The notes beneath the pieces are model-generated. The model was given only the letters and a program-made list of their open reading frames with translations, did not search any database and had not been told where the DNA came from. Of a stretch of 63,419 bases of DNA, positions 1 through 63,419 are shown piece after piece. Source of the stretch: Terriglobales bacterium. GTDB lineage: Bacteria > Acidobacteriota > Terriglobia > Terriglobales > Acidobacteriaceae. A program made the position numbers and the translations under genes. Numbering within the stretch: the stretch's first letter is position 1; each line of letters starts with the position of its first letter. The stretch spans positions 1 through 63,419 of the forward strand of contig DASPRM010000092.1 of NCBI GenBank assembly GCA_035624455.1, in the 5' to 3' direction.

Positions 1-1
1 T

Positions 2-70
2 CCCGAATACCGGCGGGAGATGATAAGGTTGTTCGCCAAGCGAGCGGTGCTGGCCGCGGCGAAGAACTGA
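2..70 (+). CDS. C-terminal end of a gene cut by the window edge
   Basis: The frame is open from base 2 to a TGA at 68-70 and gives about 22 residues ending in LAAAKN, rich in Arg, Lys and Ala as is common at protein C-termini. The product cannot be recognised from so short a tail. It is followed by a repeat-like intergenic stretch, which fits a real gene end. It could also be a chance open frame. Confidence 0.35.
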   Translation, partial: PEYRREMIRLFAKRAVLAAAKN

Positions 71-96
71 GCGGGCGAGTTATTATCATTTTTCGG

Positions 97-172
97 TGTC
101 ATCCTGAGCGGAGTGCCGGGCTTCTTTTCGACCCGCATCGCATGCGTGTCGCAGGCACGGAGTCGAAGGACC
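97..172 (+). repeat. Dispersed TCATCCTGAGC...GTCGAAGGACC intergenic element
   Basis: The stretch begins TGTCATCCTGAGCGGAG and ends GGAGTCGAAGGACC. Relatives of the same motif occur at 47985-48015 (same orientation) and 40337-40387 (inverted). All copies lie between genes. Short elements of this kind are common in acidobacterial and other soil genomes; the function is unknown. Confidence 0.45.
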
Positions 173-214
173 GTGCGTTATTGTGCTTTGACGGGCGTCG
201 AGCCTGTGAAAAAC

Positions 215-619
215 ATGCACAGAAAGTCACTCGTCGCACTGATAGTGGGCTGCTTCATCCTCTGTCTTCCTGGCAATGCCCAGCAGAAGAAAACCAAGCC
301 TGTCGAGGCGCCGGCTTCGCCCTGTGTAGCAGAAAACGAGACGGTATATCGGCCGGACACTAACGGAGTTGTTGCGCCTGAGCCCATCGAGATGAACGAA
401 AAACATGCGCCCAGGTTGGCCAAAGGTTATGTGAGGGTGGAATTTCTCGTAGGTTCTCAAGGCAAAGTGTGTGAAGTGCGTATTCTCGACGCCTCGAATC
501 CCGCCGCCGGCCAGAAGATGGCCGACTACATTCAAAAATATTGGACATTCAAGCCTGGTACCTTCCATGGCAAGCCGGTACCAGTGAGGATGACCGCCAG
601 TTTCGACGAATCCCGTTAG
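215..619 (+). CDS. Small exported TonB C-terminal-domain protein
   Basis: About 134 residues from the ATG at 215. A hydrophobic N-terminal segment (LVALIVGCFILCLPGNAQ) looks like a signal peptide or single membrane anchor. A Lys/Pro-containing linker follows, then a C-terminal region resembling the TonB family (GYVRVEFLVGSQGKVCEVRI, then YWTFKPGTFHGKPVPVRM). In this family the C-terminal fold contacts outer-membrane transporters or acts as a periplasmic adaptor. The protein is much shorter than a full energy-transducing TonB and no ExbB/ExbD genes are adjacent, so an adaptor role is more likely than energy transduction. GTG at 206 is an alternative start; no convincing ribosome binding site decides between them. 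Confidence 0.6.
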   Translation: MHRKSLVALIVGCFILCLPGNAQQKKTKPVEAPASPCVAENETVYRPDTNGVVAPEPIEMNEKHAPRLAKGYVRVEFLVGSQGKVCEVRILDASNPAAGQKMADYIQKYWTFKPGTFHGKPVPVRMTASFDESR

Positions 620-658
620 CGCTGGTGTAGGATCGCGATCTGGCCACTGACGGCCAAC

Positions 659-1501
659 ATGATTACAGACTGCCACGTCCACATCGCACCGGTTGAGATG
701 TTTAAACCCGCGGCACTCGAGTTGATGAAAAAGAAGCGGCCGAATTTCGCCTCTATCGTCGAATACTGCCGCTCGCCAAAATCCTTTCTTCATCACCTCG
801 ACGACGCTGGAGTCGATCGCGCCATGCTTATCAATTATGTGGCGCCGGAAATCATTGGATTCACGGCTGGCGTCAATCAATGGGTGGTCGATTACTGCAA
901 GCACAATCCGTCGCGGCTACTGGCCTGCGGCAGCCTGCATCCGCGGCATAGCACCAACATCATGGCCGATGTGGAGCAGCTGGTTCGGCTGGGAGTGCGC
1001 CTGATTAAGATTCATCCACCACATCAACTTCTGTTCCCAAATGGCTATTTGCATGGGGTAAAGGAGCTGGAAATCATCTACCGGGCAGCCGAGGCGAACG
1101 GTATTCCGGTGATGTTCCACACCGGGACATCCATCTTTCCGGGCGCACGCAACAAATATGGCGATCCCATCCACATCGATGACGTCGCAGTGGACTTTCC
1201 GCGGCTTCGGATTCTGCTGGCGCACGGCGGTCGACCCCTGTGGATGAATACCGCATTTTTTCTGATACGGCGGCATGCGCACGTCTATCTCGATATCAGC
1301 AGCATCCCGCCGCAGGCTCTGCTGAAGTATTTTCCGCGGCTGGAGGAAATTGCTCAGAAAACGCTGTTCGGCAGCGACTGGCCTGGTCCGGGTGTACCGG
1401 AAATAAAAGGAAACATCGAAGCCTTTCGCGCTTTGCCGCTCAGTGAGACCGCCAAGGAGCAGATCCTAAGCCAGACCGCGCTCAGCCTGTGGCCGGCATG
1501 A
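659..1501 (+). CDS. Amidohydrolase-2 family metal-dependent hydrolase
   Basis: 280 residues with the TIM-barrel amidohydrolase signature. It has an N-terminal metal-binding HVH (ITDCHVHIAP), a middle HTGTS strand end, LLAHGG, and a late GSDWPGPG carrying the catalytic metal-ligand Asp. This family (PF04909) includes decarboxylases and lactone or amide hydrolases related to ACMSD. Length fits the family. It starts 39 bases after the TonB-like gene on the same strand. The substrate cannot be read from sequence. Confidence 0.75.
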   Translation: MITDCHVHIAPVEMFKPAALELMKKKRPNFASIVEYCRSPKSFLHHLDDAGVDRAMLINYVAPEIIGFTAGVNQWVVDYCKHNPSRLLACGSLHPRHSTNIMADVEQLVRLGVRLIKIHPPHQLLFPNGYLHGVKELEIIYRAAEANGIPVMFHTGTSIFPGARNKYGDPIHIDDVAVDFPRLRILLAHGGRPLWMNTAFFLIRRHAHVYLDISSIPPQALLKYFPRLEEIAQKTLFGSDWPGPGVPEIKGNIEAFRALPLSETAKEQILSQTALSLWPA

Positions 1502-1643
1502 TCGCCCTCAGCAGTTTCTGGCGTCACTCTCCCAGCAAGGGCGGAACATAAAGGGGTCGGAATCGAGTGAGACTTGGATTCACAGCGAATTCACCAAAGT
1601 CAAATCAAATGAGAGATAAAATTCGCAGCCTCAGGAGGCATTC

Positions 1644-2030
1644 ATGGAGCGCGCAACTGGTATTGGAGGCATCTTTTTCAAGTGCGATGATCCCGAAAAA
1701 ATGTATCAGTGGTACGAGAAGCACCTTGGGCTGAAGCGAGTTGGTGGAGCAGTCGGGTTCGAATGGCGTCACAAGGATGAGGACAAACCAGGAATGACCG
1801 TCTGGAGCCTGTTTCCGCGAACCTCTACCTATTTCGATCCCAGCCAGGCAAACTTCATGATCAATTACTGCGTGGAAAACCTGGACGCGCTGTTAGAGAG
1901 GCTGCGCGCGGAAGGCGTGGAAATCGATCCCAAACGCGAGGACCATGAGTACGGTCGATTCGCCTGGATTATGGATCCCGAAGGCAACCGCATCGAATTG
2001 TGGGAACCGCCGAAGACCCAGGCAATGTGA
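1644..2030 (+). CDS. VOC-superfamily (glyoxalase-like) protein
   Basis: 128 residues preceded by a clear AGGAGG ribosome binding site. The sequence shows paired betaalphabetabetabeta modules of the vicinal oxygen chelate fold: the N-terminal IGGIFFKCDDPEKMYQWYEK resembles the first module, and the C-terminal IMDPEGNRIELWEPP is the classic second-half motif with the metal-ligand Glu. Family members are glyoxalases, dioxygenases or resistance proteins. The exact reaction is not predictable. It ends convergently with the S46 peptidase, with a strong hairpin in between. Confidence 0.8.
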   Translation: MERATGIGGIFFKCDDPEKMYQWYEKHLGLKRVGGAVGFEWRHKDEDKPGMTVWSLFPRTSTYFDPSQANFMINYCVENLDALLERLRAEGVEIDPKREDHEYGRFAWIMDPEGNRIELWEPPKTQAM

Positions 2031-2037
2031 GTTTCCC

Positions 2038-2072
2038 GCCCTGTCGCTCCAAAAACCGGGAGCGACAAGGGC
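2038..2072. terminator. Strong hairpin between convergent genes
   Basis: GCCCTGTCGCTCC at 2038-2050 pairs with GGAGCGACAAGGGC at 2059-2072, with one bulge and an A-rich loop. It sits between the ends of the VOC gene and the S46 peptidase gene. Neither side carries a proper U-tract, so it may be an atypical terminator or an mRNA 3-prime stabiliser. Confidence 0.4.
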
Positions 2073-2117
2073 AGGCCACCCAATCTGCAAAAATCTCACG
2101 AAAAGGTTGCTGCAGCC

Positions 2118-4232
2118 CTATTTTCCCTTTGCCGCCCCCGCGTTGCCGTTCATCAGTTCATCGGCCAGGGCGGCAGCGCCGTAAATCTTCCGCAGTGCCT
2201 CCTGGATCGCTCGAGCATCCACATGAATGGATCGCGCTTGCTTGTCGCTGTAGGCAAACCGCCATGCCAGGGACTGGATGTTGCCATCAAAGATAATGCC
2301 GACTACTTCGCCATCTCTGTTGATCACCGGGCTGCCGGAATTGCCTCCGATAATGTCGGGCGTGGCGACAATATTGAAGGGGGCTTCTAAATCCAGCTTG
2401 GACTTGTTCTTCATCCAGCTTTCCGGCAATTGGTACGGATCCTTATTTCCATGTTCCGCAGCATGTTCGTAGGCTCCGCCCATGGTGGTGAAGTAGGGAA
2501 GATGTTTTCCGTTTTCTTCGTACCCGCGCACCGCACCGTAGCTCAAGCGCAGCGTGAAGGTGGCATCTGGCGGCACATTCAGTCCGCCTTGAGCAAATCG
2601 GGCCTTGGCCAGGATGCCGCCATCCCGTTTCTCCACGGCGTCCACCTGATCGTCATATTGCTTGCGGACTTTGCGGGCCTCGGGATCGATCATGCGCATC
2701 AGCACGATCAGTGGGTCTTTGCTGGCTTCGATCGCCGTCTGTCCGCCGTTATAGAGCTGCTTACGATAAGCAACGTCATCGAGTTTAGTGCCTGGGATCA
2801 GCTCGTCAGCTCGCTGCGCGGGCGTCTTGCCATTGAGGACTTTGCGCACCAGATCGGCATCTTCCTTTACCAGGCTCTGCATTTCCTGTAGCGACTCCGT
2901 CAAAATGGCGGTCTCCAGCGTTTTATAAATGGGTGCGGTGGAGAAGAGGTCCTGCTCGACGGAGGAAAGATTCGATTCCCGATACTCGCGAAGCCGCTCG
3001 CCATTGGGCTTGGTTTTTTCGGCCGCAAGGCGTACCAGGTCGCGGGCATAGCCGCACAGATTTCCACGGAAGCCCGCGCGCCGTTCAAAGTAAAACAGCG
3101 GGAAGAAAATCTGCCGCTGTACTTGCATGGCATTTTCAATCTCTCCCCAGGGATTTCCGAATTCCGCGCTCTTCTTGGGATCAGCCGCGACATCGTCCCT
3201 AAGCTTTTTCTCTTCTTCCTGCTTGCTTGCCAGAAGGCTGGGATCGTTAAGTCCGTCGTTGTAGCCAGTGATGGCCTTGAGGCTGTTTTCCAAGCTAAAG
3301 ATGCCTTCCTGGGCGATGCGGGCATTCTCCGGTGATTTCGCGGCGAAGTCTTTCAGCCAGGCAATCCGCCGCTTGAGCGATGCCAGCTGCCACGGATACT
3401 GCATGTCTTTAAGAAACTTCAACTGCGCCACGGTAAGCAGGCGGCCGGTGGATCCGGGGTTTCCCGAGACAAGAACCAGATCGCCTTCCTTAACGCCGGT
3501 TCGCGTCCAGCGAAGATAGTCTTTCAACTGCGCCGGTTTGTCGTTCTCGTAAACACGAAAGAAGGTGATATCCAGGTCGTAGCGCGGATAGTTGAAATTG
3601 TCGGGATCGCCGCCAAAAAATGCGGCGTCGAACTCGGGCGCGAATACCAGACGCACGTCTGTGTACTTCTTGTACTTATAGAGCTGGTACATGCCACCGG
3701 AGTAGAAAGTGACGACATCACAACGCAAACCGGTGCTGGTGTTGCAGTCACGCTCGATCGCAGCCATGGCAGAACGCATCGCCGCGCCTGCCTGCGCGGA
3801 ATTCATTTCCTTGGTTACGGCAGAATTGACTTTGTCGGTCACGTCCTCGATACCCACCAACTGGTTGAGCTCGAGATTGGGACACTTTGCTTCCTGGGCC
3901 CGAGTGGGGGCATAGAAGCCGGTTTTCATGTAGTCCTGGCCGCTCTTGGAGAGGTCCTGAATACATTCAGCTCCCACGTGGTGATTGGTGAATGTGAGGC
4001 CATCGGCAGAAACAAAGGAGCCCGATCCACCGTTGTTGAATCGCACCGAGGACAAACGTACGTGATCCAGCCAAGTTTGCGCAGGTTCGAAACCGTAAGC
4101 CGTCTTCACCTTGGCTTTGGGAAAAGCGTTGAACAGCCACATGCCTTCGTCCGCGGCTGCCCTGGGGAGCAGCGCGGCGAATAGGACAGCAAGTAAGCAG
4201 AGAGCTAAGTACCGCGATCTGGGAGATTGCAT
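2118..4232 (-). CDS. S46-family dipeptidyl-peptidase
   Basis: 704 residues, the usual length for DPP7/DPP11-type S46 peptidases. These chymotrypsin-fold serine exopeptidases remove dipeptides from oligopeptide N-termini in the periplasm. A signal peptide covers about residues 1-27 (LALCLLAVLFAALLPRAAA). The catalytic His lies in TNHHVGAE near residue 84. The region GGDPDNFNYPRYDLD carries the likely Asp. The nucleophile is Ser632 in GGNSGSPV. The specificity-determining Gly/Arg residue of DPP7 versus DPP11 was not assigned. It is a single transcription unit, convergent with the VOC gene and divergent from citrate synthase. Confidence 0.9.
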   Translation of the reverse strand: MQSPRSRYLALCLLAVLFAALLPRAAADEGMWLFNAFPKAKVKTAYGFEPAQTWLDHVRLSSVRFNNGGSGSFVSADGLTFTNHHVGAECIQDLSKSGQDYMKTGFYAPTRAQEAKCPNLELNQLVGIEDVTDKVNSAVTKEMNSAQAGAAMRSAMAAIERDCNTSTGLRCDVVTFYSGGMYQLYKYKKYTDVRLVFAPEFDAAFFGGDPDNFNYPRYDLDITFFRVYENDKPAQLKDYLRWTRTGVKEGDLVLVSGNPGSTGRLLTVAQLKFLKDMQYPWQLASLKRRIAWLKDFAAKSPENARIAQEGIFSLENSLKAITGYNDGLNDPSLLASKQEEEKKLRDDVAADPKKSAEFGNPWGEIENAMQVQRQIFFPLFYFERRAGFRGNLCGYARDLVRLAAEKTKPNGERLREYRESNLSSVEQDLFSTAPIYKTLETAILTESLQEMQSLVKEDADLVRKVLNGKTPAQRADELIPGTKLDDVAYRKQLYNGGQTAIEASKDPLIVLMRMIDPEARKVRKQYDDQVDAVEKRDGGILAKARFAQGGLNVPPDATFTLRLSYGAVRGYEENGKHLPYFTTMGGAYEHAAEHGNKDPYQLPESWMKNKSKLDLEAPFNIVATPDIIGGNSGSPVINRDGEVVGIIFDGNIQSLAWRFAYSDKQARSIHVDARAIQEALRKIYGAAALADELMNGNAGAAKGK

Positions 4233-4357
4233 GAGGGCTCCAGGCCCATTCCCTTATCGGGTCCGGGCGAATAGTCAAACGTTTCAATATACGGATTGCC
4301 TGCGCTCTCGGGCAATGATTAAGGTGGCAGGCGCTTGTGATCCGGCGCAGGCCCGCC

Positions 4358-4387
4358 TTGGAAAAGCCAGCTCCTTTCGGGTATAAA
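4358..4387 (+). promoter_or_regulatory. Predicted sigma-70-type promoter for citrate synthase
   Basis: TTGGAA at 4358-4363 and TATAAA at 4382-4387 are separated by 18 bases. The start codon lies about 80 bases downstream, leaving a leader of roughly 70 nt. Assigned by eye; acidobacterial promoter consensus is not well defined. Confidence 0.45.
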
Positions 4388-4467
4388 AGAGGGTTGGCCG
4401 GGCCGGAGCGGAGCTACGGTTTCGGATCTATTCGCATCTCAACCTTAAAGACTCAATCGAGGCGCTT

Positions 4468-5607
4468 ATGTCCACCAGCATGGTAGCCAGCAAGGGTTTG
4501 GAAGGTGTCGTTGCGGCGCACTCCAGCATTTGCTTTATCGATGGGGATCGGGGTGTTCTCGCCTACCGTGGATACGACATTCACGAACTCGCCGATCATT
4601 CCACCTTCGAAGAGGTCTGTCACCTGCTTTGGTATGGACGCTTGCCTAACCAACAGGAACTGGAGAACCTCGCTATCAGCCTGTGGCGGGAAAGCAAACT
4701 GGACGCAGCCATTATCAGCCTTCTGCGGCAGGTTCCGAAGCACGCGCTGCCCATGGACGTGCTGCGGACCACGGTTTCCGCGCTGGCCTATTACGAACCG
4801 GAGGAGAAAGCCGGCGATCACGAGGCCAATGTCCGCAAAGCCATTCGATTGACAGCGCAGATCTCGATGATCGTGGCTTACTACGATCGCATTCGCAAAG
4901 GGCTGCCCCTGGTTGAGCCGGACCGTTACCTCAATCACGCCGGCAATTTCCTGTACATGCTTACCGGCAATCGCCCATCTGCGACGGCCTCGCGTGCCCT
5001 GGATGTGGCTCTGATCCTGCATGCCGACCATGAATTGAACGCCTCCACCTTTGCCGCCCGGGTGACCGCGGCTACCCTCTCCGACATGCATTCCGCCGTG
5101 ACATCAGCGATTGGAGCCCTCAAGGGGCCATTGCACGGAGGCGCCAACGAAACCGTGTTCCAGATGCTTGAAGGTATCGATCAGGCTGGAGCTGACCCGG
5201 TTGAATACGTAAAGGGCATGCTGGCGCAGAAAAAGAAGGTTCCTGGCTTCGGTCATCGCGTCTATCACACCGAGGATCCTCGTGCCACGCACCTTCGCCG
5301 AATGTCCCAAGATCTAGGCAAGTCGGCCGGCGAGACCAAGTGGTTTGAGTTCTCTTACAAGATCGAGGAATTTATCCGCAGCGATAAGAAGCTGAACGCC
5401 AACGTAGACTTCTACTCGGCATCTACCTACCACACTTTGGGAATTGACCTCGATCTGTTTACGCCTATCTTCGCGGTTTCGCGCATCTCGGGGTGGACTG
5501 CGCACGTCATCGAGCAGCTTGACGATAACCGGCTAATTCGCCCCCGGGCGGAGTACGGGGGACCGCTTTATCCGCAGCACTACGTGCCCATCGGCCAGCG
5601 CAAGTAG
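4468..5607 (+). CDS. gltA: Citrate synthase
   Basis: 379 residues, the size of the short dimeric (CitZ-like) bacterial citrate synthases, which condense oxaloacetate with acetyl-CoA. Catalytic residues are visible: His223 in GPLHGGANE, His263 in PGFGHRVYHTEDPR and Asp314 in NVDFYSAS. The N-terminal FIDGDRGVLAYRGYDI is the typical opening strand. A 2-methylcitrate synthase has very similar sequence and cannot be fully excluded, but no prp genes are nearby. It stands alone, with its own predicted promoter upstream and a GGCTTCAGCC hairpin downstream. Confidence 0.9.
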   Translation: MSTSMVASKGLEGVVAAHSSICFIDGDRGVLAYRGYDIHELADHSTFEEVCHLLWYGRLPNQQELENLAISLWRESKLDAAIISLLRQVPKHALPMDVLRTTVSALAYYEPEEKAGDHEANVRKAIRLTAQISMIVAYYDRIRKGLPLVEPDRYLNHAGNFLYMLTGNRPSATASRALDVALILHADHELNASTFAARVTAATLSDMHSAVTSAIGALKGPLHGGANETVFQMLEGIDQAGADPVEYVKGMLAQKKKVPGFGHRVYHTEDPRATHLRRMSQDLGKSAGETKWFEFSYKIEEFIRSDKKLNANVDFYSASTYHTLGIDLDLFTPIFAVSRISGWTAHVIEQLDDNRLIRPRAEYGGPLYPQHYVPIGQRK

Positions 5608-5652
5608 GTCGAGGGATTGGCTGTCTAGCTTCGCGCGGGAAAGCTCTGAAAG

Positions 5653-5672
5653 GGCGCGGCTTCAGCCGCGCC
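5653..5672. repeat. GGCGCGGC-TTCA-GCCGCGCC hairpin of the GGCTTCAGCC family
   Basis: A perfect 8-bp stem with a TTCA loop lies 46 bases after the citrate synthase stop. It belongs to the same family of GGCTTCAGCC / GGCTGAAGCC hairpins seen at 8152, 21700-21800 and 37138. There is no U-tract, so it is a dispersed repeat and only possibly a transcript end. Confidence 0.5.
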
Positions 5673-5750
5673 ATATCCCCCTGATTCAGAATTCTCATCC
5701 TCGCCATCACATCCGTCATCTCTTGAAGCAAGGGATAGAATCGTATACAG

Positions 5751-6920
5751 ATGCGCCGAGCCTATATCGACAATAACGCGACCACGCCGGTCCTCCTGCC
5801 GGTGTTGGAGGCGATGCAGCCGTATTTTCTTGAGCAGTTTGGCAACGCCTCATCCATCCATCACCATGGGCAGCACACGCGGGCAGCGGTAGAGCAGGCG
5901 CGGGAATCGATTGCTGAGTTGCTGGGCGCGCGGCCGCCAGAGGTCGTATTTACCAGCGGGGGTACCGAAGCTGACAACCTGGCGCTTTTTGGACTGGTTC
6001 GTCCTGGCGATCACCTGATCACTTCGCAGGTCGAGCACCACGCAGTGCTCAATTCTGCCAAGCGTCTGGAAGCGATGGGATGCGAAGTCACATACCTGCC
6101 GGTGGACGGCGGAGGGCTGATCGACCTCGAAAAGCTGCGGCGGTCGGTGCGTTCCAATACGCGCCTGATCTCGATTATTTTCGCCAACAATGAAACTGGC
6201 GTAACTCAACCTGTAGTCGAGATTGGCCGCATTGCCGCGGACGCCGACGTGTACTTCCACACCGACGCGGTACAGGCAGCCGGCAAGGTTCCGATCAATG
6301 TGCAAGACATCGGCTGCGACCTGCTCTCCCTCTCCGGCCACAAGATCCATGCCCCGCAGGGCGTCGGGGTCCTCTATGTGCGCAAGGGGACGCTTCTGCA
6401 GCCCATGCTCTATGGAGGGCGCCACGAGCGCTCTCGGCGTGCTGGCACGGAGAATGTTCCGGGAATCGTCGCTCTCGGCAAGGCGGCGGAACTGGCGCGT
6501 CTGGGTTTCACCGACGGCAGCGTCGAGCGAATTCGCCAGCTCCGGGATCGCATAGAAACCACGATTCTGGCAGAGATCGATCAAGTCGGGGTGAATGGAG
6601 GCGGCGCGCCCCGGGTGCCTAATACGACCAACATCTACTTCGATTGTATTGAGGGCGAGGCGTTGGTGATCGCTCTGGACCTGAAGGGCGTGGCCGTCTC
6701 AACTGGGGCTGCCTGCTCCTCCGGCGCCATTGAGCCGTCTCATGTTCTGACAGCTATGGGACTCGCGCCTGAGCGGGCGCGTGCCAGCCTGCGCTTCAGC
6801 CTGGGCAAGCAGAATACTTCGGCTGACGTCGATCTGCTGCTGTCCATCCTGCCTGAAACCGTAGCCCGCCTGCGTGAACTTTCCCCGGTTTACAATGGAA
6901 AAGAGGCGGTAAGAAGCTAA
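5751..6920 (+). CDS. Cysteine desulfurase (NifS/IscS class)
   Basis: 389 residues, a fold-type I PLP enzyme that takes sulfur from L-cysteine as a protein persulfide. The N-terminus AYIDNNATTPVL is diagnostic. The PLP Lys is at about residue 198 (SGHKIHAPQG). The mobile catalytic Cys is at about 322 in STGAACSSGAIEPSHV, the NifS/IscS class I active-site loop. MnmA starts 63 bases downstream on the same strand, so the likely job is supplying sulfur for tRNA 2-thiolation and possibly Fe-S assembly. No iscU, iscA or hsc genes are adjacent. A short leader with AAGGGAT precedes the ATG. Confidence 0.92.
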   Translation: MRRAYIDNNATTPVLLPVLEAMQPYFLEQFGNASSIHHHGQHTRAAVEQARESIAELLGARPPEVVFTSGGTEADNLALFGLVRPGDHLITSQVEHHAVLNSAKRLEAMGCEVTYLPVDGGGLIDLEKLRRSVRSNTRLISIIFANNETGVTQPVVEIGRIAADADVYFHTDAVQAAGKVPINVQDIGCDLLSLSGHKIHAPQGVGVLYVRKGTLLQPMLYGGRHERSRRAGTENVPGIVALGKAAELARLGFTDGSVERIRQLRDRIETTILAEIDQVGVNGGGAPRVPNTTNIYFDCIEGEALVIALDLKGVAVSTGAACSSGAIEPSHVLTAMGLAPERARASLRFSLGKQNTSADVDLLLSILPETVARLRELSPVYNGKEAVRS

Positions 6921-6983
6921 CAGGGCGCTTTTGGGGTGTCCCGGTTTTTCCTACTTCGCAGATCACCCGATCCTAATTCGACG

Positions 6984-8102
6984 ATGACTCCAGGTAGCAC
7001 TATCGCGGTTGCCATGTCGGGCGGTGTCGATTCCTCGGCCGTCGCCGCCATGCTCCGTTCCGAGGGACACGAGGTAATTGGGCTGACCATGCAACTCTGG
7101 AACCAGCGGCGCCTGGCGGGCCAGAACGGTATGCCGGAGGCCGTCCACGGCCGTTGCTGTTCGCTGGATGACGTTTACGACGCGCGGCGTGTAGCCGAGA
7201 AGTTGGGGATCCCCTACTACGTGGTCAATCAGGAGCAGCGCTTCGAGAGCGACGTAGTGCGTCCTTTTGTGCAGGAGTATCTGTCCGGGAGAACGCCGAT
7301 CCCCTGCAGCCTTTGCAACAATCATTTGAAGTTCGACCAGTTGCTGATCACTGCGCGGCAGATTGGCGCGGAACGCCTGGCAACAGGGCACTATGCGCGC
7401 GTGGAGTACGATTCCGACCGTGACCGCTGGCTGCTGAAGCGTCCCGCTGACTCGGCCCGTGATCAGACCTACTTCCTGTTTGGTCTCACCCAGGAGCAAC
7501 TGAGCCGCACGCTTTTCCCACTCGGTCACCTGCAGAAGGCCGAGGTCCGCGAAATCGCGCGTTCCCACGGCTTGGCCCTGGCCGACAAGCCCGACTCGCA
7601 GGAGATCTGCTTCGTCCCCGGGGGCGACTACAAGCAGTTCATCGACGCCTACCTGGCCGAACAAAGTGAGGCACTGCCCGACACCTCGGGTGAACTGGTT
7701 ACTACCACCGGCGAAGTGCTAGGGACCCATCCGGGCATTCACAACTTCACGGTTGGGCAGCGCAAGGGGCTGGGAATAGCGGCAGGATTTCCGCTCTATG
7801 TCCTTGGGATCAACGGAAACAAGCGCCAGGTGGTAGTCGGAGAGGATCGTGGTCTCTGGTCAACTACGCTGCGCGCCATTCGTGTGAATTGGATCGCCCC
7901 GACGAATGGTGAGCTGCAGCACCCGCTACGTGTTACCGCCAAAATCCGCAACCGCCACCAGCCTGCCGCTGCAACAGTAGAGGCTATTTCAGACGAAGAG
8001 GTGTTGGTTACGTTTGACGAGCCGCAGCGGGCCATCACACCCGGTCAGGCGGTGGTTTTCTATCAGGATGACGTAGTGGTCGGCGGCGGCTGGATTACGT
8101 GA
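6984..8102 (+). CDS. mnmA: tRNA-specific 2-thiouridylase MnmA
   Basis: 372 residues from the ATG at 6984; a GTG 48 bases upstream is in frame but adds residues not needed for the family. The enzyme adenylates and thiolates U34 of Lys, Glu and Gln tRNAs. The PP-loop SGGVDSS is at residues 12-18. The two redox/catalytic Cys are visible, in [11 protein letters not shown] (about 111) and [15 protein letters not shown] (about 209). The middle TFNVGQR-like [14 protein letters not shown] is the usual central-domain motif. It follows the cysteine desulfurase directly, which fits direct persulfide delivery. Confidence 0.93.
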
Positions 8103-8151
8103 GGCATCCTGAACTGTGAAAGTGTAGCCGCGCGACCGTGGAGATTCTGCA

Positions 8152-8163
8152 GGGCTGAAGCCC
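8152..8163. repeat. GGGCTGAAGCCC dispersed motif
   Basis: A 12-base palindrome-like motif in the gap after mnmA, followed at 8184-8202 by related but imperfect GGCTTTTCAAAGCAGGCC sequence. Same family as the hairpins at 5653, 21700-21800 and 37138. Confidence 0.5.
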
Positions 8164-8266
8164 GGATCCATTGGGCTTTTCAAAGCAGGCCTGAAGGGCT
8201 GGTCCACCCCTGGTGAATAGATCTTAGCGAGCTAGTGAAGCGCGTTCTAGTGTTCTGCGCCCAACG

Positions 8267-8770
8267 TCACACAAACAGTTCGTCCTGCTGGGTGGCGCCG
8301 TTGCGCGAGCGCCGCGAGCGTCCCAGGAACACTCCGATTCCGGTGGAGACGGCTTGCAGAATAGCTGAGAGCTGACGCACAGGCGCATTCACAGTGGTTT
8401 GCACTGTCTCGCTCGCTGTTTCCACCTTGTCAAAAGTCCGCGACACGAAATCATCAGCCCGCACTACCTGCCGCCGGGTGCGGTCCATGATGTCGGACAG
8501 CGTGCTATCGAGCTTCTCCGCCTGAACTTTCAGCAAAGTGCTGCTTTCGGCGACGTTGGTGACCAGCATCTCCACGCGCGGACGTGTGTGCTCCACCAGC
8601 GCCTGGACGTTGTCGAGAGTAGGGCCGATGCGACGTTGTACGTCGTTGGCCAGGATTTCCATGCGTTTTCCGGTCTTGCGTAAGGAGATCAGAATCGCCA
8701 GCAACACAATAATCTGCATGCCGACAGCGATTCCGACTTCAATCAGAAGGATAGTAAATCGGCTTTCCAT
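8267..8770 (-). CDS. DUF948-like membrane-anchored coiled-coil protein
   Basis: 167 residues. One N-terminal membrane segment (about residues 5-29, IEVGIAVGMQIIVLLAILIS) is followed by a long amphipathic region with regular Val/Leu spacing. This resembles DUF948 proteins, whose function is largely unknown and often linked to general stress. It lies 43 bases after the YtxH-like gene, in the same order often seen for YtxH/DUF948 pairs, so a shared envelope or stress role is likely. The last residues are polar and variable. Confidence 0.6.
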   Translation of the reverse strand: MESRFTILLIEVGIAVGMQIIVLLAILISLRKTGKRMEILANDVQRRIGPTLDNVQALVEHTRPRVEMLVTNVAESSTLLKVQAEKLDSTLSDIMDRTRRQVVRADDFVSRTFDKVETASETVQTTVNAPVRQLSAILQAVSTGIGVFLGRSRRSRNGATQQDELFV

Positions 8771-8813
8771 CTTTCTTCCGGACCTGCTTTCCCCTCGGGC
8801 GCGCGTTCCGCGA

Positions 8814-9110
8814 CTAGGTTCCTTCTCCGGTTGCGGTCGCGTCCTTGTAGGCTTGTCTGCCGGCGTCGTAGGCGGTTTTCAGTTGGTCCTTTTGCTGCTG
8901 CACAAAATCCTTGCCCCGATCCACCCACTGGTTGGCCTGTTGCCGCGCATCCCGCGCTTTTCGAGCCACCCGATCGCGCTGCTCCTCGGCGCGATCGCGC
9001 ACCATCTGACGCGTTTCTTCACCGGAACGAGGAGCATAGAGAATCCCGATCGCAGCTCCGATGCCGAGCCCTGCCAGGAACCAACCAAAACCATTGCCGT
9101 TATCCGCCAT
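8814..9110 (-). CDS. YtxH-domain small membrane protein
   Basis: 98 residues. The glycine-rich membrane segment GFGWFLAGLGIGAAIGILYAPRSG ends in the APRSGEETR motif typical of YtxH proteins, followed by a charged helix of Arg/Gln/Lys repeats. Family members are stress-induced in Firmicutes and widespread in soil bacteria; the biochemical role is unknown. A purine-rich GGAGGTCGAG precedes the start codon. First gene of a two-gene unit with the DUF948-like protein. Confidence 0.75.
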   Translation of the reverse strand: MADNGNGFGWFLAGLGIGAAIGILYAPRSGEETRQMVRDRAEEQRDRVARKARDARQQANQWVDRGKDFVQQQKDQLKTAYDAGRQAYKDATATGEGT

Positions 9111-9225
9111 CTCGACCTCCTTGGATGCCCAAACTGGGCGATGTTAGCATCCGCATTCCGGAATTACAAACCAGCAAGCGAGGGCTGTGCTCTCTACAGT
9201 GCTATTGTGAAACAGCACCCTCGGC

Positions 9226-9966
9226 CTATGGCTTGCGGGTTGGCCGCAGCAAAATCTCGCTCGCAAACGACTGCGGCGCCTGAGTGACCAGCATCGCGAC
9301 TACGTGAGCTACATCGCTGGGTTGCAGCATTTTTGCCGTATCTTTCCCTTCGTGAGGGCTTAGTTCTGTGTGAACGGACCCCGGGCAGACCACAGCCACG
9401 CGGATATTGTGTCCTCGCAGCTCCTCCGCGACCGAATAGCTCAATCCATTCAGCCCCCATTTGGATGCGGCATAGGCGGCGCCGTTTGGCAGCGCGTTCT
9501 TGCCCGCCAACGATGAGATGTTGATGATGTCTCCCTGCCCGGCGGAGATCATCCCCGGTACGAATGCCCGCATGCAGTAGTAAGGTCCGCGCAGGTTGGT
9601 ATTGATCACCGCATCCCATTGTTCAGGAGGAAGCAGGTGCAAAGGCCTGGAAAAACTGCCGATTCCGGCGTTGTTCACCAGGATGGTGACGTCCCCATGA
9701 GTTTCCGCAACACGTTTCTGCAGTGCTTCGACTGAGCCGCAATCGCTGACATCACAGGGAACGGCCTCACAGATTCCGCCGCTTTCCTGGATGCGGCGGG
9801 CGGTGGTCTGGAGTGGCTTGGCGGTGCGGCCAACGATGACAGTTGTGGCTCCCAGAGTCGCCAGTTTCGCCGCAATGGCAGCTCCGATACCTCTGCCTCC
9901 ACCGGTGACCACTGCTACTCGTTCTCGCAGTGCGAGTGTTCCGGGGTTTTCGTTCATAGCCAGCAA
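9226..9966 (-). CDS. Short-chain dehydrogenase/reductase
   Basis: About 246 residues of the classical SDR family. The NAD(P)-binding TGGGRGIG lies near the N-terminus, NNAG at about residue 90, and the catalytic Ser and YxxxK in SSLAGKNALPNGAAYAASK. The MNENPG methionine three codons in is an alternative start. The Arg after the first strands (VGRTAK) suggests NADP preference. The sequence resembles 3-ketoacyl-ACP reductase-like SDRs, but the substrate cannot be assigned. It is divergent from the exported repeat protein. Confidence 0.85.
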   Translation of the reverse strand: MLAMNENPGTLALRERVAVVTGGGRGIGAAIAAKLATLGATTVIVGRTAKPLQTTARRIQESGGICEAVPCDVSDCGSVEALQKRVAETHGDVTILVNNAGIGSFSRPLHLLPPEQWDAVINTNLRGPYYCMRAFVPGMISAGQGDIINISSLAGKNALPNGAAYAASKWGLNGLSYSVAEELRGHNIRVAVVCPGSVHTELSPHEGKDTAKMLQPSDVAHVVAMLVTQAPQSFASEILLRPTRKP

Positions 9967-10089
9967 TTTCCGTGGAAGTCCGAAATGAGGTGACGATCGC
10001 GGTAGCCATTATCTGGCAACGAACTTGCTTTCCGCCAGCAACCAAGATGGCGTCGATGCCGGGGAGGTTGGCCACCGCTCTCTACCAGC

Positions 10090-10118
10090 TTGCCTTAGTG
10101 GAATCAGCCCCATATAAT
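10090..10118 (+). promoter_or_regulatory. Sigma-70-type promoter for the exported repeat protein
   Basis: TTGCCT at 10090-10095 and a perfect TATAAT at 10113-10118 are separated by 17 bases. The start codon at 10291 is about 170 bases downstream, implying a long leader of about 165 nt in which no riboswitch was recognised. This is the main content of the 324-base divergent gap 9967-10290. Confidence 0.5.
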
Positions 10119-10290
10119 CCTGCCTCCGCACCTATTGCTGTCGCTTTCTGGCGGGATCGGAGCAGGCGGAATGTTGTGCCGTGTCCGGGTCCGCTTCTGG
10201 GTGGCGGTTGCCATGTCAGGCAAGTGCTCGCGGTTCTATTTGCGTCTTGCCGGCCCGTAACAGATACTTCCCTGATCTGAGGAGCTCTTG

Positions 10291-11613
10291 ATGAAGAAGT
10301 CGCTAGTGACGCTGATGGTCGCGTTCGCAATTGCCGTCTGGGGTGAACCCTTTCCTCCACAGGCTGCAGCACCCGCCCAGGGTACGCCTGCGCAAGGCGC
10401 GCCTGCGCAGAAAAAGGAAATCAAGGATCCGGCGGAATACAACGCCTACATGGCGGCCATTCAGGCGCCGGACAACAACCAGAGGGCAAGTGCGCTGGAG
10501 GCCTTTGTCACCCAGTATCCGCGCAGCGTCATGAAGGAAGACGCCCTGGAACTGTTGATGCGCACCTATCAGCAGTTGAACAATGGCCCCAAGACAGCCG
10601 ATGCCGCGCAGCGTGTGCTCCAGGTGAATCCCAACAACGTCACGGCGCTCGCGATATTGTCCTATACCGATCGCATCCAGGCGCAAAGTGTTGGCGGACC
10701 CAATGCCGCGCAATTGTTGGCCGATGCCAGCCGATATGGCCAGACCGGTCTGCAGGCGCTGCAGACTTATACCAAACCCGAGAACCTGTCCGATGCCGAT
10801 TTCGCCAAGCTGAAGGATCAGCTGGCCGGAATCTTCAATGCTTCCGTTGGGATCAACGCTCTTCAGACCAAAGACTATCCCACCGCGCAAAAGGCGCTTT
10901 CTGCTGCCGCGCAGGCTAACCCCAACGACTTTAGCATTGTTTACCCCCTGGCCCTGGCGCAATTGCAGGCGCCGCAGCCTGATTACATCAACGGTCTGTG
11001 GAGCGCTGCCCGTGCCGCTACCATCGCACCCACTCCTCAGTTGAAACAGCAGATCACCGAGTACGGGCGCCGCATGTACATCAAATACCATGGCGGTGAC
11101 GATGGCTGGACGGACGTGCTGGCCGCAGCCCAGGCCAGTCCCGCACCGCCTGCGAACTTCGCTATCAAGCCCGCTCCCACCCCTGCCGAACAGGCTGACA
11201 AGCTGCTGGGCAGCAAGCCGGTCGACCAGATGTCCTTTGACGAGTTCCAACTCATCTTGACCTCGGGGAATCAGGCTGCCGCGGACAAGCTGTGGACTCA
11301 GATCAAGGACAAGCCTCTGGCCATCGAAGGCAAGCTAGTCAGTGCGACTCCCACCAAGCTGATGATTGCCGGCAGCTATGACGACATCCAGGCCAACCCT
11401 CCGGTCGCGGACATTGAATTGACAATGACCGCCACCATTCCCACGCGGCTGATGCCGAAGGAAGGCACGACGATACAGTTCCAGGGAAATCCAACGACCT
11501 GGGACCCCAAGCCGTTCCTGGTGCATATGGAGAAAGGGGTATTGCTGACGAAGGCAGCGCCAACCCCGACGCCGTCCCATAAGCCACCAGCTCGACGAAC
11601 TCCGAGTCATTAA
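10291..11613 (+). CDS. Exported TPR-like protein, function unknown
   Basis: 440 residues from the ATG at 10291, with a GGAG ribosome binding site 6 bases upstream; a TTG just before it is less likely. A signal peptide covers about residues 1-20. Next comes a low-complexity Pro/Ala/Gln linker (AAPAQGTPAQGAPAQ), then helical repeats with TPR-like spacing (for example YPRSVMKEDALELLMRTYQ, AAQANPNDFSIVYPLALAQL). The C-terminal 120 residues look like a separate beta-rich domain containing SFDEFQLILTSGN and ending in a basic Pro-rich tail. It is probably periplasmic. A strong terminator follows 20 bases after the stop. Confidence 0.7.
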   Translation: MKKSLVTLMVAFAIAVWGEPFPPQAAAPAQGTPAQGAPAQKKEIKDPAEYNAYMAAIQAPDNNQRASALEAFVTQYPRSVMKEDALELLMRTYQQLNNGPKTADAAQRVLQVNPNNVTALAILSYTDRIQAQSVGGPNAAQLLADASRYGQTGLQALQTYTKPENLSDADFAKLKDQLAGIFNASVGINALQTKDYPTAQKALSAAAQANPNDFSIVYPLALAQLQAPQPDYINGLWSAARAATIAPTPQLKQQITEYGRRMYIKYHGGDDGWTDVLAAAQASPAPPANFAIKPAPTPAEQADKLLGSKPVDQMSFDEFQLILTSGNQAAADKLWTQIKDKPLAIEGKLVSATPTKLMIAGSYDDIQANPPVADIELTMTATIPTRLMPKEGTTIQFQGNPTTWDPKPFLVHMEKGVLLTKAAPTPTPSHKPPARRTPSH

Positions 11614-11633
11614 TCAGAGCAGGAATAGACAAG

Positions 11634-11670
11634 AAAAAAGCAGCCGCAATCGGGGCTGCTTTTTATTTTT
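11634..11670. terminator. Bidirectional intrinsic terminator
   Basis: AGCAGCC at 11639-11645 pairs with GGCTGCT at 11654-11660. It is flanked by an A-run (11634-11639) and a T-run (11661-11670), so the structure can end transcription of both the exported repeat gene (+) and the Fis-like gene (-). Confidence 0.85.
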
Positions 11671-11708
11671 GCGGTAAGAATTTTTGCTTGCTTGCCGAAG
11701 GTGGCCCG

Positions 11709-11990
11709 CTAACGCACCATTTTTTTCTCGGCTGCGATTGGCGGACGTGCGCTGCGCGGCGGCCGTTTGGCGCCATCACGCAGCGCCCGGACATCTACTT
11801 TCAATTCATCCACGGTTCGGCTGAGGGTGTTGCGATGCATTCCCAATTCGCGCGCGGCCTTGCACTGATTGCCGTTGTTCTCCTGCAGTACTGCGATAAT
11901 GAAGCGTTTTTTGAATTCCCGCACCGCTTCCGAATAAAGAATGCCGCCTTTGTACATCTGCATGACTAGAGCTTCCAGCTGATCTTTCAC
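11709..11990 (-). CDS. Fis-family helix-turn-helix DNA-binding protein
   Basis: 93 residues. The central part FKKRFIIAVLQENNGNQCKA plus AARELGMHRNTLSRTVDELK is the Fis/HTH_8 helix-turn-helix seen at the end of sigma-54 activators and in the nucleoid protein Fis. The N-terminal 25 residues could form the dimerising helices. The tail is basic and Pro-rich (AKRPPRSARPP). A stand-alone Fis-like regulator is likely. Target genes are unknown. It shares the bidirectional terminator with the convergent repeat-protein gene. Confidence 0.75.
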   Translation of the reverse strand: MKDQLEALVMQMYKGGILYSEAVREFKKRFIIAVLQENNGNQCKAARELGMHRNTLSRTVDELKVDVRALRDGAKRPPRSARPPIAAEKKMVR

Positions 11991-12066
11991 GGCGCCTCTC
12001 TTTTTCTCGAAATCTTGTGGGGGCTTCCCGTCGCGCGCTGGCTTGTGCGCACGGCGAGTGGCTGCG

Positions 12067-12642
12067 CTATTTGTTTACGCCTGCTCCTGGGGTTTCGGTC
12101 ACATTAGACCCATTGCCTACAGTTGCCTGATGCTTAATTGTCTGCAGCAGGTCGATTCCTTCTTTCACCCGGTTGCGAACATCCACCGGAGTCAACCAAG
12201 TTGCGGCTCGCCCCACTGCCAGCAAATAGGGCGCTATTGCTGAGCGTGCCAGCATCCGGGAACCTGGATAAAATGCCGCTACTGCCAGCACAAATACGAT
12301 GACCCACAACAGTCCGCGCAAAACCCCAAAGGCCGCGCCCAAAATTCTATCTACCCAGCGCAGACCGGCTTCGCGCATTCCCCGACTCGCGATCCTTCCG
12401 AGTATCCCGGAAAGAACCAGGATCGCAAGAAAGATGAGCAGGAACCCGGCAAGTTCGGCGAGCCACCGCTGTTTGACGAAGCTCGAGAACCACTTCGCTG
12501 TTATCGGGTATTCCCAGGCGGCCACTAGAAATCCCACAATCGTGCCTGCCAGGGAAAATACCGACTCAAAAAAACCTTGCGCCGCCGCTTGGATGATTGA
12601 CAGCACTACGGCCGCCAGGATCAACCAATCTGCGATGTTCAT
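12067..12642 (-). CDS. CvpA-family membrane protein
   Basis: 191 residues with four predicted membrane segments and the CvpA layout: an N-terminal NIADWLILAAVVLSIIQAAAQGF, a Gly-containing second helix, and a final VDRILGAAFGVLRGLLWVIVF. CvpA proteins are inner-membrane proteins linked to colicin V production, envelope stress and purine gene neighbourhoods. It lies downstream of purC on the same strand, 52 bases away, in line with the common CvpA/purine gene association. The tail after residue 160 is soluble and poorly conserved. Confidence 0.8.
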   Translation of the reverse strand: MNIADWLILAAVVLSIIQAAAQGFFESVFSLAGTIVGFLVAAWEYPITAKWFSSFVKQRWLAELAGFLLIFLAILVLSGILGRIASRGMREAGLRWVDRILGAAFGVLRGLLWVIVFVLAVAAFYPGSRMLARSAIAPYLLAVGRAATWLTPVDVRNRVKEGIDLLQTIKHQATVGNGSNVTETPGAGVNK

Positions 12643-12694
12643 TCTCTTCCTGTTGCTCGAACCTTGCGCTGGATACCAGTGTCCGGAGCACCCG

Positions 12695-13579
12695 TTAACA
12701 GTCCAGTTCTTTTCCTGTCAGCCGTTTGTATGCTTCCAGGTACTTCTCACTCGTCCTGGCGACTACATCGGCGCTGAGCGCCGGCGCCGGAGGAGTTTTG
12801 TCCCAGCCGATTCTTTCCAGGTAGTCACGCACGTACTGCTTGTCGAAGGAGTCCTGCGCTCGGCCGGGCGCATATTGCGCAGCCGGCCAGAAGCGCGAAG
12901 AATCCGGCGTCAGCACTTCATCCGCGAGGACAATTCCCCCTGGCGTCTTGCCAAATTCAAACTTGGTATCGGCAATGATGATCCCTCGGGACGATGCATA
13001 ATCGGCAGCCTTCTGGTAAATCTTCAGGCTCAGTTCCCGCAGCTGCGCGCTCAATCTCGGACCCACCAGCTTCTTCATTTCCGAGAAAGGGATGTTCTCG
13101 TCATGACCGCTCATGGCTTTAGTCGCAGGAGTGAAAATTGGTTCCGGCAACTTGTCGGATTCCTGCAAACCCTTCGGCAAGGGGATCTCGCACACGCTCC
13201 CCTTCGCTTTGTACTCTTTCCATCCCGAACCCGAAAGATACCCTCGCACCACACATTCCACCGGCACCATCTCCGCGTGCATCACAAGCATGGAACGGCC
13301 GCGAATTTGCTCACCGTACTGCCTGAGAGTGACGGGATACTCTTGCACGTCTGCGGTCACGACATGATTCGAGACGATGTCGCCGAGAAACTCGAACCAG
13401 AACAGCGACAGCTGAGTGAGTACTTTGCCTTTACCTGGGATTCCCGATGCCAGTACGTAATCGAAGGCCGAAATGCGGTCCGTGGCTACAAACAGCAGAT
13501 GCTCGTTGTCAACCCGATACAGGTCCCTGACCTTACCGCTGGCGTACAGTTCCAACTCGGGAAAGTCCGTTTGCAACAT
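12695..13579 (-). CDS. purC: SAICAR synthase
   Basis: About 294 residues from the ATG at 13579, the length of the longer bacterial/yeast-type enzyme. The open frame extends 49 codons upstream to 13726, but that part lacks family features. The enzyme joins aspartate to CAIR in purine synthesis. Motifs seen are SGKVRDLY (ATP-binding start), TDRISAFDYVL, VECVVRGYLSGSGWKEY, IADTKFEFG and VLTPDSSRFWP. The first gene of a purC-cvpA unit. No other purine genes are in the window. Confidence 0.92.
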   Translation of the reverse strand: MLQTDFPELELYASGKVRDLYRVDNEHLLFVATDRISAFDYVLASGIPGKGKVLTQLSLFWFEFLGDIVSNHVVTADVQEYPVTLRQYGEQIRGRSMLVMHAEMVPVECVVRGYLSGSGWKEYKAKGSVCEIPLPKGLQESDKLPEPIFTPATKAMSGHDENIPFSEMKKLVGPRLSAQLRELSLKIYQKAADYASSRGIIIADTKFEFGKTPGGIVLADEVLTPDSSRFWPAAQYAPGRAQDSFDKQYVRDYLERIGWDKTPPAPALSADVVARTSEKYLEAYKRLTGKELDC

Positions 13580-13875
13580 CACGTCTTGAACGATGGGAGC
13601 ATTCACCGGTGGAACTCTGACGAAAGGGTCGTCGCGTATTCTAGTCGTCGGCCCTATTTTGTCAACGCCGTGGAACTCAAACTGTGGAAGCGATGTCACG
13701 CACAAATAATGGATTCCAGTTGACAACTGTCCACCTCAAGCGAAAGCCGCTGCAGCAGCCATGTTTCAGCTTGTGGACGAGTGAGGATTTTCCTGAGGGG
13801 CAGTCGACTGCAGGGCGCACGCGTGATCACGAGTCGCAATTTTTTGCAACTCAACAGCACGGCGGAGACGGATGA
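13580..13875. other. Gap upstream of purC, no gene recognised
   Basis: 296 bases between the purC start and the SMC stop codon, both genes on the minus strand. It must hold the purC promoter; no convincing -35/-10 pair or riboswitch fold was recognised by eye. The frame of purC stays open through part of it without coding features. Confidence 0.5.
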
Positions 13876-16800
13876 CTAGGCAGTCATGGCCTGAGTTTTT
13901 TCGAGTCCGCTAAATCGCACCGAGACCAGCTTGGAAACCCCGGGTTCCTGCATGGTCACGCCATAGAGTACCGGCGCGATCCCCATGGTCTTCTTGCTAT
14001 GGGTGATGATCACGAATTGGGTGTTCAGGCTCATCTCGCGCACCATGTCGGTGAAGCGGCCGATGTTGGCTTCGTCCAGTGGCGCATCCACTTCGTCCAG
14101 AATGCAGAAGGGACTCGGCTGGAATTGGAAGATCCCGACCAGCAAGGCAAGAGCGGTGAGTGCTTTCTCTCCGCCGGAAAGCAGCAGCACATTCTGCAGC
14201 TTCTTGCCGGGAGGTGAAGCGATGACATCGATGCCGCTCTCCATACTGTTGTCTTCATCGGTGAGACGCATGAATGCCGAGCCGCCACCAAACAACTTGT
14301 GGAAACTCGCCTCAAAGTTCTGATTGATTTTCGCAAATGCCTCTTCGAATTTCTCTCGTGATACCTGCTCGATTTCCTTGATGGTTTTCTGCGTGTTTTC
14401 AATCGAGTCGAACAGGTCTGTACGTTGAGCGGCGAGGAAGGTGTGCCGCTCAGTGGTCTCCTTAAATTCCTCCAAAGCCATCATATTGACCGGGCCCATG
14501 TTCTCCAGACGCGTCCGCATCTCGCGATGGGCTTCGTCTTCCGTAGCCAACTGCTCGCCCGTAACCACGACCAGGCTCTGGTCGGCCAGCAGTTCAGCGG
14601 GTGCGACTCCAAGCTCATTGACGGAGGCCTCTGACAGATGCAAGGCATCTGATTCCAGTTTTGCGGCATGTGCGGCCACTTCGCCGCGTTGATCCCGGAC
14701 TCGGTCCAACGCTTCGCGAGCGGCCTTCAGCTGGTTCTCGATTTCCCCCAGGCGATCACGCATCGCGGTGGACTCGCTCTCTAACTCCACCCCCCGCAGC
14801 TCAGCCTGCTCACGCTCCGCCGTCAGAGTTATCAGTTGCTCGCCCAGGGCGACGTTTTCTTCTTCGCGCTGTTGTTTCTCCGCTGTTGCCGATTCGTTCT
14901 GTGCCCGCAAACCCTCCAGGCGCACAGCAACTTCCTGGATCAATGACTCCACGCGCTCCAGCGTGACCGCGGCCCCGCGCTGACGCTCCTCCAGCCCTGC
15001 CACTCGCGCCATCATTTGCGATGCGTTGTGAAGCGCGGCATCTCGCGAAGTTCTCAAGACTGAGAGGCTCTCTTGCGCAGCTGCAATCTGTCGCTCCAGG
15101 CCGGCCCGCTGCTGGTCTCGTTCTTGCAACTCGCTCCGGCGAGCCGCAACGAGTTCGCTCAGTTCTTCTCTGAATGCCGCAACTTGCCCCATCTCCCGCT
15201 CGCATAGGGTCGCGCGCTCGCGGCTGCGGGCCACTTCGCTGTCCAGTTGCTGAAGCATGTGCCCCGAGGTCATGGCCTGCTGCTCAGCCTCGCGTCGTTC
15301 AGTCTCCAACCGGTCCAGCAGGGAAGTCAGTTCAGTAATTTCGCGGGCCACGCTTCCTGCCAGGCGCTCCTGCTCGCGTAAGGCGTTCTCCAATCCGGCA
15401 GCCTGCTTCAATACTTCGCGCAATTCGCGCTTCATGGCCAGGGGTCCTTCGGAACGCTGTTTGCCGCCGGTTACAGTCACGTTATGGAAACACTCGCCGC
15501 TGCCGGCGAGGAAAAAGGCATCCGGATTTTCCAGTGCCAGCTCGCGAGCGATCTCAGCTGTGGGCGCCAGATAACCGTCGCGCAGCTTGGGAAGGATCAC
15601 CTCAAGAGACTTGCCGAAGCCATTCAGCACGCGAATGCAATTCTTCAGCGGAACCACGCTGTCGCGCTGGGGCGATTGGCGGCCATTCTCGTCGACGGAG
15701 AAGGAGAACTTCGCCTGCGAATCTTCAGGATGGACCAGGAAGGTCGCGCGTCCGTCCACATCGGTGCGCAACAATTCCAATCCCTGGTCTGCCGTCGCCC
15801 ACGACTTCACCACGATGTAGTTCAGTTCGTCGCGCAAGAAATCGTCTACCACGTGCTCATAGCGGTCTTCTACTTCCAAGAAATCCGCGAGCACACCTGC
15901 CGGGGCAAAGCCGCGGTCGACCGCACCCGACTGAAACAGCCTTCGCACGGATTCGGTTGAATACCCGTGCTCAGCAATCACCGCCTCCAGGGAAGCTTTC
16001 TTGCCAAGCGCAGTCGCATATTCTGCGCGCAGCCCATCCAGGCGGCGTTTGCACTCGGCTTCTTCGGCCCGATTTTCGGCAATTCCCGACCGCGTGTTTT
16101 CAATGTGCCTGACCAAAGCTTTCACGCGCTCTGCCGACGACTCAAATTCGAAGGCAATCTGCCCGCGTTTCCCTCCAAAAGCTTCGATCTGGGAGGCTGC
16201 AACGGCCATTTCACGTTGCAAGCGTTCGGATTCGCGCTCATAGCCCACCATCCGCTCGGTGGCTTGAGTGACTTCATTACGGATGGCGGATGCATCCGAC
16301 ACAAGTTGCATCACTGCAATTCGATTCTGTTCCTGCTGACGTTCGACTTCGGCCAGCGTTTCGGCAGCCCGCCGGACTTCGTCCTGGCACTGCGCCGCCT
16401 CCTGCTGCGCTATGGCTACTTCGGCAGCCAGGGTGGCGAAAATTTGCCGATTGGATTCGCGCTCGTTTTCCAGTTCAGAGAGACGGGCGCTTGCTAGCGA
16501 CATGTCACGTGCTGCCGCTTCGCTGCGAGCCGCCAGTTCTGCGCAGCGCTCCTCATTGATTCGTTGCCGGGAAAAGGCACGGTCCACTTCGCGCGTGATC
16601 GCCGCCAGGCGTTCACGGAGACCGCGTGACTCTTCCTCGATGTCGTAACTGCGTTGCCTACCTACGCTCTGTTCATTCTCCAGTTGGGTCGCAGCTTCGC
16701 TACGGGTGCGGATTTCCTCATTCAGTGCGGCAAGCTCTGCCTGAAGCTCTGACCGCTGGTTCTCCAAGGATGTCCACTTGCTGGCCAGCACGAGCCGCAG

Positions 16801-17826
16801 CTTGGCCCGCATTTCTTCCCGCAGCTTGGCATAGCGCTCGGCCTTGGCGGCCTGGCGCTTCAAGGAATTCATCTGCCGCGTCACTTCTTCGAAGATGTCG
16901 TTCAGGCGCGACAGGTTCAGCCTGGCCTCCTCCAGGCGCGCTTCCGCCAGACGCTTCTTGGTTTTGAATTTGGTGATGCCGGCAGCTTCTTCGATGATGG
17001 CGCGCCGGTCGGTGGGCTTGCTGCTCAGAATCTGCCCGATGCGCCCCTGCTCGATAATCGCGTAAGTTTCGGGACCCAGACCGGTGCCCATGAAGATGTC
17101 CTGGATATCGCGCAAGCGGCACAGCTTGCCATTCAGCAAATATTCGCTGTCTCCCGAGCGAAACAAGCGCCGCGTCACTACGATCTCGCCTTTTCTGAAT
17201 GTGACGCGATTGAACTTACGCCGCCGAATCTTGAGCACCACGTGGGGTTGCGCGGCCGTTGCGCCGCTACCGTCGGTTTCGGTCAGGGTTTGGGGAGCAT
17301 CTGCGACAGGAGCTGGGGTCGCGGGATCGGAGCGCAAATCATCCGAAGTGTGAGTCAGCGATTCGCCTGCTGCCGATAGCTGATCAGTTGCGCCCTCCAT
17401 CGTGACAGGATCGGTTTGCCCGGGCCTGACCTCATCAATGTATTCTTCGGCTTCCTGTTCCTCCTTCGCGCGCATCGCAGCTTCGTCCCAGTCGTCCTGC
17501 GGCATTTCATTGACAATTTCAATCTCCGGCTCGACGACGTTACCGCTCTCGTACACATCCGGGTCGATCAGCGTCAGCGACACCTCGGCCATGCCCAGTG
17601 GCTTGCGGTCGCGCGTCCCGGCGAAAATTACGTCTTCCATGCGGCTGCCGCGCAGTGTCTTGGCTGACTGCTCGCCAAGAACCCAGGTGATGGCGTCGGC
17701 AATGTTGGACTTTCCGCACCCATTGGGGCCAACAATGGCGGCAATCCCATCGCCATGAAATTTCAGCTCGGTGCGGTCACAAAAGGATTTAAAGCCGAGA
17801 ATCTGCAGCTTTTTCAGTTTCAGCAA
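13876..17826 (-). CDS. smc: SMC chromosome-partition ATPase with an acidic head insertion
   Basis: 1316 residues, longer than the usual 1150-1200. The head starts with MLKLKKLQILGFKSF and has Walker A GPNGCGKSN at 33-41. Two long coiled coils flank a hinge at about 620-730. The C-terminal head has the signature LLSGGEKALTALALL and Walker B CILDEVDAPLDEAN. An extra block of about 115 residues (about 90-208), rich in Glu/Asp, Thr, Ala and Pro, sits between VSLTLIDPD and VTFRKGEIVVTRRLFRSG, where standard SMC has a short loop. The ends of the head and the YLLNGKLCRLRDIQDIF motif are intact, so the protein is probably functional. ScpA and ScpB are not nearby. Confidence 0.93.
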   Translation of the reverse strand: MLKLKKLQILGFKSFCDRTELKFHGDGIAAIVGPNGCGKSNIADAITWVLGEQSAKTLRGSRMEDVIFAGTRDRKPLGMAEVSLTLIDPDVYESGNVVEPEIEIVNEMPQDDWDEAAMRAKEEQEAEEYIDEVRPGQTDPVTMEGATDQLSAAGESLTHTSDDLRSDPATPAPVADAPQTLTETDGSGATAAQPHVVLKIRRRKFNRVTFRKGEIVVTRRLFRSGDSEYLLNGKLCRLRDIQDIFMGTGLGPETYAIIEQGRIGQILSSKPTDRRAIIEEAAGITKFKTKKRLAEARLEEARLNLSRLNDIFEEVTRQMNSLKRQAAKAERYAKLREEMRAKLRLVLASKWTSLENQRSELQAELAALNEEIRTRSEAATQLENEQSVGRQRSYDIEEESRGLRERLAAITREVDRAFSRQRINEERCAELAARSEAAARDMSLASARLSELENERESNRQIFATLAAEVAIAQQEAAQCQDEVRRAAETLAEVERQQEQNRIAVMQLVSDASAIRNEVTQATERMVGYERESERLQREMAVAASQIEAFGGKRGQIAFEFESSAERVKALVRHIENTRSGIAENRAEEAECKRRLDGLRAEYATALGKKASLEAVIAEHGYSTESVRRLFQSGAVDRGFAPAGVLADFLEVEDRYEHVVDDFLRDELNYIVVKSWATADQGLELLRTDVDGRATFLVHPEDSQAKFSFSVDENGRQSPQRDSVVPLKNCIRVLNGFGKSLEVILPKLRDGYLAPTAEIARELALENPDAFFLAGSGECFHNVTVTGGKQRSEGPLAMKRELREVLKQAAGLENALREQERLAGSVAREITELTSLLDRLETERREAEQQAMTSGHMLQQLDSEVARSRERATLCEREMGQVAAFREELSELVAARRSELQERDQQRAGLERQIAAAQESLSVLRTSRDAALHNASQMMARVAGLEERQRGAAVTLERVESLIQEVAVRLEGLRAQNESATAEKQQREEENVALGEQLITLTAEREQAELRGVELESESTAMRDRLGEIENQLKAAREALDRVRDQRGEVAAHAAKLESDALHLSEASVNELGVAPAELLADQSLVVVTGEQLATEDEAHREMRTRLENMGPVNMMALEEFKETTERHTFLAAQRTDLFDSIENTQKTIKEIEQVSREKFEEAFAKINQNFEASFHKLFGGGSAFMRLTDEDNSMESGIDVIASPPGKKLQNVLLLSGGEKALTALALLVGIFQFQPSPFCILDEVDAPLDEANIGRFTDMVREMSLNTQFVIITHSKKTMGIAPVLYGVTMQEPGVSKLVSVRFSGLEKTQAMTA

Positions 17827-18366
17827 CGCTGACTCCTTCTACGTTCGGACCCGTTGCCCGCTAAGGGGTCAAAGCCGGTTCGCTTTGCATAATCCGCTAT
17901 GAATGGACGTAGAGCCGTGCCTTTCAAGAGTGACTCCTTGCCGATTCCCATAAATCTAGTCATCGGGGAAGCCGGAGTCAACACAATAAACCCTATATCT
18001 TGGGGCCTTCCTGTGGAAACCACCTGATATTGAACCCCTTATGCGAAAGCCATGAGTTTGAAGAGTTCCAAGCCGTTATTCACCACCGCCTGTTTGCTGC
18101 ACGCCATCAGGATGTTTCTCCAGTAACAGGGGAGGCACCTTAGCCAACGCCGCTATGCATGGGCTCGCAGACACACGGGATACACAATTTTGATGAGGAA
18201 AAACCAAGAGGAGGGAGAACCGCCAGAGCTAGTTTGAGCTTAGCGTGGACTCAAGGGAAATGCAAACTTTCGTCAGTAGGCCGCAACCCGGGTGTTGCCA
18301 TCGGGTATTCTGAAGAGTCTAGAGTCCGGCTGGAGTGTCAGCGTGCAAATCTCGCCTTCCGCACTT
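17827..18366. other. 540-base intergenic region, no gene recognised
   Basis: Lies between the divergent smc (-) and serine hydrolase (+) genes and must hold both promoters. Short open frames occur on both strands, but none has a ribosome binding site or family-like sequence. A purine-rich stretch (AAACCAAGAGGAGGGAGAA) at about 18199-18218 is notable but is not followed by a start codon at useful spacing. No tRNA or structured RNA was recognised. Confidence 0.5.
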
Positions 18367-19584
18367 ATGTCCACCATTCATGGGGCCGTCGAACCGGGCT
18401 ATGAGGAAGTCCGAGACGAATTCCAGAAAAACTTCCTCCATCGCGGCGAGATCGGAGCAGCTTGTGCAGCCTATGTGCGTGGCCGGAAGGTAGTCGATCT
18501 CTGGGGTGGTTTTCGGGACCTCGTCACCCGCGCGCCGTGGGAAGAGAACACGTTGGTCATCATGTATTCGGTCACCAAGGGCATGGCGGGGCTGGCGATG
18601 GCACTGGCGCATTCTCGCGGCCTGTTCGACTACGAGGAAAAGGTCGCAACTTACTGGCCCGAGTTCGCACAAAATGGCAAACAGAGCATCACCGTCCGCC
18701 AGTTGCTTTCTCACCAGGCGGGGCTGTGCGCTCTCGACCATCGACTCAATCGTAATACCGTCGCCGATTTCGACCGGCTGGCCACGATCCTGGCGCGTCA
18801 GAAGCCAGCCTGGGATCCAGGACGCTATCACGGCTACCACGGCATCACGCTGGGATGGTATGAGTCGGAGTTGCTCCGCCGCGTCGATCCGCAGCATCGC
18901 ACCATCGGCCAGTTTTTCTGGGAAGAAGTGGCGCGTTCCCTGGGACTGGAGTTCTACATCGGCACACCTGCTGAATTACCGGCAACAAGAGTCGCTGCGC
19001 TGATTGACTATGCTCCCTGGCGGCTGCTTTTTCATATGAGGCAGCTGCCGCCCGCATTCGTTTCGCGGGTGCTGAATCCGTTTTCTTTGACGCACAAGAC
19101 GATGCGGAACCCCGATCTCAACCGCCCGGGTGATCTCAACCTGCCGGAATGGCGTTCAGTGGAAGTACCCGCAGGGAACGGTGTCGGCCAGGTGAGAAGC
19201 GTCGCGAAGGCGTATTCGGAGTTCGCAACCGGGGGCGCCGCTCTCAAGCTTCGGCCGGAGACTCTGACGGCGCTTGCTGAGCCTGCAATTCCGCCCACGG
19301 CAGGAGATTTCGACCAGGTCCTTCGCACCCGAACGTCTTACTCCATGGGATTTATCAAACCATTTTCGGCGTTTGCTTTTGCCGGCCATACCGCTTTTGC
19401 AGCCCCGGGACTGGGCGGCTCGATGGGCTATGCCGATCCTGAGGCGGGTATGGCTTTCGCCTACGCCCCGAATCATCTCGGCTTTTATATGTGGGACGAT
19501 CCGCGGGAACGCGCTTTGCGCCACGCCGTGCAACGCTGCGCCGGGCGGCTCCGGGGCGGAGGCGAAGCGCGCGCCAGTGCCTGA
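18367..19584 (+). CDS. Beta-lactamase-fold serine hydrolase (class C / EstB-like)
   Basis: About 405 residues from the ATG at 18367; the open frame begins 25 codons earlier without family-like residues. The SxxK catalytic motif is SVTKGMAG near residue 75, followed by LLSHQAGL, a hallmark of the EstB/class C esterase group (PF00144). The Tyr of the YxN-equivalent is probably in YHGITLGWYESELL. The late GHTAFAAPGLGGSMGYADPE matches the HxG-like third motif. No signal peptide is seen, so a cytoplasmic esterase or peptidase is more likely than a beta-lactamase. Confidence 0.8.
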   Translation: MSTIHGAVEPGYEEVRDEFQKNFLHRGEIGAACAAYVRGRKVVDLWGGFRDLVTRAPWEENTLVIMYSVTKGMAGLAMALAHSRGLFDYEEKVATYWPEFAQNGKQSITVRQLLSHQAGLCALDHRLNRNTVADFDRLATILARQKPAWDPGRYHGYHGITLGWYESELLRRVDPQHRTIGQFFWEEVARSLGLEFYIGTPAELPATRVAALIDYAPWRLLFHMRQLPPAFVSRVLNPFSLTHKTMRNPDLNRPGDLNLPEWRSVEVPAGNGVGQVRSVAKAYSEFATGGAALKLRPETLTALAEPAIPPTAGDFDQVLRTRTSYSMGFIKPFSAFAFAGHTAFAAPGLGGSMGYADPEAGMAFAYAPNHLGFYMWDDPRERALRHAVQRCAGRLRGGGEARASA

Positions 19585-19597
19585 TCTCAGACTCGAG

Positions 19598-19629
19598 AAA
19601 AAGAAAAAGCCGGCGCTGATTGCGCCGGC
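19598..19629 (-). terminator. Intrinsic terminator of the M20 peptidase gene
   Basis: GCCGGCGC at 19609-19616 and GCGCCGGC at 19622-19629 form a perfect 8-bp stem. On the minus strand it is followed by TTTTTCTTTTT (19608-19598). It lies 23 bases past the M20 stop and just after the convergent serine hydrolase gene. Confidence 0.8.
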
Positions 19630-19651
19630 CCGGGAATCCCACTGGAGACTG

Positions 19652-21061
19652 CTACTTGCGGCCTCGCCCGTCCGACTTCTCCGCAGACGTTCCTCCGACC
19701 CGCTGCAAGAAAGTGATGATCGCCTCGATGCCGCGATAGAAGTTGGGTATGTGGAACTTCTCGTTAGGGGCATGAAGATTGTCGTCAGGCAGACCCATGC
19801 CCATCATCACACTGGGAATCTTGAGGACGTTCTCGAAGTCGGCCACGATCGGAATCGAGCCTCCCGAGCGGATGTACACGGTGTCTTTCTTGAAGACATC
19901 ATGCAGCGCTTCGGTAGCCGCCTTGATATAGCGATTGTCGGTTCCTACTACGATGGCCGGCCCTTTGCTGTGTACCTTGATGTTCATCTTGATCCCGCGT
20001 GGGGTGAGCGACTGCACGAAGGCGGTGTATTTCTTGAGAATGTCGTCGGGATCCTGATCCGGCACCAGGCGCATGGAAATCTTGGCCGATGCCTTGGCGG
20101 GAATTACCGTCTTCGCGCCGGGAGCCACGAATCCGCCAGGCATCCCGTGCACCTCCAGCGTGGGACGGGCCCAAGTGCGATAGAGGACCGGATAATCGGG
20201 CTCCCCCGTCAACACGTGAGAGCCAACCTCGGTCTTACGATAGTGTTCTTCGTCGAAAGGGAGCGCCTTCCAGGCTTTCAGCTCGTCCGCGGAGGGCTCT
20301 TTCACTGCGTCGTAGAAGCCGGGAATCAAAATGCGTCCGGAATCATCTTTTAGCCGCGAGATGATTCGCGACAGAGCCTCCAGGGGATTCGGTGCAGCTC
20401 CGCCGTACATCCCGGAGTGCAGATCGGTCATGGCGCCGACCGCTTCCACTTCCGTGTACACCAGCCCGCGCAAGCCGACGCAGAGCGTGGGCAACTCCGG
20501 GGCGAACAACTCGGTATCGCAGACCAGAGCGAAATCGGCCTTCAGGCGATCGCCATGCTTGCGGATGAAGTCGGCAATCGATTCTCCGCCCACCTCTTCT
20601 TCGCCCTCGAAGATCACGCGCACATTGATCGGTAGCTTGCCTCCGCCCGACTTGAACAGCGATTCGAAGGCCTTCACCTGCATCCAGAGCTGACCCTTGT
20701 CGTCCACAGCGCCACGCGCGTAGACGTTCTGGTTGCGCTCGGTGGGTTCGAAGGGTGGAGTGGTCCATTCGTCCACCGGATCGGGTGGCTGGACATCATA
20801 GTGCGCGTAAACCAATGCCGTAGGCTTGCCGCTGGCGTGCAACCAGTCGGCATAGATCAGGGGATGGCCTTGAGTGGGAATGATTTCGACGTTCTCGAAT
20901 CCAATGCGCTTGAGTTCCGCAGCGACAAACTCCGATGCCCGGCGAATGTCGCTCTTGTGTTCCTCCAGCGTGCTGATGCTGGGAATACGCAGCAGGTCTT
21001 TCAGCTCCTCCAAAAACCGCTTCTGGTTTTCGCGGGCGAAGCTGACCGCAGTCGAAGCCAT
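19652..21061 (-). CDS. M20-family dipeptidase/carboxypeptidase
   Basis: 469 residues from the ATG at 21061, which has GGAGGTT about 7 bases upstream; the frame stays open further but without family features. This co-catalytic zinc peptidase has metal-binding ALVYAHYDVQPPDP, the bridging Asp in GAVDDKGQLW, catalytic Glu pair in VIFEGEEEVGGES, CDTE, and a late PNEKFHIPNF with the final His. The insertion between the two halves (dimerisation lid) contains GALTDLHSG-type AMTDLHSGMYGGAAPNP. It resembles the CNDP/PepV-like dipeptidase branch. No signal peptide; cytoplasmic. Confidence 0.9.
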   Translation of the reverse strand: MASTAVSFARENQKRFLEELKDLLRIPSISTLEEHKSDIRRASEFVAAELKRIGFENVEIIPTQGHPLIYADWLHASGKPTALVYAHYDVQPPDPVDEWTTPPFEPTERNQNVYARGAVDDKGQLWMQVKAFESLFKSGGGKLPINVRVIFEGEEEVGGESIADFIRKHGDRLKADFALVCDTELFAPELPTLCVGLRGLVYTEVEAVGAMTDLHSGMYGGAAPNPLEALSRIISRLKDDSGRILIPGFYDAVKEPSADELKAWKALPFDEEHYRKTEVGSHVLTGEPDYPVLYRTWARPTLEVHGMPGGFVAPGAKTVIPAKASAKISMRLVPDQDPDDILKKYTAFVQSLTPRGIKMNIKVHSKGPAIVVGTDNRYIKAATEALHDVFKKDTVYIRSGGSIPIVADFENVLKIPSVMMGMGLPDDNLHAPNEKFHIPNFYRGIEAIITFLQRVGGTSAEKSDGRGRK

Positions 21062-21263
21062 AGAAAAACCTCCATTTCTACTTCCAAAGATGAATAAGTG
21101 CGGACTGGCCGGGAAGCAAACAGGAAAGTATAAATCAGGGGAAGAGCTGAAGTCCGGCGTGGGCGGCGGTTTTCTGTTAAGGCGCGAGGCGATCGCTCGT
21201 TTCGTTTGTCCTGAAGGACGAGCCAGGAAAACCGTGAGGAACGGTTCCCGGGCGGCAGGAAAA

Positions 21264-21668
21264 TTATCTGATGCCGTGCCGCTGCAGTTGCTCCAGCAGT
21301 CGGGGTTTTCCAAGTTCCGCCGCGATTCTGGCCTGCTGCCGCGCCCGCTCGAGGTCGCCCTCGGCTAGGTAGATCTCGCCTAGAGCAAGGTGGGCGTCGG
21401 CCAGCAGCGGCTGCTTCTCCAGCGCCGTTAGAAGGTTCTTCTTTGCTTCCAGCGGCTGATGCTGCACGCGCAGTAGCTGCGCCAAATGATAGTAGCCCTC
21501 AGCCCAATCGGGATTCCTTTGCAAGGCGGCGCGCTGCTCGGCAATCTGGCGCGCGGTTTCCGCATCCAGCATTTCGCCGGCTACCTGGCGGAAGAAGGGG
21601 AGGGAATTGTCCTTGGGGACCATATCCGACTCGCTTAGCTGGGTTGAGTTATTGGTGGAGCAGGCCAT
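21264..21668 (-). CDS. Small TPR protein
   Basis: Up to 134 residues. At least two TPR-like repeats are visible: NPDWAEGYYHLAQLLRVQHQ and KQPLLADAHLALGEIYLAEG, with the expected Ala/Gly/Tyr spacing. The start is uncertain: the ATG at 21668 or the one at 21623; neither has a clear ribosome binding site. If the upstream start is right, MACSTNN has a Cys but no preceding hydrophobic segment, so it is not a lipoprotein. Function unknown; a protein-protein adaptor. Confidence 0.6.
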   Translation of the reverse strand: MACSTNNSTQLSESDMVPKDNSLPFFRQVAGEMLDAETARQIAEQRAALQRNPDWAEGYYHLAQLLRVQHQPLEAKKNLLTALEKQPLLADAHLALGEIYLAEGDLERARQQARIAAELGKPRLLEQLQRHGIR

Positions 21669-21699
21669 TAGGCCTGCATTGAAAAGTCTCGCGAGACGT

Positions 21700-21800
21700 G
21701 GGCTTCAGCCCCAGAGGAAGCCGCAGGTCTAATAGAACATGCCTCAGCGGCTGAAGCCGGAATTCCTGACTGCTGCATAAATTACAGGGCCGAAGCCCTG
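21700..21800. repeat. Cluster of three GGCTGAAGCC-type hairpins
   Basis: GGGCTTCAGCCC (21700-21711), CGGCTGAAGCCG (21748-21759) and CAGGGC-CGAA-GCCCTG (21785-21800) occur within 100 bases upstream of the TPR gene. Same family as the motifs at 5653, 8152 and 37138. Confidence 0.6.
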
Positions 21801-21871
21801 CTCCACCGAAACCCTCTGCATGATTCATAGTGCGTGCTACCTGCGGAAACGAATGTCACACACGATGCTAC

Positions 21872-22372
21872 TCATCGCGCCGCCAGGGCAGCGTATTCTT
21901 TCTCGGCATCGCTCGACATCAATGCCCAAATGGTGTAAATGCCAAGCGCAGTTCCGAATGGCATATCGATCAGGGAGACGAACGCCACTACCAGGGCAAT
22001 CAGCCGCGCCCAATGCTCGCGCTGCAGCAAACCCCAGCCTGCTCCAACCCCAAGAATGCCTTTCACCACGACCAGTCCGCCTACGAATGACACCAGGGGC
22101 TGCACGAATTGCGGAAAATTTCCCGGCATAGGTGGACCGGGAAGGCCACGCGCTCCCAGGTTTGCGAGGACGGTGTTGGCGACGATCAGCATGCCAAGTC
22201 CCGCAATTACATGCAGGCCGGAATACACCAGCCACAAGATAGCTAACAGTTGCACATGGCGCTGAACCCTTCCAGCCGAGGATGGGCCAACAGTGGCGAA
22301 TGCCGCCCTGCCACACGACCCGCAGAACTGCTGTCCTGGTTTCAGCTCAGCTCCACACGAGTTGCAGAACAT
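21872..22372 (-). CDS. Zinc-ribbon membrane protein
   Basis: About 166 residues from the ATG at 22372 (MFCNSCG). The N-terminal zinc ribbon FCNSCGAELKPGQQFCGSCG has four Cys in two CxxC pairs. Four hydrophobic segments follow (for example LLAILWLVYSGLHVIAGLGM and GGLVVVKGILGVGAGWGLL). This layout is common in uncharacterised acidobacterial proteins. An upstream ATG at 22390 is possible. The function is unknown; the ribbon could bind zinc or partner proteins on the cytoplasmic side. Confidence 0.7.
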   Translation of the reverse strand: MFCNSCGAELKPGQQFCGSCGRAAFATVGPSSAGRVQRHVQLLAILWLVYSGLHVIAGLGMLIVANTVLANLGARGLPGPPMPGNFPQFVQPLVSFVGGLVVVKGILGVGAGWGLLQREHWARLIALVVAFVSLIDMPFGTALGIYTIWALMSSDAEKEYAALAAR

Positions 22373-22498
22373 GAAATATGCTCCTAGCAATTCACGCTGA
22401 ACAACCTGCTAAGGATACGCCGAAGATTCACGAACGGTTCCCTCAAACTTCCACGCGATCGGAGGCAACGGGCTCCGCTCTTGTGATAGCTGCCGATC

Positions 22499-23587
22499 TC
22501 AAGTGGAAAAACGCCCGGGAGAAAACGGACTCAGGTCGAAATCAGGATTCGCTCCGCACAGCAGTTGTGAGACGACAAGGGCAGTGATCGGCGCCAGGAG
22601 AATGCCATCGCGATAATGGCCTGTGCTGATGTAGTAACCTTCCACATCCGTTTGACCGAGGATAGGGAGACGGTCGGGAGTTCCAGGACGCAAACCCGTC
22701 CAGCTTTCCAGCATCCGGCACTCGCTCAGCTTTGGGACCAAACGCGCGGCAGAGTCATGGAGCCCGCGGATGATCTCAGGATCCACACGCTTATCGAATC
22801 CCATTTCTTCCAGAGTGGACCCGACCACGATCCTGCCATCACTGCGCGGAATGATATAAGTTTCGCCGGCGCGAATCACGTGGCTAACGGGTAGAGATGG
22901 CGGATGAGTTGCGCTTGAGCTGGAATGCTCATGCCCGTGCAGATCGGCGGCAAGCTCCAGCATGTGGCCTTTCACCGGACGCGTCGGAATGGCCACGGGA
23001 CCTATCTGGCCCGCCCACGCTCCCGCGCAATTCACTACCTTGCCGCATCCATAGGTGGTTTTTCGTGTTCGCACTTCAACGACGTGTCCATGCTCGAGCT
23101 CGATTTTTGTGACTTCAGCGCCGGCAGCCACATCGACGCCCACGTGCCTGGCTGCCAGGATCATGGCAGCTACCAGGGTGCGCGGATCCACCGTGCGTTC
23201 GTGCAGCAGCAACGCCGGCCCAGCCAGCGCCAGTTCTGGCTCCAACTCTCGCAGCTGTTCTGAAGTTACCACCGAGGCGTTGCACCGCGCTGGTACGTTG
23301 TTTGGAAAAACGATGGTGCCCTCACTCCGCAGATCGATTTTCAGGCGCGATTCATCTTCGAGGAGTTGCACAAATTCGGGATACATTCGCGCGCTGGCAG
23401 CTGCCAAGGGATGGAGAGAAGGCTCACATTCCGAGTCGGCTAGCATTCCGCCGGCTGCCCAGGAAGCTTCGCGGCCGGGCTGGTTCTTGTCGAGCACCAG
23501 GACCTTCGTGCCCAGCCGGCGCAGCGAGAGGGAGGTGGCCAAGCCGATTACGCCCCCACCGACCACGATGACATCCCAGGCTTTCAC
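22499..23587 (-). CDS. thiO: Glycine oxidase ThiO-like FAD enzyme
   Basis: 362 residues of the DAO/FAD-dependent oxidoreductase family. The N-terminal dinucleotide fold VIVVGGGVIGLATSLSLRRLG is followed by REASWAAGGML, a characteristic ThiO/glycine oxidase motif. The C-terminal GYYISTGHYRDGILLAP is also typical of ThiO. ThiO oxidises glycine to iminoglycine for the thiazole ring of thiamine. ThiG is encoded 12 kb away at 35177, so the genes share a pathway but not an operon. Other amino-acid oxidases of the family cannot be fully excluded. Confidence 0.8.
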   Translation of the reverse strand: MKAWDVIVVGGGVIGLATSLSLRRLGTKVLVLDKNQPGREASWAAGGMLADSECEPSLHPLAAASARMYPEFVQLLEDESRLKIDLRSEGTIVFPNNVPARCNASVVTSEQLRELEPELALAGPALLLHERTVDPRTLVAAMILAARHVGVDVAAGAEVTKIELEHGHVVEVRTRKTTYGCGKVVNCAGAWAGQIGPVAIPTRPVKGHMLELAADLHGHEHSSSSATHPPSLPVSHVIRAGETYIIPRSDGRIVVGSTLEEMGFDKRVDPEIIRGLHDSAARLVPKLSECRMLESWTGLRPGTPDRLPILGQTDVEGYYISTGHYRDGILLAPITALVVSQLLCGANPDFDLSPFSPGRFST

Positions 23588-23714
23588 CGGTTCATTGTAA
23601 AGCGCGTCTTTCTTAGCGGGCAGCCGGCTTAGCGGGCAGTTGGCGCGCTCAGCGGCGCTGCTGGCGCGGTTGGGACAACCATCATGACTGCGCGCCGCAT
23701 CTGCTTAGTCACGT

Positions 23715-23743
23715 TTGACTATCACCGCTTTCTGCTAAACAAT
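23715..23743 (+). promoter_or_regulatory. Predicted promoter of the coiled-coil membrane protein gene
   Basis: TTGACT at 23715-23720 and AACAAT at 23738-23743 are 17 bases apart, 33 bases before the start codon at 23776. The -10 is weak. Confidence 0.4.
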
Positions 23744-23775
23744 AATTGTGTTCCCTAATCAACAAGGAGTGCCGC

Positions 23776-24621
23776 ATGCCGCAAGAGCCAGAGGTGGAGT
23801 ACGTAGTTCAGGAAGAGACGCAAAGCCACACGCTACGCAATATTTTGCTGGCTGTTGCCGCGATCTACGTCGCGGCATCGTTGTACTTCCTCGCCGACAT
23901 GCACGGGCGGTTGGGCAAACTGGAGCAGGCTCAAAAGGCTGCCGCAGAGGAAAACGCAGCACAAGTGGCAACTCTCAATAAGCGCGTGGGAACCGCCGAG
24001 ACTTCTGCTACTGCATTGGCTTCCAAGCTGGGAATGACGCAAAAAGAATTGAGTGCCCGTACCGCCGCTTTGCAGAGAGAGCAACAGGCGTCGCAAGAGA
24101 AATTGGCTGAGAGTCAGAAGCAGATTGGCCAGGTAGCGACCGAAGTTGGCGGTGTAAAGACCGAGCTGGGCGGTGCCAAGACTGACATCGCCTCCACCCG
24201 CACCGACCTGGAAGCTACCAAGACGAAGCTGGAGAAGACTATCGGCGACCTCGGAGTGCAGAGTGGTCTGGTTGCCCATACCCGCGACGAACTCGAGATC
24301 CTGAAGCACAAGGGCGACCGCAACTATTACGAATTCACGCTCCTGAAGGGAGCTAAGCCTACTCCCGTTTCCACGGTGAGTCTGCAATTGAAGAAGGTGG
24401 ATGCCAAGCGAGGGCGTTTCACCCTGAACGTACTGGCTGACGACCGCACCATCGAGAAGAAGGATCGCACGGTCTCAGAACCGATGCAGTTCTACACCGG
24501 TCGCGACCGCAACTTGTACGAGGTGGTGGTCTTCACTACGGACAAGAGTAAGGTGACGGGTTACCTGAGCACTCCCAAGAACGCGCCTGTACCCGCAGTT
24601 CAACAGACGAGCTCTAATTAG
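23776..24621 (+). CDS. Membrane-anchored coiled-coil protein, function unknown
   Basis: 281 residues from the ATG at 23776 with AAGGAG about 7 bases upstream. An acidic N-terminus is followed by one membrane segment (about residues 23-40, ILLAVAAIYVAASLYFLADM). A coiled coil spans about 45-185, with repeating TxLxxTKTxLEKT-like heptads (TDIASTRTDLEATKTKLEKT). The C-terminal domain of about 95 residues is beta-rich (FTLLKGAKPTPVSTVSLQLKK). The orientation suggests the coiled coil and the beta domain face the periplasm. A 3-prime convergent gene begins 24 bases away. No known family was recognised. Confidence 0.7.
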   Translation: MPQEPEVEYVVQEETQSHTLRNILLAVAAIYVAASLYFLADMHGRLGKLEQAQKAAAEENAAQVATLNKRVGTAETSATALASKLGMTQKELSARTAALQREQQASQEKLAESQKQIGQVATEVGGVKTELGGAKTDIASTRTDLEATKTKLEKTIGDLGVQSGLVAHTRDELEILKHKGDRNYYEFTLLKGAKPTPVSTVSLQLKKVDAKRGRFTLNVLADDRTIEKKDRTVSEPMQFYTGRDRNLYEVVVFTTDKSKVTGYLSTPKNAPVPAVQQTSSN

Positions 24622-24645
24622 TCCGGTGCTGGAGCGGGTCAGGCC

Positions 24646-25041
24646 CTACGCCATGGCGCAGGCCTCTATCACTTTATCCAGAATAGATCGCAGTACTCTG
24701 CGTCTCTGCTGCAGGAGTTCGTTGGCTCCATTACCGGAATTGCGCAGGTCGTCTCCGAGCCTGCGGTTTTCTTCGCTCAGGATTTCCACCAGCTTGTCGA
24801 GCTCATCACAGCCAAACTCGAATTTACCGTCGATTACCTGATCAAGCAGATCTTCCACCGTGGGCAGCCGCCTGTCCGCCGTGGATGGATCGCTGCCTGC
24901 TGGATTGGGTGAGGCGCTGCGCAGCTTGAAATCCAGCTCCTCCAGGATGTCAGCCAGCAGTTGCCGTTCGTCCCGCGTAAATCGAAGTTGCATGATGGCA
25001 CCGCGTATCCACTCAAAAGTATGTCGCCACTGCTGGCGCAT
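24646..25041 (-). CDS. Hypothetical helical protein downstream of mlaF
   Basis: Up to 131 residues. The ATG at 24993 (MQLRFTRDERQ) is an equally plausible start. The sequence is charged and helical with a LEELDFKL motif and a leucine-rich C-terminus (ELLQQRRRVLRSILDKVIEAC). No known domain recognised. It follows the MlaF-type ATPase gene by 63 bases on the same strand, so it may be cotranscribed, but it is not an MlaD/MCE protein. Real coding is supported by codon regularity and position only. Confidence 0.55.
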   Translation of the reverse strand: MRQQWRHTFEWIRGAIMQLRFTRDERQLLADILEELDFKLRSASPNPAGSDPSTADRRLPTVEDLLDQVIDGKFEFGCDELDKLVEILSEENRRLGDDLRNSGNGANELLQQRRRVLRSILDKVIEACAMA

Positions 25042-25104
25042 GAATAGGAAACTCCAGCCGGGCGGTGAGCCAAATCCCGAAAAGGGACGAACCGTGCCGG
25101 CTCT

Positions 25105-25947
25105 TCAGGAGATGTATTCGCGCAGGTATTCGTCGGTGGAACTGGCGAGTTGGCGGATATCGCCGTCGAAGATGATCTTGCTGTCGCGCAGGACGAGGAA
25201 GGTGCTCCGGGCCTCGATCGTGCTGCCATCGGGGATAGGCAGCATCTTGTTGGCCTTCTCATCGAAGTAGTGGGTGGCCATGGTCAAGGTGTCGGCCAGC
25301 CGATGTGTCGCCATGAGCGCGCTGGTGTGGTAAACGTCGCGCTGCTTCACCAGCAGTTCGATGATGGTGGTGGAGGTAACCGGATCCAGCCCCGCGGTAG
25401 GCGAGTCGTAAAGCAGGACTTCCGGCTTGGTGATGATGGCGCGGGCAATGGCCACGCGGCGTCGCATCCCGCCGGAAAGCTCCGCCGGGAAGAGGTCAAG
25501 CGTGTGTTCGAGTTCCACGAAGCGCAGGGCCTCTCGCACCCGGGCTTCGATCTCCTCCGGAGCGACGTGTTCCTCGGTCAGCGGGTAGGCCACGTTTTCG
25601 CGAACGGTCATCGAGTCAAACAGAGCGCTCTCCTGGAAGACCATCCCGATACGGCGCCGGAGTTGAAAGAGTTCTTCTTCTTTCATTTGGTTGACGTGCT
25701 GGCTGAGCACCCAGATGTCGCCGCGGTCAGGCTTAATTAATCCAAGGGCAAGCTTGAGAATTGTGCTCTTGCCGGAGCCGAGGACACCAAGAAGCATCTT
25801 GGTCTCGGCACGGGTGAGTTCAAAGGAGATATCCGTAAGGACCTGATTCTGGTCAAATGCAATGGAAACATTCTGGAAGATGATGGTCTGCGGCGCACTC
25901 TCGGGTGCAGAAGGCGCGGATGCAGTTTGGGCGGCGGCACCAGGCAT
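25105..25947 (-). CDS. MlaF-type ABC transporter ATPase
   Basis: 280 residues from the ATG at 25947, which overlaps the mlaE-like stop by one base (TGATG), a sign of translational coupling. An Ala/Pro/Ser linker precedes the ABC domain. Walker A is GVLGSGKS (54-61), the signature is LSGGMRRR (157-164), and the H-loop is MATHR. Walker B reads VLLYDSPTAGLDP: the residue after Asp181 is Ser182, where the catalytic Glu normally stands. With MlaE it should move phospholipids between membranes or take up a lipid substrate. The Glu to Ser change is unusual and could lower ATP turnover. Confidence 0.85.
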   Translation of the reverse strand: MPGAAAQTASAPSAPESAPQTIIFQNVSIAFDQNQVLTDISFELTRAETKMLLGVLGSGKSTILKLALGLIKPDRGDIWVLSQHVNQMKEEELFQLRRRIGMVFQESALFDSMTVRENVAYPLTEEHVAPEEIEARVREALRFVELEHTLDLFPAELSGGMRRRVAIARAIITKPEVLLYDSPTAGLDPVTSTTIIELLVKQRDVYHTSALMATHRLADTLTMATHYFDEKANKMLPIPDGSTIEARSTFLVLRDSKIIFDGDIRQLASSTDEYLREYIS

Positions 25948-26729
25948 CAATGCACCGCAAAGACCGCAATCAGCAGCTTGGTGTAGAAGAAGTCCACCAC
26001 CAGGATGAGCACGGAAGCCGCCACCACCGCCTGGGTTGTAGCCCGGCCCACTCCCTGCGTGCCTCCTTTGGCCGAGAGCCCGTAGAAGCAGCCCACACTG
26101 GCAATGATAAATCCGAAAAGCAGAGGCTTGGTCAGACCCATGAACACGTCGGAGAAGACCAGCGACTGGTAGGCGGTGGTCCAATATTGGTTGGAATTAA
26201 GGCCGAGAAGAAAATAAGAAATCAGCCAGCCGCCTGTCAGGCCCACCAGGTCGGAAATAATGGTCAAAAAGAACAGCATTACCACGCTGGCCACAACCCG
26301 TGGAGTCACCAGCTTCTTGGTGGGGTCAGTTCCCAGAGCACGCATGGCATCGATCTGCTCGGTCACTTTCATGGAGCCGAGCTCGCTTGCCATCCCCGAT
26401 GAATTACGACCGGCCACCATGAGGCCGGTAAGAACGGGCCCCAGCTCGCGGACCATGGACAGGGATACCAGTTGTCCGGTCAGGGAAAGAGAGCCAAAGC
26501 GCTGGAGAGTGTTGGAGCTCTGCAACGCCAGTACGGCGCCGGTGAAAAACCCGGTGAGGACCACGATCGGCAGAGAACCAACCCCGATAAGGTCCGCCTG
26601 CAAAAGGGTATCGGAAAGATAGCGGGGCCGCTGGAAAAGATTGCTGATGGATTGCCAAGCCAGCAGCGAGTAGTCCTGAACCGCAAGGACACTCTCCTTG
26701 GCAATATCTGTCGGCGAGACAAGTTCCAT
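25947..26729 (-). CDS. MlaE-type ABC transporter permease
   Basis: 260 residues with about five to six membrane segments and the conserved MlaE/PF02405 core: GFFTGAVLALQ, RELGPVLTGLMVAGR, GSMKVTEQIDAMRALGTDP, and FVKPL-like MGLTKPLLFGFIIASVGCFYG. These permeases work with an MlaF ATPase and an MCE (MlaD) protein in retrograde phospholipid transport or sterol/lipid uptake. No MCE gene is adjacent, so the substrate-binding partner must be elsewhere or absent. The repeat array 26773-27003 lies immediately upstream. Confidence 0.88.
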   Translation of the reverse strand: MELVSPTDIAKESVLAVQDYSLLAWQSISNLFQRPRYLSDTLLQADLIGVGSLPIVVLTGFFTGAVLALQSSNTLQRFGSLSLTGQLVSLSMVRELGPVLTGLMVAGRNSSGMASELGSMKVTEQIDAMRALGTDPTKKLVTPRVVASVVMLFFLTIISDLVGLTGGWLISYFLLGLNSNQYWTTAYQSLVFSDVFMGLTKPLLFGFIIASVGCFYGLSAKGGTQGVGRATTQAVVAASVLILVVDFFYTKLLIAVFAVH

Positions 26730-26772
26730 GAGCTGGGAGGGCGAAGCGCCGCCGCGGAAAACTATAACAGAA

Positions 26773-27003
26773 GCACTCAGAAATCAGCACTCAGCAATCA
26801 GTGATCAGCAGTAAGCCTCGTTAGACACACCTGGAATCAACGCTGCCAGCGCTCAGCGCCGCCTTCAGAGTTCACCGGGGAAAGAGGCCGACCCCTTTAG
26901 CGGCGGCGCAGATAGCTTCCGGGTGCTGGCTGCTGATGACTGATGGCTGATTGCTGATCGCTGATCGCTGATCGCCTACAACTAATTGCTGAGTGCTGAA
27001 TTC
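26773..27003. repeat. Inverted array of TCAGCACTCAGCAATCAG-type units
   Basis: One arm (26773-26810) carries repeated AGCACTCAG / AATCAGC units. The other (26930-27003) carries their complements, including three tandem CTGATCG. The right arm runs into the 3-prime end of the sigma-54 activator gene and encodes its last residues (SALSN). About 120 bases of ordinary sequence separate the arms. It could act as an mRNA hairpin, but looks more like an intergenic repeat element. Confidence 0.6.
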
Positions 27004-28433
27004 TCGCGGTTCTTCTTGCGGATCTCAATATTCAGGCGCTTGATCTTCTGGTTGAGAGTGGAAAGCGGAATACGGAATTTTTCTGCCGCCTCTGTCTGGT
27101 TCCAGTTGCAGCGTTCCAGCATGTCCACAATCAGGCGGCGCTCACCATCCTCCACCAGTTCGAACAGGGATGCATCGGGGCGGGTTTCCAGGGGTCGTAC
27201 GCTGTGATTGCGCCCGACAACGTTGTCTGGGAGGAGATCGGCCCCAATGGTCAAGCCGGAGGAGAGAACCACGGCGCGTTCCATGACATTCTCTAATTCG
27301 CGAACGTTGCCCGGCCAGTTGTAATCCATCAGCCAGCGCAGCATATCTGGAGATGCCTGCCGCACTGCCCGGTCATTTTCTTCGGCGAATTTCCTGAGGA
27401 AATAATCGACCAGCAAAGGTATGTCTTCGCGGCGCTGGCGCAGCGGCGGGAGATCGATGGTGATCACGTTCAACCGGTAGAAGAGGTCTTCACGGAACCT
27501 GCCCTCCTTCACCATCTGGCGCAAATCGACATTCGTGGCCGCGATGATGCGAACGTCCACCTGGATTTCCTGTACTCCGCCCAGGTGCATGAACTTGCGG
27601 TCTTGCAGCACCCTGAGGATTTTGGCCTGGGTTTCCAGGCTCATGGTTCCAATTTCGTCGAGGAAAAGCGTGCCACGATCGGCAATTTCAAAAAGCCCCT
27701 TCTTGGAAGCTACGGCGCTGGTGAACGCGCCTTTGACGTGACCGAAAAGCGTCGACTCCAGCAAGTCGGCCGGCATGGAGCCGGTGTTGACCGGCACGAA
27801 GGGGCTATCCTTGCGCGGCGAGTGCATGTGGATGGCCTTTGCGATTAACTCCTTGCCGGTCCCGCTTTCGCCTTGCAACAGCACCGTCGAGCGGCTGGGC
27901 GCCACCTGCGCTACCAGGTCGAAGATGCGAAGCATAGGTTCGCTCTTGCCAATGATGTTTTCGAAGTTGTAGCGCTGCTTCAGGGCCCGCTTGAGTTGAA
28001 TATTTTCTTCCTCTGCCCGGCGGCGGGCCACAGCCGTACGCACATCGGCCAGCAGTTTCTCGTTATCCCAGGGCTTCTGGATGAAGTTGTTAGCCCCGCC
28101 CTGCATTGCTAATACGGCGTTTTCCACGGTGCCATAGGCCGTGATCATGATGACGGGAAGCTGGGAATCGCGGTCGCGAATCTCGCGCAGCACTTCCAGG
28201 CCATTGCGATCGGGCAGAGCAAAATCGAGCAGCACCAGATCAAAAACCTTCTCCGCGATCAGGTTCAGCCCTTCCTCGGCCGTGGCCGCACTTTCTACCT
28301 CGTAGTTCTCCAGCTCCAGCAGCGTCTGGAGTGACTCGCGGATTGCCATTTCATCGTCGATGATGAGGATTGATCCCTGAGCCGCGGCGCCGTTTCTCTG
28401 TGAGCGACGTGCAATGACGGCAGCTTCAGACAT
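26982..28433 (-). CDS. Sigma-54-dependent response regulator (NtrC family)
   Basis: 483 residues. The receiver domain has phospho-acceptor Asp70 (LLDFALPD) and the switch Lys in FIQKPW. The AAA+ domain has Walker A GESGTGKE (188-195), Walker B GTLFLDEIG and arginine-finger region. The sigma-54 contact loop reads GAFTSA (235-240) rather than GAFTGA. The C-terminal Fis-type HTH includes WNQTEAAEKFRIPLSTLNQK. The gene overlaps the upstream histidine kinase by 8 bases, so they form a two-component pair. Targets may include the mlaE/mlaF genes downstream, but no sigma-54 promoter was found in the gap. Confidence 0.92.
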   Translation of the reverse strand: MSEAAVIARRSQRNGAAAQGSILIIDDEMAIRESLQTLLELENYEVESAATAEEGLNLIAEKVFDLVLLDFALPDRNGLEVLREIRDRDSQLPVIMITAYGTVENAVLAMQGGANNFIQKPWDNEKLLADVRTAVARRRAEEENIQLKRALKQRYNFENIIGKSEPMLRIFDLVAQVAPSRSTVLLQGESGTGKELIAKAIHMHSPRKDSPFVPVNTGSMPADLLESTLFGHVKGAFTSAVASKKGLFEIADRGTLFLDEIGTMSLETQAKILRVLQDRKFMHLGGVQEIQVDVRIIAATNVDLRQMVKEGRFREDLFYRLNVITIDLPPLRQRREDIPLLVDYFLRKFAEENDRAVRQASPDMLRWLMDYNWPGNVRELENVMERAVVLSSGLTIGADLLPDNVVGRNHSVRPLETRPDASLFELVEDGERRLIVDMLERCNWNQTEAAEKFRIPLSTLNQKIKRLNIEIRKKNRENSALSN

Positions 28434-31329
28434 TGACTACCTTCCTGGTCAGCGGAAATTCCAGGTGGAACGTGGTGCCCTCCCCAACCCGGGTCTCCAC
28501 ATGGATCTTTCCCGCATGCTCCTGGATGATTCCATAGGTCACTGAAAGGCCTAAGCCGGTACCGCGGCGGCCGTCCAATCCGTTGGTTTTGGTGGTGAAG
28601 AAGGGGTCGTAAATCTTACGTATGTGCTCCTGCGCGATGCCCGTGCCGGTGTCAGATACCAACACATGAACCCCAGATCCGTTGGATGTCTTGATGCGGA
28701 GAGTACCGCCATTGGACATCGCATCCTTGGCGTTCAGAAACAAATTCAGGAAGACCTGCTGCAGCTTGCCTGAGTTTCCGTAAATCGTGGGCAATTGCGT
28801 ATCCAGAGCCTCTTGCACTTGAATTCGCGAGATCTTGAACTGATGTTCCAGCAGGGCGAGAGTTTCATGAATAATCCGGTTGAGGTCGACATCGCCGAAT
28901 TCGGCGGCGCTGGTGCGAGAAAAATTAAGCAGGTTGTTGACAATTTCTGACGCCCGGAAGGTTTGCTTGGTGATCTTCTCCAGCAGGGCGGTTTTCTTCT
29001 CGTCGCTACCCAACTGCTTGGCCAGCATCTGCGCATAGGATGAGATTACAGCCAAGGGTGTGTTGACCTCGTGGGCCACACCCGCGGCCAGCAATCCGAT
29101 GGACGACAGCTTTTCTGCCTGCGACAACTGCGATTCCAGTTCGATACGCTCGGTGATGTCATCGACGATGATCAGGCGGCCGATGACGCTGTAGCTCTTG
29201 GTAACCAGCGGCGCGATGGCCACGTTCGTCACCCGGGTGTCGCCGGTGAGGGTCTGCAAGCGGAACTTGTAGAGGTTGTGGATGCCAGGGCTCTGGCGCA
29301 CTCGATAGAACTCTTCCACGAATGCGGAAGGGAATACCTTACTGATCGGCTGCCCGAGAACGCTGGCCCGCGGCTGGGCGAACATCACTTCCATCTGCGA
29401 ATTCCAGAACTCGATACGGTCGTTGAGATCAACGGCCAACACTCCTACGCTGATCGATTCAACGATGTTTTCATTGAATTCCTTCAGCCGCTCGTACTGC
29501 GAGACTTTCTGTTCGAGCGAGGCGTAGAGATATGCGTTCTGGATGGCGATGCCGATGTAGCCCGCCAGGGTCTCCAGCAGCTCGACATCTTCACTCGATA
29601 AAAAGTCGCCTTCAGCGGTTTTCCCTAAACCAAGGACCGCGATGGTGTAGCCCTGAACGGTGCAGGGAATGAAATAGTTGAGATCGAGCTGGGCAATCGT
29701 ATTTTGTGCGCTAGGACTCTCACGCACCACCTGGTGCGTGTTGTCGAAGAACAGGTGTCCGGCAGCGGCCTCGGGACGATTGATGCTGAGAAAACCCAGG
29801 TCCAAAACACCCAGGTCAGCAATGCCAAAAGATTTCGCCAGCTCAAATCCCCCGCCCCTTTCCTGTTGCGCCAGGAAGATGGCCATACGATCGACAAGCA
29901 GGGTGCGGGTCAGACGATCGATAACCGAGCTGAGCATCTTATCCAGATTCACCTGCGCGCTCAGCTCGCGCCCGAATTCAATCAGCGTTCTGCGGTAATC
30001 GTAGCGCTTGCGATAAAAGAACTTGTCCAGCCGGTCCTGGATCCAGTTCTTCATGGGATCGAACAGCAGGGCGGTGACGATGATCGCGATGATCAGACCC
30101 GCCGGACCAGCACTGGGCATGCGGGTGTGTACAAGCTCCGCCGCCAGTCCGATAACAGCAAAGTAGAAGCCGGCAATTGCCGCCGCTGCCAGGGTGTACG
30201 CCATGCCGCGCTTGAAGATCAGGTCCACGTCCATCAGGCGGTAGCGGAAAATGGCGTATCCGAAGGTCAGCGGGATGAACACCAGGCAGAGCACCGAAAT
30301 CCGCATCAGCGCAGAAGGAGTACTGCCGTTCAGATAAGGGATCACATAAAACAGCGTGAAAGGAACGATGGCCAGGGTTGTGCCGCGGGTGACCCACTTC
30401 ATCTGCTGGCGGAGGATTGGAGTGCGAGCCGATTTGTAGCTGTGCCACAAGACTCCTGCCGCCGCCAGGAAGTAGAAGGTCAGATAGGACATCTCCACTT
30501 CATCCAGCCGGTGCCGCAGCAGTTCACTCGGCTCGAGCATGCGAAGCGTACCAAGATGTGCGCCGAGCAGGAGGACAGCCGGCAGATAGATCAACCAGCC
30601 CAGCCAGCGATTCTTCTCGATCACTTTCTTGCGCTCCGGAAACATCAGCACGAAGTGAAGGAAGAGCGCCGGCTGGAGCAGTTCGGCCACGACATTGCCC
30701 CAGTAAATGATCCAATCAAAATCGTTCAGCTTTCCGGTGTAGTGGAAGGAGTAAAAGATGAAGGACGTGAGACAGAAGAGATAGAAATGAGTGGCTCGCG
30801 GTGCGGTCCACCGCCGCAGCAACACATACAATCCGATTCCGAGGTAAATCAGCGCAATCAGGCGCAGGCCGGTGTTGACCGACCGGTCATAAGGGACGAG
30901 GATGAGGGGAACATTCACCGGCACGCCCGCGCGCTCCAGTCCGTAGGTAGCGCGCGCATAGGTTCCGGTCCGGTAGAGCTGGCGGGTCAACGTGCCAATG
31001 CTGTTAACCGCATGGTCGTTGACGGAGCTCAGGATGTCGCCAGGCTTAATGCCGGCGCGTGCCCCTGGGCCATCGACGTCCACGCGACGGGCTTGTAGAT
31101 GGCCAGCGTGCTCCGCCCACCACACCCCGTCGTAGGGGCTGACATATTCCCGTTCCTTTTGAAAATTGATCCAGGCGAAAAAGACGGAGGTAACAGTCAG
31201 CAGCGCAAGCACTACTGCCAGGGACCGGACTGGAAAATCCTTCGTCATGGGCCGGTGCGAGGAAGTGGCGCTGGGTAAAATTCGCCGCTGTTCCTGTCGT
31301 TGCAACTCATCTGCCAGTCCGGTTTCCAT
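28426..31329 (-). CDS. PDZ-sensor membrane histidine kinase with GAF and PAS domains
   Basis: Up to 967 residues; MTKDFPVRS at 31248 is an alternative start. Domain order: a first membrane segment (about 36-54); a PDZ domain outside the membrane (DGPGARAGIKPGDILSSVND); six or more membrane segments (about 155-420); a GAF domain (about 470-600); a PAS domain (about 620-730); HisKA with His753 in AAGVAHEVNTPL; and HATPase with NLFLNAKDAM and GTGLGLSVTYGI. A PDZ in an outer sensor segment suggests response to misfolded or truncated protein C-termini, as in envelope stress. It is the partner of the overlapping sigma-54 activator. The layout resembles PrsK-like kinases in part, but orthology is not established. 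Confidence 0.88.
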   Translation of the reverse strand: METGLADELQRQEQRRILPSATSSHRPMTKDFPVRSLAVVLALLTVTSVFFAWINFQKEREYVSPYDGVWWAEHAGHLQARRVDVDGPGARAGIKPGDILSSVNDHAVNSIGTLTRQLYRTGTYARATYGLERAGVPVNVPLILVPYDRSVNTGLRLIALIYLGIGLYVLLRRWTAPRATHFYLFCLTSFIFYSFHYTGKLNDFDWIIYWGNVVAELLQPALFLHFVLMFPERKKVIEKNRWLGWLIYLPAVLLLGAHLGTLRMLEPSELLRHRLDEVEMSYLTFYFLAAAGVLWHSYKSARTPILRQQMKWVTRGTTLAIVPFTLFYVIPYLNGSTPSALMRISVLCLVFIPLTFGYAIFRYRLMDVDLIFKRGMAYTLAAAAIAGFYFAVIGLAAELVHTRMPSAGPAGLIIAIIVTALLFDPMKNWIQDRLDKFFYRKRYDYRRTLIEFGRELSAQVNLDKMLSSVIDRLTRTLLVDRMAIFLAQQERGGGFELAKSFGIADLGVLDLGFLSINRPEAAAGHLFFDNTHQVVRESPSAQNTIAQLDLNYFIPCTVQGYTIAVLGLGKTAEGDFLSSEDVELLETLAGYIGIAIQNAYLYASLEQKVSQYERLKEFNENIVESISVGVLAVDLNDRIEFWNSQMEVMFAQPRASVLGQPISKVFPSAFVEEFYRVRQSPGIHNLYKFRLQTLTGDTRVTNVAIAPLVTKSYSVIGRLIIVDDITERIELESQLSQAEKLSSIGLLAAGVAHEVNTPLAVISSYAQMLAKQLGSDEKKTALLEKITKQTFRASEIVNNLLNFSRTSAAEFGDVDLNRIIHETLALLEHQFKISRIQVQEALDTQLPTIYGNSGKLQQVFLNLFLNAKDAMSNGGTLRIKTSNGSGVHVLVSDTGTGIAQEHIRKIYDPFFTTKTNGLDGRRGTGLGLSVTYGIIQEHAGKIHVETRVGEGTTFHLEFPLTRKVVNV

Positions 31330-31486
31330 ATGTGGAATTGTAAGCGCTTTTAATGCTGACAGTTACAAGATGATAGCACCATGAAATTCACGCAAATACG
31401 TTTTTTGGAATTTGCATGCGGATTTTTGTAAGTCAACGGTTTGCCATGGGTTAATTCAATGACGTTTGGAATAGTGGGCCGGGTTA

Positions 31487-31510
31487 CATAGGCTCCGTTT
31501 TCGGCCTATG
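31487..31510. promoter_or_regulatory. CATAGGC/GCCTATG inverted repeat
   Basis: CATAGGC (31487-31493) and GCCTATG (31504-31510) are 10 bases apart, and a third CATAGGC lies at 31532-31538. All are in the 332-base divergent gap between the histidine kinase and the alpha/beta hydrolase, so an operator is possible. No regulator family is indicated. Confidence 0.4.
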
Positions 31511-31540
31511 GATTCCGCAGCTTGCAGATTTCATAGGCTC

Positions 31541-31570
31541 AAAAAATAGGGGAGTTCTAAGAAACTCCCC
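31541..31570 (-). terminator. Minus-strand terminator-like hairpin in the divergent gap
   Basis: GGGGAGTT (31549-31556) pairs with AACTCCCC (31563-31570). On the minus strand it is followed by TATTTTTT. It would stop antisense transcription coming from the alpha/beta hydrolase region before it reaches the histidine kinase promoter. No gene on that strand ends here. Confidence 0.5.
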
Positions 31571-31661
31571 ATACAGAAGCGACAGAGGCGATATCGTTAG
31601 GTAAGGATCGCTTCTTACTGGCTTCGGTTGCCAGGGATCCTCGAAGACGCAGAAAAACAAG

Positions 31662-32546
31662 GTGTTGCATCGAACACAGACCGTGGCCTCCGTTTCGCCT
31701 GGTGCGGAGGAATGCTGGATCGATCTTGGCGGACATCGCTTGCGCTACCTGAAAGCGGGTAGTGGTCCCAATCTTGTGCTGATCCACGGTTTGCTGGGGT
31801 ATTCGTTTTCATGGCGCTTCAACATCCCCGAACTCTCGCGCCATTTTACGGTCTACGCTCCCGATCTGCTGGGGGTGGGATTTTCAGAGCGTGTCCCGGG
31901 GCTGGATTGCCGATTGCGAGTTTCGGCGGAACGAATGCTGCGCTTTCTGGATGAGTTGGAAATCGAGTCAGCCGACGTGCTGGGAACCTCCCACGGAGGC
32001 GGCATAGCGGTTCATATGGCGGCTCGGGAGCGTGAGGCGGTCATAGAGGGCAAAGGCCGAATCCGAAGGCTGATACTGGTTGCACCAGTCAACCCCTGGT
32101 CACCCCATGGACGGTTGTGGGCAAGAATCGTAGCCAGCGGGCCGGGATGCTTTCTGTTTCGCAATCTCTTTCCCCACGTGCGGCCGGTGTACCCCTACTT
32201 TCACGCTCGCATGTACGGCGATAAGGCGCGCATCCCTTCCGATTCGGCGGAGGGCTACCGGAAACCGCTCAGGATTCGTGGCACAGTGGACACATTGCTC
32301 AAAATAGCTGACTGCTGGAATTCGGATCTCGATGCCCTGAAAGACGCGCTGGCCGCAATTGCCAATATGCCCACGCTGCTGATCTGGGGGGACCGTGATC
32401 GGGCGGTGCCGGTCACGTCAGCGCAGGATGTTGCGGCTCAATTTCGCGGGGCGGAGCTGGTAATCATGAAAGGAGCCGGTCATCTGCCCTACGAGGAGAG
32501 GCCCGAGGAGTTCAACCGCATCCTACAGGAGTTTCTCGAACGCTGA
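31662..32546 (+). CDS. Alpha/beta-fold hydrolase
   Basis: 294 residues with a GTG start at 31662. Oxyanion motif LVLIHGLLGYSFSW, nucleophile Ser in GTSHGGG, acid Asp in LLIWGDRDRAVPV, and His in GAGHLPYEERP. The family covers esterases, C-C hydrolases, haloalkane dehalogenases and epoxide hydrolases; the substrate cannot be read. It starts a plus-strand run with the DedA gene 38 bases downstream. The ribosome binding site is weak, and a start a few codons inside is possible. Confidence 0.82.
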   Translation: MLHRTQTVASVSPGAEECWIDLGGHRLRYLKAGSGPNLVLIHGLLGYSFSWRFNIPELSRHFTVYAPDLLGVGFSERVPGLDCRLRVSAERMLRFLDELEIESADVLGTSHGGGIAVHMAAREREAVIEGKGRIRRLILVAPVNPWSPHGRLWARIVASGPGCFLFRNLFPHVRPVYPYFHARMYGDKARIPSDSAEGYRKPLRIRGTVDTLLKIADCWNSDLDALKDALAAIANMPTLLIWGDRDRAVPVTSAQDVAAQFRGAELVIMKGAGHLPYEERPEEFNRILQEFLER

Positions 32547-32584
32547 TGTGCATTGCGTTTACCAGATAAAGTACTGACTCTCTC

Positions 32585-33241
32585 ATGCACGATATCCTGC
32601 AGGTCCTGAAGCAATGGTTGACAGATTGGGGCTATTGGGCGATCGCAGGCGCCTTGCTCCTGGAGAATGCCGGTCTGCCCCTCCCAGGAGAGACGATCCT
32701 GATCCTGGCCAGCGTCCTGGCGTATAAAAGCGAGTTGAAGCTGCCAATCATCATGCTCGTAGGCACGGTCGCGGCAACCCTGGGCGACAACATCGGATAT
32801 TGGATTGGTCGCGAGGGTGGAAGGCCATTGCTGGAGAAATGGAAAAACTTCTTCCGCGTTCGCGAGGAACACATACAACGTGGCGAAGAACTGCTGGAGA
32901 AGCACGGTCCGGTGGCGATTTTTTTCGCACGCTTCGTGGCGGGCGCTCGCATCGTGGCCGGACCGCTGGCCGGTGTTCTGCGCATGCATTGGCCCCGCTT
33001 TGCTCTATTCAACTTTCTGGGAGCGGTGGTTTGGGTCAGCGTGATTTCTTCTCTGGGATACGCATTCGGCAGCCAGGCGGATCGGCTGATCGTGCTGCTG
33101 AAGAGGGTCGATCTGCTGGTGCTGCTGGGGGTTGTCGCGGTGAGCCTGGTGATGTGGCTGCGTTCCAGAAGGCAGCGGCAAATGGCAGAGAGGAGATCGA
33201 AGGCTGCGAGCACAGCGGAAGGGGATGCTCGTGAGAAATAA
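32585..33241 (+). CDS. DedA/SNARE-associated-family membrane protein
   Basis: 218 residues of the DedA family, now regarded as undecaprenyl-phosphate or phospholipid flippases. Conserved features: ENAGLPLPGE in the first re-entrant region, GDNIGYWIGREGG, and FFARFVAGARIVAGPLAG with the functional Arg residues. About five hydrophobic segments and a basic C-terminal tail (RSRRQRQMAERRS). Cotranscription with the alpha/beta hydrolase is likely. Confidence 0.88.
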   Translation: MHDILQVLKQWLTDWGYWAIAGALLLENAGLPLPGETILILASVLAYKSELKLPIIMLVGTVAATLGDNIGYWIGREGGRPLLEKWKNFFRVREEHIQRGEELLEKHGPVAIFFARFVAGARIVAGPLAGVLRMHWPRFALFNFLGAVVWVSVISSLGYAFGSQADRLIVLLKRVDLLVLLGVVAVSLVMWLRSRRQRQMAERRSKAASTAEGDAREK

Positions 33242-33433
33242 GCGTCGGAGCAGTCCAGCAGGCAGCGATCACGAGCAGCATGGGCAGGCCCGCTGCCGTC
33301 AGCGCGAGGGTGGCTGCGGCGCGGGTAGAGAAACGCGCCAGACACCGGGGGGCGCGCCGAAAGCAGCCGTCGGACAGCCGTCGGCGGTCAGTAAAGAAGG
33401 ATATTTGCGCTAGCCATTTGAGATGACACAATA

Positions 33434-33452
33434 GCGACGTAGCTTACGTCGC
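33434..33452. promoter_or_regulatory. Perfect palindrome abutting the DUF58 start codon
   Basis: GCGACGTA (33434-33441) pairs with TACGTCGC (33445-33452), leaving a 3-base loop. The ATG follows one base later, at the place where a ribosome binding site would normally be, and no Shine-Dalgarno sequence is seen. It could be an operator or a translation-blocking hairpin. Confidence 0.5.
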
Positions 33453-33453
33453 A

Positions 33454-34839
33454 ATGAAGCAGTTTCTTCGAAACGCGCTGGCGAATCTGGACCGTGAGGC
33501 GTGGATACGTTTCTTTGGAGCGCTGATCGGACTGTTTCTGGCATTTGCCGCAGCCTTATTTTCGACCGTAACGCGGCAGCAGGGTAATGAGCTCGCTACC
33601 GCGGTGCTGGCATCCTTCTCTCTTCTGATGGCAGGGATCGTAGGCCTGACCACGGTTCCCTATCTCGCACGTCGAGTAGGCTTCCGCAGGATGCGTGACG
33701 CTCTGGATTACGAGGTCACGCGTGAGGGCCTGGCTTACATGGCCGTGGTATTCCTGATCGGCGTGGCCGCTCTCAATACCGGCAACAACTTGCTGTTCAT
33801 TATCGTTTCAGCATTGCTGGCAGCGATTCTGATTTCCGGGGTCGCGTCGGCGGTGGTGCCGCGATCACTGCAGCTGGAAGTCACCCTCCCGGAGCATGTC
33901 TTCGCCAATCAGGGCGTGCTGGCGCGCATTGTCTTGCGCAACGTACGCAGGTTTCTGCCGGCGTTTTCGGTGAGCGTGGTTCCCTTGAAACTGCGGAGAA
34001 GGAACAAACTCACCTGGGAAAGAAGTCTGTTCGCTTTTCCGCCACACGCCAAGCCTGAGAAGCAGTGGTTTCGGCTGCCTGATCTGGCCGCACGTGTGGT
34101 GTCGTCTGCGCCGGAGAAGGCAGAGATTCTGGCTAGTCCGGTCTATTTTCCTATGATTCCAGCCGGCCGTTCGGCTTATGCCCAGGTGGAACTCTGCTTT
34201 ACGCTTCGCGGCAGATACGTGCAGGACGGCTTTGGTCTCTCCACACGCTTTCCTTTTTCTTTTCTCGTCAAGACGCTGAGCCTGCCAACCTCGCGTGAAA
34301 TGGTCGTTTACCCTCCGGTTGAACCCACGGATGAATTATTTGAAGTATTACCCATGATCACCGGGGAATTCGAATCCTTTCAACGCGGCCGTGGCTATGA
34401 CCTGTATCGTATTCGCGAGTATTCCGACCATGACTCCGCCCGTCACGTGGATTGGAAGGCCACGGCAAAGACCGGGTCGTTGATGGTCCGCGAATTCACC
34501 CGTGAGGATGAGCGACGGCTACGGCTGGTGTTCGACAATCCTCCTCCCGGGCAGGTCTCAGCGGAAGGGTACGAACGGGGCGTGAATCTGGCGGCATCGC
34601 TGGCGTGGCACTTTGCCTCCGAAGACACCGAACTGTCCTTTGCCGCTCCTGGTTACACAGGCGGGGCCGAGGTGTACGACTTCCTGCGCTATCTGGCTTT
34701 GATCGCGCCGCAGCCCAGCAACGACATTCTGGCTGATCTTCCGTTGAGCGACGATTTCAACCTCGTCTTCACTTGGCGGCCGCAAGGCAGCATCTCCAGC
34801 GCGCTCTGGGCGTGCTCTTACGTGGTGTTTCTGGAGTAG
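33454..34839 (+). CDS. DUF58 membrane protein
   Basis: 461 residues. Two or three membrane segments (about 18-40, 45-65 and 93-125) are followed by a large beta-rich region and the DUF58 motif RIREYSDHDSARHVDWKATAKTGSLMVREFTREDERRL (in parts, about residues 316-354), ending in a von Willebrand-like fold. DUF58 proteins normally sit beside a MoxR AAA+ ATPase and a transglutaminase-like protein; none is adjacent here. Function is probably MoxR-assisted maturation or envelope stress, but in this locus the gene is alone. Confidence 0.85.
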   Translation: MKQFLRNALANLDREAWIRFFGALIGLFLAFAAALFSTVTRQQGNELATAVLASFSLLMAGIVGLTTVPYLARRVGFRRMRDALDYEVTREGLAYMAVVFLIGVAALNTGNNLLFIIVSALLAAILISGVASAVVPRSLQLEVTLPEHVFANQGVLARIVLRNVRRFLPAFSVSVVPLKLRRRNKLTWERSLFAFPPHAKPEKQWFRLPDLAARVVSSAPEKAEILASPVYFPMIPAGRSAYAQVELCFTLRGRYVQDGFGLSTRFPFSFLVKTLSLPTSREMVVYPPVEPTDELFEVLPMITGEFESFQRGRGYDLYRIREYSDHDSARHVDWKATAKTGSLMVREFTREDERRLRLVFDNPPPGQVSAEGYERGVNLAASLAWHFASEDTELSFAAPGYTGGAEVYDFLRYLALIAPQPSNDILADLPLSDDFNLVFTWRPQGSISSALWACSYVVFLE

Positions 34840-34911
34840 GGAGCTGCCCCCGACCACTCCGCGGATTATTTCGGTGAATGGCCTCCTCCCAACGCAGATC
34901 TCTCTCGCTGA

Positions 34912-35091
34912 GCAGCCATTGGCGCGATTGCCGGCGGAGCTGCGGGTGCAGGCACACAGGTCTTAACTCGCAGCAAGGATCTGAATGTTCCGGCGGAAAC
35001 CCAATTGACCTTTCGACTGAACCAGGACCTGCAGATGAGGGAAAGTGGGCAAGGATATGAGGAGCGGCACAGGCTGCCACCACAGCAGTAA
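34912..35091 (+). pseudogene. 3-prime fragment of a glycine-zipper exported protein gene
   Basis: The frame after the in-frame TGA at 34909 reads AAIGAIAGGAAGAGTQVLTR, then NVPAETQLTFRLNQDL, to a TAA at 35089. This is the C-terminal pattern of acidobacterial glycine-zipper proteins (Gly/Ala zipper, then xPAETxLTFRL). No upstream start, signal peptide or repeats are present, so it looks like a decayed remnant. It explains most of the 337-base gap between DUF58 and thiG. Confidence 0.5.
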
Positions 35092-35176
35092 TAAGCTTCG
35101 GCCACAGATAGGCTCGATGCACACGGGATCTCTCTCGCGATCCCGGTCCGTGTGCATCCGTCAAATCCGTGGCTTG

Positions 35177-35950
35177 CTATTTCACTACGCCTTCTAGTGG
35201 CGAACTGGCGGTGGCATAGAGCTTCTTAGGCATGCGGCCCGCCAGGTAGGCTTGCCGTCCGGCAATCACTGCATGTTTCATGGCTTCAGCCATGAGCGCG
35301 GGATCCTCGGCGTGGGCGATGCCGGTGTTCATGAGCACGCCATCTGCACCCAATTCCATCGCAATCGTCGCATCGGAAGCCGTGCCCACTCCGGCATCCA
35401 CGATGAGTGGCACGCCTTCCAGCATCTCCCGCAAGATGCGTATGGCAGCCTGGTTCTGAATACCGAGTCCGCTGCCTATCGGCGCACCCAGCGGCATGAT
35501 GGCGGCCGCTCCCGCATCGAGGAGTCGCTTGGCAACCACTATGTCTTCATTGGTATAAGGCAAAACCGTAAAGCCTTCCTTCACCAGAATTCTGGTGGCT
35601 TCGAGCGTTGCCTGCACATCCGGATAGAGGGTCTTCTGGTCGCCAATGACCTCGACCTTCACCCAATCGGAGAGACCAACCTCGCGGCCAAGCCGCGCCG
35701 TACGGACGGCCTCATCCGCCGTATAGCAGGCGGCAGTGTTAGGCAACAGGAAGATTTTTTGCGGGTCGATAAAGTCGAGCAGAGATTCTTTGCTGCGATC
35801 CAGATTGACGCGGCGGACGGCCACCGTCACCATCTCAGCGCCACTGGCCTCGATAGCGCGCGCGGTCTCGGGTCCGGATTTGTACTTGCCTGTGCCAACG
35901 ATCAGGCGAGAGCGGAATTCGCGGCCAGCAATAATCAGGGGATCAGTCAT
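35177..35950 (-). CDS. thiG: Thiazole synthase ThiG
   Basis: 257 residues, a TIM-barrel that builds the thiamine thiazole phosphate from DXP, iminoglycine and ThiS thiocarboxylate. Schiff-base Lys is at about residue 98 (WVKVEVIGD). Conserved LIVGTGKY near the start, [13 protein letters not shown] and a [10 protein letters not shown] phosphate-binding loop are present. ThiS is not adjacent. The iminoglycine could come from the ThiO-like oxidase at 22499. Confidence 0.95.
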
Positions 35951-36148
35951 GATTCTCTATTCTAGCGAAGGATGACGAGTCACGATGTGATGAGCGAACC
36001 CATGCGGGAGTGAGAGGTGAGTCAACCAGATTCTTGATGCTGCACCTCGGATCTTATAACTCCCCCAAAGAAGGTCCGCCAGCCAGCGAGGTGATCGGGA
36101 ATCCTGCATGGTCGTTGTTAGAATCGAACATTGTGTTCGACAGAGCCG

Positions 36149-37042
36149 ATGAAGCTTCGCTTCTACATAGCCCTGATCGGTCCGATGGTGCTGTGGGCAT
36201 CGGGCTTCGCTGGAATCCGCGCTGGTCTGCTGGGATATTCGCCGACCCACTTAGCGGTGCTGCGCTTTCTGGTCGCCTCGGTGACCATGGCTGTTTATGC
36301 CCTCTTGGCGCGCACGCCGCTGCCAAAATGCAGTGATATCCCTTTTCTTCTGCTCACCGGGATTATCAGCATCACCTGGTATCACCTCGCGCTCAACAAG
36401 GGGGAACAGACGGTCAGTGCAGGTGCATCAAGCATGCTGGTGGCTTCTGCCCCTATCTGGGCGGTGTTGATCGCACACATCTTCACCAGAGACCGGCTGC
36501 ATGCGCGCGGTTGGATCGGGATCATGCTTGCGTTTGGCGGGGTGGGGCTGATTGCCCTGGGTGAAGGCGGAGGTCTGCGCTTCAGCCCGGGAGCATGGCT
36601 TGTCCTGTCAGCGGCGCTGGCGACCGGGATCTCGGTGATCCTGCAAAAGAATTATCTGATTCGCTACTCGGCGGCCGAATTTTCCTGCCATCTGGTCTGG
36701 GCAGGGACCATTTTTTTGTTGCCGTTTGCCGGCGGCCTGGTGCAGCAAGTTATGCATGCTCCCTTGAGCGCCACGGTGGCCGCCATCTACATCGGTGTCT
36801 TTCCCGCCGGCATCGCATACCTCGGTTGGGGATATGCCTTGTCACGTATTTCCGCTTCCAATGCCGCCAGCTTCCTCTACACCATTCCAGTGTTCTCGAT
36901 CTTCATTGCCTGGATCTGGCTGCGCGAGGTGCCGCATCTGCTTTCGCTTATGGGTGGGGCGCTCGCCCTCGCTGGAGTGCTGCTGGTAAACACTGGCGCG
37001 AAACCGAGGTTCGAACCGGCCGTCGTGGCGGAAGGGGACTAA
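36149..37042 (+). CDS. EamA/DMT-family transporter
   Basis: 297 residues from the ATG at 36149; a GTG at 36131 is possible. Ten hydrophobic segments in two EamA repeats: the first with WASGFAGIRAGLL and SMLVASAPIWAVLIAH, the second with ISASNAASFLYTIPVFSIFIAWIWLRE and VLLVNTG at the end. These export metabolites or amino acids; the substrate is unknown. Single gene, divergent from thiG. Confidence 0.88.
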   Translation: MKLRFYIALIGPMVLWASGFAGIRAGLLGYSPTHLAVLRFLVASVTMAVYALLARTPLPKCSDIPFLLLTGIISITWYHLALNKGEQTVSAGASSMLVASAPIWAVLIAHIFTRDRLHARGWIGIMLAFGGVGLIALGEGGGLRFSPGAWLVLSAALATGISVILQKNYLIRYSAAEFSCHLVWAGTIFLLPFAGGLVQQVMHAPLSATVAAIYIGVFPAGIAYLGWGYALSRISASNAASFLYTIPVFSIFIAWIWLREVPHLLSLMGGALALAGVLLVNTGAKPRFEPAVVAEGD

Positions 37043-37137
37043 TAGCGCGCCTGGCAGGTTGCGGAAAAACTCGCTTCTCGCGAATGGTTTTAAAAGGGAA
37101 GGCGTTCGGGCCGTCCGTAGGGATTGCAAAATCAACC

Positions 37138-37149
37138 GGGCTTCAGCCC
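37138..37149. repeat. GGGCTTCAGCCC dispersed motif
   Basis: A 12-base copy of the same palindrome-like repeat as at 5653, 8152 and 21700, lying after the EamA gene. Confidence 0.5.
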
Positions 37150-37195
37150 CCTGACGGAAATTCATTCCTCGCAAAGGGGCTTCTTCCGCAGCCTC

Positions 37196-37564
37196 CTAGG
37201 GAATGGAATAGTTGCGGCCAGCGGTGGCTGCGACCGCTCCAAAGTGGGCGACAGAAATCGCTCGTTCCAGCTTGTGATGATGGGTCTTGTGCAGGATGTA
37301 CGCTGCCTGCATGTTTAATCCCGCCAGAGCAAAGCTGTAGCCAATGAAGGCTGGTTTGTTGGAAACCAGCGATGGCGGTAGCTGCGTCTCGTAGTATCTG
37401 GCTTTAAGGCAACGCGAGGTGGAATGCACGTCGAGCAGCCTGGACCCGGCTACGGCAGCGAACAAAGAAATATTTTTGGCGTCGAAGAATGAATGTTCGC
37501 CCGGCAGGTCTTGGGGGGAGCAGGTTGACGCCAGGAAGAACAGCATCACGATGTACTTCTTCAT
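37196..37564 (-). CDS. Small exported protein of unknown function
   Basis: 122 residues. The N-terminus MKKYIVMLFFLASTCSPQ is a signal peptide; the Cys in LASTCS could be a weak lipobox. Two or three further hydrophobic segments (AFIGYSFALAGLNMQAAYIL and ISVAHFGAVAATAGRNY). It contains a run HKTHHHKLERA with potential metal-binding His. Similar small exported proteins are frequent in acidobacterial genomes, but no function is known. Confidence 0.6.
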   Translation of the reverse strand: MKKYIVMLFFLASTCSPQDLPGEHSFFDAKNISLFAAVAGSRLLDVHSTSRCLKARYYETQLPPSLVSNKPAFIGYSFALAGLNMQAAYILHKTHHHKLERAISVAHFGAVAATAGRNYSIP

Positions 37565-37747
37565 GGGCCGATGATCGGTGCATGGGTGAGCACCAAGGTG
37601 TGATTGCAGTCACTCAGGAAGATAAACAGCGCTTCCGTTCGGTGCAAAAAGCGGCTCTCAGCAATCGCGATGCCGGTCAGATGACATTTGCAAGACGAAC
37701 AGGCGACTTCTACTCAGGCGGGAATTCGAAATTGGGAGAAGTGCAGA

Positions 37748-39547
37748 TCACCTGCCGCCCGAGACGGGTGCGGCTTCGGGGTCGGGCGCGGCCTCCTTGT
37801 AGAGATTCTCGATCTGGTCGTGGTAGCGCTCCTCCAGAACCCGCCGCCGCAGCTTCATGGTGGGGGTCAGAATACCGTTGGCGATGGTGAAGTCGTCAGA
37901 GATTAAGAGGAACTTCTTGATCTTCTCGAATTGTGCCAGCTTGGCATTGACCTCTCTCAGCATGTTCTCGTAGAGGCCCCTTGTCTGCTGCAGCTCCACC
38001 AGCTGCTGCCGAGACTGGTACTGAAGGTTGCTGTTGCGGGCCCATTCTTCCAGGACATCAAACGCAGGGGCGATGATCACCGCCGGGAACTTGCGCCGGT
38101 CACCCACGATGGAGGCTTCGGCTACAAAGGGATAGCTCTTAAGAAGGCCTTCGATCGGCTGGGGGGCGATGAACTTGCCTCCGGAGGTCTTGATCAGGTC
38201 TTTCTTGCGGTCGGTGACACACAGAAATCCGTCGGAATCGATGTGACCGACATCGCCAGTCTTGAACCAGCCATCGACGAAGGCGTTCTGAGTTTCCTCA
38301 GGACGATTCCAGTAACTGCGAAAAATGGAGGGACCCTTAACCAGGATCTCGCCGTCCTCGGCAATGCGAACTTCGACGTTGGACATCGGTCTTCCAACCG
38401 TCCCCAGCTTGTAGACGGAAGGGGTATTGACGGCGATCACAGGCGAGGTTTCCGTAAGCCCGTAGCCTTCATTGATGCGGACGCCAATATCCGCATACCA
38501 CTCCGCCAGTTCGCGTCCCAGAGGCGCGCCCCCGGAGATGAATGAGCGCACCCGTCCTCCCAGGCCTGCCAGCACTTTGCTGTAAAGCAGACGGTTAGCA
38601 ATCTTCCAGGTCAGGCTTGAGGGCGTTTTGCCAGTAACGATTTCGTTGCGATGCTGGCGGCCAACGGCCATCGCCCAGTGGTAAACAAGCCGCTTAATGC
38701 CGGAGTGAGCCTTGGTTTCCACCTGCGTCCGGACCTTTTCGTATACGCGGGGCACGCACACCATAGTGGTGGGCCGAACCTCGTTGACCACCTCCACCAA
38801 TTTCTCGATACGCGGGCAATAAGCAATGGTCGTACCCATGTAGAAGTGCACGTAGTCCACATGGCGGGCAGTCACGTGCGACAGGGGCAGGAAGGAAACA
38901 TGCACTTCGCCGGGACCAAACCAGCTTCGCCACTGGTGAACTTCCGCTTCCACGTTGGAAGCAAGATTGCCGTGTGTGAGCATGACTCCCTTGGAGATAC
39001 CGGTGGTCCCGGAGGTGTACATGATAGTGGCAAGGTCATCAGGTCCTATGGCCTGCGCGGTTGCATCGAAGGCGCTATCCGCGGAAGTGGGGCCGCCGTG
39101 CATGAGGCGGTGCATGGGTATGGCATCGGTCACGCCAACGTAATCCATCACTACGATGTGCTCGAGATGAGTCTGATCTTTGATGGATTTGATCTTCTGA
39201 AGCTGTTCGGTAGTAGAAACAAAGATGACGCGCGTGCCGGAATCGTTGAGCAGGAAGGCGATTTGTTCGCCGGTGAGCGTCGGATAGAGTGGAACGACCA
39301 CGGCGCCAATAGCCATGGTGGCAAAATCTGCCACCGCCCATTCCGGCCGGTTTTCACTGAGTATGGCGACTCGATCACCCTTGGCGATACCCCATTGCAT
39401 AAGCGCCCGCGCGGTACCCACCACGTCGCGGTAGAGCTCGCGGGAGGAGATGGGAATCCATTTGACAGTCTGCTTGAAAAGCATGACCTGATCGCTGTTT
39501 CGAGTGACCGGGGCGCGGAAAACGTCGTTGACTGTGCGCAAGCTCAT
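37748..39547 (-). CDS. Long-chain acyl-CoA synthetase (AMP-forming)
   Basis: 599 residues from the ATG at 39547 (MSLRTVND); the frame extends another 115 codons upstream without family features. AMP-binding P-loop YTSGTTGISKG is followed by MLTHGNL. Other motifs: GYGLTET, GWFKTGDVG, and FACS-like DRKKDLIKTSGGKFIAPQ. The enzyme activates fatty acids to acyl-CoA. Sequence order fits the FadD15-like family found in actinobacteria and acidobacteria. Divergent from the peroxiredoxin gene, 172 bases away. Confidence 0.9.
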   Translation of the reverse strand: MSLRTVNDVFRAPVTRNSDQVMLFKQTVKWIPISSRELYRDVVGTARALMQWGIAKGDRVAILSENRPEWAVADFATMAIGAVVVPLYPTLTGEQIAFLLNDSGTRVIFVSTTEQLQKIKSIKDQTHLEHIVVMDYVGVTDAIPMHRLMHGGPTSADSAFDATAQAIGPDDLATIMYTSGTTGISKGVMLTHGNLASNVEAEVHQWRSWFGPGEVHVSFLPLSHVTARHVDYVHFYMGTTIAYCPRIEKLVEVVNEVRPTTMVCVPRVYEKVRTQVETKAHSGIKRLVYHWAMAVGRQHRNEIVTGKTPSSLTWKIANRLLYSKVLAGLGGRVRSFISGGAPLGRELAEWYADIGVRINEGYGLTETSPVIAVNTPSVYKLGTVGRPMSNVEVRIAEDGEILVKGPSIFRSYWNRPEETQNAFVDGWFKTGDVGHIDSDGFLCVTDRKKDLIKTSGGKFIAPQPIEGLLKSYPFVAEASIVGDRRKFPAVIIAPAFDVLEEWARNSNLQYQSRQQLVELQQTRGLYENMLREVNAKLAQFEKIKKFLLISDDFTIANGILTPTMKLRRRVLEERYHDQIENLYKEAAPDPEAAPVSGGR

Positions 39548-39719
39548 GGCAAAGCGTGGAATCCCGGCCGACGAGATTCCGCCTGGGTGTCCTCCTGACC
39601 TCCGCATGTATTTTATTCTTCCAGACGATTCAGATTCCATTACTAGGAACCAACGACGATAGCATTCCCGAATTAGAATGTACGCTGCGCTGAGCAGTGG
39701 ATTAGCGGAAGGAGAGAGG

Positions 39720-40316
39720 ATGCCCATGAGAATTCGCCAGGGAGTCAAGTTGGCATGCCTGGGGCTGGTGCTGGCATGCATGCTGCTGTCTGTAGGGAAA
39801 GCCAATGGCCAAGCCAAACCAGAGCCGGCAGCCCCAAAGATCAAGGTGGGAGACACGGCGCCGGATTTCACCCTGCTGACGTTTGATGGCAAAGATCTGA
39901 CCCCGGTTTCGCTGCACGATTTCCGCGGGAAGAAGAATGTCGCCCTGGCATTTTATGTGTTCGCGTTCACCGGCGGTTGAACCCAGGAGATGAAGGCCTT
40001 CCAGCAGAATCTGCAAAAGCTGGAGGCGGCCGACACCCAGGTCCTGGGTGTGAGCATCGACAGTCCTTTCGCCAATCAGGCTTGGGCACAACAGAATGGC
40101 TTAACGTTTCCCCTGCTGGGAGATGTCTCCGGCGCGGTTACGCGTGAATATGGCCTGCTGAAGCCCCTGGAGGTTAAGGGAGTAAGGCTGGAGTCCGCCA
40201 GGCGAGCCACGTTTCTCATCGACAAACAAGGCAAGGTCGTGGAGATGCAGGTGGACAAGGAGGCTGTAGATCCCAGCAAGATTGTGACCGAGTGCGAGCG
40301 CAGGAAGAAGACGTAG
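39720..40316 (+). CDS. Exported selenocysteine-containing peroxiredoxin (UGA-recoded)
   Basis: 198 residues from the ATG at 39720 (GGAAGGAG upstream; 39726 is possible). A signal peptide covers about 1-31 (LACLGLVLACMLLSVGKANG). The thioredoxin-fold AhpC/TSA domain begins KVGDTAPDFTLLTFDGK. Codon 87, UGA at 39978-39980, falls in FAFTGG-U-TQEM, exactly where peroxidatic Cys stands in FTGGCTKEM-type peroxiredoxins. The frame then continues with normal peroxiredoxin sequence (VLGVSIDSPFANQAWAQQ, LTFPLLGDVSG, ATFLIDKQGKVVEMQVD). A single Cys near the C-terminus (TEC) may resolve the Sec. A SECIS-like hairpin follows at 39996. A sense-to-stop mutation or sequencing error is the alternative, but the stop hits only the catalytic position. 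It reduces peroxides in the periplasm. Confidence 0.85.
39996..40027 (+). promoter_or_regulatory. SECIS-like hairpin
   Basis: GCC-T-TCCAGC (39996-40005) pairs with GCTGGAGGC (40019-40027): nine pairs with one bulged U. The 13-base loop AGAAUCUGCAAAA has a G as its second base and begins 25 bases after the UGA. Spacing of about 16-37 bases, a bulged U and an early loop G match the known bacterial SECIS pattern. It lies inside the coding frame, as bacterial SECIS elements do. Confidence 0.65.
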
Positions 40317-40336
40317 GAAGCTCAAGGAAAACGCGA

Positions 40337-40387
40337 GATCTTTCGACTCGGACGAGGATTTGTAAACCTCGTCCTCGCTCAAGATGA
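40337..40387. repeat. Inverted copy of the dispersed element with an 8-bp hairpin
   Basis: GAGATCTTTCGACTCG and CTCAAGATGACA are the inverted ends of the TCATCCTGAGC family. Between them GGACGAGG (40350-40357) pairs with CCTCGTCC (40367-40374). It separates the peroxiredoxin gene from the convergent response regulator and may serve as their shared terminator. Confidence 0.5.
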
Positions 40388-40439
40388 CATCCAGAGGGCG
40401 AGGCTACCTTTTGGGTGGCTCCGCACACGTGCTGAAACT

Positions 40440-41144
40440 TCACTCGCCAGGTTCGAAACGGTATCCGACCCAGGGTTCGGTAAGGATGTAGCGGGGAGAG
40501 CTGGCCTCAGGCTCAATCTTTTTCCGCAGTTGGCCGACAAAAACGCGGAGATACTCGGGTTGCTCGACGCTGTTGGCTCCCCAAATAGCACTTAACAATG
40601 CGCGATGTGTAATGACCTTCCCCGGGTGCTGGGCCAGGTAGACGAGCAAATCAAATTCCTTGGGTGTAAGGCGCACCGGTTGTCCGCCGACGATGACCTC
40701 ATGGGCGGCCAGGTCGATGTGAAAGTCGCCCACCTCGATGACTTGCGGTGCGGCCGTCTCTGGAGCGGGCGTGCGCCGAAGATGGGCTCGTACCCGCGCC
40801 ACCAGCTCTTTCATACTGAAAGGCTTGGTAACGTAATCGTCTGCGCCGGCATCCAGCGCTTCCACCTTGTTGCGCTCCTGTCCTCGCACCGAGAGAACGA
40901 TGATGGGCAGCTGTGACTTCTCGCGAATCTTCCGGCACAAAGCGATACCGTCCAGATTCGGCATGGCGAGGTCAGTGATTACCAGATGGGGCGTCCAGTC
41001 GCGGAGCACCTCGAGTGCCTGTTCGCCGTCGTTGGCGGTGCGGATGTCGTAGCCTTGGGCGCCCAGAGTCGTACGCAGCACGCGCGTGATCTGGGGCTCG
41101 TCGTCGACTACCAGGATGCGCCGATGATCAGGGCTGGGATTCAA
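40440..41144 (-). CDS. OmpR-family response regulator, KdpE-like
   Basis: 234 residues. Receiver domain with acidic pocket VVDDE and phospho-acceptor Asp in LVITDLAMPN, plus the KPF switch. A winged-helix DNA-binding domain follows (LTPKEFDLLVYLAQHPGKVI, ending YILTEPWVGYRFEP, the typical KdpE C-terminus). No kinase or kdp transporter genes are adjacent. It lies at the downstream end of the central-carbon gene run, so it may be cotranscribed with gntK, or stand alone. Confidence 0.9.
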   Translation of the reverse strand: MNPSPDHRRILVVDDEPQITRVLRTTLGAQGYDIRTANDGEQALEVLRDWTPHLVITDLAMPNLDGIALCRKIREKSQLPIIVLSVRGQERNKVEALDAGADDYVTKPFSMKELVARVRAHLRRTPAPETAAPQVIEVGDFHIDLAAHEVIVGGQPVRLTPKEFDLLVYLAQHPGKVITHRALLSAIWGANSVEQPEYLRVFVGQLRKKIEPEASSPRYILTEPWVGYRFEPGE

Positions 41145-41205
41145 ACGGCAAAATTCTACCCGAGGACATCAATCTCGGATATGAGAGCTTGGCAGGCATG
41201 CGCAG

Positions 41206-41697
41206 TTACAGGCCAAGGCGGGAACGAATCTTGGCAACAATGTCGGGGACCGTATCGTTCACATCGATCGCGATGGCGTGCTCAGGCTCCAGGGGCTCTT
41301 CCAGAGCCTCGAACTGGCTCTCGAGCATTCCCGGCTTCATGTAGTGTCCATGCCGCTCACGCATGCGCTCCTCGATCAGGCTGAACGATCCGCGGAGATA
41401 GACCAGCCGGACCTCCGGGTTGATCATCAGCACCTCCCGATAAGACCGCTTAAGAGCCGAGCAGGCGAGAACGGTATTTTCTTTGGCCCCAAGCCAGGCA
41501 GCGATTGCCCGTCGAAGGGACTCGAGCCAGGGAGCGCGATCCTCGTCCGTGAGTGGAATTCCAGCTGACATCTTGGCGATATTGGCGGCAGGATGGTAGT
41601 CATCGGCGTCGGCGAATTTCCAGCCGAGTTGTTGTGCCAGCGTTTCGCCGACTGTAGTCTTGCCGGATCCCGACACACCCATCAGGAGGATGATCAT
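41206..41697 (-). CDS. gntK: Gluconokinase
   Basis: 163 residues, the normal size of the thermoresistant GntK. P-loop MGVSGSGKTT at the N-terminus, ADADDYHP lid motif, and LACSALKRSYREVL. It phosphorylates gluconate to 6-phosphogluconate and lies directly after 6-phosphogluconolactonase (11 bases), so both feed the same intermediate. The 6-phosphogluconate dehydrogenase that would use it is not in the window. Confidence 0.9.
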   Translation of the reverse strand: MIILLMGVSGSGKTTVGETLAQQLGWKFADADDYHPAANIAKMSAGIPLTDEDRAPWLESLRRAIAAWLGAKENTVLACSALKRSYREVLMINPEVRLVYLRGSFSLIEERMRERHGHYMKPGMLESQFEALEEPLEPEHAIAIDVNDTVPDIVAKIRSRLGL

Positions 41698-41708
41698 CCG
41701 ATGGGTGG

Positions 41709-42464
41709 CTACGCCACCGCCGCCGGCAGCAGGTTCGCGGCTGGCTTATCTACTAACCAAATCAGCATGCCTTGATCGAGCTTGATGAGCTGCGCAGGGA
41801 GCTCTTCGGGCTGGTTCGGTCCAGTGAGCACTTCCTTCAGCACCGCAGCTTTGCCGGAACCGGATACCAGAAAAATGCCACAACGAGCGTGGTTGATAAG
41901 CGGAACGGTCATGGTGATTCGATAGAGGTTAACTTCCTGAACAAAATCCGCAGCTACCAGGCGGTTCATCTCATGAAGCAACGGAGAATGCGGAAACAGC
42001 GAGGCGGTGTGACCATTTTCTCCCAAGCCAAGCAGGATAAGGTCAAAACGCGGTGTTTCACCTTCCTTCGCGCCACATACCTGGCGGATGGTCTTTTCGT
42101 AAGCCGCGGCGGCTTCCTCCGCTTTGCCCAGTTGTGTGGGAACTGCATGGACGTTCCCTGACGGTATCGGGATCTTGGATAGGAGGGCTTCGTTCGTCAT
42201 GCGGTAATTGCTTTGCGGATTGTCCTGCGGAACGAAGCGCTCATCTCCCCAACAAAGATGCGTTTTGGACCAATTGATGTTGTTGCGCCATTCCGGCGTG
42301 GCCAGCAACTGATACAAGGCCTTGGGAGTTGACCCGCCAGACAACGACACCAGGAATCTCCCGCGTGCAGCGATGGCCTCGGTCGATAAGGCGGCAAACC
42401 GCCGAGCGGCTTCCTGGTTCAATGCTGCGTTATTGTCGCAAATCACCACGTTGGGCTTACTCAT
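41709..42464 (-). CDS. pgl: 6-phosphogluconolactonase
   Basis: About 251 residues from the ATG at 42464, which has TTAGGAG 8 bases upstream; an ATG at 42482 overlaps the HAD stop and is the alternative. The DevB-type family motifs are LSGGSTPKALYQLL, HLCWGDERFVP, and LILLGLGENGHTASLFP. It hydrolyses 6-phosphogluconolactone from Zwf. Order zwf-HAD-pgl-gntK is compact with overlaps, clearly an operon. Confidence 0.92.
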   Translation of the reverse strand: MSKPNVVICDNNAALNQEAARRFAALSTEAIAARGRFLVSLSGGSTPKALYQLLATPEWRNNINWSKTHLCWGDERFVPQDNPQSNYRMTNEALLSKIPIPSGNVHAVPTQLGKAEEAAAAYEKTIRQVCGAKEGETPRFDLILLGLGENGHTASLFPHSPLLHEMNRLVAADFVQEVNLYRITMTVPLINHARCGIFLVSGSGKAAVLKEVLTGPNQPEELPAQLIKLDQGMLIWLVDKPAANLLPAAVA

Positions 42465-42481
42465 GAGTGTGCTCCTAAGCA

Positions 42482-43360
42482 TCAGGATCCGCTGGGCGCA
42501 ATGGAAGGCGTATTCTCTTCTGCGCTTCGCGGCGCAGCAGGCAGGATAAAGCGCTCCATGGCCAGGGCGAATCCATCCTCTTGATTGGAATTCGTGACAA
42601 ATTGGGCAGCTGACTTCACCTCGCGTGAAGCATTGCCCATGGCAATGCTCATTCCGCTCCGCCGGAACATAAGCACATCTGTGGGCATATCCCCCAGGGT
42701 GGCGATATTGGCGGTATCGATTCCCAGCAACTTGGAAAGCGACAGGATGGCATTGCCTTTGTTGGCATCATAATGGGTCACGTCAAGATAGAAGTCTGCC
42801 GAACGCGTGGCGGAGATGTGGGTGTCACTGCGCGTTCGCAGATCACGCTCGCAGAGCGTTATCAGATTGAAGTCGTCGCTTACGCCTACCAGTTTGTCAA
42901 CGCTGTTCAGCACGGCATTGGTAAAGGGCTGCGGTATGAGTCCCGTGTGCTCGCTATGTGACGCGACATGCTCTCCCTTGAGATCGCCAACGTACCAGTC
43001 GCGATCGGCATATGCCCACAACCCCAGCTTGTGCTCGAGGATGACGGCACACACCAGGCGGGCATCGTCCGGATTCAGCGGCCTTCGGCGGAGCACCTCG
43101 AGCCGGGGTGAGACGATCATTCCGCCATTGAAGCAGGCCACCGGATCCACAATCCCCAACTCATCAATCAGAATTTTCACGGCCAGAGGCGGGCGTGCGC
43201 TGACTATGGAGAACCGGATGCGAGCCTCTCGTACCTTGAATACAGCTTGAATGGAACGTGGGGAGAGCTGTTTCTGCTCGTCGAGCAGGGTGCCGTCCAC
43301 ATCCGTGACGACCAGCCGAATTTGTGGCTGCAACTCCGGAATTTGTTGGCTCTGGCTCAC
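42482..43360 (-). CDS. Cof-type HAD hydrolase
   Basis: 292 residues. HAD motif I DVDGTLLDE (nucleophile Asp), motif II SxRP, motif III Lys in DANKGNAILSLSK, and motif IV LGDMPTDVLMF, with the C2B cap typical of the Cof subfamily. These are sugar-phosphate or flavin phosphatases. Overlaps zwf by 4 bases and pgl by 1 base or less. In this context it may be a sugar-phosphate housekeeper, but the substrate is unknown. Confidence 0.87.
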   Translation of the reverse strand: MSQSQQIPELQPQIRLVVTDVDGTLLDEQKQLSPRSIQAVFKVREARIRFSIVSARPPLAVKILIDELGIVDPVACFNGGMIVSPRLEVLRRRPLNPDDARLVCAVILEHKLGLWAYADRDWYVGDLKGEHVASHSEHTGLIPQPFTNAVLNSVDKLVGVSDDFNLITLCERDLRTRSDTHISATRSADFYLDVTHYDANKGNAILSLSKLLGIDTANIATLGDMPTDVLMFRRSGMSIAMGNASREVKSAAQFVTNSNQEDGFALAMERFILPAAPRSAEENTPSIAPSGS

Positions 43361-44916
43361 AAATCGCGATCAGTGATGTGAATCGTTCGCCAGCGGTGAC
43401 GGTCGGAGGCCATCAGATTCTTGGCTTCGTCGGGTCCATCGCTGCCGGCGGAGTAATTGGGAAATTTTGGCGGGGGCAATTGCGCCCAGGCCTCTTCGAT
43501 AGGAGTGATGATCTTCCACTCTGCCTCGACCTCGTCGCGGCGGGTAAAGAGCGTGGCATCACCGCGCATGGCATCGAGCAGCAGGGTCTCGTAAGCGGCA
43601 GGCGTATTCGCGGCAAAGGCATTCTTGTAGGAGAAATCCAATCCCACGGAGGCGGCTCGCATCTGCGTTCCGGGGATCTTGGCCGCAAAGCTGGCGGTGA
43701 TACCTTCGTTGGGCTGGATTCGAAGACTGATGACATTGGGCTCGATCTGTTCGTCCGGAGTACGGGAAAATAAAGCCTGCGGTGTGCGCTTGAAATGAAC
43801 TTCGATCTCCGTCAAGGGGCGGGCGAGACGCTTTCCGGCCCGGACGTAAAAGGGAACACCGGCCCATCGCCAGTTATCGACACCGAAGCGGACTGCGGCA
43901 TAGGTCTCGGTGTTGGACGTTTTGCCGACCCCGGGCTCTTCACGATACGCCGGCACAGCCTTGCCGTCGATCTTCCCCGCGCCGTATTGCCCGCGGGCTG
44001 TGCTCTTGGCGACCTCTTCCACGCTCATGGGGCGAATGGAGCGCAGAATCTCCACTTTCTGCTCGCGGACGGAGTCTGCGTCGAAAGCCACGGGTGGTTC
44101 CATCGCCGTCAGAGTGAGCAGCTGAAGCATGTGGTTGGCAACCATGTCGCGCAACGCCCCAGTTTCTTCGTAGAAGGCGGCTCGGTTCTCGACACCGAGC
44201 GTTTCAGCGGCCGTGATCTCGACGTAGTCGACGTAGTTGCGATTCCAAACGGGCTCGAAGATGGAATTGCCGAAGCGAAACACGAGAATGTTCTGGACCG
44301 TTTCTTTGCCGAGATAGTGATCGATGCGATAGACATCGCGCTCGTCAAAAACACTCGAAACAATCTGGTTGAGTTGCTGGGCACTGGCCAGATCGTGGCC
44401 AAAAGGTTTTTCCAGGACGATGCGCGACCAGCCTTTTTGCTTTTTCGCCAGCTTCACCGAACCCAGGCCCTCGACAATTGGAGGAGCCAGCGAGGCAGCT
44501 ACAGAGATGTAGAAGAGAGTGTTCGGGCTTGAACCCGATTCTTCCATTTTCTTCAAATGTGCGGCCAACTGGGGATAAAAAGCACGATCGTTGGCATCAC
44601 CGCGAAAATAGGAAATTCGTTTTTCGAAGTCGCCCCACCGTGCATCGCTGTAATCGCGCGCTTCCTTGGAGGACGAGACAGCCTGCCGCATGCGCGCGCG
44701 AAATTCCTCCGTGCTTAACGGAGTGCGTCCGATGCCCAGAATCTCAAACTGGTTATGGGTGCAGCCGAGGCAGGCCAGGTCGAAGAGCGCGGGTAACAGC
44801 TTGCGATGCGCCAGATCACCGGTGGCCCCGAAAATCACCAGCACACAGGATTCGCCCGGGGGAAGGGAAACAGCAGCCGGTTTTTCCCGAGGAACAGCCT
44901 GCACCAGGGTGCTCAT
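43357..44916 (-). CDS. zwf: Glucose-6-phosphate dehydrogenase
   Basis: 519 residues from the ATG at 44916, preceded by GGAGGACAAAA. NADP-binding IFGATGDLAHRKL, catalytic RIDHYLGKETVQN with His, coenzyme-binding EKPFG, and a C-terminal beta+alpha domain are intact. It oxidises glucose 6-phosphate to 6-phosphogluconolactone, making NADPH. It overlaps the next gene. Upstream is tal-pgi after a 125-base gap. Confidence 0.95.
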   Translation of the reverse strand: MSTLVQAVPREKPAAVSLPPGESCVLVIFGATGDLAHRKLLPALFDLACLGCTHNQFEILGIGRTPLSTEEFRARMRQAVSSSKEARDYSDARWGDFEKRISYFRGDANDRAFYPQLAAHLKKMEESGSSPNTLFYISVAASLAPPIVEGLGSVKLAKKQKGWSRIVLEKPFGHDLASAQQLNQIVSSVFDERDVYRIDHYLGKETVQNILVFRFGNSIFEPVWNRNYVDYVEITAAETLGVENRAAFYEETGALRDMVANHMLQLLTLTAMEPPVAFDADSVREQKVEILRSIRPMSVEEVAKSTARGQYGAGKIDGKAVPAYREEPGVGKTSNTETYAAVRFGVDNWRWAGVPFYVRAGKRLARPLTEIEVHFKRTPQALFSRTPDEQIEPNVISLRIQPNEGITASFAAKIPGTQMRAASVGLDFSYKNAFAANTPAAYETLLLDAMRGDATLFTRRDEVEAEWKIITPIEEAWAQLPPPKFPNYSAGSDGPDEAKNLMASDRHRWRTIHITDRDL

Positions 44917-45041
44917 TTTTGTCCTCCCGTTTTCTTCTCTCCTAGTAAGGTGAGCCAATCAGTGTGGACGAATCCCGCCTGCGGGCGATCGGCGAGTCCG
45001 ACCATGCCAAAATCTGCAGTCACGGTTGACATAGATAGCTC

Positions 45042-47927
45042 CTATCGCCGGACACCCGTCTCCAGGGCAGGGGAAACAGTTCCCTGCACGACGGCGAGCA
45101 ACTGTTTGAGACCTACTTCAACATTGCGGCCAAGATCGATGCGAATCGCCCGGCGATGGCGACGCGACAGCGACTCAAAATCACCCAATGCCTGCGCCTG
45201 CTTCAGGATGCCGAAGGAGAAAACCTCGCCGGGAATCTTGACGTCCTCGACATCTTCGGAAGTGATCTGGATGAAGACGCCACTATCCAGGCCGCCTTGG
45301 TGGAGCTGGCTGGTGGAGTGCAAGAAACGCGGGCCATAACCAGTGGTAGTGGCAGCGTGAGTCTGATTGCGAATCAGCACTCGCATCTGTTGCAGCAGAT
45401 CGTCGTACTGCGGCAGCTCGTCGATGTATTGGGTGATCGCTACGTAGTCCCCGGGTCGGACTCGCGCCAAGTGCGCTTGTATGGCGTCCGACAGCGAGGA
45501 ACTCCCGTTGGCCAGTGCGGAGCGATTTTCAGAATCACTGAGCACATGAATGGATCCCTCAGTAACAATCAGCTCCTGCTGTGCGAGCTTGCCGTTCTTG
45601 GAGTATTCCGCCAGCAGGCGCCTGGTGTTGTCCTTGGACTCCTGCACATTGGGCTGGTCGAAAGGATCGATGCCCAAAAGCTTGCCGGCAACCGGCGTGG
45701 CAAATTCCCATAGGAAGAATTCCTGGCCCAGATCCTGCGAATCGAGGAGGATGTGGCGAAGCACGGGATGGCCGGCAGCTTGCAGCGCTTCCAGCTTGCG
45801 CTCGATGTCAGGTGAGGTAACCGACTTTGTGCGGATGTAGACGAACACGCGGTCATCGCCGTAAATCTCAGGAGGACCTAAAGGCTCGCCGGCAACCGGC
45901 ACGATGCCCTTGCCTTCCTTGCCCGTACTCTCGGCGATGAGCTGCTCGATCCAGAGGGCGAGTGAGTCGATCGGAGGTGGAGTGATAAACGTCACCTTGT
46001 TACGCCCGGCGTTCGCCAAAGCTCCGATAGCGGCGCCGAGGCGCAGGCCGGGATTCTCATTGGCAGGAACAGCAGCAGAGCACGCATGCATGGCTTCGAC
46101 AGCATGGCCCAGCAGAGCTGAAAACGGCCCTCCCATTACGGCCAGAGGGACCATGCCGAAGTAGGAGAGAGCAGAGTAACGCCCACCGATGTCCGCCGGG
46201 TTGAGAAAAACTCGCCGGAATCCGTTGCGCTCAGCTTCCTGCTGCAGCTGGGTTCCGGGATCGGTGATGGCAACGAAATTCTCTCCCGCCTTCTTTCCGC
46301 GAATCTGCTTCACGCGATCGAAGAAGTACCGGTAAAACATTTGCGGTTCGGTCGTGGTGCCGGACTTGGAGGAGACGATGAACAGCGTCTTCTGCAGATT
46401 GATCTGCTGCTCGAGATGCAGAATGGCGGCAGGAACCGTGGAATCGAGCACGTGCAGTCGCGGAGAGCCATTACGCCTGCCGAATGTGAGGCTGAGGACC
46501 TCAGGACAAAGGCTGGAGCCGCCCATGCCGAGAACTACTGCATCCTCAAATCCGGCTCCGCGGACTTCCTCATCGAAAGCAGCCAGATCAGGCAAGTCTT
46601 CCGTGACGAGCTGGGGTACGGTAAGCCAGCCGAGAGCGTTGGAGATGGTCTTCTGATGTTCGGGTTCAGACTTCCAGACAGTGGAGTCTTTCTTCCAGGC
46701 GCGAGCAACATAATCCTGTTTTTCCAGCCCCTTGAGGGCTTCGTCCACTGTGGACTGATATTTGCCCAGCGCCGCAGTGTGGCGCTCCAGTATGGCGCTG
46801 ACAACCTCGTCGCGCCGGTCGCGAATCACTTCCAGCAACTGCTCATAGGATTCAGCGAAAAGCCTGACACCATCAACCGTGAGCTTGTCGGTAACGGCCT
46901 TGAAGTCAATCCCAAGAGCCTTGAGTTCGGCGAAGACTTTGTGCGCTTCGTCGAGGCCTTTTTCCAGTGTGAGTGTGGGTTTTCCATGGTCACGGTAGGC
47001 GTCGATGGTTTGCGGAGGCATAGTGTCCACGGTATCGGGACCGATAAGCGTCTCCACGTACATCACATCCGAATACTTGGGATTCTTGGTGCTGGTGGAA
47101 GCCCACAGCGGCCGCTGAACTCGCGCACCCCTGGCCTTGAGCGTGGCAAATCGAGACGAATTGAAAATGCGTTTAAACGAATCGTACGCCAGCTTGGCGT
47201 TAGCTATCGCCGCCTGGCCGTGAAGAGCGGAAATGCGGTTCTTAAGGGCCTGATCTGTCGTCTGGGCAAGCCTCTTATCCAGTTCCTTGTCGACCGCCGT
47301 GTCGATTCGGCTTACGAAGAAGCTGGCTACCGAGGCGATATTGTTGATCGGCTGCGCCGCGGCTACGCGCCTCTCCAGGCCCTTGATATAGGCTTCCGTG
47401 ACCTGCTCGTAGACTTCAACCGAAAAAATCAGGGTTACATTGATGTTCAGCCCGGAAGCAATCAACTCCTCGATGGCCGGCAGTCCTTCCGCTGTGCCCG
47501 GCACCTTGATCATGACGTTAGGGCGATTGAGTTGAGTAAACAGGGCCTTTGCTTCCTTGATAGTACGGGCTGTGTCGTGCGCCAGCAGGGGCGAAACTTC
47601 CAGGCTGACATAGCCGTCATTGCCCTTATGGCGGTCGTAAACTCCGCGAAAGGAATCTGCCGCGCCTGCGATGTCTTCGGTGACCAGTGCGTCATAGATC
47701 TCTGTCACACTGGCGCCTTTTCGAGCCAGGGCGCGCAAGCTGTCGGCATAGTCATTGCTGCCGCTGATGGCTTTTTCGAAGATGGTCGGGTTGGAGGTGA
47801 GTCCGCGCAGGTCATCTTCGCGAATCATTTTCTTCAACTCACCACTGGTCAGAAGCGCGCGACGGATCTGATCCATCCAAACGCTCTGCCCGAGGGCTCC
47901 GAGTTGAACCAGTGGATTGGGGTTCAT
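45042..47927 (-). CDS. tal-pgi: Bifunctional transaldolase/glucose-6-phosphate isomerase
   Basis: 961 residues, a natural fusion. N-terminal transaldolase (about 1-380) has LTSNPTIFEKAI, Schiff-base Lys in NVMIKVPGT and the long-form GHGQAAIANAKLAY-like region. The C-terminal half (about 390-961) is phosphoglucose isomerase with GMGGSSLCPEVL, the SKSGTTTEP substrate loop, and ITDPGTQLQQEAERNGF; the last 100 residues lack strong landmarks. Such fusions occur in acidobacteria, cyanobacteria and some actinobacteria. It connects glucose 6-phosphate, fructose 6-phosphate and the non-oxidative pentose phosphate steps with Tkt. Confidence 0.93.
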   Translation of the reverse strand: MNPNPLVQLGALGQSVWMDQIRRALLTSGELKKMIREDDLRGLTSNPTIFEKAISGSNDYADSLRALARKGASVTEIYDALVTEDIAGAADSFRGVYDRHKGNDGYVSLEVSPLLAHDTARTIKEAKALFTQLNRPNVMIKVPGTAEGLPAIEELIASGLNINVTLIFSVEVYEQVTEAYIKGLERRVAAAQPINNIASVASFFVSRIDTAVDKELDKRLAQTTDQALKNRISALHGQAAIANAKLAYDSFKRIFNSSRFATLKARGARVQRPLWASTSTKNPKYSDVMYVETLIGPDTVDTMPPQTIDAYRDHGKPTLTLEKGLDEAHKVFAELKALGIDFKAVTDKLTVDGVRLFAESYEQLLEVIRDRRDEVVSAILERHTAALGKYQSTVDEALKGLEKQDYVARAWKKDSTVWKSEPEHQKTISNALGWLTVPQLVTEDLPDLAAFDEEVRGAGFEDAVVLGMGGSSLCPEVLSLTFGRRNGSPRLHVLDSTVPAAILHLEQQINLQKTLFIVSSKSGTTTEPQMFYRYFFDRVKQIRGKKAGENFVAITDPGTQLQQEAERNGFRRVFLNPADIGGRYSALSYFGMVPLAVMGGPFSALLGHAVEAMHACSAAVPANENPGLRLGAAIGALANAGRNKVTFITPPPIDSLALWIEQLIAESTGKEGKGIVPVAGEPLGPPEIYGDDRVFVYIRTKSVTSPDIERKLEALQAAGHPVLRHILLDSQDLGQEFFLWEFATPVAGKLLGIDPFDQPNVQESKDNTRRLLAEYSKNGKLAQQELIVTEGSIHVLSDSENRSALANGSSSLSDAIQAHLARVRPGDYVAITQYIDELPQYDDLLQQMRVLIRNQTHAATTTGYGPRFLHSTSQLHQGGLDSGVFIQITSEDVEDVKIPGEVFSFGILKQAQALGDFESLSRRHRRAIRIDLGRNVEVGLKQLLAVVQGTVSPALETGVRR

Positions 47928-47984
47928 AGGACTCCTCGCAAACCGTTGTCAGTATCGGGTTAAGCCACACCGACGTTCAGTTCC

Positions 47985-48015
47985 GGGTCATGCTGAGCGA
48001 AGCGAAGCATCTCTG
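47985..48015. repeat. Dispersed GGTCATGCTGAGCGAAGCG element
   Basis: A short copy of the TCATCCTGAGC-GAAG family lies in the 186-base gap between tal-pgi and tkt, reading GGGTCATGCTGAGCGAAGCG and then AAGCATCTCTG. Confidence 0.5.
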
Positions 48016-48113
48016 GGTTTTGATCGTGCCCAGTTTCTAGCCGTCCTTTGGCTAGTGAGGGAGGTCGCGTCATAGAATCGACAGCCGATGCCAACTCCTG
48101 CCGCGGAACCCGG

Positions 48114-50198
48114 CTAACCGTTTTTTACTGTCTGCAGCGCAGCTTTGGCTTCGGCGACCACGTGTTCAACAGTAAAGCCGAAGCCTTTCATCACATCCTT
48201 GATCGGAGCGGATGCACCGAAATCGCTGTGGGTAACGGTGCGTCCTTCATCCCCGATGTATTCGCGCCAACCCAAGGCGGTGCCAGCCTCCACCGCAACG
48301 CGGGCAGGAACCGCGGCCGGAAAAACGCTTTCCTTGTATTCCGCAGATTGCTTCTCGAACAGACGCCAGGAGGGGAAACTTACTACCCGGCAGCGAATTC
48401 CTTCCGCCGTCAATTGCTCATAGGCTCCGATACAGAGCTGAACCTCCGAGCCGCTCGACATCAGGATCACTTCAGGCTGGCCTTTGGAATCCGCCAGAAT
48501 GTAAGCGCCATTGCGCAAGCCCTCCGCGGAAGCATATTTCGCGCGATCGAACGTAGGTATGGCCTGACGGGTAAGAACGAGTGCGATGGGCTGATCCTTG
48601 GTGGTCATGATCACGCGCCAGGCCTCTGCGACCTCGTTGGCATCGGCAGGACGAATCAGAATCAGGCGAGGCATCGCCCGCAGGGACATCAGTTGCTCAA
48701 TGGGCTGGTGCGTTGGTCCATCCTCACCGAGGCCTATGGAGTCGTGAGTATAAATAAAGATGGACGGGATATCCATCAGCGCCGCCAGGCGCACGGCGGG
48801 TCGCATATAGTCCGAGAAGATGAAAAAGGTTGAACCAAAAGCACGCAGCTTGGACAGGGTCATACCGTTAACGATTGCGCCCATCCCGTGCTCACGGATT
48901 CCAAAGTGAAAATTCCGGCCACCATAGCTTCCTACTTCGAACGACTCAGCGCCGGAGATTAAGGTTTTTGTTGAAGGCGCCAGGTCAGCGGAGCCGCCCA
49001 GCAGCCAGGGCACATGCTTGGCAATCGCGTTTTCAACTTTGTTAGAGGAGTCGCGGCTCGCCACGCCCTTGGCGTCTGCGGGAAACTTCGGGATGTCGCT
49101 CTCCCATCCCGGAGGCAATTCTCCTGCCTGAATGCGGTCCCACTCGGTGCCTAGGTCAGAGTAGGTACGTCGATACTGGGCCAGCTGCGCATTCCACTCC
49201 TGCTCCAACTTTTGGCCGCGATCGATCGCCTGGCGCATGTGTTCGCTGACCTGCGCCGGAATCAGGAATTTGGCGTCTACCGGCCAGCCATAAACCGCTT
49301 TGGTGAGGCGAACCTCGTCCTCTCCCAGGGCCTCGCCGTGAGCTTCCTTGGTGTCCTGCTTATGCGGAGAACCCCACCCGATGTGGCTGTTGACGATGAT
49401 CAACGTCGGACGGGACTCTTCCCGCTGAGCGGCGCGCAAAGCCGTGTCGAAGAGGCTAAGATCATTGGCATCGGGAACGCGAATGACATTCCAGTGATAA
49501 CCGTTGAAGCGATTGGCAACATCGTCGCTATAGGCTAAGGCGGTGTCGCCCTCAATGGAGATATGGTTGTTGTCGTAAATCCAAATCAGGTTTGAAAGCG
49601 CCAGATGTCCCGCAATCGAGGCCGCTTCGTGAGAGATGCCCTCCTCCAGGTCGCCATCGCTGCAGATCGCGTAGACGCGATAATCGATCAGCGTTTGGCC
49701 GGGCTTATTGAATTGAGCCTCGAACCAGCGCTCGGCGATGGCCATGCCTACCGAGGTTCCGACTCCCTGGCCAAGGGGCCCGGTCGTGGTTTCGGCTCCC
49801 GGAACCAGGTGATATTCGGGGTGCCCCGGGGTCTTCGACCCCCACTGCCGAAAACGTTTGAGTTCATCGAGCGACAGGTCATATCCGGTCAGGTGAAGCA
49901 TCGAGTAGAGCAGCATGGAGGCGTGGCCGGCGGAGAGCACGAAGCGATCACGATTGGGCCAGTGCGGGTTGTGTGGATTGTGACGCAGGAAGCGGTCCCA
50001 CAGTACGTAGGCCACCGGCGCCAAGGCCATCGGGGTGCCAGGGTGTCCGCTGTTTGCTTTTTGCACGCCATCCATCGACAGGGTGCGAATGGTGTTGATG
50101 CAGAGCAGATCCAGTTGAGCCGGAGTCAGATTGGTGCCGGGCCAATTGGCATCTACTTCAGGGCTGGGGGCGACAGGAATTTCTACTTGGTGTGCCAC
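48114..50198 (-). CDS. tkt: Transketolase
   Basis: 694 residues of normal length. ThDP-binding motif GDGDLEEGISHEAASIAGHLALSNLIWIYDNN (read as CSDGDLEEG ... YDNNHIS), N-terminal SGHPGTPMALAPVAYVLW, second-domain Glu in FGIREHGMG, and HDSIGLGEDGPTHQP. It swaps two-carbon units in the pentose phosphate pathway. Ordered between GH15 (32 bases upstream) and tal-pgi. Confidence 0.96.
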   Translation of the reverse strand: MAHQVEIPVAPSPEVDANWPGTNLTPAQLDLLCINTIRTLSMDGVQKANSGHPGTPMALAPVAYVLWDRFLRHNPHNPHWPNRDRFVLSAGHASMLLYSMLHLTGYDLSLDELKRFRQWGSKTPGHPEYHLVPGAETTTGPLGQGVGTSVGMAIAERWFEAQFNKPGQTLIDYRVYAICSDGDLEEGISHEAASIAGHLALSNLIWIYDNNHISIEGDTALAYSDDVANRFNGYHWNVIRVPDANDLSLFDTALRAAQREESRPTLIIVNSHIGWGSPHKQDTKEAHGEALGEDEVRLTKAVYGWPVDAKFLIPAQVSEHMRQAIDRGQKLEQEWNAQLAQYRRTYSDLGTEWDRIQAGELPPGWESDIPKFPADAKGVASRDSSNKVENAIAKHVPWLLGGSADLAPSTKTLISGAESFEVGSYGGRNFHFGIREHGMGAIVNGMTLSKLRAFGSTFFIFSDYMRPAVRLAALMDIPSIFIYTHDSIGLGEDGPTHQPIEQLMSLRAMPRLILIRPADANEVAEAWRVIMTTKDQPIALVLTRQAIPTFDRAKYASAEGLRNGAYILADSKGQPEVILMSSGSEVQLCIGAYEQLTAEGIRCRVVSFPSWRLFEKQSAEYKESVFPAAVPARVAVEAGTALGWREYIGDEGRTVTHSDFGASAPIKDVMKGFGFTVEHVVAEAKAALQTVKNG

Positions 50199-50230
50199 AG
50201 GTCTCCACCTTTCCGCTGCTTACGGTTGTC

Positions 50231-52639
50231 TTATGGGCGAATCTCCACCTTGAAGTCCGCACCCTGCCAGGCGTTCTCCTCAACCCAGCGGAAGGTGAAG
50301 CGAACCGGAGACTTCTGCCCAGATGAGATGGCGATGTCCACAAAATGGATTCCGATTGATGTTGCCGTCGAATGGGTGTCGTTCGCGGTTTCCCATTCGT
50401 CCTTTGTCCAATGAAGAATGAATTCCGAAGCCGCCAGAATTCGTAGGCGTCCTCCGGCGGGGACCGACCGCACCTGGCGATTAAACTTCCAGACCTCTAT
50501 GGATTTCCGCTGGCCACTCCCGCCAGCGTAGCGTTCATGGATCAGAGGAAGGCAATCGAAAACCCTCCCCTCCGCTTGTGAGCGTAGAAGCTTGATGTAT
50601 TCCGCGTGTGCCCACATCAGGGGAATGGCAGCACCTGTGGGGCGTCCGAGAAACAGACGCCGTTTGGGGTTATCTGGCTGGTCCCAGACCTGTTCCGGAA
50701 TCAGTCCAATGCCATTGGAAAAGTTTTCCATGGCATGGATATAGGGTTCGGCGTCGCGTCCGGCAGCTATCTCGTAATGCCCACGCTCTCCGGTCAGCAA
50801 CGGCCAAAGGCGTCCGACACCCCACCCGGAGAACGAAGAACCGTCGTCTCGGTCGCCATAACCATCATGATTGTATCGATGCCAGGAGGGCCCCAGAGGT
50901 GTCTCAACTTTCAGAATGGCATCGCAAACCCGCAGAGAGTCGACGATGAGAGGGTCGTCTGCGCGCCGTATGCCAAACCGAACCAGCTCCAGAAAACCGG
51001 GATCAACAATGTCCCTAGCCGGGAAACGAGTTTGGGTCCCAGGCGGACGATTAGCGAGAGTGACGATGCCGGTGTTGGGATCTTCGTCGCCGGTTGAACC
51101 CTCACCGCTGCTGGCTGGGTTAATGCGAATGTAATGGCGAGAAATGCCGGGCACCAGTGTGCCTTGCGTGGTCACCGTCCAGGGCTCTACGTGCGCCTCA
51201 AGAAAATCGGCGTATTCACGCACGAACTCGGCAGTTGCGGAGTCGCCGTGTTCTTCTATAAAGTCCGCGGCGCAGATCAGGGCAGTAATGTTCACCGCGA
51301 GCGTGTAAGGAGAGTAGCCACCCGCTTCCTCCCAGCGATCCTGCTTGGTAGCTGGCCCCTTGCGGATCAGGTATTCGCAAGCACGCAGTACCAGTAAATA
51401 GGGATCAAAATTCTCCAGGGCTTTGGCTTCCTTCAGCCGCCAGGCAAGAAGGATCGGAAAGGACACCTCATCGAGCTGCACACCTGTCCAGTAAGGCCTG
51501 CCGTCGATCCAGAAGTTCTGATAGAAACCGCCGTCCGCACGCTGCGAGACTGCCAGATAGATAAGGGCACGAAGCGGGGTGTTGACATCGCCAACGGCGA
51601 GCAGGGCACTGGCCAAGTTGACCATATCGCGTGTCCACACGAGATGGTAACCCCCCAGTTCGTCGTCTCCCTTGTCCTGTCCCCAGGGAATGCTTAGAGA
51701 GGCAATCATGGCCCCGGGGTAAAGCTTGTCTTCGTGTGCCAGCAACAGATTCACGCTGCGGGAGAAAACACGATAGTGGGAGTCACCATCAGAGAGCTTA
51801 GAAACCAAGCTGAAGCGTCGGCTCGTGCGATGCCACTGGTCGACGAAGTGCTCGTATGCGGTGGCGAACGGAATGCTGATGGACTGCACCAGGCAAGTGA
51901 CGGCGTCGTGCCGGGATTGGCCGAAAGCCAGCCCCAGCGTGAACTCGGTACCGAGGCTGAGATCGAGCTGGGCGGTGAGCGCTATATTGCCGTCGAGAGC
52001 CTGGGAATACTCCCAGTCCATCTTGTAGTTGTTGTTGAGGTCAGTCCAGCCGTCGCTTCTTCCGACATAACCGCAAGAACACTTCAGGAATGGAAAGTTT
52101 GTTCCTCCCAACGCCAGCCATACGCCGTCTTTGTAAGCGACCAGTATTTTCTTGCCTTTGATATCCAGCACTTCGCCATTGTTGTGCCAGCCGCCAATCT
52201 GAAGATGAGGAGCGCACAGCACGAAAAGCTGGAGACGAGAAAGAAGTTCGGGAGCAGCGCTCAGGCGGGCATGAGTCAGGACGCAATTTTGGTGCGGATC
52301 ACCGATGATCGTCTTGCGGATGCAATAGCGCTTCTGAGGGTCGGTATTGACGATTTCAAATCCCAGGGCGGATTCGGAAATGCAATCCAATTGGGTATCC
52401 AGACTGCGGCGTTCATCGTGAAAGAAGCTCTCACCGTCGGTGATCATGAACTGCATATCACGAATCTGGGGCTGGTCAATGGTGGGGTAATAAACCTCGG
52501 TAAGAGCGCCGCTGGCCACGGTGTACCAGACACGGCTGGAGGTAGAGTATGCCGTTCCGACCGCATCCTTGGCGCCACGGGTCCAGCGAGGTTCGATTCC
52601 GGGAGCGCCGGGGGCGAACGAGTTTTGCTCTTTGTTCAA
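50231..52639 (-). CDS. Glucan 1,4-alpha-glucosidase (GH15)
   Basis: 802 residues without a signal peptide, so cytoplasmic. An N-terminal beta-sandwich (GAKDAVGTAYSTSSRVWYT, about 1-270) precedes the alpha/alpha barrel. General-acid Glu lies at 437/438 in DRWEEAGGYSP and the general base Glu649 in IGLIPEQVWD. It releases glucose from alpha-glucans such as glycogen or dextrin; the C-terminal beta domain (about 710-802) is present. Directly followed by tkt and preceded by glucokinase, so its product glucose is phosphorylated at once. Confidence 0.9.
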   Translation of the reverse strand: MNKEQNSFAPGAPGIEPRWTRGAKDAVGTAYSTSSRVWYTVASGALTEVYYPTIDQPQIRDMQFMITDGESFFHDERRSLDTQLDCISESALGFEIVNTDPQKRYCIRKTIIGDPHQNCVLTHARLSAAPELLSRLQLFVLCAPHLQIGGWHNNGEVLDIKGKKILVAYKDGVWLALGGTNFPFLKCSCGYVGRSDGWTDLNNNYKMDWEYSQALDGNIALTAQLDLSLGTEFTLGLAFGQSRHDAVTCLVQSISIPFATAYEHFVDQWHRTSRRFSLVSKLSDGDSHYRVFSRSVNLLLAHEDKLYPGAMIASLSIPWGQDKGDDELGGYHLVWTRDMVNLASALLAVGDVNTPLRALIYLAVSQRADGGFYQNFWIDGRPYWTGVQLDEVSFPILLAWRLKEAKALENFDPYLLVLRACEYLIRKGPATKQDRWEEAGGYSPYTLAVNITALICAADFIEEHGDSATAEFVREYADFLEAHVEPWTVTTQGTLVPGISRHYIRINPASSGEGSTGDEDPNTGIVTLANRPPGTQTRFPARDIVDPGFLELVRFGIRRADDPLIVDSLRVCDAILKVETPLGPSWHRYNHDGYGDRDDGSSFSGWGVGRLWPLLTGERGHYEIAAGRDAEPYIHAMENFSNGIGLIPEQVWDQPDNPKRRLFLGRPTGAAIPLMWAHAEYIKLLRSQAEGRVFDCLPLIHERYAGGSGQRKSIEVWKFNRQVRSVPAGGRLRILAASEFILHWTKDEWETANDTHSTATSIGIHFVDIAISSGQKSPVRFTFRWVEENAWQGADFKVEIRP

Positions 52640-52660
52640 TTGGGTTCCCGATCTCGGTAC

Positions 52661-53707
52661 TCACTCCAGGGTGCTTGCCTGATTCTCCGCCAGATCCGCG
52701 TCTGGGTGACGAGTGATAACCGGCAGGCTTTGATCACCTGCCGCCAACAAGGTGTATCGGGCTGCTCCATATAGCCCGGTGCTCGGGTTCAGAATCACGT
52801 GAACCGGGATTCGTTCCAGCAAGCTGCCAAGCCGTCCCTTGTCCACAAACGACCGCATGAAAGTGCCATCCAGAAACTTCGTCGCGATCTTGGGAGCAAT
52901 ACCACCACCAACATAGACTCCGGCGACAGCCATCGACTTCAGGGCCAAATTTCCTGCCTCCGAACCATAGAGCGACACAAAAAGATCCAGGGCGTCGGAA
53001 GACAGCTTATCTTTGCTTTGCAATCCGAGTTCTGCGATGACCGCGTTGGGATCCTGGGAACGCATTCTGTCTGCTACCCGCGGGTCCTCTTTCTGGCGCC
53101 CCGAGTCTCGCAGAAATTTATAAATATTCGATAAACCTGGACCGGAAAGGATTCGTTCCCAGCTGACGTGTCCATAAATTTCGATCAGATAGTTCAGCAG
53201 GTCGATTTCCAGAGGGTCACGCGGGGAAAAGTCGCAATGCCCGCCTTCGGAAGGGCTGGGAACGTGGCGTTGACCATTCCAGAAGAGGATCGACTCTCCC
53301 AGGCCGGTGCCGGCGGCAATCAGAGCGGCGTTGCCCGTGCCGCGTGCGCCTCCATTCAATGTTTGTAGCTCATTTGGCTGAAGCACACCGATACCCCACG
53401 CGGTGGCTTCCAAGTCATTAAGCAGCCATACTTTCTGTACTCCGAGATGATCGCGCAGGACATTTGCGTTTAAGGACCAGGGAAGATTCGTGATGCGCGC
53501 CGCCCCATCGACCACGGGGCCGGGCACTCCCAGGCAAATGGCTTCCGGAACGTCGCGTGCCCCGACAAAGGTAGTGATCAGTGCTTCCAGGGTAGGGAAG
53601 TTGGCGCTAGGCAACAAACGATCCAGAATCAGATCCAATCCGGTGGGGGTGCGCGCAAACAGCGCCAGGTGCGCCTTGGTTCCGCCGATATCGCCAGCCA
53701 GTACCAT
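52661..53707 (-). CDS. glk: Glucokinase
   Basis: About 348 residues from the ATG at 53707; a GTG 11 codons upstream is the alternative. ASKHA-fold ATP motif LAGDIGGTKAHLALF, sugar-binding LPWSLNANVLRDHL with WLLNDLEATAWG, AAGTGLGE and EGGHCDFSPRD. It phosphorylates glucose for Zwf and Pgi. First gene of the minus-strand carbon cluster; the promoter should lie in 53741-53880, shared with the divergent basic protein gene. Confidence 0.93.
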   Translation of the reverse strand: MVLAGDIGGTKAHLALFARTPTGLDLILDRLLPSANFPTLEALITTFVGARDVPEAICLGVPGPVVDGAARITNLPWSLNANVLRDHLGVQKVWLLNDLEATAWGIGVLQPNELQTLNGGARGTGNAALIAAGTGLGESILFWNGQRHVPSPSEGGHCDFSPRDPLEIDLLNYLIEIYGHVSWERILSGPGLSNIYKFLRDSGRQKEDPRVADRMRSQDPNAVIAELGLQSKDKLSSDALDLFVSLYGSEAGNLALKSMAVAGVYVGGGIAPKIATKFLDGTFMRSFVDKGRLGSLLERIPVHVILNPSTGLYGAARYTLLAAGDQSLPVITRHPDADLAENQASTLE

Positions 53708-53880
53708 CACAGGCAATCGACCTCTCAAAGAATTCAACACCGTACTCGTGCGGTGACTTCTGTGTCAACCGAGGCGCGGCTAACCCCTTATTCCTACAGG
53801 AATCTACGCATGCGATTACCACATGTGCTCGATAGTTTTTTGTTGCACTGATTTCTAAGCTCGTAAGCAGGAGCATGTTT

Positions 53881-54375
53881 ATGCCGGAAAAAGAAACCAT
53901 TGAGAGAGCACAGGAAGATGCGCGGGAAGGCAAGTCGCCAAGCACGCAGGCCGGCGAATTTGTCCGCGAGGAAATGCATCACGTGCGGGAAGGGAAGCAC
54001 GGCGCACGCAATACCAAGCAGGCGATAGCCATCGGGCTCTCGAAGGCGCGCCGCGCGGGAGTAACCCTGAAACCACCTGCTAAGGGCAAGGCGTCTGCTA
54101 AGACCCGGAAGCAGGCTGAACGCGCATATCGTCGCGGAAAGAGTTTTTCACGGCGCAAGCCGTCGAGCACCCGTTCACGGGCAGTCCGAGGTGCACTGAA
54201 GAGAGAAGGCAAATCGGCAGCCTCGCCCGGCTCGCTATCGCGGCAGGCGCACACCGCCGCCCGGAAACGCGGAAGCACTGCCCGCAGCCGCGCCGCCAAG
54301 AAGGCTGCCCGTACCCGTCAACGCCGGGGAAGCGGCAGGTCAACACGGAGAACGGCAAGCACACGCTCTCGTTAA
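53881..54375 (+). CDS. Histone-like basic protein with DUF6496-type core
   Basis: 164 residues from the ATG at 53881, chosen because AGGAG lies 7 bases upstream; the ATG at 53875 is too close to it. The N-terminal 70 residues resemble DUF6496 small proteins (EFVREEMHHVREGKHGARNT then KQAIAIGLSKARRAGV). The C-terminal 95 residues are a Lys/Arg/Ser/Ala-rich tail with histone H1-like repeats (SRRKPSSTRSRAVRG and SRAAKKAARTRQRRG). DNA binding is likely, perhaps nucleoid compaction in stress. It lies between the carbon operon and the accessory region. Confidence 0.7.
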   Translation: MPEKETIERAQEDAREGKSPSTQAGEFVREEMHHVREGKHGARNTKQAIAIGLSKARRAGVTLKPPAKGKASAKTRKQAERAYRRGKSFSRRKPSSTRSRAVRGALKREGKSAASPGSLSRQAHTAARKRGSTARSRAAKKAARTRQRRGSGRSTRRTASTRSR

Positions 54376-54521
54376 CTGGGCACGCTTGGGCTAGGTAGTT
54401 TGGCTAGCTGAGATTGATTTTTTCTGCGGGAGCGAATCCACGGGTGGAAATTGCGGGTATTCTTAATACAGGTGATGCGAGCAAGATCAGTCCGCGGCAT
54501 CGTTGGAAGAAGGAGTGCCCG

Positions 54522-55052
54522 ATGCGCCATCGTTGGCTGTTGTTTTGTCTAGTAGGCCTGAGCGCGATCACTTATGCGCAAGTGACCGTCACCTCACAAG
54601 GTTTCGCCACCAGTTCGGGCTGGGCCGTGCCCGGAGCCCCGATTTCACCGCCGCTGCTGTATACCCCTTCGGTGCATCTCGGCGACGTCTCAACTGCGAC
54701 GGTTGAGGTCCCTCCAGGAGTGGTAAACACTTCGTCATCTCAAATTGAATATCCCGCCGGCCTGCAATCCTGGGGAACAGCCTGGCAGGTTGCCAGTGCG
54801 CAGCCGGGCAGCGAGAACATACTCACGGCGGAGCAAGCGCCGCCGTCGGCGCCAGTTCAAGCTCCTATTAGTGCTCAGGCCGCCGGTCAGTCACGCTTCA
54901 ATTTCGGCGTCGCACAGTTCGACTCGCCATATTCCAGGTTCTCCAAAGACGAGAGCCGAAGTCTTGCCGAGATCGCTGCCGCTGCCAAAAAGCATAAGAA
55001 ACCCGCAGTACGTACCTATTCGAACGAAGATATAGAGAAACTGAAGCGCTGA
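54522..55052 (+). CDS. Exported protein of unknown function, conserved C-terminal motif
   Basis: 176 residues from the ATG at 54522 with AAGGAG 7 bases upstream. The signal peptide is MRHRWLLFCLVGLSAITYAQ. A Ser/Pro/Ala-rich middle is followed by a helix and the tail SLAEIAAAAKKHKKPAVRTY then SNEDIEKLKR. The last 58 residues and 87 bases after the stop are duplicated at 57983-58245 beyond the metzincin. No function is known. Confidence 0.7.
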   Translation: MRHRWLLFCLVGLSAITYAQVTVTSQGFATSSGWAVPGAPISPPLLYTPSVHLGDVSTATVEVPPGVVNTSSSQIEYPAGLQSWGTAWQVASAQPGSENILTAEQAPPSAPVQAPISAQAAGQSRFNFGVAQFDSPYSRFSKDESRSLAEIAAAAKKHKKPAVRTYSNEDIEKLKR

Positions 55053-55139
55053 GTCGATCGACTCTGACGCCAACCTGCACAGAGCTGCGCGGCATAGTTC
55101 TGGTAGAGCCTATCTCATAAACCGACTCCAGTCCGTCTG
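54879..55139 (+). repeat. Direct repeat copy 1 (left of the metzincin)
   Basis: 261 bases covering the 3-prime end of the exported-protein gene and its downstream region. Copy 2 is at 57983-58245. In the coding part the copies differ at only four sites, three synonymous. Confidence 0.9.
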
Positions 55140-55380
55140 GCGATTCGCAAAATCCGTCACGCTCTCCACGACGACGGCGAGCGCCTGCCCTCGGAATTAA
55201 CAGACCCCAAACAAGCCCATGACAACTCCGCCCCGTCCGCAGGCATACCGTTAGGGCCGCGCCACAGCCGACAAAGGAGATCGCAGAATGTACGTCACCC
55301 CAGCGTTTCATCCGTCTTCCCGGGCTCTCTCACGGCACCGCTCACCCGGCGAAGCCGCCTTTTCAATAAGGAGACAAGAA

Positions 55381-57924
55381 ATGAGAATGTGGAATATGCG
55401 TTGGTTTGTACTTGTCTTTGGGTGCGCTGCCTTGATGACCTTGTCGTCGAAGGCATCCGCCCAGAACGTACCCTTCAAGGTGTACATCACCGGGCTGACA
55501 CAGCTTGATACAGGATTCGATCCGATTGATGGCCCCATTGCAGATTTCTATGCCAAGGTCACCATTAACGGCGTTCAGCAGGACAACAAGAATGGCAGCG
55601 GCGCCTGCAATGACGGCAATGGACTGGGTGGGATTATCGTACCCTTCCCGTTGTTCAACTGGTTCCAAAAAATTTCGGAGTGCAACCTCCCAACTCCCTG
55701 GGTCTTCACCCAGATGGTGCCGGCGGGGCAGCCGGTTCACGTTCATATTGAAATCTGGGACTTTGATTCGCTTACAGGCGACGACCAGGCCGACATCAAG
55801 GTCGGCCCGGGGAACGCACTCGACTTCGTCGTAGACCCGAGCGTGGACGGCGGCAAGTGGGGCGGCGATATCAATTGGCCGCAGGACTGCAGCCGGCCGG
55901 ACAACGCACTTGGCGGCAGCAACGCCAATATGTGCTTCCAAATGGGTTTCGACTCCGATGACGACGGTCTGCTGGATGTCTGGGAGCAGTTCGGCGTGGA
56001 CACCGACAACGATGGCGTGATTGATCTGGACCTGGCATCCATGGGCGCCAATCCCTTGCGCAAGGATGTGTTCGTTGAGTCCGACTTCCTTCAGGCCGCT
56101 AACCACACTCATGCACCGAACAAGAGCGCGATTGTGCAGATTGTTCAGTCGTTTGCGAATTCGCCGGTGCAGAACCCCGATGGAACTACAGGCGTACAGC
56201 TGCACGTAGATACTGGATCGCAGTTTGGAGCAGGACAAACCTTCTCCCTGGCCGGCCCGAACGGTGTAACGGGAACCTACGGCGACATGGGCGGCGGCGG
56301 CACTGCGATACCGGAGGCCGGAAACGAGATCATTGATGGGTTCGGCAAAAACACTCCAAACGTGACGCAGTTCGCGGATCTGAAGAAGGCCAACTTCGAC
56401 CCCAAGCGCGAGCCAATCTTCCGCTATCTCATCTGGGGACATCAGACCAACGTGCGTGCCGCTTCCGGTGACTGCACGACTGGGGAGACGGATAAGAGCA
56501 GGCGCAACTTCATGGTTACGCTCGGTGGTACGCACAGCGATGGTACCCCGTGCTGGGACACAGTGAACGGCTTTTCGGTAGGCACTACCGAGCAACCGGG
56601 TACGTTCATGCACGAGTTGGGACACACGCTGGGCCTGCAGCACGGCGGCAATGAGACAACCAACAATAAGCCCAACTATCTGAGCGTGATGAACTATTCC
56701 TTCCAGTTCTGCACTGTTCTGTCTAAGGCCGGTCTCCTACCAGGAGGGTGCGACTACTCCAGATTTGGCCCCGGCGGCACCGACATCATCGATCTCGACG
56801 AGACAGACCTCGACGAGTGCGTTGGTATCGGAGCGGCATTCGGGGTTCGCGACTGGAACGGGAACAAGATAAATGAGGGCGTCTCGCGTTGCGGGCCGAT
56901 CTTCACCAACGTGTCCGCCGACACCAACAACGACGGCATCTGCATCACTGCCGGGTCAAACAAGACTCTCGATACCCTCACACTGGGTAATGATGACTCG
57001 GTGGACGCCAACACCAATTCAATCAACGATGGTCCGAACCGGTTCTGCGACACGACCGCCAAACCCGACGATCTGCAGCTGGTTCAGGTCGGCTTTACTC
57101 CTCCTCAGCAACAGGTGTTGAAAAGCTTCAACGATTGGCAGTCGCTTGACTACAGCCTGCTTACACAGGAGTCTGGATCCGGAAGTGGTGCTTTCGAGGA
57201 ACAGGAAGCCGACCCGGATACTATCAATCAAGCCCGTCAACATATGAGGACGACCTCGCAGCCGGCCATCACGTTGTCCGACACAGGTCCGGCAACGGCG
57301 AAACCCGGCGATCAACTGAGCTACCAGGTCAAGGTCACCAACACTGGACAAGGGCCGGCAGTCTCGGCGGTACTGCAGATCACCAACCCCGATGGCACGG
57401 TGCAAACCTCACCGCTCGATGTCATCAAGGTTGGCGACACGCCAAGCCAGACGGCAAACTTCACCGTGCCAGCCAACGCCTGCCCGGGGACCTTTACGGG
57501 AGCCGGCGCGTCGCTGAACTTCACGAACATCGCCGGTGATGTCCAGACCGTTTCGGCAGCATCTCCCCTGCAGATTCTGGACGTTCAGCAGCCCTCAGTT
57601 AGCCTGTCCGTGACGCCCACCATTATCTGGCCGCCGAATCACAAGTTCGTGGACGTAACGGCCACGATTACGGCAACGGACAACTGCGATCCGAACCCGA
57701 CCATCACGCTCGTCTCCATCACCAGCAACGAACCAGAAACCGGATTTGTTCAAGGCGCAGCCTTCGGCACCGACGACCGCGCCTTTCAGCTCCAGGCCGA
57801 TCGTGACACCGGCCACGGAAGGACGGGGCGGGTCTACACGATCACCTATAAGGTGACCGACAAATCCGGCAACTCAACCCTACAAGCCGCAACCGTCACC
57901 GTCCCCGCCAACCAGGGCAACTAA
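55381..57924 (+). CDS. Secreted metzincin metalloprotease with CARDB-like tail
   Basis: 847 residues from the ATG at 55381 with AAGGAGA 8 bases upstream; the frame stays open 31 codons further. The signal peptide is about 1-27 (RWFVLVFGCAALMTLSSKA). Thrombospondin-3-like calcium motifs are at about 190-215 (DSDDDGLLDVWE, DTDNDGVIDLD). Zinc motif HELGHTLGLQH at 411-421 is followed by the Met-turn SVMNYSF at 437. A CARDB-like beta domain is at about 640-735 (PGDQLSYQVKVTNTGQGPA), and a last beta domain at about 745-847 (PPNHKFVDVTATITATDNCD). It should be an extracellular protease. No processing or C-terminal sorting signal is seen. The gene is bracketed by a 260-bp direct repeat. Confidence 0.88.
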   Translation: MRMWNMRWFVLVFGCAALMTLSSKASAQNVPFKVYITGLTQLDTGFDPIDGPIADFYAKVTINGVQQDNKNGSGACNDGNGLGGIIVPFPLFNWFQKISECNLPTPWVFTQMVPAGQPVHVHIEIWDFDSLTGDDQADIKVGPGNALDFVVDPSVDGGKWGGDINWPQDCSRPDNALGGSNANMCFQMGFDSDDDGLLDVWEQFGVDTDNDGVIDLDLASMGANPLRKDVFVESDFLQAANHTHAPNKSAIVQIVQSFANSPVQNPDGTTGVQLHVDTGSQFGAGQTFSLAGPNGVTGTYGDMGGGGTAIPEAGNEIIDGFGKNTPNVTQFADLKKANFDPKREPIFRYLIWGHQTNVRAASGDCTTGETDKSRRNFMVTLGGTHSDGTPCWDTVNGFSVGTTEQPGTFMHELGHTLGLQHGGNETTNNKPNYLSVMNYSFQFCTVLSKAGLLPGGCDYSRFGPGGTDIIDLDETDLDECVGIGAAFGVRDWNGNKINEGVSRCGPIFTNVSADTNNDGICITAGSNKTLDTLTLGNDDSVDANTNSINDGPNRFCDTTAKPDDLQLVQVGFTPPQQQVLKSFNDWQSLDYSLLTQESGSGSGAFEEQEADPDTINQARQHMRTTSQPAITLSDTGPATAKPGDQLSYQVKVTNTGQGPAVSAVLQITNPDGTVQTSPLDVIKVGDTPSQTANFTVPANACPGTFTGAGASLNFTNIAGDVQTVSAASPLQILDVQQPSVSLSVTPTIIWPPNHKFVDVTATITATDNCDPNPTITLVSITSNEPETGFVQGAAFGTDDRAFQLQADRDTGHGRTGRVYTITYKVTDKSGNSTLQAATVTVPANQGN

Positions 57925-57943
57925 CCAACGCTAGCAACCACGA

Positions 57944-57981
57944 GCGAGCCCGCCGCTGCCTTCACGCAGCGGCGGGCTCGC
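57944..57981 (+). terminator. Very strong hairpin after the metzincin gene
   Basis: GCGAGCCCGCCGCTGC (57944-57959) pairs perfectly with GCAGCGGCGGGCTCGC (57966-57981): 16 bp with a 6-base loop. There is no U-tract, so it is an atypical terminator. Repeat copy 2 begins two bases later. Confidence 0.55.
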
Positions 57982-57982
57982 T

Positions 57983-58156
57983 GCCGCCGGTCAGTCACGC
58001 TTCAATTTCGGCGTCGCACAGTTGGACTCGCCATATTCCAGGTTCTCCAAAGACGAGAGCCGAAGTCTTGCCGAGATTGCTGCCGCTGCCAAAAAGCATA
58101 AGAAACCCGCAGTACGTACTTATTCGAATGAAGATATAGAGAAACTGAAGCGCTGA
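57983..58156 (+). pseudogene. Truncated 3-prime copy of the exported-protein gene
   Basis: Within repeat copy 2, the final 57 codons and stop of the 54522 gene are present without the 5-prime part. The only amino-acid change is Phe to Leu. No start codon or promoter is seen. It is a remnant, or the tail of a lost paralog. Confidence 0.75.
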
Positions 58157-58245
58157 ATCGATCGACTGCGAGCCTAATCTGCACGGCGCGGCGCTTCAGC
58201 AGTTCTGAATGAAGCCTATCTCATAAACCGACTCCAGTCGGTCTG
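57983..58245 (+). repeat. Direct repeat copy 2 (right of the metzincin)
   Basis: 263 bases matching 54879-55139, offset about 3.1 kb. It starts at the hairpin edge and ends GACTCCAGTCGGTCTG. Confidence 0.9.
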
Positions 58246-58475
58246 TTCGTCCTGGCCACACCTTCCGGATTGCCCGTCATACGGACAAGTGAGACTCGCG
58301 TCATCCTGACGGTCACCGAGTCCGAGCCCCCCCGCACTGGTGGCTAGGCATTCTTTGTGATAAGGAGTGTCATCAATGATTACGGGAGACGTCGCACCGT
58401 TTCGACTGATGTATTGCTTTAGAATTCGCTAACTTTGCGCACCCAATTTGTCGGACCAATGGAAAGGATGCCAAC

Positions 58476-59375
58476 ATGAGACGCCGGTTTCGATCGCTCG
58501 TGCCTGCCTTCGCGGCAGTGTTCTTCTTCGCAATGGTAACTACCGGCACCGCGCGTCGCGTTCTAAATCGAACAGAACCGGCGCGATCGCTCAAACTCTA
58601 TGTGTTTGAATGTGGCACCATCCACGTCGCTAACACAGAACTCTTCGGCTTGAAGAAGGAGGAAGTCGCCACAAGCGATCTAGCGGTCCCATGCTTTCTC
58701 ATTGTGCATCCAAAGGGGACATTACTCTGGGATGCTGGCGCGGTACCCGATGCAGACTGGAAGCCGACTGGCGCTCCCGTTGCGCGTCATATCGTCCTTC
58801 CCGACCATTGGGAACGAGACGTGACAGTGATCAATTCCCTGAAAAGCCAAATGCTGGAAATAGGATACGCACCGGCGGACATTAGCTATATCGCCCTTTC
58901 CCACTACCATTACGATCACACGGCGAATGCAAGCCAATTCACGGGCGCGACGTGGCTCGTGCAGAAGGCGGAGCGTGACGCGATGTTTGCTGATCCTCCT
59001 CCCCGTGTGACCCAACCGTCGACCTACGCGAGCCTTCGCAATGCGAAAACAATCATCATTAACAACGAAGACCACGATGTCTTTGGCGATGGAACCGCTG
59101 TCATCAAGTGGGCTCCTGGGCATACACAAGGCCACCAAATGTTGTTTTTGAGACTGGCAAAGACCGGGCAAGTTTTGCTGGCTGGTGACCTGTATCACTA
59201 TCCAGAAGAGCGCACATTGAACCGTGTGCCGACGTTCGATTTCAACCAAGATCAGACGCGAGCAAGCAGAGTTGCCGCTGAAGCATTTCTGAAAAAGACC
59301 GGGGCGCAGCTCTGGATTCAGCACGACTTCGTGGGCAATTCCAAGCTCAAGAAGTCGCCGGCTTATTACGACTAG
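58476..59375 (+). CDS. Exported metallo-beta-lactamase-fold hydrolase (lactonase-like)
   Basis: 299 residues. A signal peptide or anchor at the N-terminus (SLVPAFAAVFFFAMVTTGTA) precedes an MBL domain with metal motif HYHYDH (143-148) and later GHTQGHQ (about 215). The arrangement LSHYHYDHTANA plus PCFLIVHPKGTLLWDAG resembles AiiA/N-acyl homoserine lactonases. Other MBL hydrolases are possible. It lies just upstream of a decayed region. Confidence 0.8.
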   Translation: MRRRFRSLVPAFAAVFFFAMVTTGTARRVLNRTEPARSLKLYVFECGTIHVANTELFGLKKEEVATSDLAVPCFLIVHPKGTLLWDAGAVPDADWKPTGAPVARHIVLPDHWERDVTVINSLKSQMLEIGYAPADISYIALSHYHYDHTANASQFTGATWLVQKAERDAMFADPPPRVTQPSTYASLRNAKTIIINNEDHDVFGDGTAVIKWAPGHTQGHQMLFLRLAKTGQVLLAGDLYHYPEERTLNRVPTFDFNQDQTRASRVAAEAFLKKTGAQLWIQHDFVGNSKLKKSPAYYD

Positions 59376-59404
59376 CGCCGTTCCAAGCACCCGAACGGAA
59401 GTAA

Positions 59405-59509
59405 GTGTCGATAAATCGGCTTAGCGTGACCTGCCGCCACAGGCACACTGACCTCAGCCTGCTTCGGGACACCAACAATCTGCTCGACAGAAAACCGCCT
59501 CTTCTTCAT
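59405..59509 (-). mobile_element. Remnant of an IS3-family orfA
   Basis: Reading leftward from an ATG at 59509 gives MKKRRFSVEQIVGVPKQAEV then SVPV, the N-terminus of IS3-family OrfA (usually MKK-RFS-EQI-VLKQAE-GVPV). After the PV the match breaks up (R-Q-V in another frame), and no orfB or terminal repeats are present. It is a decayed IS fragment ending beside the MBL gene. Confidence 0.65.
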
Positions 59510-59610
59510 CAGCCCGTTCCCCAGCTTCTCAGGCTCGATTCTGGCCGAAGACTAACATCCAAGGTGCTTGAAAAATCCGGGCTAATCAGTCCGTGCTACG
59601 ATCATTCCCC

Positions 59611-59715
59611 ATGGTCCAGAGCGACGTTCGTCGGGTGTTGCAGGTAGCTTCGGGGAATTTTTCTCGAAGCCTACGATGTGCTTGTGTTCGCCTATTTTGC
59701 GCCGTCGATCGAGCG
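59611..59715 (+). pseudogene. Frameshifted 5-prime remnant of an MFS (MHS-type) symporter gene
   Basis: MVQSDVRRVLQVASGNF is followed, after one extra T at 59662 in a run of five Ts, by LEAYDVLVFAYFAPSIERR. The joined sequence matches the start of citrate/proton symporters (SGNFLEMYDFMVFGYYA). The rest of the gene is missing. Confidence 0.6.
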
Positions 59716-59758
59716 TCGCGAATGTGGATCAAGTCAACGCCGGCCTCTTGGCATTTCT

Positions 59759-59824
59759 AAACTCGGTACAAAAAGCTCGCAGGACGGCAGCCTGAATCTT
59801 TACTTCCAGGCAGATTCGGCCTGA
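59759..59824 (+). pseudogene. Short DUF1214-like remnant
   Basis: KLGTKSSQDGSLNLYFQADS ends at a TGA and resembles the conserved tail (ALGT..NPDGSLTLYIQADSPG) of DUF1214 proteins, with the final part missing. The match is short. Confidence 0.4.
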
Positions 59825-60459
59825 TTTGTTCCGCCGGTGTTATTCGCCGGATTTGTTTGGAACCCTTTGTTAACGCTTATGCGCTACATGCAGGGGAGCG
59901 GAGTTTTCGCGATCTCTTCCGCTTGCCGCCAACGAAGGAGAATCGCAGTCAGTTGGTGGACGCTGCGTGTGGCGCATATGGAACGCGTAGAAGGCCATGA
60001 TCAGCGAGTTCGAGAGCCCCACAACGAGTCATTGCACTTCCTTCACGCGCGCCCGGTCGAAGTCACAGAACGTCAGAGTGCCCGAATATGTCATCCGGAA
60101 TCCCCTTTTTGAGTTCGAAGAAGGTGACCATTGCACGCCCAGTTCGCACGCTCCAGCGGGGTCGAGACGATCTTCACCCGGCGCCCCAGCGGTCGGCGAT
60201 CCCTACCAGTACAGCCGGAACATGCTGAGTCGCGCGCTCGTTGATGAAACACCGCAACTATCCTCCCAACGCCAGAATCGGGCGGTTACTTGAAGAGTCG
60301 TCGGCTATCCGCAAGCAATTCGTGCCGCAGGAGTGACCCACGACATCAAAGCAATGGGCTATGTACCTTTCTATGCGCTTGTGAGATGAGTAGATGAGTT
60401 CTACTGTGATTCTCGAAATTCCAGCGCACACCGGCACGCGTGGCGTATCTTGGATATGA

Positions 60460-61596
60460 GTGCCACTACGTTCTCAAATCCGATTGGGCAAGATTGCCGG
60501 GATCGAGATCGGGCTGCACTTCAGCTGGTTCATCATTGCCCTCCTGATCGCGCTTTCCCTTGTTGGACACTTTCATCAAGTCACTCCAGGATGGAACAAC
60601 ACGGTGGTCTGGGCAGCCGCCATAGTCACAGCTGTGCTATTTTTCGCGACTCTTCTGCTTCACGAGCTGGCTCATTCCCTGGTAGCGAAGGCAAAAGGCC
60701 TGAAGGTTCGAGCTATCACGCTGTTTGCGCTGGGCGGAGTGTCGCAAATCGAGTCGGAGGCACAGGACGCAAAATCGGAATTCGCAATCGCCATCGCCGG
60801 CCCCCTGACCAGCGTCGTAATCGGTTTGATTTTCATTGGACTTGCCCGCTTAACCGGCTGGCCTGCCGGAACTGAGCCCAGCACTCCCGTGCCTGCTGTT
60901 TTGCTGTGGCTGGGCTACATCAATATTGCGCTCGCGGCTTTCAACATGATTCCGGGCTATCCGCTCGATGGCGGCCGGGTTCTGCGGGCGATAATCTGGT
61001 GGATCACGGGCAACCAAGTGCGTTCCACGCGAGCAGCGTCCCGCGTAGGTGTCGGCATTGCAGTGCTCTTCATCCTTATGGGGCTGTTCCGTTTCTTCCT
61101 GGGCGCAAACTTTGGTGGATTGTGGCTGGCGTTCATCGGATGGTTTCTGCTCGATGCGGCACGCAGCAGCGGAATGCAAGTGGAATTGGTGAGCGAGCTC
61201 CGCGGCCGCCGTGTCTCGGATCTCATGGATCGCGATTGTGCCACCGTCGAGGGCTACATCAGTGTGAGCGATTTCGTCGAACAACACCTGCTGCGCACGG
61301 CAAAGCGCTGTTTTGTGGTGTTGCAAAACAATCAAGTCGCAGGACTGGTGACACCAGCCGACGTGAAGAGAGTCAGCCGTGAAGAGTGGAACCAGACCTC
61401 GGTGCAGAGTGTGATGCGCCCGGTCAGCGAGCTACGCACCGTGTCGCCCGACACACCCGCTTTGGATGCGCTGGAAATGATGGCCCGCGAGGACCTGAAT
61501 CAACTGCCGGTTATATCCAATGGGCAGGTGGAGGGGATTTTCTCGCGCAGTCAGGTAATGAGATTCCTGAAACTCAAGTCGGAAATGCGCAACTGA
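60460..61596 (+). CDS. Site-2-type M50 metalloprotease with CBS domains
   Basis: 378 residues with a GTG start at 60460. About six membrane segments carry the zinc motif HELAH (68-72) and the second motif [11 protein letters not shown] with Asp at about 170. A CBS pair (about 245-370) follows, including [18 protein letters not shown] and [20 protein letters not shown] then QLPVI. This is the SpoIVFB/S2P group with cytoplasmic ligand-sensing CBS domains, likely in regulated intramembrane proteolysis. The anti-sigma or substrate partner is not in the window. Confidence 0.9.
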
Positions 61597-61666
61597 TCTT
61601 CAGAACGTAATCAAAACAGAACGTGATTGAAGCGGGAATTGCTTTAGAAACCACCAAAGGGTCTAA

Positions 61667-63419
61667 TCAGAAATTCTCGATGGCCCACACGTTCGTCGCC
61701 GCAACGTCCTCGCGAATTGCCAGCAGATGTCCATCGGGGGAGGGAATTGCATACATGATTTGGCCGCTCTCCCCCTCTCGCAACAGCGAGGCGCTTCCGT
61801 CGAGCGCTACGCGCAGCAAGCTGCTTTGGGGATAGAGCGACCGGAGACCCGTAGTGGCCACAGGTGCGTAGGTGGACTTGGCTGTGGTCACGTAGAGGCT
61901 ATTGCCATCAGCTGCCCAGTCCACGCACCACAAACCGGACCAGCCTTTGACTGTCACGTCGTGCGTTTCTCCGCTCGCCAGCGAATGGATCTGAATCGAA
62001 TCAGTAGTGGGAGTGTGGAGTATGGTTGCAAGTTTTGACCCGTCGGGGGACAACCCCCAATTTATGATGCGGCCGCCGGTATCAATCCTACTTAGTTCAC
62101 GGTCCACGCTACCCCAATTTAAGATACTTCCTCCGGTATCGATCCTACTTAGTTCAGAGCTCGCGCGACTCTTTACGTGCAATTGAAAGAATGTTATCTG
62201 ATCTCCGTCTTGGATGTCATAGACGCAAACTGTGGATGGCAGCCGCGCACATTCCACATTCCCAAGTCTTGGCCCCGGCCCCGGCAAGGTGGATATCTTC
62301 GGACCACGCACGATGATATGGGAAGCCCCTCCCTGCAGAGGCACGGCCGCTATGGCGGAAAAAGCATTCACGTGAGTGGACCCCGGCAAGGACAGGTAGA
62401 CGACCTCGGAGCCATCGGGGGTTAACCGGGGAATCAATTTGCGATCGGAGCCGGTGGCCAAAAGCTCCGGCAATGGCTGGTCAATCGCCTGCTTGAAGAT
62501 GGAAAACGTCCCGTTGCGGTCTGATGAAAGCACCACCGACTTGCTGTCTGGAGTCCAGGCAAACGGCTGATTCTGGTTTTCGTCCAGCGTGAGGGGCCTG
62601 ACCGCAAGCAAACGACTCCCGTCGGGCGACAGGGTTCCTACTGCGGTACGACTCTGCCCTTGAGTCCTGCCGAATACCAGCATCCCGCCATCTGCTGTGG
62701 CAGTTATCCCTGCGATCAAGCCAATTCCGCGCGTGAGGCGAAGTGACGATCCCGAAGTCCTGCCCTCCTTGTCGACCCTTACCACCCAGGCATTCGAGTC
62801 TCTTTGGTTGGTTGCACTTTCGGCTCGTGTATAGACCAGGCGGCCATCCGGCAACCAGCACAGAGCCGAGCCCAGGTCCTCTTGCGACAACAACGTATTT
62901 CTGCGCTCGCTGCGCCACTCGCTGACTTCAATGGAAGTGCGGTATTCGAAAGCGCCGGCCACATGCCGTCTGATATATGCAATATTTCGCCCGTCAGGAG
63001 ACCAGGTTATTCTCCCCAGCCAGTCCTCGGGAGCATAAGGCACGACCTTCACTTGCTCCTCTCCATCGGAACGCATAACCCAGATCTCTCCCCGGACCGG
63101 GGGAACTCGAATGAACGCAATGTAGGATCCATCGGGAGATACAACCCCCGCCTGTGCGTCGTCGGCTAGCTTGCGAGGCTCACCGCCGAGAACCGAAGCG
63201 CTCCACAAGCTGGGTTGCACTGCCGCTGTTTCCACGTGATCCACCAGCACGTGGGCGCTGTCTGGGAACCAGCTGTCTATGTGCGCAGAAAAACCTTTGG
63301 GTAAAGGCCAGGCGTGGGTTTCGCCGGTCTGCAGCAGTTTCAAATACAGCCCGGTTGTGTCGGAATAAGCCAGGTACTTGCCGTCAGGCGAGATTGCGGC
63401 ACTATCCACCGGATTGTCA
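61667..63419 (-). CDS. PD40/WD40 beta-propeller protein, N-terminus cut by window edge
   Basis: The frame is open to the window edge; the visible 580 residues begin after DNP. TolB-like PD40 repeats are numerous (SPDGKYLAYSD, SPDGSYIAFIRVP, SPDGRNIAYIRRH). In acidobacteria such repeats usually follow a winged-helix or Ser/Thr kinase domain, so the missing N-terminus may be a regulatory domain; this is an inference. A 57-bp in-frame tandem duplication lies at 62055-62168. Confidence 0.8.
   Translation of the reverse strand, partial: DNPVDSAAISPDGKYLAYSDTTGLYLKLLQTGETHAWPLPKGFSAHIDSWFPDSAHVLVDHVETAAVQPSLWSASVLGGEPRKLADDAQAGVVSPDGSYIAFIRVPPVRGEIWVMRSDGEEQVKVVPYAPEDWLGRITWSPDGRNIAYIRRHVAGAFEYRTSIEVSEWRSERRNTLLSQEDLGSALCWLPDGRLVYTRAESATNQRDSNAWVVRVDKEGRTSGSSLRLTRGIGLIAGITATADGGMLVFGRTQGQSRTAVGTLSPDGSRLLAVRPLTLDENQNQPFAWTPDSKSVVLSSDRNGTFSIFKQAIDQPLPELLATGSDRKLIPRLTPDGSEVVYLSLPGSTHVNAFSAIAAVPLQGGASHIIVRGPKISTLPGPGPRLGNVECARLPSTVCVYDIQDGDQITFFQLHVKSRASSELSRIDTGGSILNWGSVDRELSRIDTGGRIINWGLSPDGSKLATILHTPTTDSIQIHSLASGETHDVTVKGWSGLWCVDWAADGNSLYVTTAKSTYAPVATTGLRSLYPQSSLLRVALDGSASLLREGESGQIMYAIPSPDGHLLAIREDVAATNVWAIENF
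62055..62168 (-). repeat. 57-bp in-frame tandem duplication inside the PD40 gene
   Basis: Units 62055-62111 and 62112-62168 encode ELSRIDTGGRIINWG and ELSRIDTGGSILNWGSVDR. Units are 19 residues long and differ at several bases. Confidence 0.85.

Follow-up and report, generated by a model that had tools for sequence, protein, structure and literature searches.

A gene of soil Acidobacteriota that appears split in two is very probably, judging from its sequence and its relatives, a single exported antioxidant enzyme, a peroxiredoxin in which a stop codon is read as selenocysteine (Sec). The gene lies in a stretch of 63,419 nucleotides from a Terriglobales bacterium (contig DASPRM010000092.1; hereafter, the window), and its features are collected in Table 1. 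A selenium-dependent, probably exported peroxide defence is indicated in many members of this major soil phylum, and its gene is cut in two when read by the standard code. The explanation that joins the evidence, namely an exported Sec87 peroxiredoxin whose Sec is inserted by SelA, SelB, SelC and SelD via structured downstream mRNA and whose Cys192 is probably the resolving residue, would in our judgement be highly likely to hold.

The frame, its conservation, the Sec machinery and an RNA signal tied to the UGA are established by comparison with relatives; we infer Sec insertion itself, export, peroxidase activity, the role of Cys192 and the choice of the hairpin bound by SelB. In the proposed mechanism, SelA, SelB, SelC and SelD would insert Sec at the UGA, directed by the mRNA just downstream, with a proximal, large-loop hairpin (H1) and a distal one (H2) whose small GU loop would be typical of SelB-binding SECIS elements. 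The product would be exported to the periplasm or the cell surface, where Sec87 of the folded enzyme would attack peroxide. Cys192, the only other redox residue downstream, would probably resolve the selenenic acid as a selenenylsulfide, which a thiol donor would then reduce.

Table 1. Features of the Sec-peroxiredoxin locus, in window coordinates.
Feature	Position	Strand	Description and basis
AGGAG ribosome-binding site	39710..39714	+	5 nt before ATG; sequence
Exported Sec-peroxiredoxin coding sequence (probable export)	39720..40316	+	198 residues; ATG at 39720, stop TAG
Predicted signal peptide, residues 1-32	39720..39815	+	sequence and crude family-wide score; cleavage site inferred
UGA read as selenocysteine (probable), peroxidatic residue 87	39978..39980	+	TGA in 177/177 loci; Sec machinery
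Hairpin H1	39998..40026	+	8 bp, 13-nt loop starting 25 nt after UGA; 92.1% of pair cells paired in 89 F/L sequences
Hairpin H2	40033..40051	+	ACACCCAG-GUC-CUGGGUGU, 3-nt loop starting 60 nt after UGA; 97.9% of pair cells paired in 89 F/L sequences
Cys 192 codon	40293..40295	+	sole Cys after Sec; candidate resolving residue; invariant column in alignments A1 and A2

An in-frame UGA is conserved at the peroxidatic position

The ORFs at 39678-39980 and 39990-40316 fuse to one 198-residue AhpC/TSA frame if the TGA between them is read as a residue. A sequence-only reading of this DNA had proposed that the UGA joins two ORFs of the same frame, that it falls on the peroxidatic residue, and that standard annotation would split the gene. 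The joined frame was confirmed to be intact up to its TAG; residue 87, in the context FTGG-U-TQEM, occupies the peroxidatic position; and translation with table 11 does give two ORFs. The sequence points of that reading were all right, and the present analysis adds to them an invariant C-terminal Cys, a missing motif Pro and a two-hairpin RNA signal.

The codon was then followed through the relatives. Among 298 sampled genomes of the order, searched with matches listed down to about E 5e-23, 87 matched at E<=1.1e-32, each with exactly one TGA among the matches listed. Across 396 sampled genomes of the phylum, all 38 matches listed at E<=1e-30, in 37 genomes, likewise had exactly one TGA. Named GTDB genomes were scanned with an alignment masked at the Sec column and with patterns avoiding that column; by title and established taxonomy, the best 80 of the 443 relatives were Acidobacteriota MAGs, bar one Myxococcaceae MAG and one classed just as bacterium. 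Some species are present in both genome collections. All 177 loci read have TGA at the Sec column (153 of them are distinct over 183 nt), and no Cys orthologue of the exported family occurred among these loci, which include the best 80 of 443 GTDB relatives. Homologues had been expected to carry either Sec or Cys at this column, and those read all have the UGA at the redox position, which argues that it is not there by chance. The member titled outside Acidobacteriota (Myxococcaceae MAG, JADGRA010000064.1) is 52% identical, and its placement reflects either gene transfer or a binning error.

Two trivial explanations bear on this column. A sequencing or assembly error in a Cys codon, which the earlier reading had flagged as TGC or TGT at 39978 and which a fragmented assembly of 166 contigs might suggest, is excluded because the same TGA stands in 153 distinct relatives; we find it scarcely credible. 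Genome-wide reassignment of UGA to Trp, Gly or Cys would leave the frame open as well, but TGA is also an ordinary stop, ending 59 of the 153 relatives' genes and 12 of 29 long non-overlapping window ORFs, and the chance of such a reassignment seems vanishingly small.

The selenocysteine machinery accompanies the gene

The genome to which the window belongs (4.39 Mb in 166 contigs, 97.7% complete) holds selA above the cut-off, selB (351 bits), selD (360 bits, itself with one in-frame TGA) and a tRNA-Sec (66.4 bits) with the anticodon tca (UCA). All four components on which the sequence-only reading depended, selA, selB, selC and selD, are therefore present in the same genome, and the objection that the machinery might be missing falls away.

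Of the 298 sampled genomes of the order, 130 have a selB match at E<=1e-80. Such a match accompanied the peroxiredoxin gene in 81 of the 87 carriers, and the other six had selA; 49 of the 298 genomes had selB without a match to the gene, and 162 had neither. The association between the gene and selB gave a Fisher p of 7e-31 over the 298 genomes, a value inflated by ignoring kinship. These data also bear on the view that translation truly ends at the UGA, the locus being a pseudogene or the source of a short exported fragment. UGA is a normal stop in the window's genome and the table 11 reading gives two ORFs, as that view would have it, but the downstream sequence and the active-site residues are conserved in 153 distinct genes and every one of the 87 carriers in the order has selB or selA, so we hold a real stop to be very unlikely. 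This comparative evidence gives strong support to Sec decoding in a probably exported peroxiredoxin.

The joined protein has a peroxiredoxin fold, a single downstream Cys and a signal-peptide-like start

The joined protein matched PF00578 at 4.9e-35 over residues 43-175 (120.6 bits; cut-off 26), which places it in the peroxiredoxin superfamily and bears out the claim of an AhpC/TSA fold on both sides of the UGA; it also matched PF08534 at 4.1e-24. A peroxiredoxin motif PxxxTxxU, with Pro at Sec-7, is given in the available text of PMC13188914. Among the 153 exported proteins, at least 151 have Thr at -3. The residue at Sec-7 is Val in 95, Ile in 52, Pro in 4, Ser in 1 and Leu in 1; the window has Val, and the PxxxT(S)xxC/U motif with its Pro is accordingly absent there and retains the Pro in 4 of 153 proteins. 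Membership in the superfamily is upheld despite the missing Pro because of the profile match and the fold.

The invariant columns of a 28-row alignment include Thr48, Sec51, Arg126 and Cys156, corresponding to Thr84, Sec87, Arg162 and Cys192 of the window, and these four are likewise invariant in 54 rows. Exactly one Cys follows the Sec in 153 of 153 distinct proteins, near the C terminus and 85-125 residues on. Given this single Cys and established peroxiredoxin chemistry, a Sec-Cys resolving cycle involving Cys192 is likely. The position of the Cys in the exported family recalls human PRDX5, in which the resolving Cys lies in a C-terminal helix. An AlphaFold2 model (54 sequences, Cys replacing Sec; pLDDT 92.7, pTM 0.89) puts the Sec close to where helix 49-60 begins, and the Cys lies in the final helix (150-161).

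The window protein begins with the signal-peptide-like segment MPMRIRQGVKLACLGLVLACMLLSVGKANGQA. By a crude score of our own, a hydrophobic N-terminal segment was present in 151 of 153 relatives, with K or R preceding it in 150; an AxA-like site was scored in 137 and a lipobox-like match in 4. The signal peptide claimed earlier is plausible on the N-terminal sequence and on this score.

Conserved RNA hairpins follow the UGA

When synonymous codons were shuffled within each of the 153 genes, RNA folding stood out sharply right behind the UGA: the mean z was -1.40 over codons 0-17 and -1.41 over codons 4-21, and the lowest value among the other codon ranges (29 in all) was -0.71. RNA structure after the UGA exceeds the needs of the protein and no Cys orthologue occurs among the loci read, so the combination of Cys homologues and no SECIS, which would have told against the sequence-only reading, does not describe this family.

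The 153 sequences were split by codon +7 into a Y group (Tyr; 64) and an F/L group (Phe or Leu; 89, the window's clade). The Y group has a single hairpin with a 3-nt loop 23 nt after the UGA (GGC in 36, GTC in 13, GGA in 10); 83.2% of its pair cells are paired, versus at most 52.8% in slid versions. The F/L group forms H1 and H2 (Table 1), the slid versions of which reached at most 55.8% and 53.7%, respectively. For H1, the mean z was -1.63 in F/L and -1.03 in the window gene; the top pair is formed in just 57 of 89 F/L sequences, and the first two loop positions are G in 75 of 89. For H2, the mean z was -1.95 in F/L and -2.31 in the window gene. The H2 loop is GUN in the 87 F/L sequences without upstream codon loss, and its Gly codon is GGT in 84 of these 87, whereas GGT makes up 177 of the 964 Gly codons in the rest of these genes. 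The two sequences with one codon fewer upstream (L133 and L180) still form H2, in a shifted position. H2 gave no signal in the 64 sequences of the Y group (z 0.11); a short H2 motif occurs in 7 of these 64, among which, in the tree described below, L161 falls in the F part and L191 and L195 fall among the Y rows.

In an alternative fold, ACCCAGGA (39981-39988, right after the UGA) pairs with most of the H2 3' arm (40042-40049), and this pairing would compete with H2 in the window gene. The single-sequence fold of 39972-40035 was unremarkable against dinucleotide shuffles (z -0.22), and Rfam returned nothing relevant at E<=10 in 39600-40500. The motif CCCAGGTNNTGGG has five sites in the window's genome, versus one for the reversed-pattern control. 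Apart from the window gene, L307 alone has a TGA upstream (74 nt) in an open frame of sufficient length, in which no protein was recognisable by eye.

A cytosolic paralogue ties the hairpins to UGA use

A cytosolic Sec-peroxiredoxin paralogue provided a natural control. It was found in 59 of 298 genomes at E<=1e-40 (72 matches listed). The 81 loci read (62 TGA) cover every listed match but one, at a contig end (G206); less 10 duplicates, 71 remained, with TGA in 53, Cys in 8 and Ser in 10. The mean z for H1 and H2 was -2.04 and -2.09 in the TGA loci, 0.25 and -0.63 in the Cys loci, and 0.04 and 0.33 in the Ser loci. Comparison of TGA with the rest gave one-sided p values of 1.3e-9 (H1) and 9e-8 (H2), both inflated by ignoring kinship. 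All 53 cytosolic TGA loci and 82 of 87 exported F/L genes contain the motif CCCAGGTNNTGG, against 2 of 8 Cys loci and none of 10 Ser loci. The H1 and H2 signals are absent or weak in most Cys and Ser cytosolic homologues, although L245, a Cys member, retains a hairpin of -11.9 kcal/mol and a weaker hairpin persists in L249. Being more distant from the query (44-53% identical), the Ser members serve less well as a control than do the Cys members (54-68%, leaving out the query itself). A conserved RNA structure is found after the UGA in the exported family, and its link to UGA use comes from the cytosolic paralogue.

The exported and cytosolic Sec-peroxiredoxins are about 38-41% identical. Pair 57-71 goes from A-U in the exported family (84/87) to G-C in the cytosolic one (51/53), and pair 56-72 from C-G (76/87) to U-A (46/53); these changes between the families are compensatory. 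Of the 53 cytosolic TGA members, 35 fail to form the pair adjoining the H2 loop, which enlarges that loop to 5 nt, and 15 have a break at one inner pair.

The window's genome itself carries a cytosolic Cys paralogue (G000:C103:3688-4179; L214, L237) on the minus strand, about 0.6 kb from selB (1169-3079). Most of its listed relatives carry TGA at that position together with both hairpins, and the Cys form is likely a Sec-to-Cys change with loss of the RNA signal. Four other cytosolic Cys forms, L245, L248, L249 and L251 (G090, G099, G271 and G125), all belong to genus g25; L248 and L249 still keep the CCCAGGTNNTGG motif, and decay of the SECIS may be visible step by step in this genus. Ten distant cytosolic paralogues (L268-L277) have Ser (AGC, AGT or TCA) at the peroxidatic position. 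A TGA copy is also held by 9 of the 10 genomes with a Ser paralogue, and the Ser paralogues are possibly non-peroxidase partners.

The SECIS is probably bipartite

The bacterial SECIS model in the available text of PMC13188914 has a loop of 3-9 nt at 16-37 nt from the UGA. The Y-group consensus hairpin fits it (3-nt loop, 23 nt). The window does not fully fit: H1 lies at 25 nt with a 13-nt loop, and the 3-nt GUC loop of H2 lies at 60 nt. The selD of the window's genome has the hairpin GTCCAGC-GGT-GCTGGAC, with its loop 20 nt after the UGA (frame identified by eye); it appeared in a 90-nt fold and a local fold, and a 60-nt fold preferred another structure. The E. coli fdhF SECIS has a GGUC loop.

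The GGU/GU loop of H2 resembles the selD loop of the same genome, and the same SelB must read both the exported gene and selD. GGU occurs in the H1 loop of none of the 89 F/L sequences. From the 60 nt that separate H2 from the UGA, folding out H1 (29 nt) leaves 31 nt. Because of the selD-like H2 loop, the H1 loops without GGU and this spacing, we favour a bipartite SECIS, which is probably what directs decoding here. The main rival assigns the SECIS role to H1 alone and treats H2 as an RNA element that is unrelated or auxiliary, the signal being classical apart from its large loop. The H1 loop does stand at the classical distance, begins with G at its first two positions in most F/L sequences, and is linked to the UGA in the cytosolic paralogue. 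Against this, 13 nt breaks the 3-9 nt rule, GGU is missing from every F/L H1 loop, and it is H2, UGA-linked too, that carries the GU loop like that of selD. We regard H1 alone as doubtful, though to be taken seriously.

The bipartite reading can be widened into a proposal in which two paralogous Acidobacteriota selenoenzymes would share one bipartite SECIS, with SelB binding H2, H1 (about 29 nt) folded out and an effective spacing of about 31 nt; the exported enzyme would be obligately Sec, its gene being lost rather than its Sec swapped for Cys, and the Sec chemistry would accompany loss of the motif Pro. We advance it tentatively, with slightly more doubt than belief. With H2 at 60 nt, outside the 16-37 nt rule, selenoproteins of such a layout may escape searches built on that rule. 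The Cys and Ser homologues, in which the hairpin signals are mostly gone, form a natural control that makes the spacing rule of bacterial Sec decoding directly testable.

Gene neighbourhood and tree

No clear operon partner was found, the same-strand clusters reaching 14-15 of 81 loci at scattered distances. In the window, an AMP-binding (acyl-CoA ligase-like) gene (37748-39892, minus strand) lies divergently upstream of the Sec-peroxiredoxin. Of the 81 loci, 36 have such a divergent ligase, made up of the window, 34 of 49 F/L loci and 1 of 31 Y loci. The largest cluster of recurrent neighbours (58 loci) lies on the opposite strand at the gene itself and was taken for antisense frames. A plasmid search gave no match at 1e-25.

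The nearest Cys sequences were sought among 39 sequences, of which 20 were matches uninterrupted by a stop and 19 were further loci, 13 of these with TGA. An exported Cys group was rejected as the orthologue; it represents a distinct paralogue, with the motif Pro retained and the other Cys lying about 36 residues further along. A tree of 124 rows places it outside the F/L part, under a label (CysExp) that includes two TGA cytosolic rows (L224 and L229). The tree used 86 of the 153 exported rows, about half of the F and Y rows and the partial sequence L213 having been dropped. Support for its deep branches is low (44), the cytosolic group and the Y rows spread out as a fan without resolved order, and the bootstrap had not stabilised; monophyly of the exported Sec family is accordingly not established by it.

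Comparison with known systems

Sec-containing peroxiredoxins of the TxxU type are already known as a kind, and a review, in its available text, recognises them with citation of the Eubacterium acidaminophilum enzyme (PMC13188914). The accessible parts of two other papers count four selenoproteins of three families in Acidobacteria (PMC1794560) and three selenoproteins in Occallatibacter riparius (PMC12013277), and the exported family could be among those counted. No description of an exported Sec-peroxiredoxin family or of a two-hairpin bacterial SECIS was found in the accessible texts of PMC1794560, PMC12013277, PMC13188914, PMC5029168, PMC1088965, PMC8659212 and PMC10778597.

With PrxU of E. 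acidaminophilum (NCBIfam NF040737), the present family shares the AhpC/TSA fold and the TxxU active site. The window protein scores 74.8 bits against this model, under the curated cut-off of 270, and the family differs in its signal-peptide-like start, in mostly lacking the motif Pro and in its single C-terminal Cys after the Sec. The best NCBIfam match is Bcp/PrxQ (NF006960), at 77.9 bits and again under the curated cut-off (140), and BcpB heads the structural matches (Z 24.4, rmsd 1.9, 152 aligned). PrxQ has a Cys five residues after the peroxidatic residue, which the present family lacks. AhpE of Mycobacterium tuberculosis is among the closest solved folds and has the highest identity there (Z 23.4, rmsd 1.6, 149 aligned, 36%); it is titled 1-Cys, whereas the present family has Sec, an invariant second redox residue in Cys192 and probable export. 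The cytosolic Sec-peroxiredoxin of the same order (TPxU motif) has its UGA at the same column and the same H1 and H2 but, unlike the exported family, shows no visible signal peptide, retains the motif Pro in most of its rows and exists in Cys and Ser forms. Like the bacterial SECIS consensus of the bSECISearch model, the present signal lies in the coding region downstream of the UGA and has G in the first loop positions; it differs in having two hairpins, a large H1 loop and an H2 loop at 60 nt rather than 16-37 nt.
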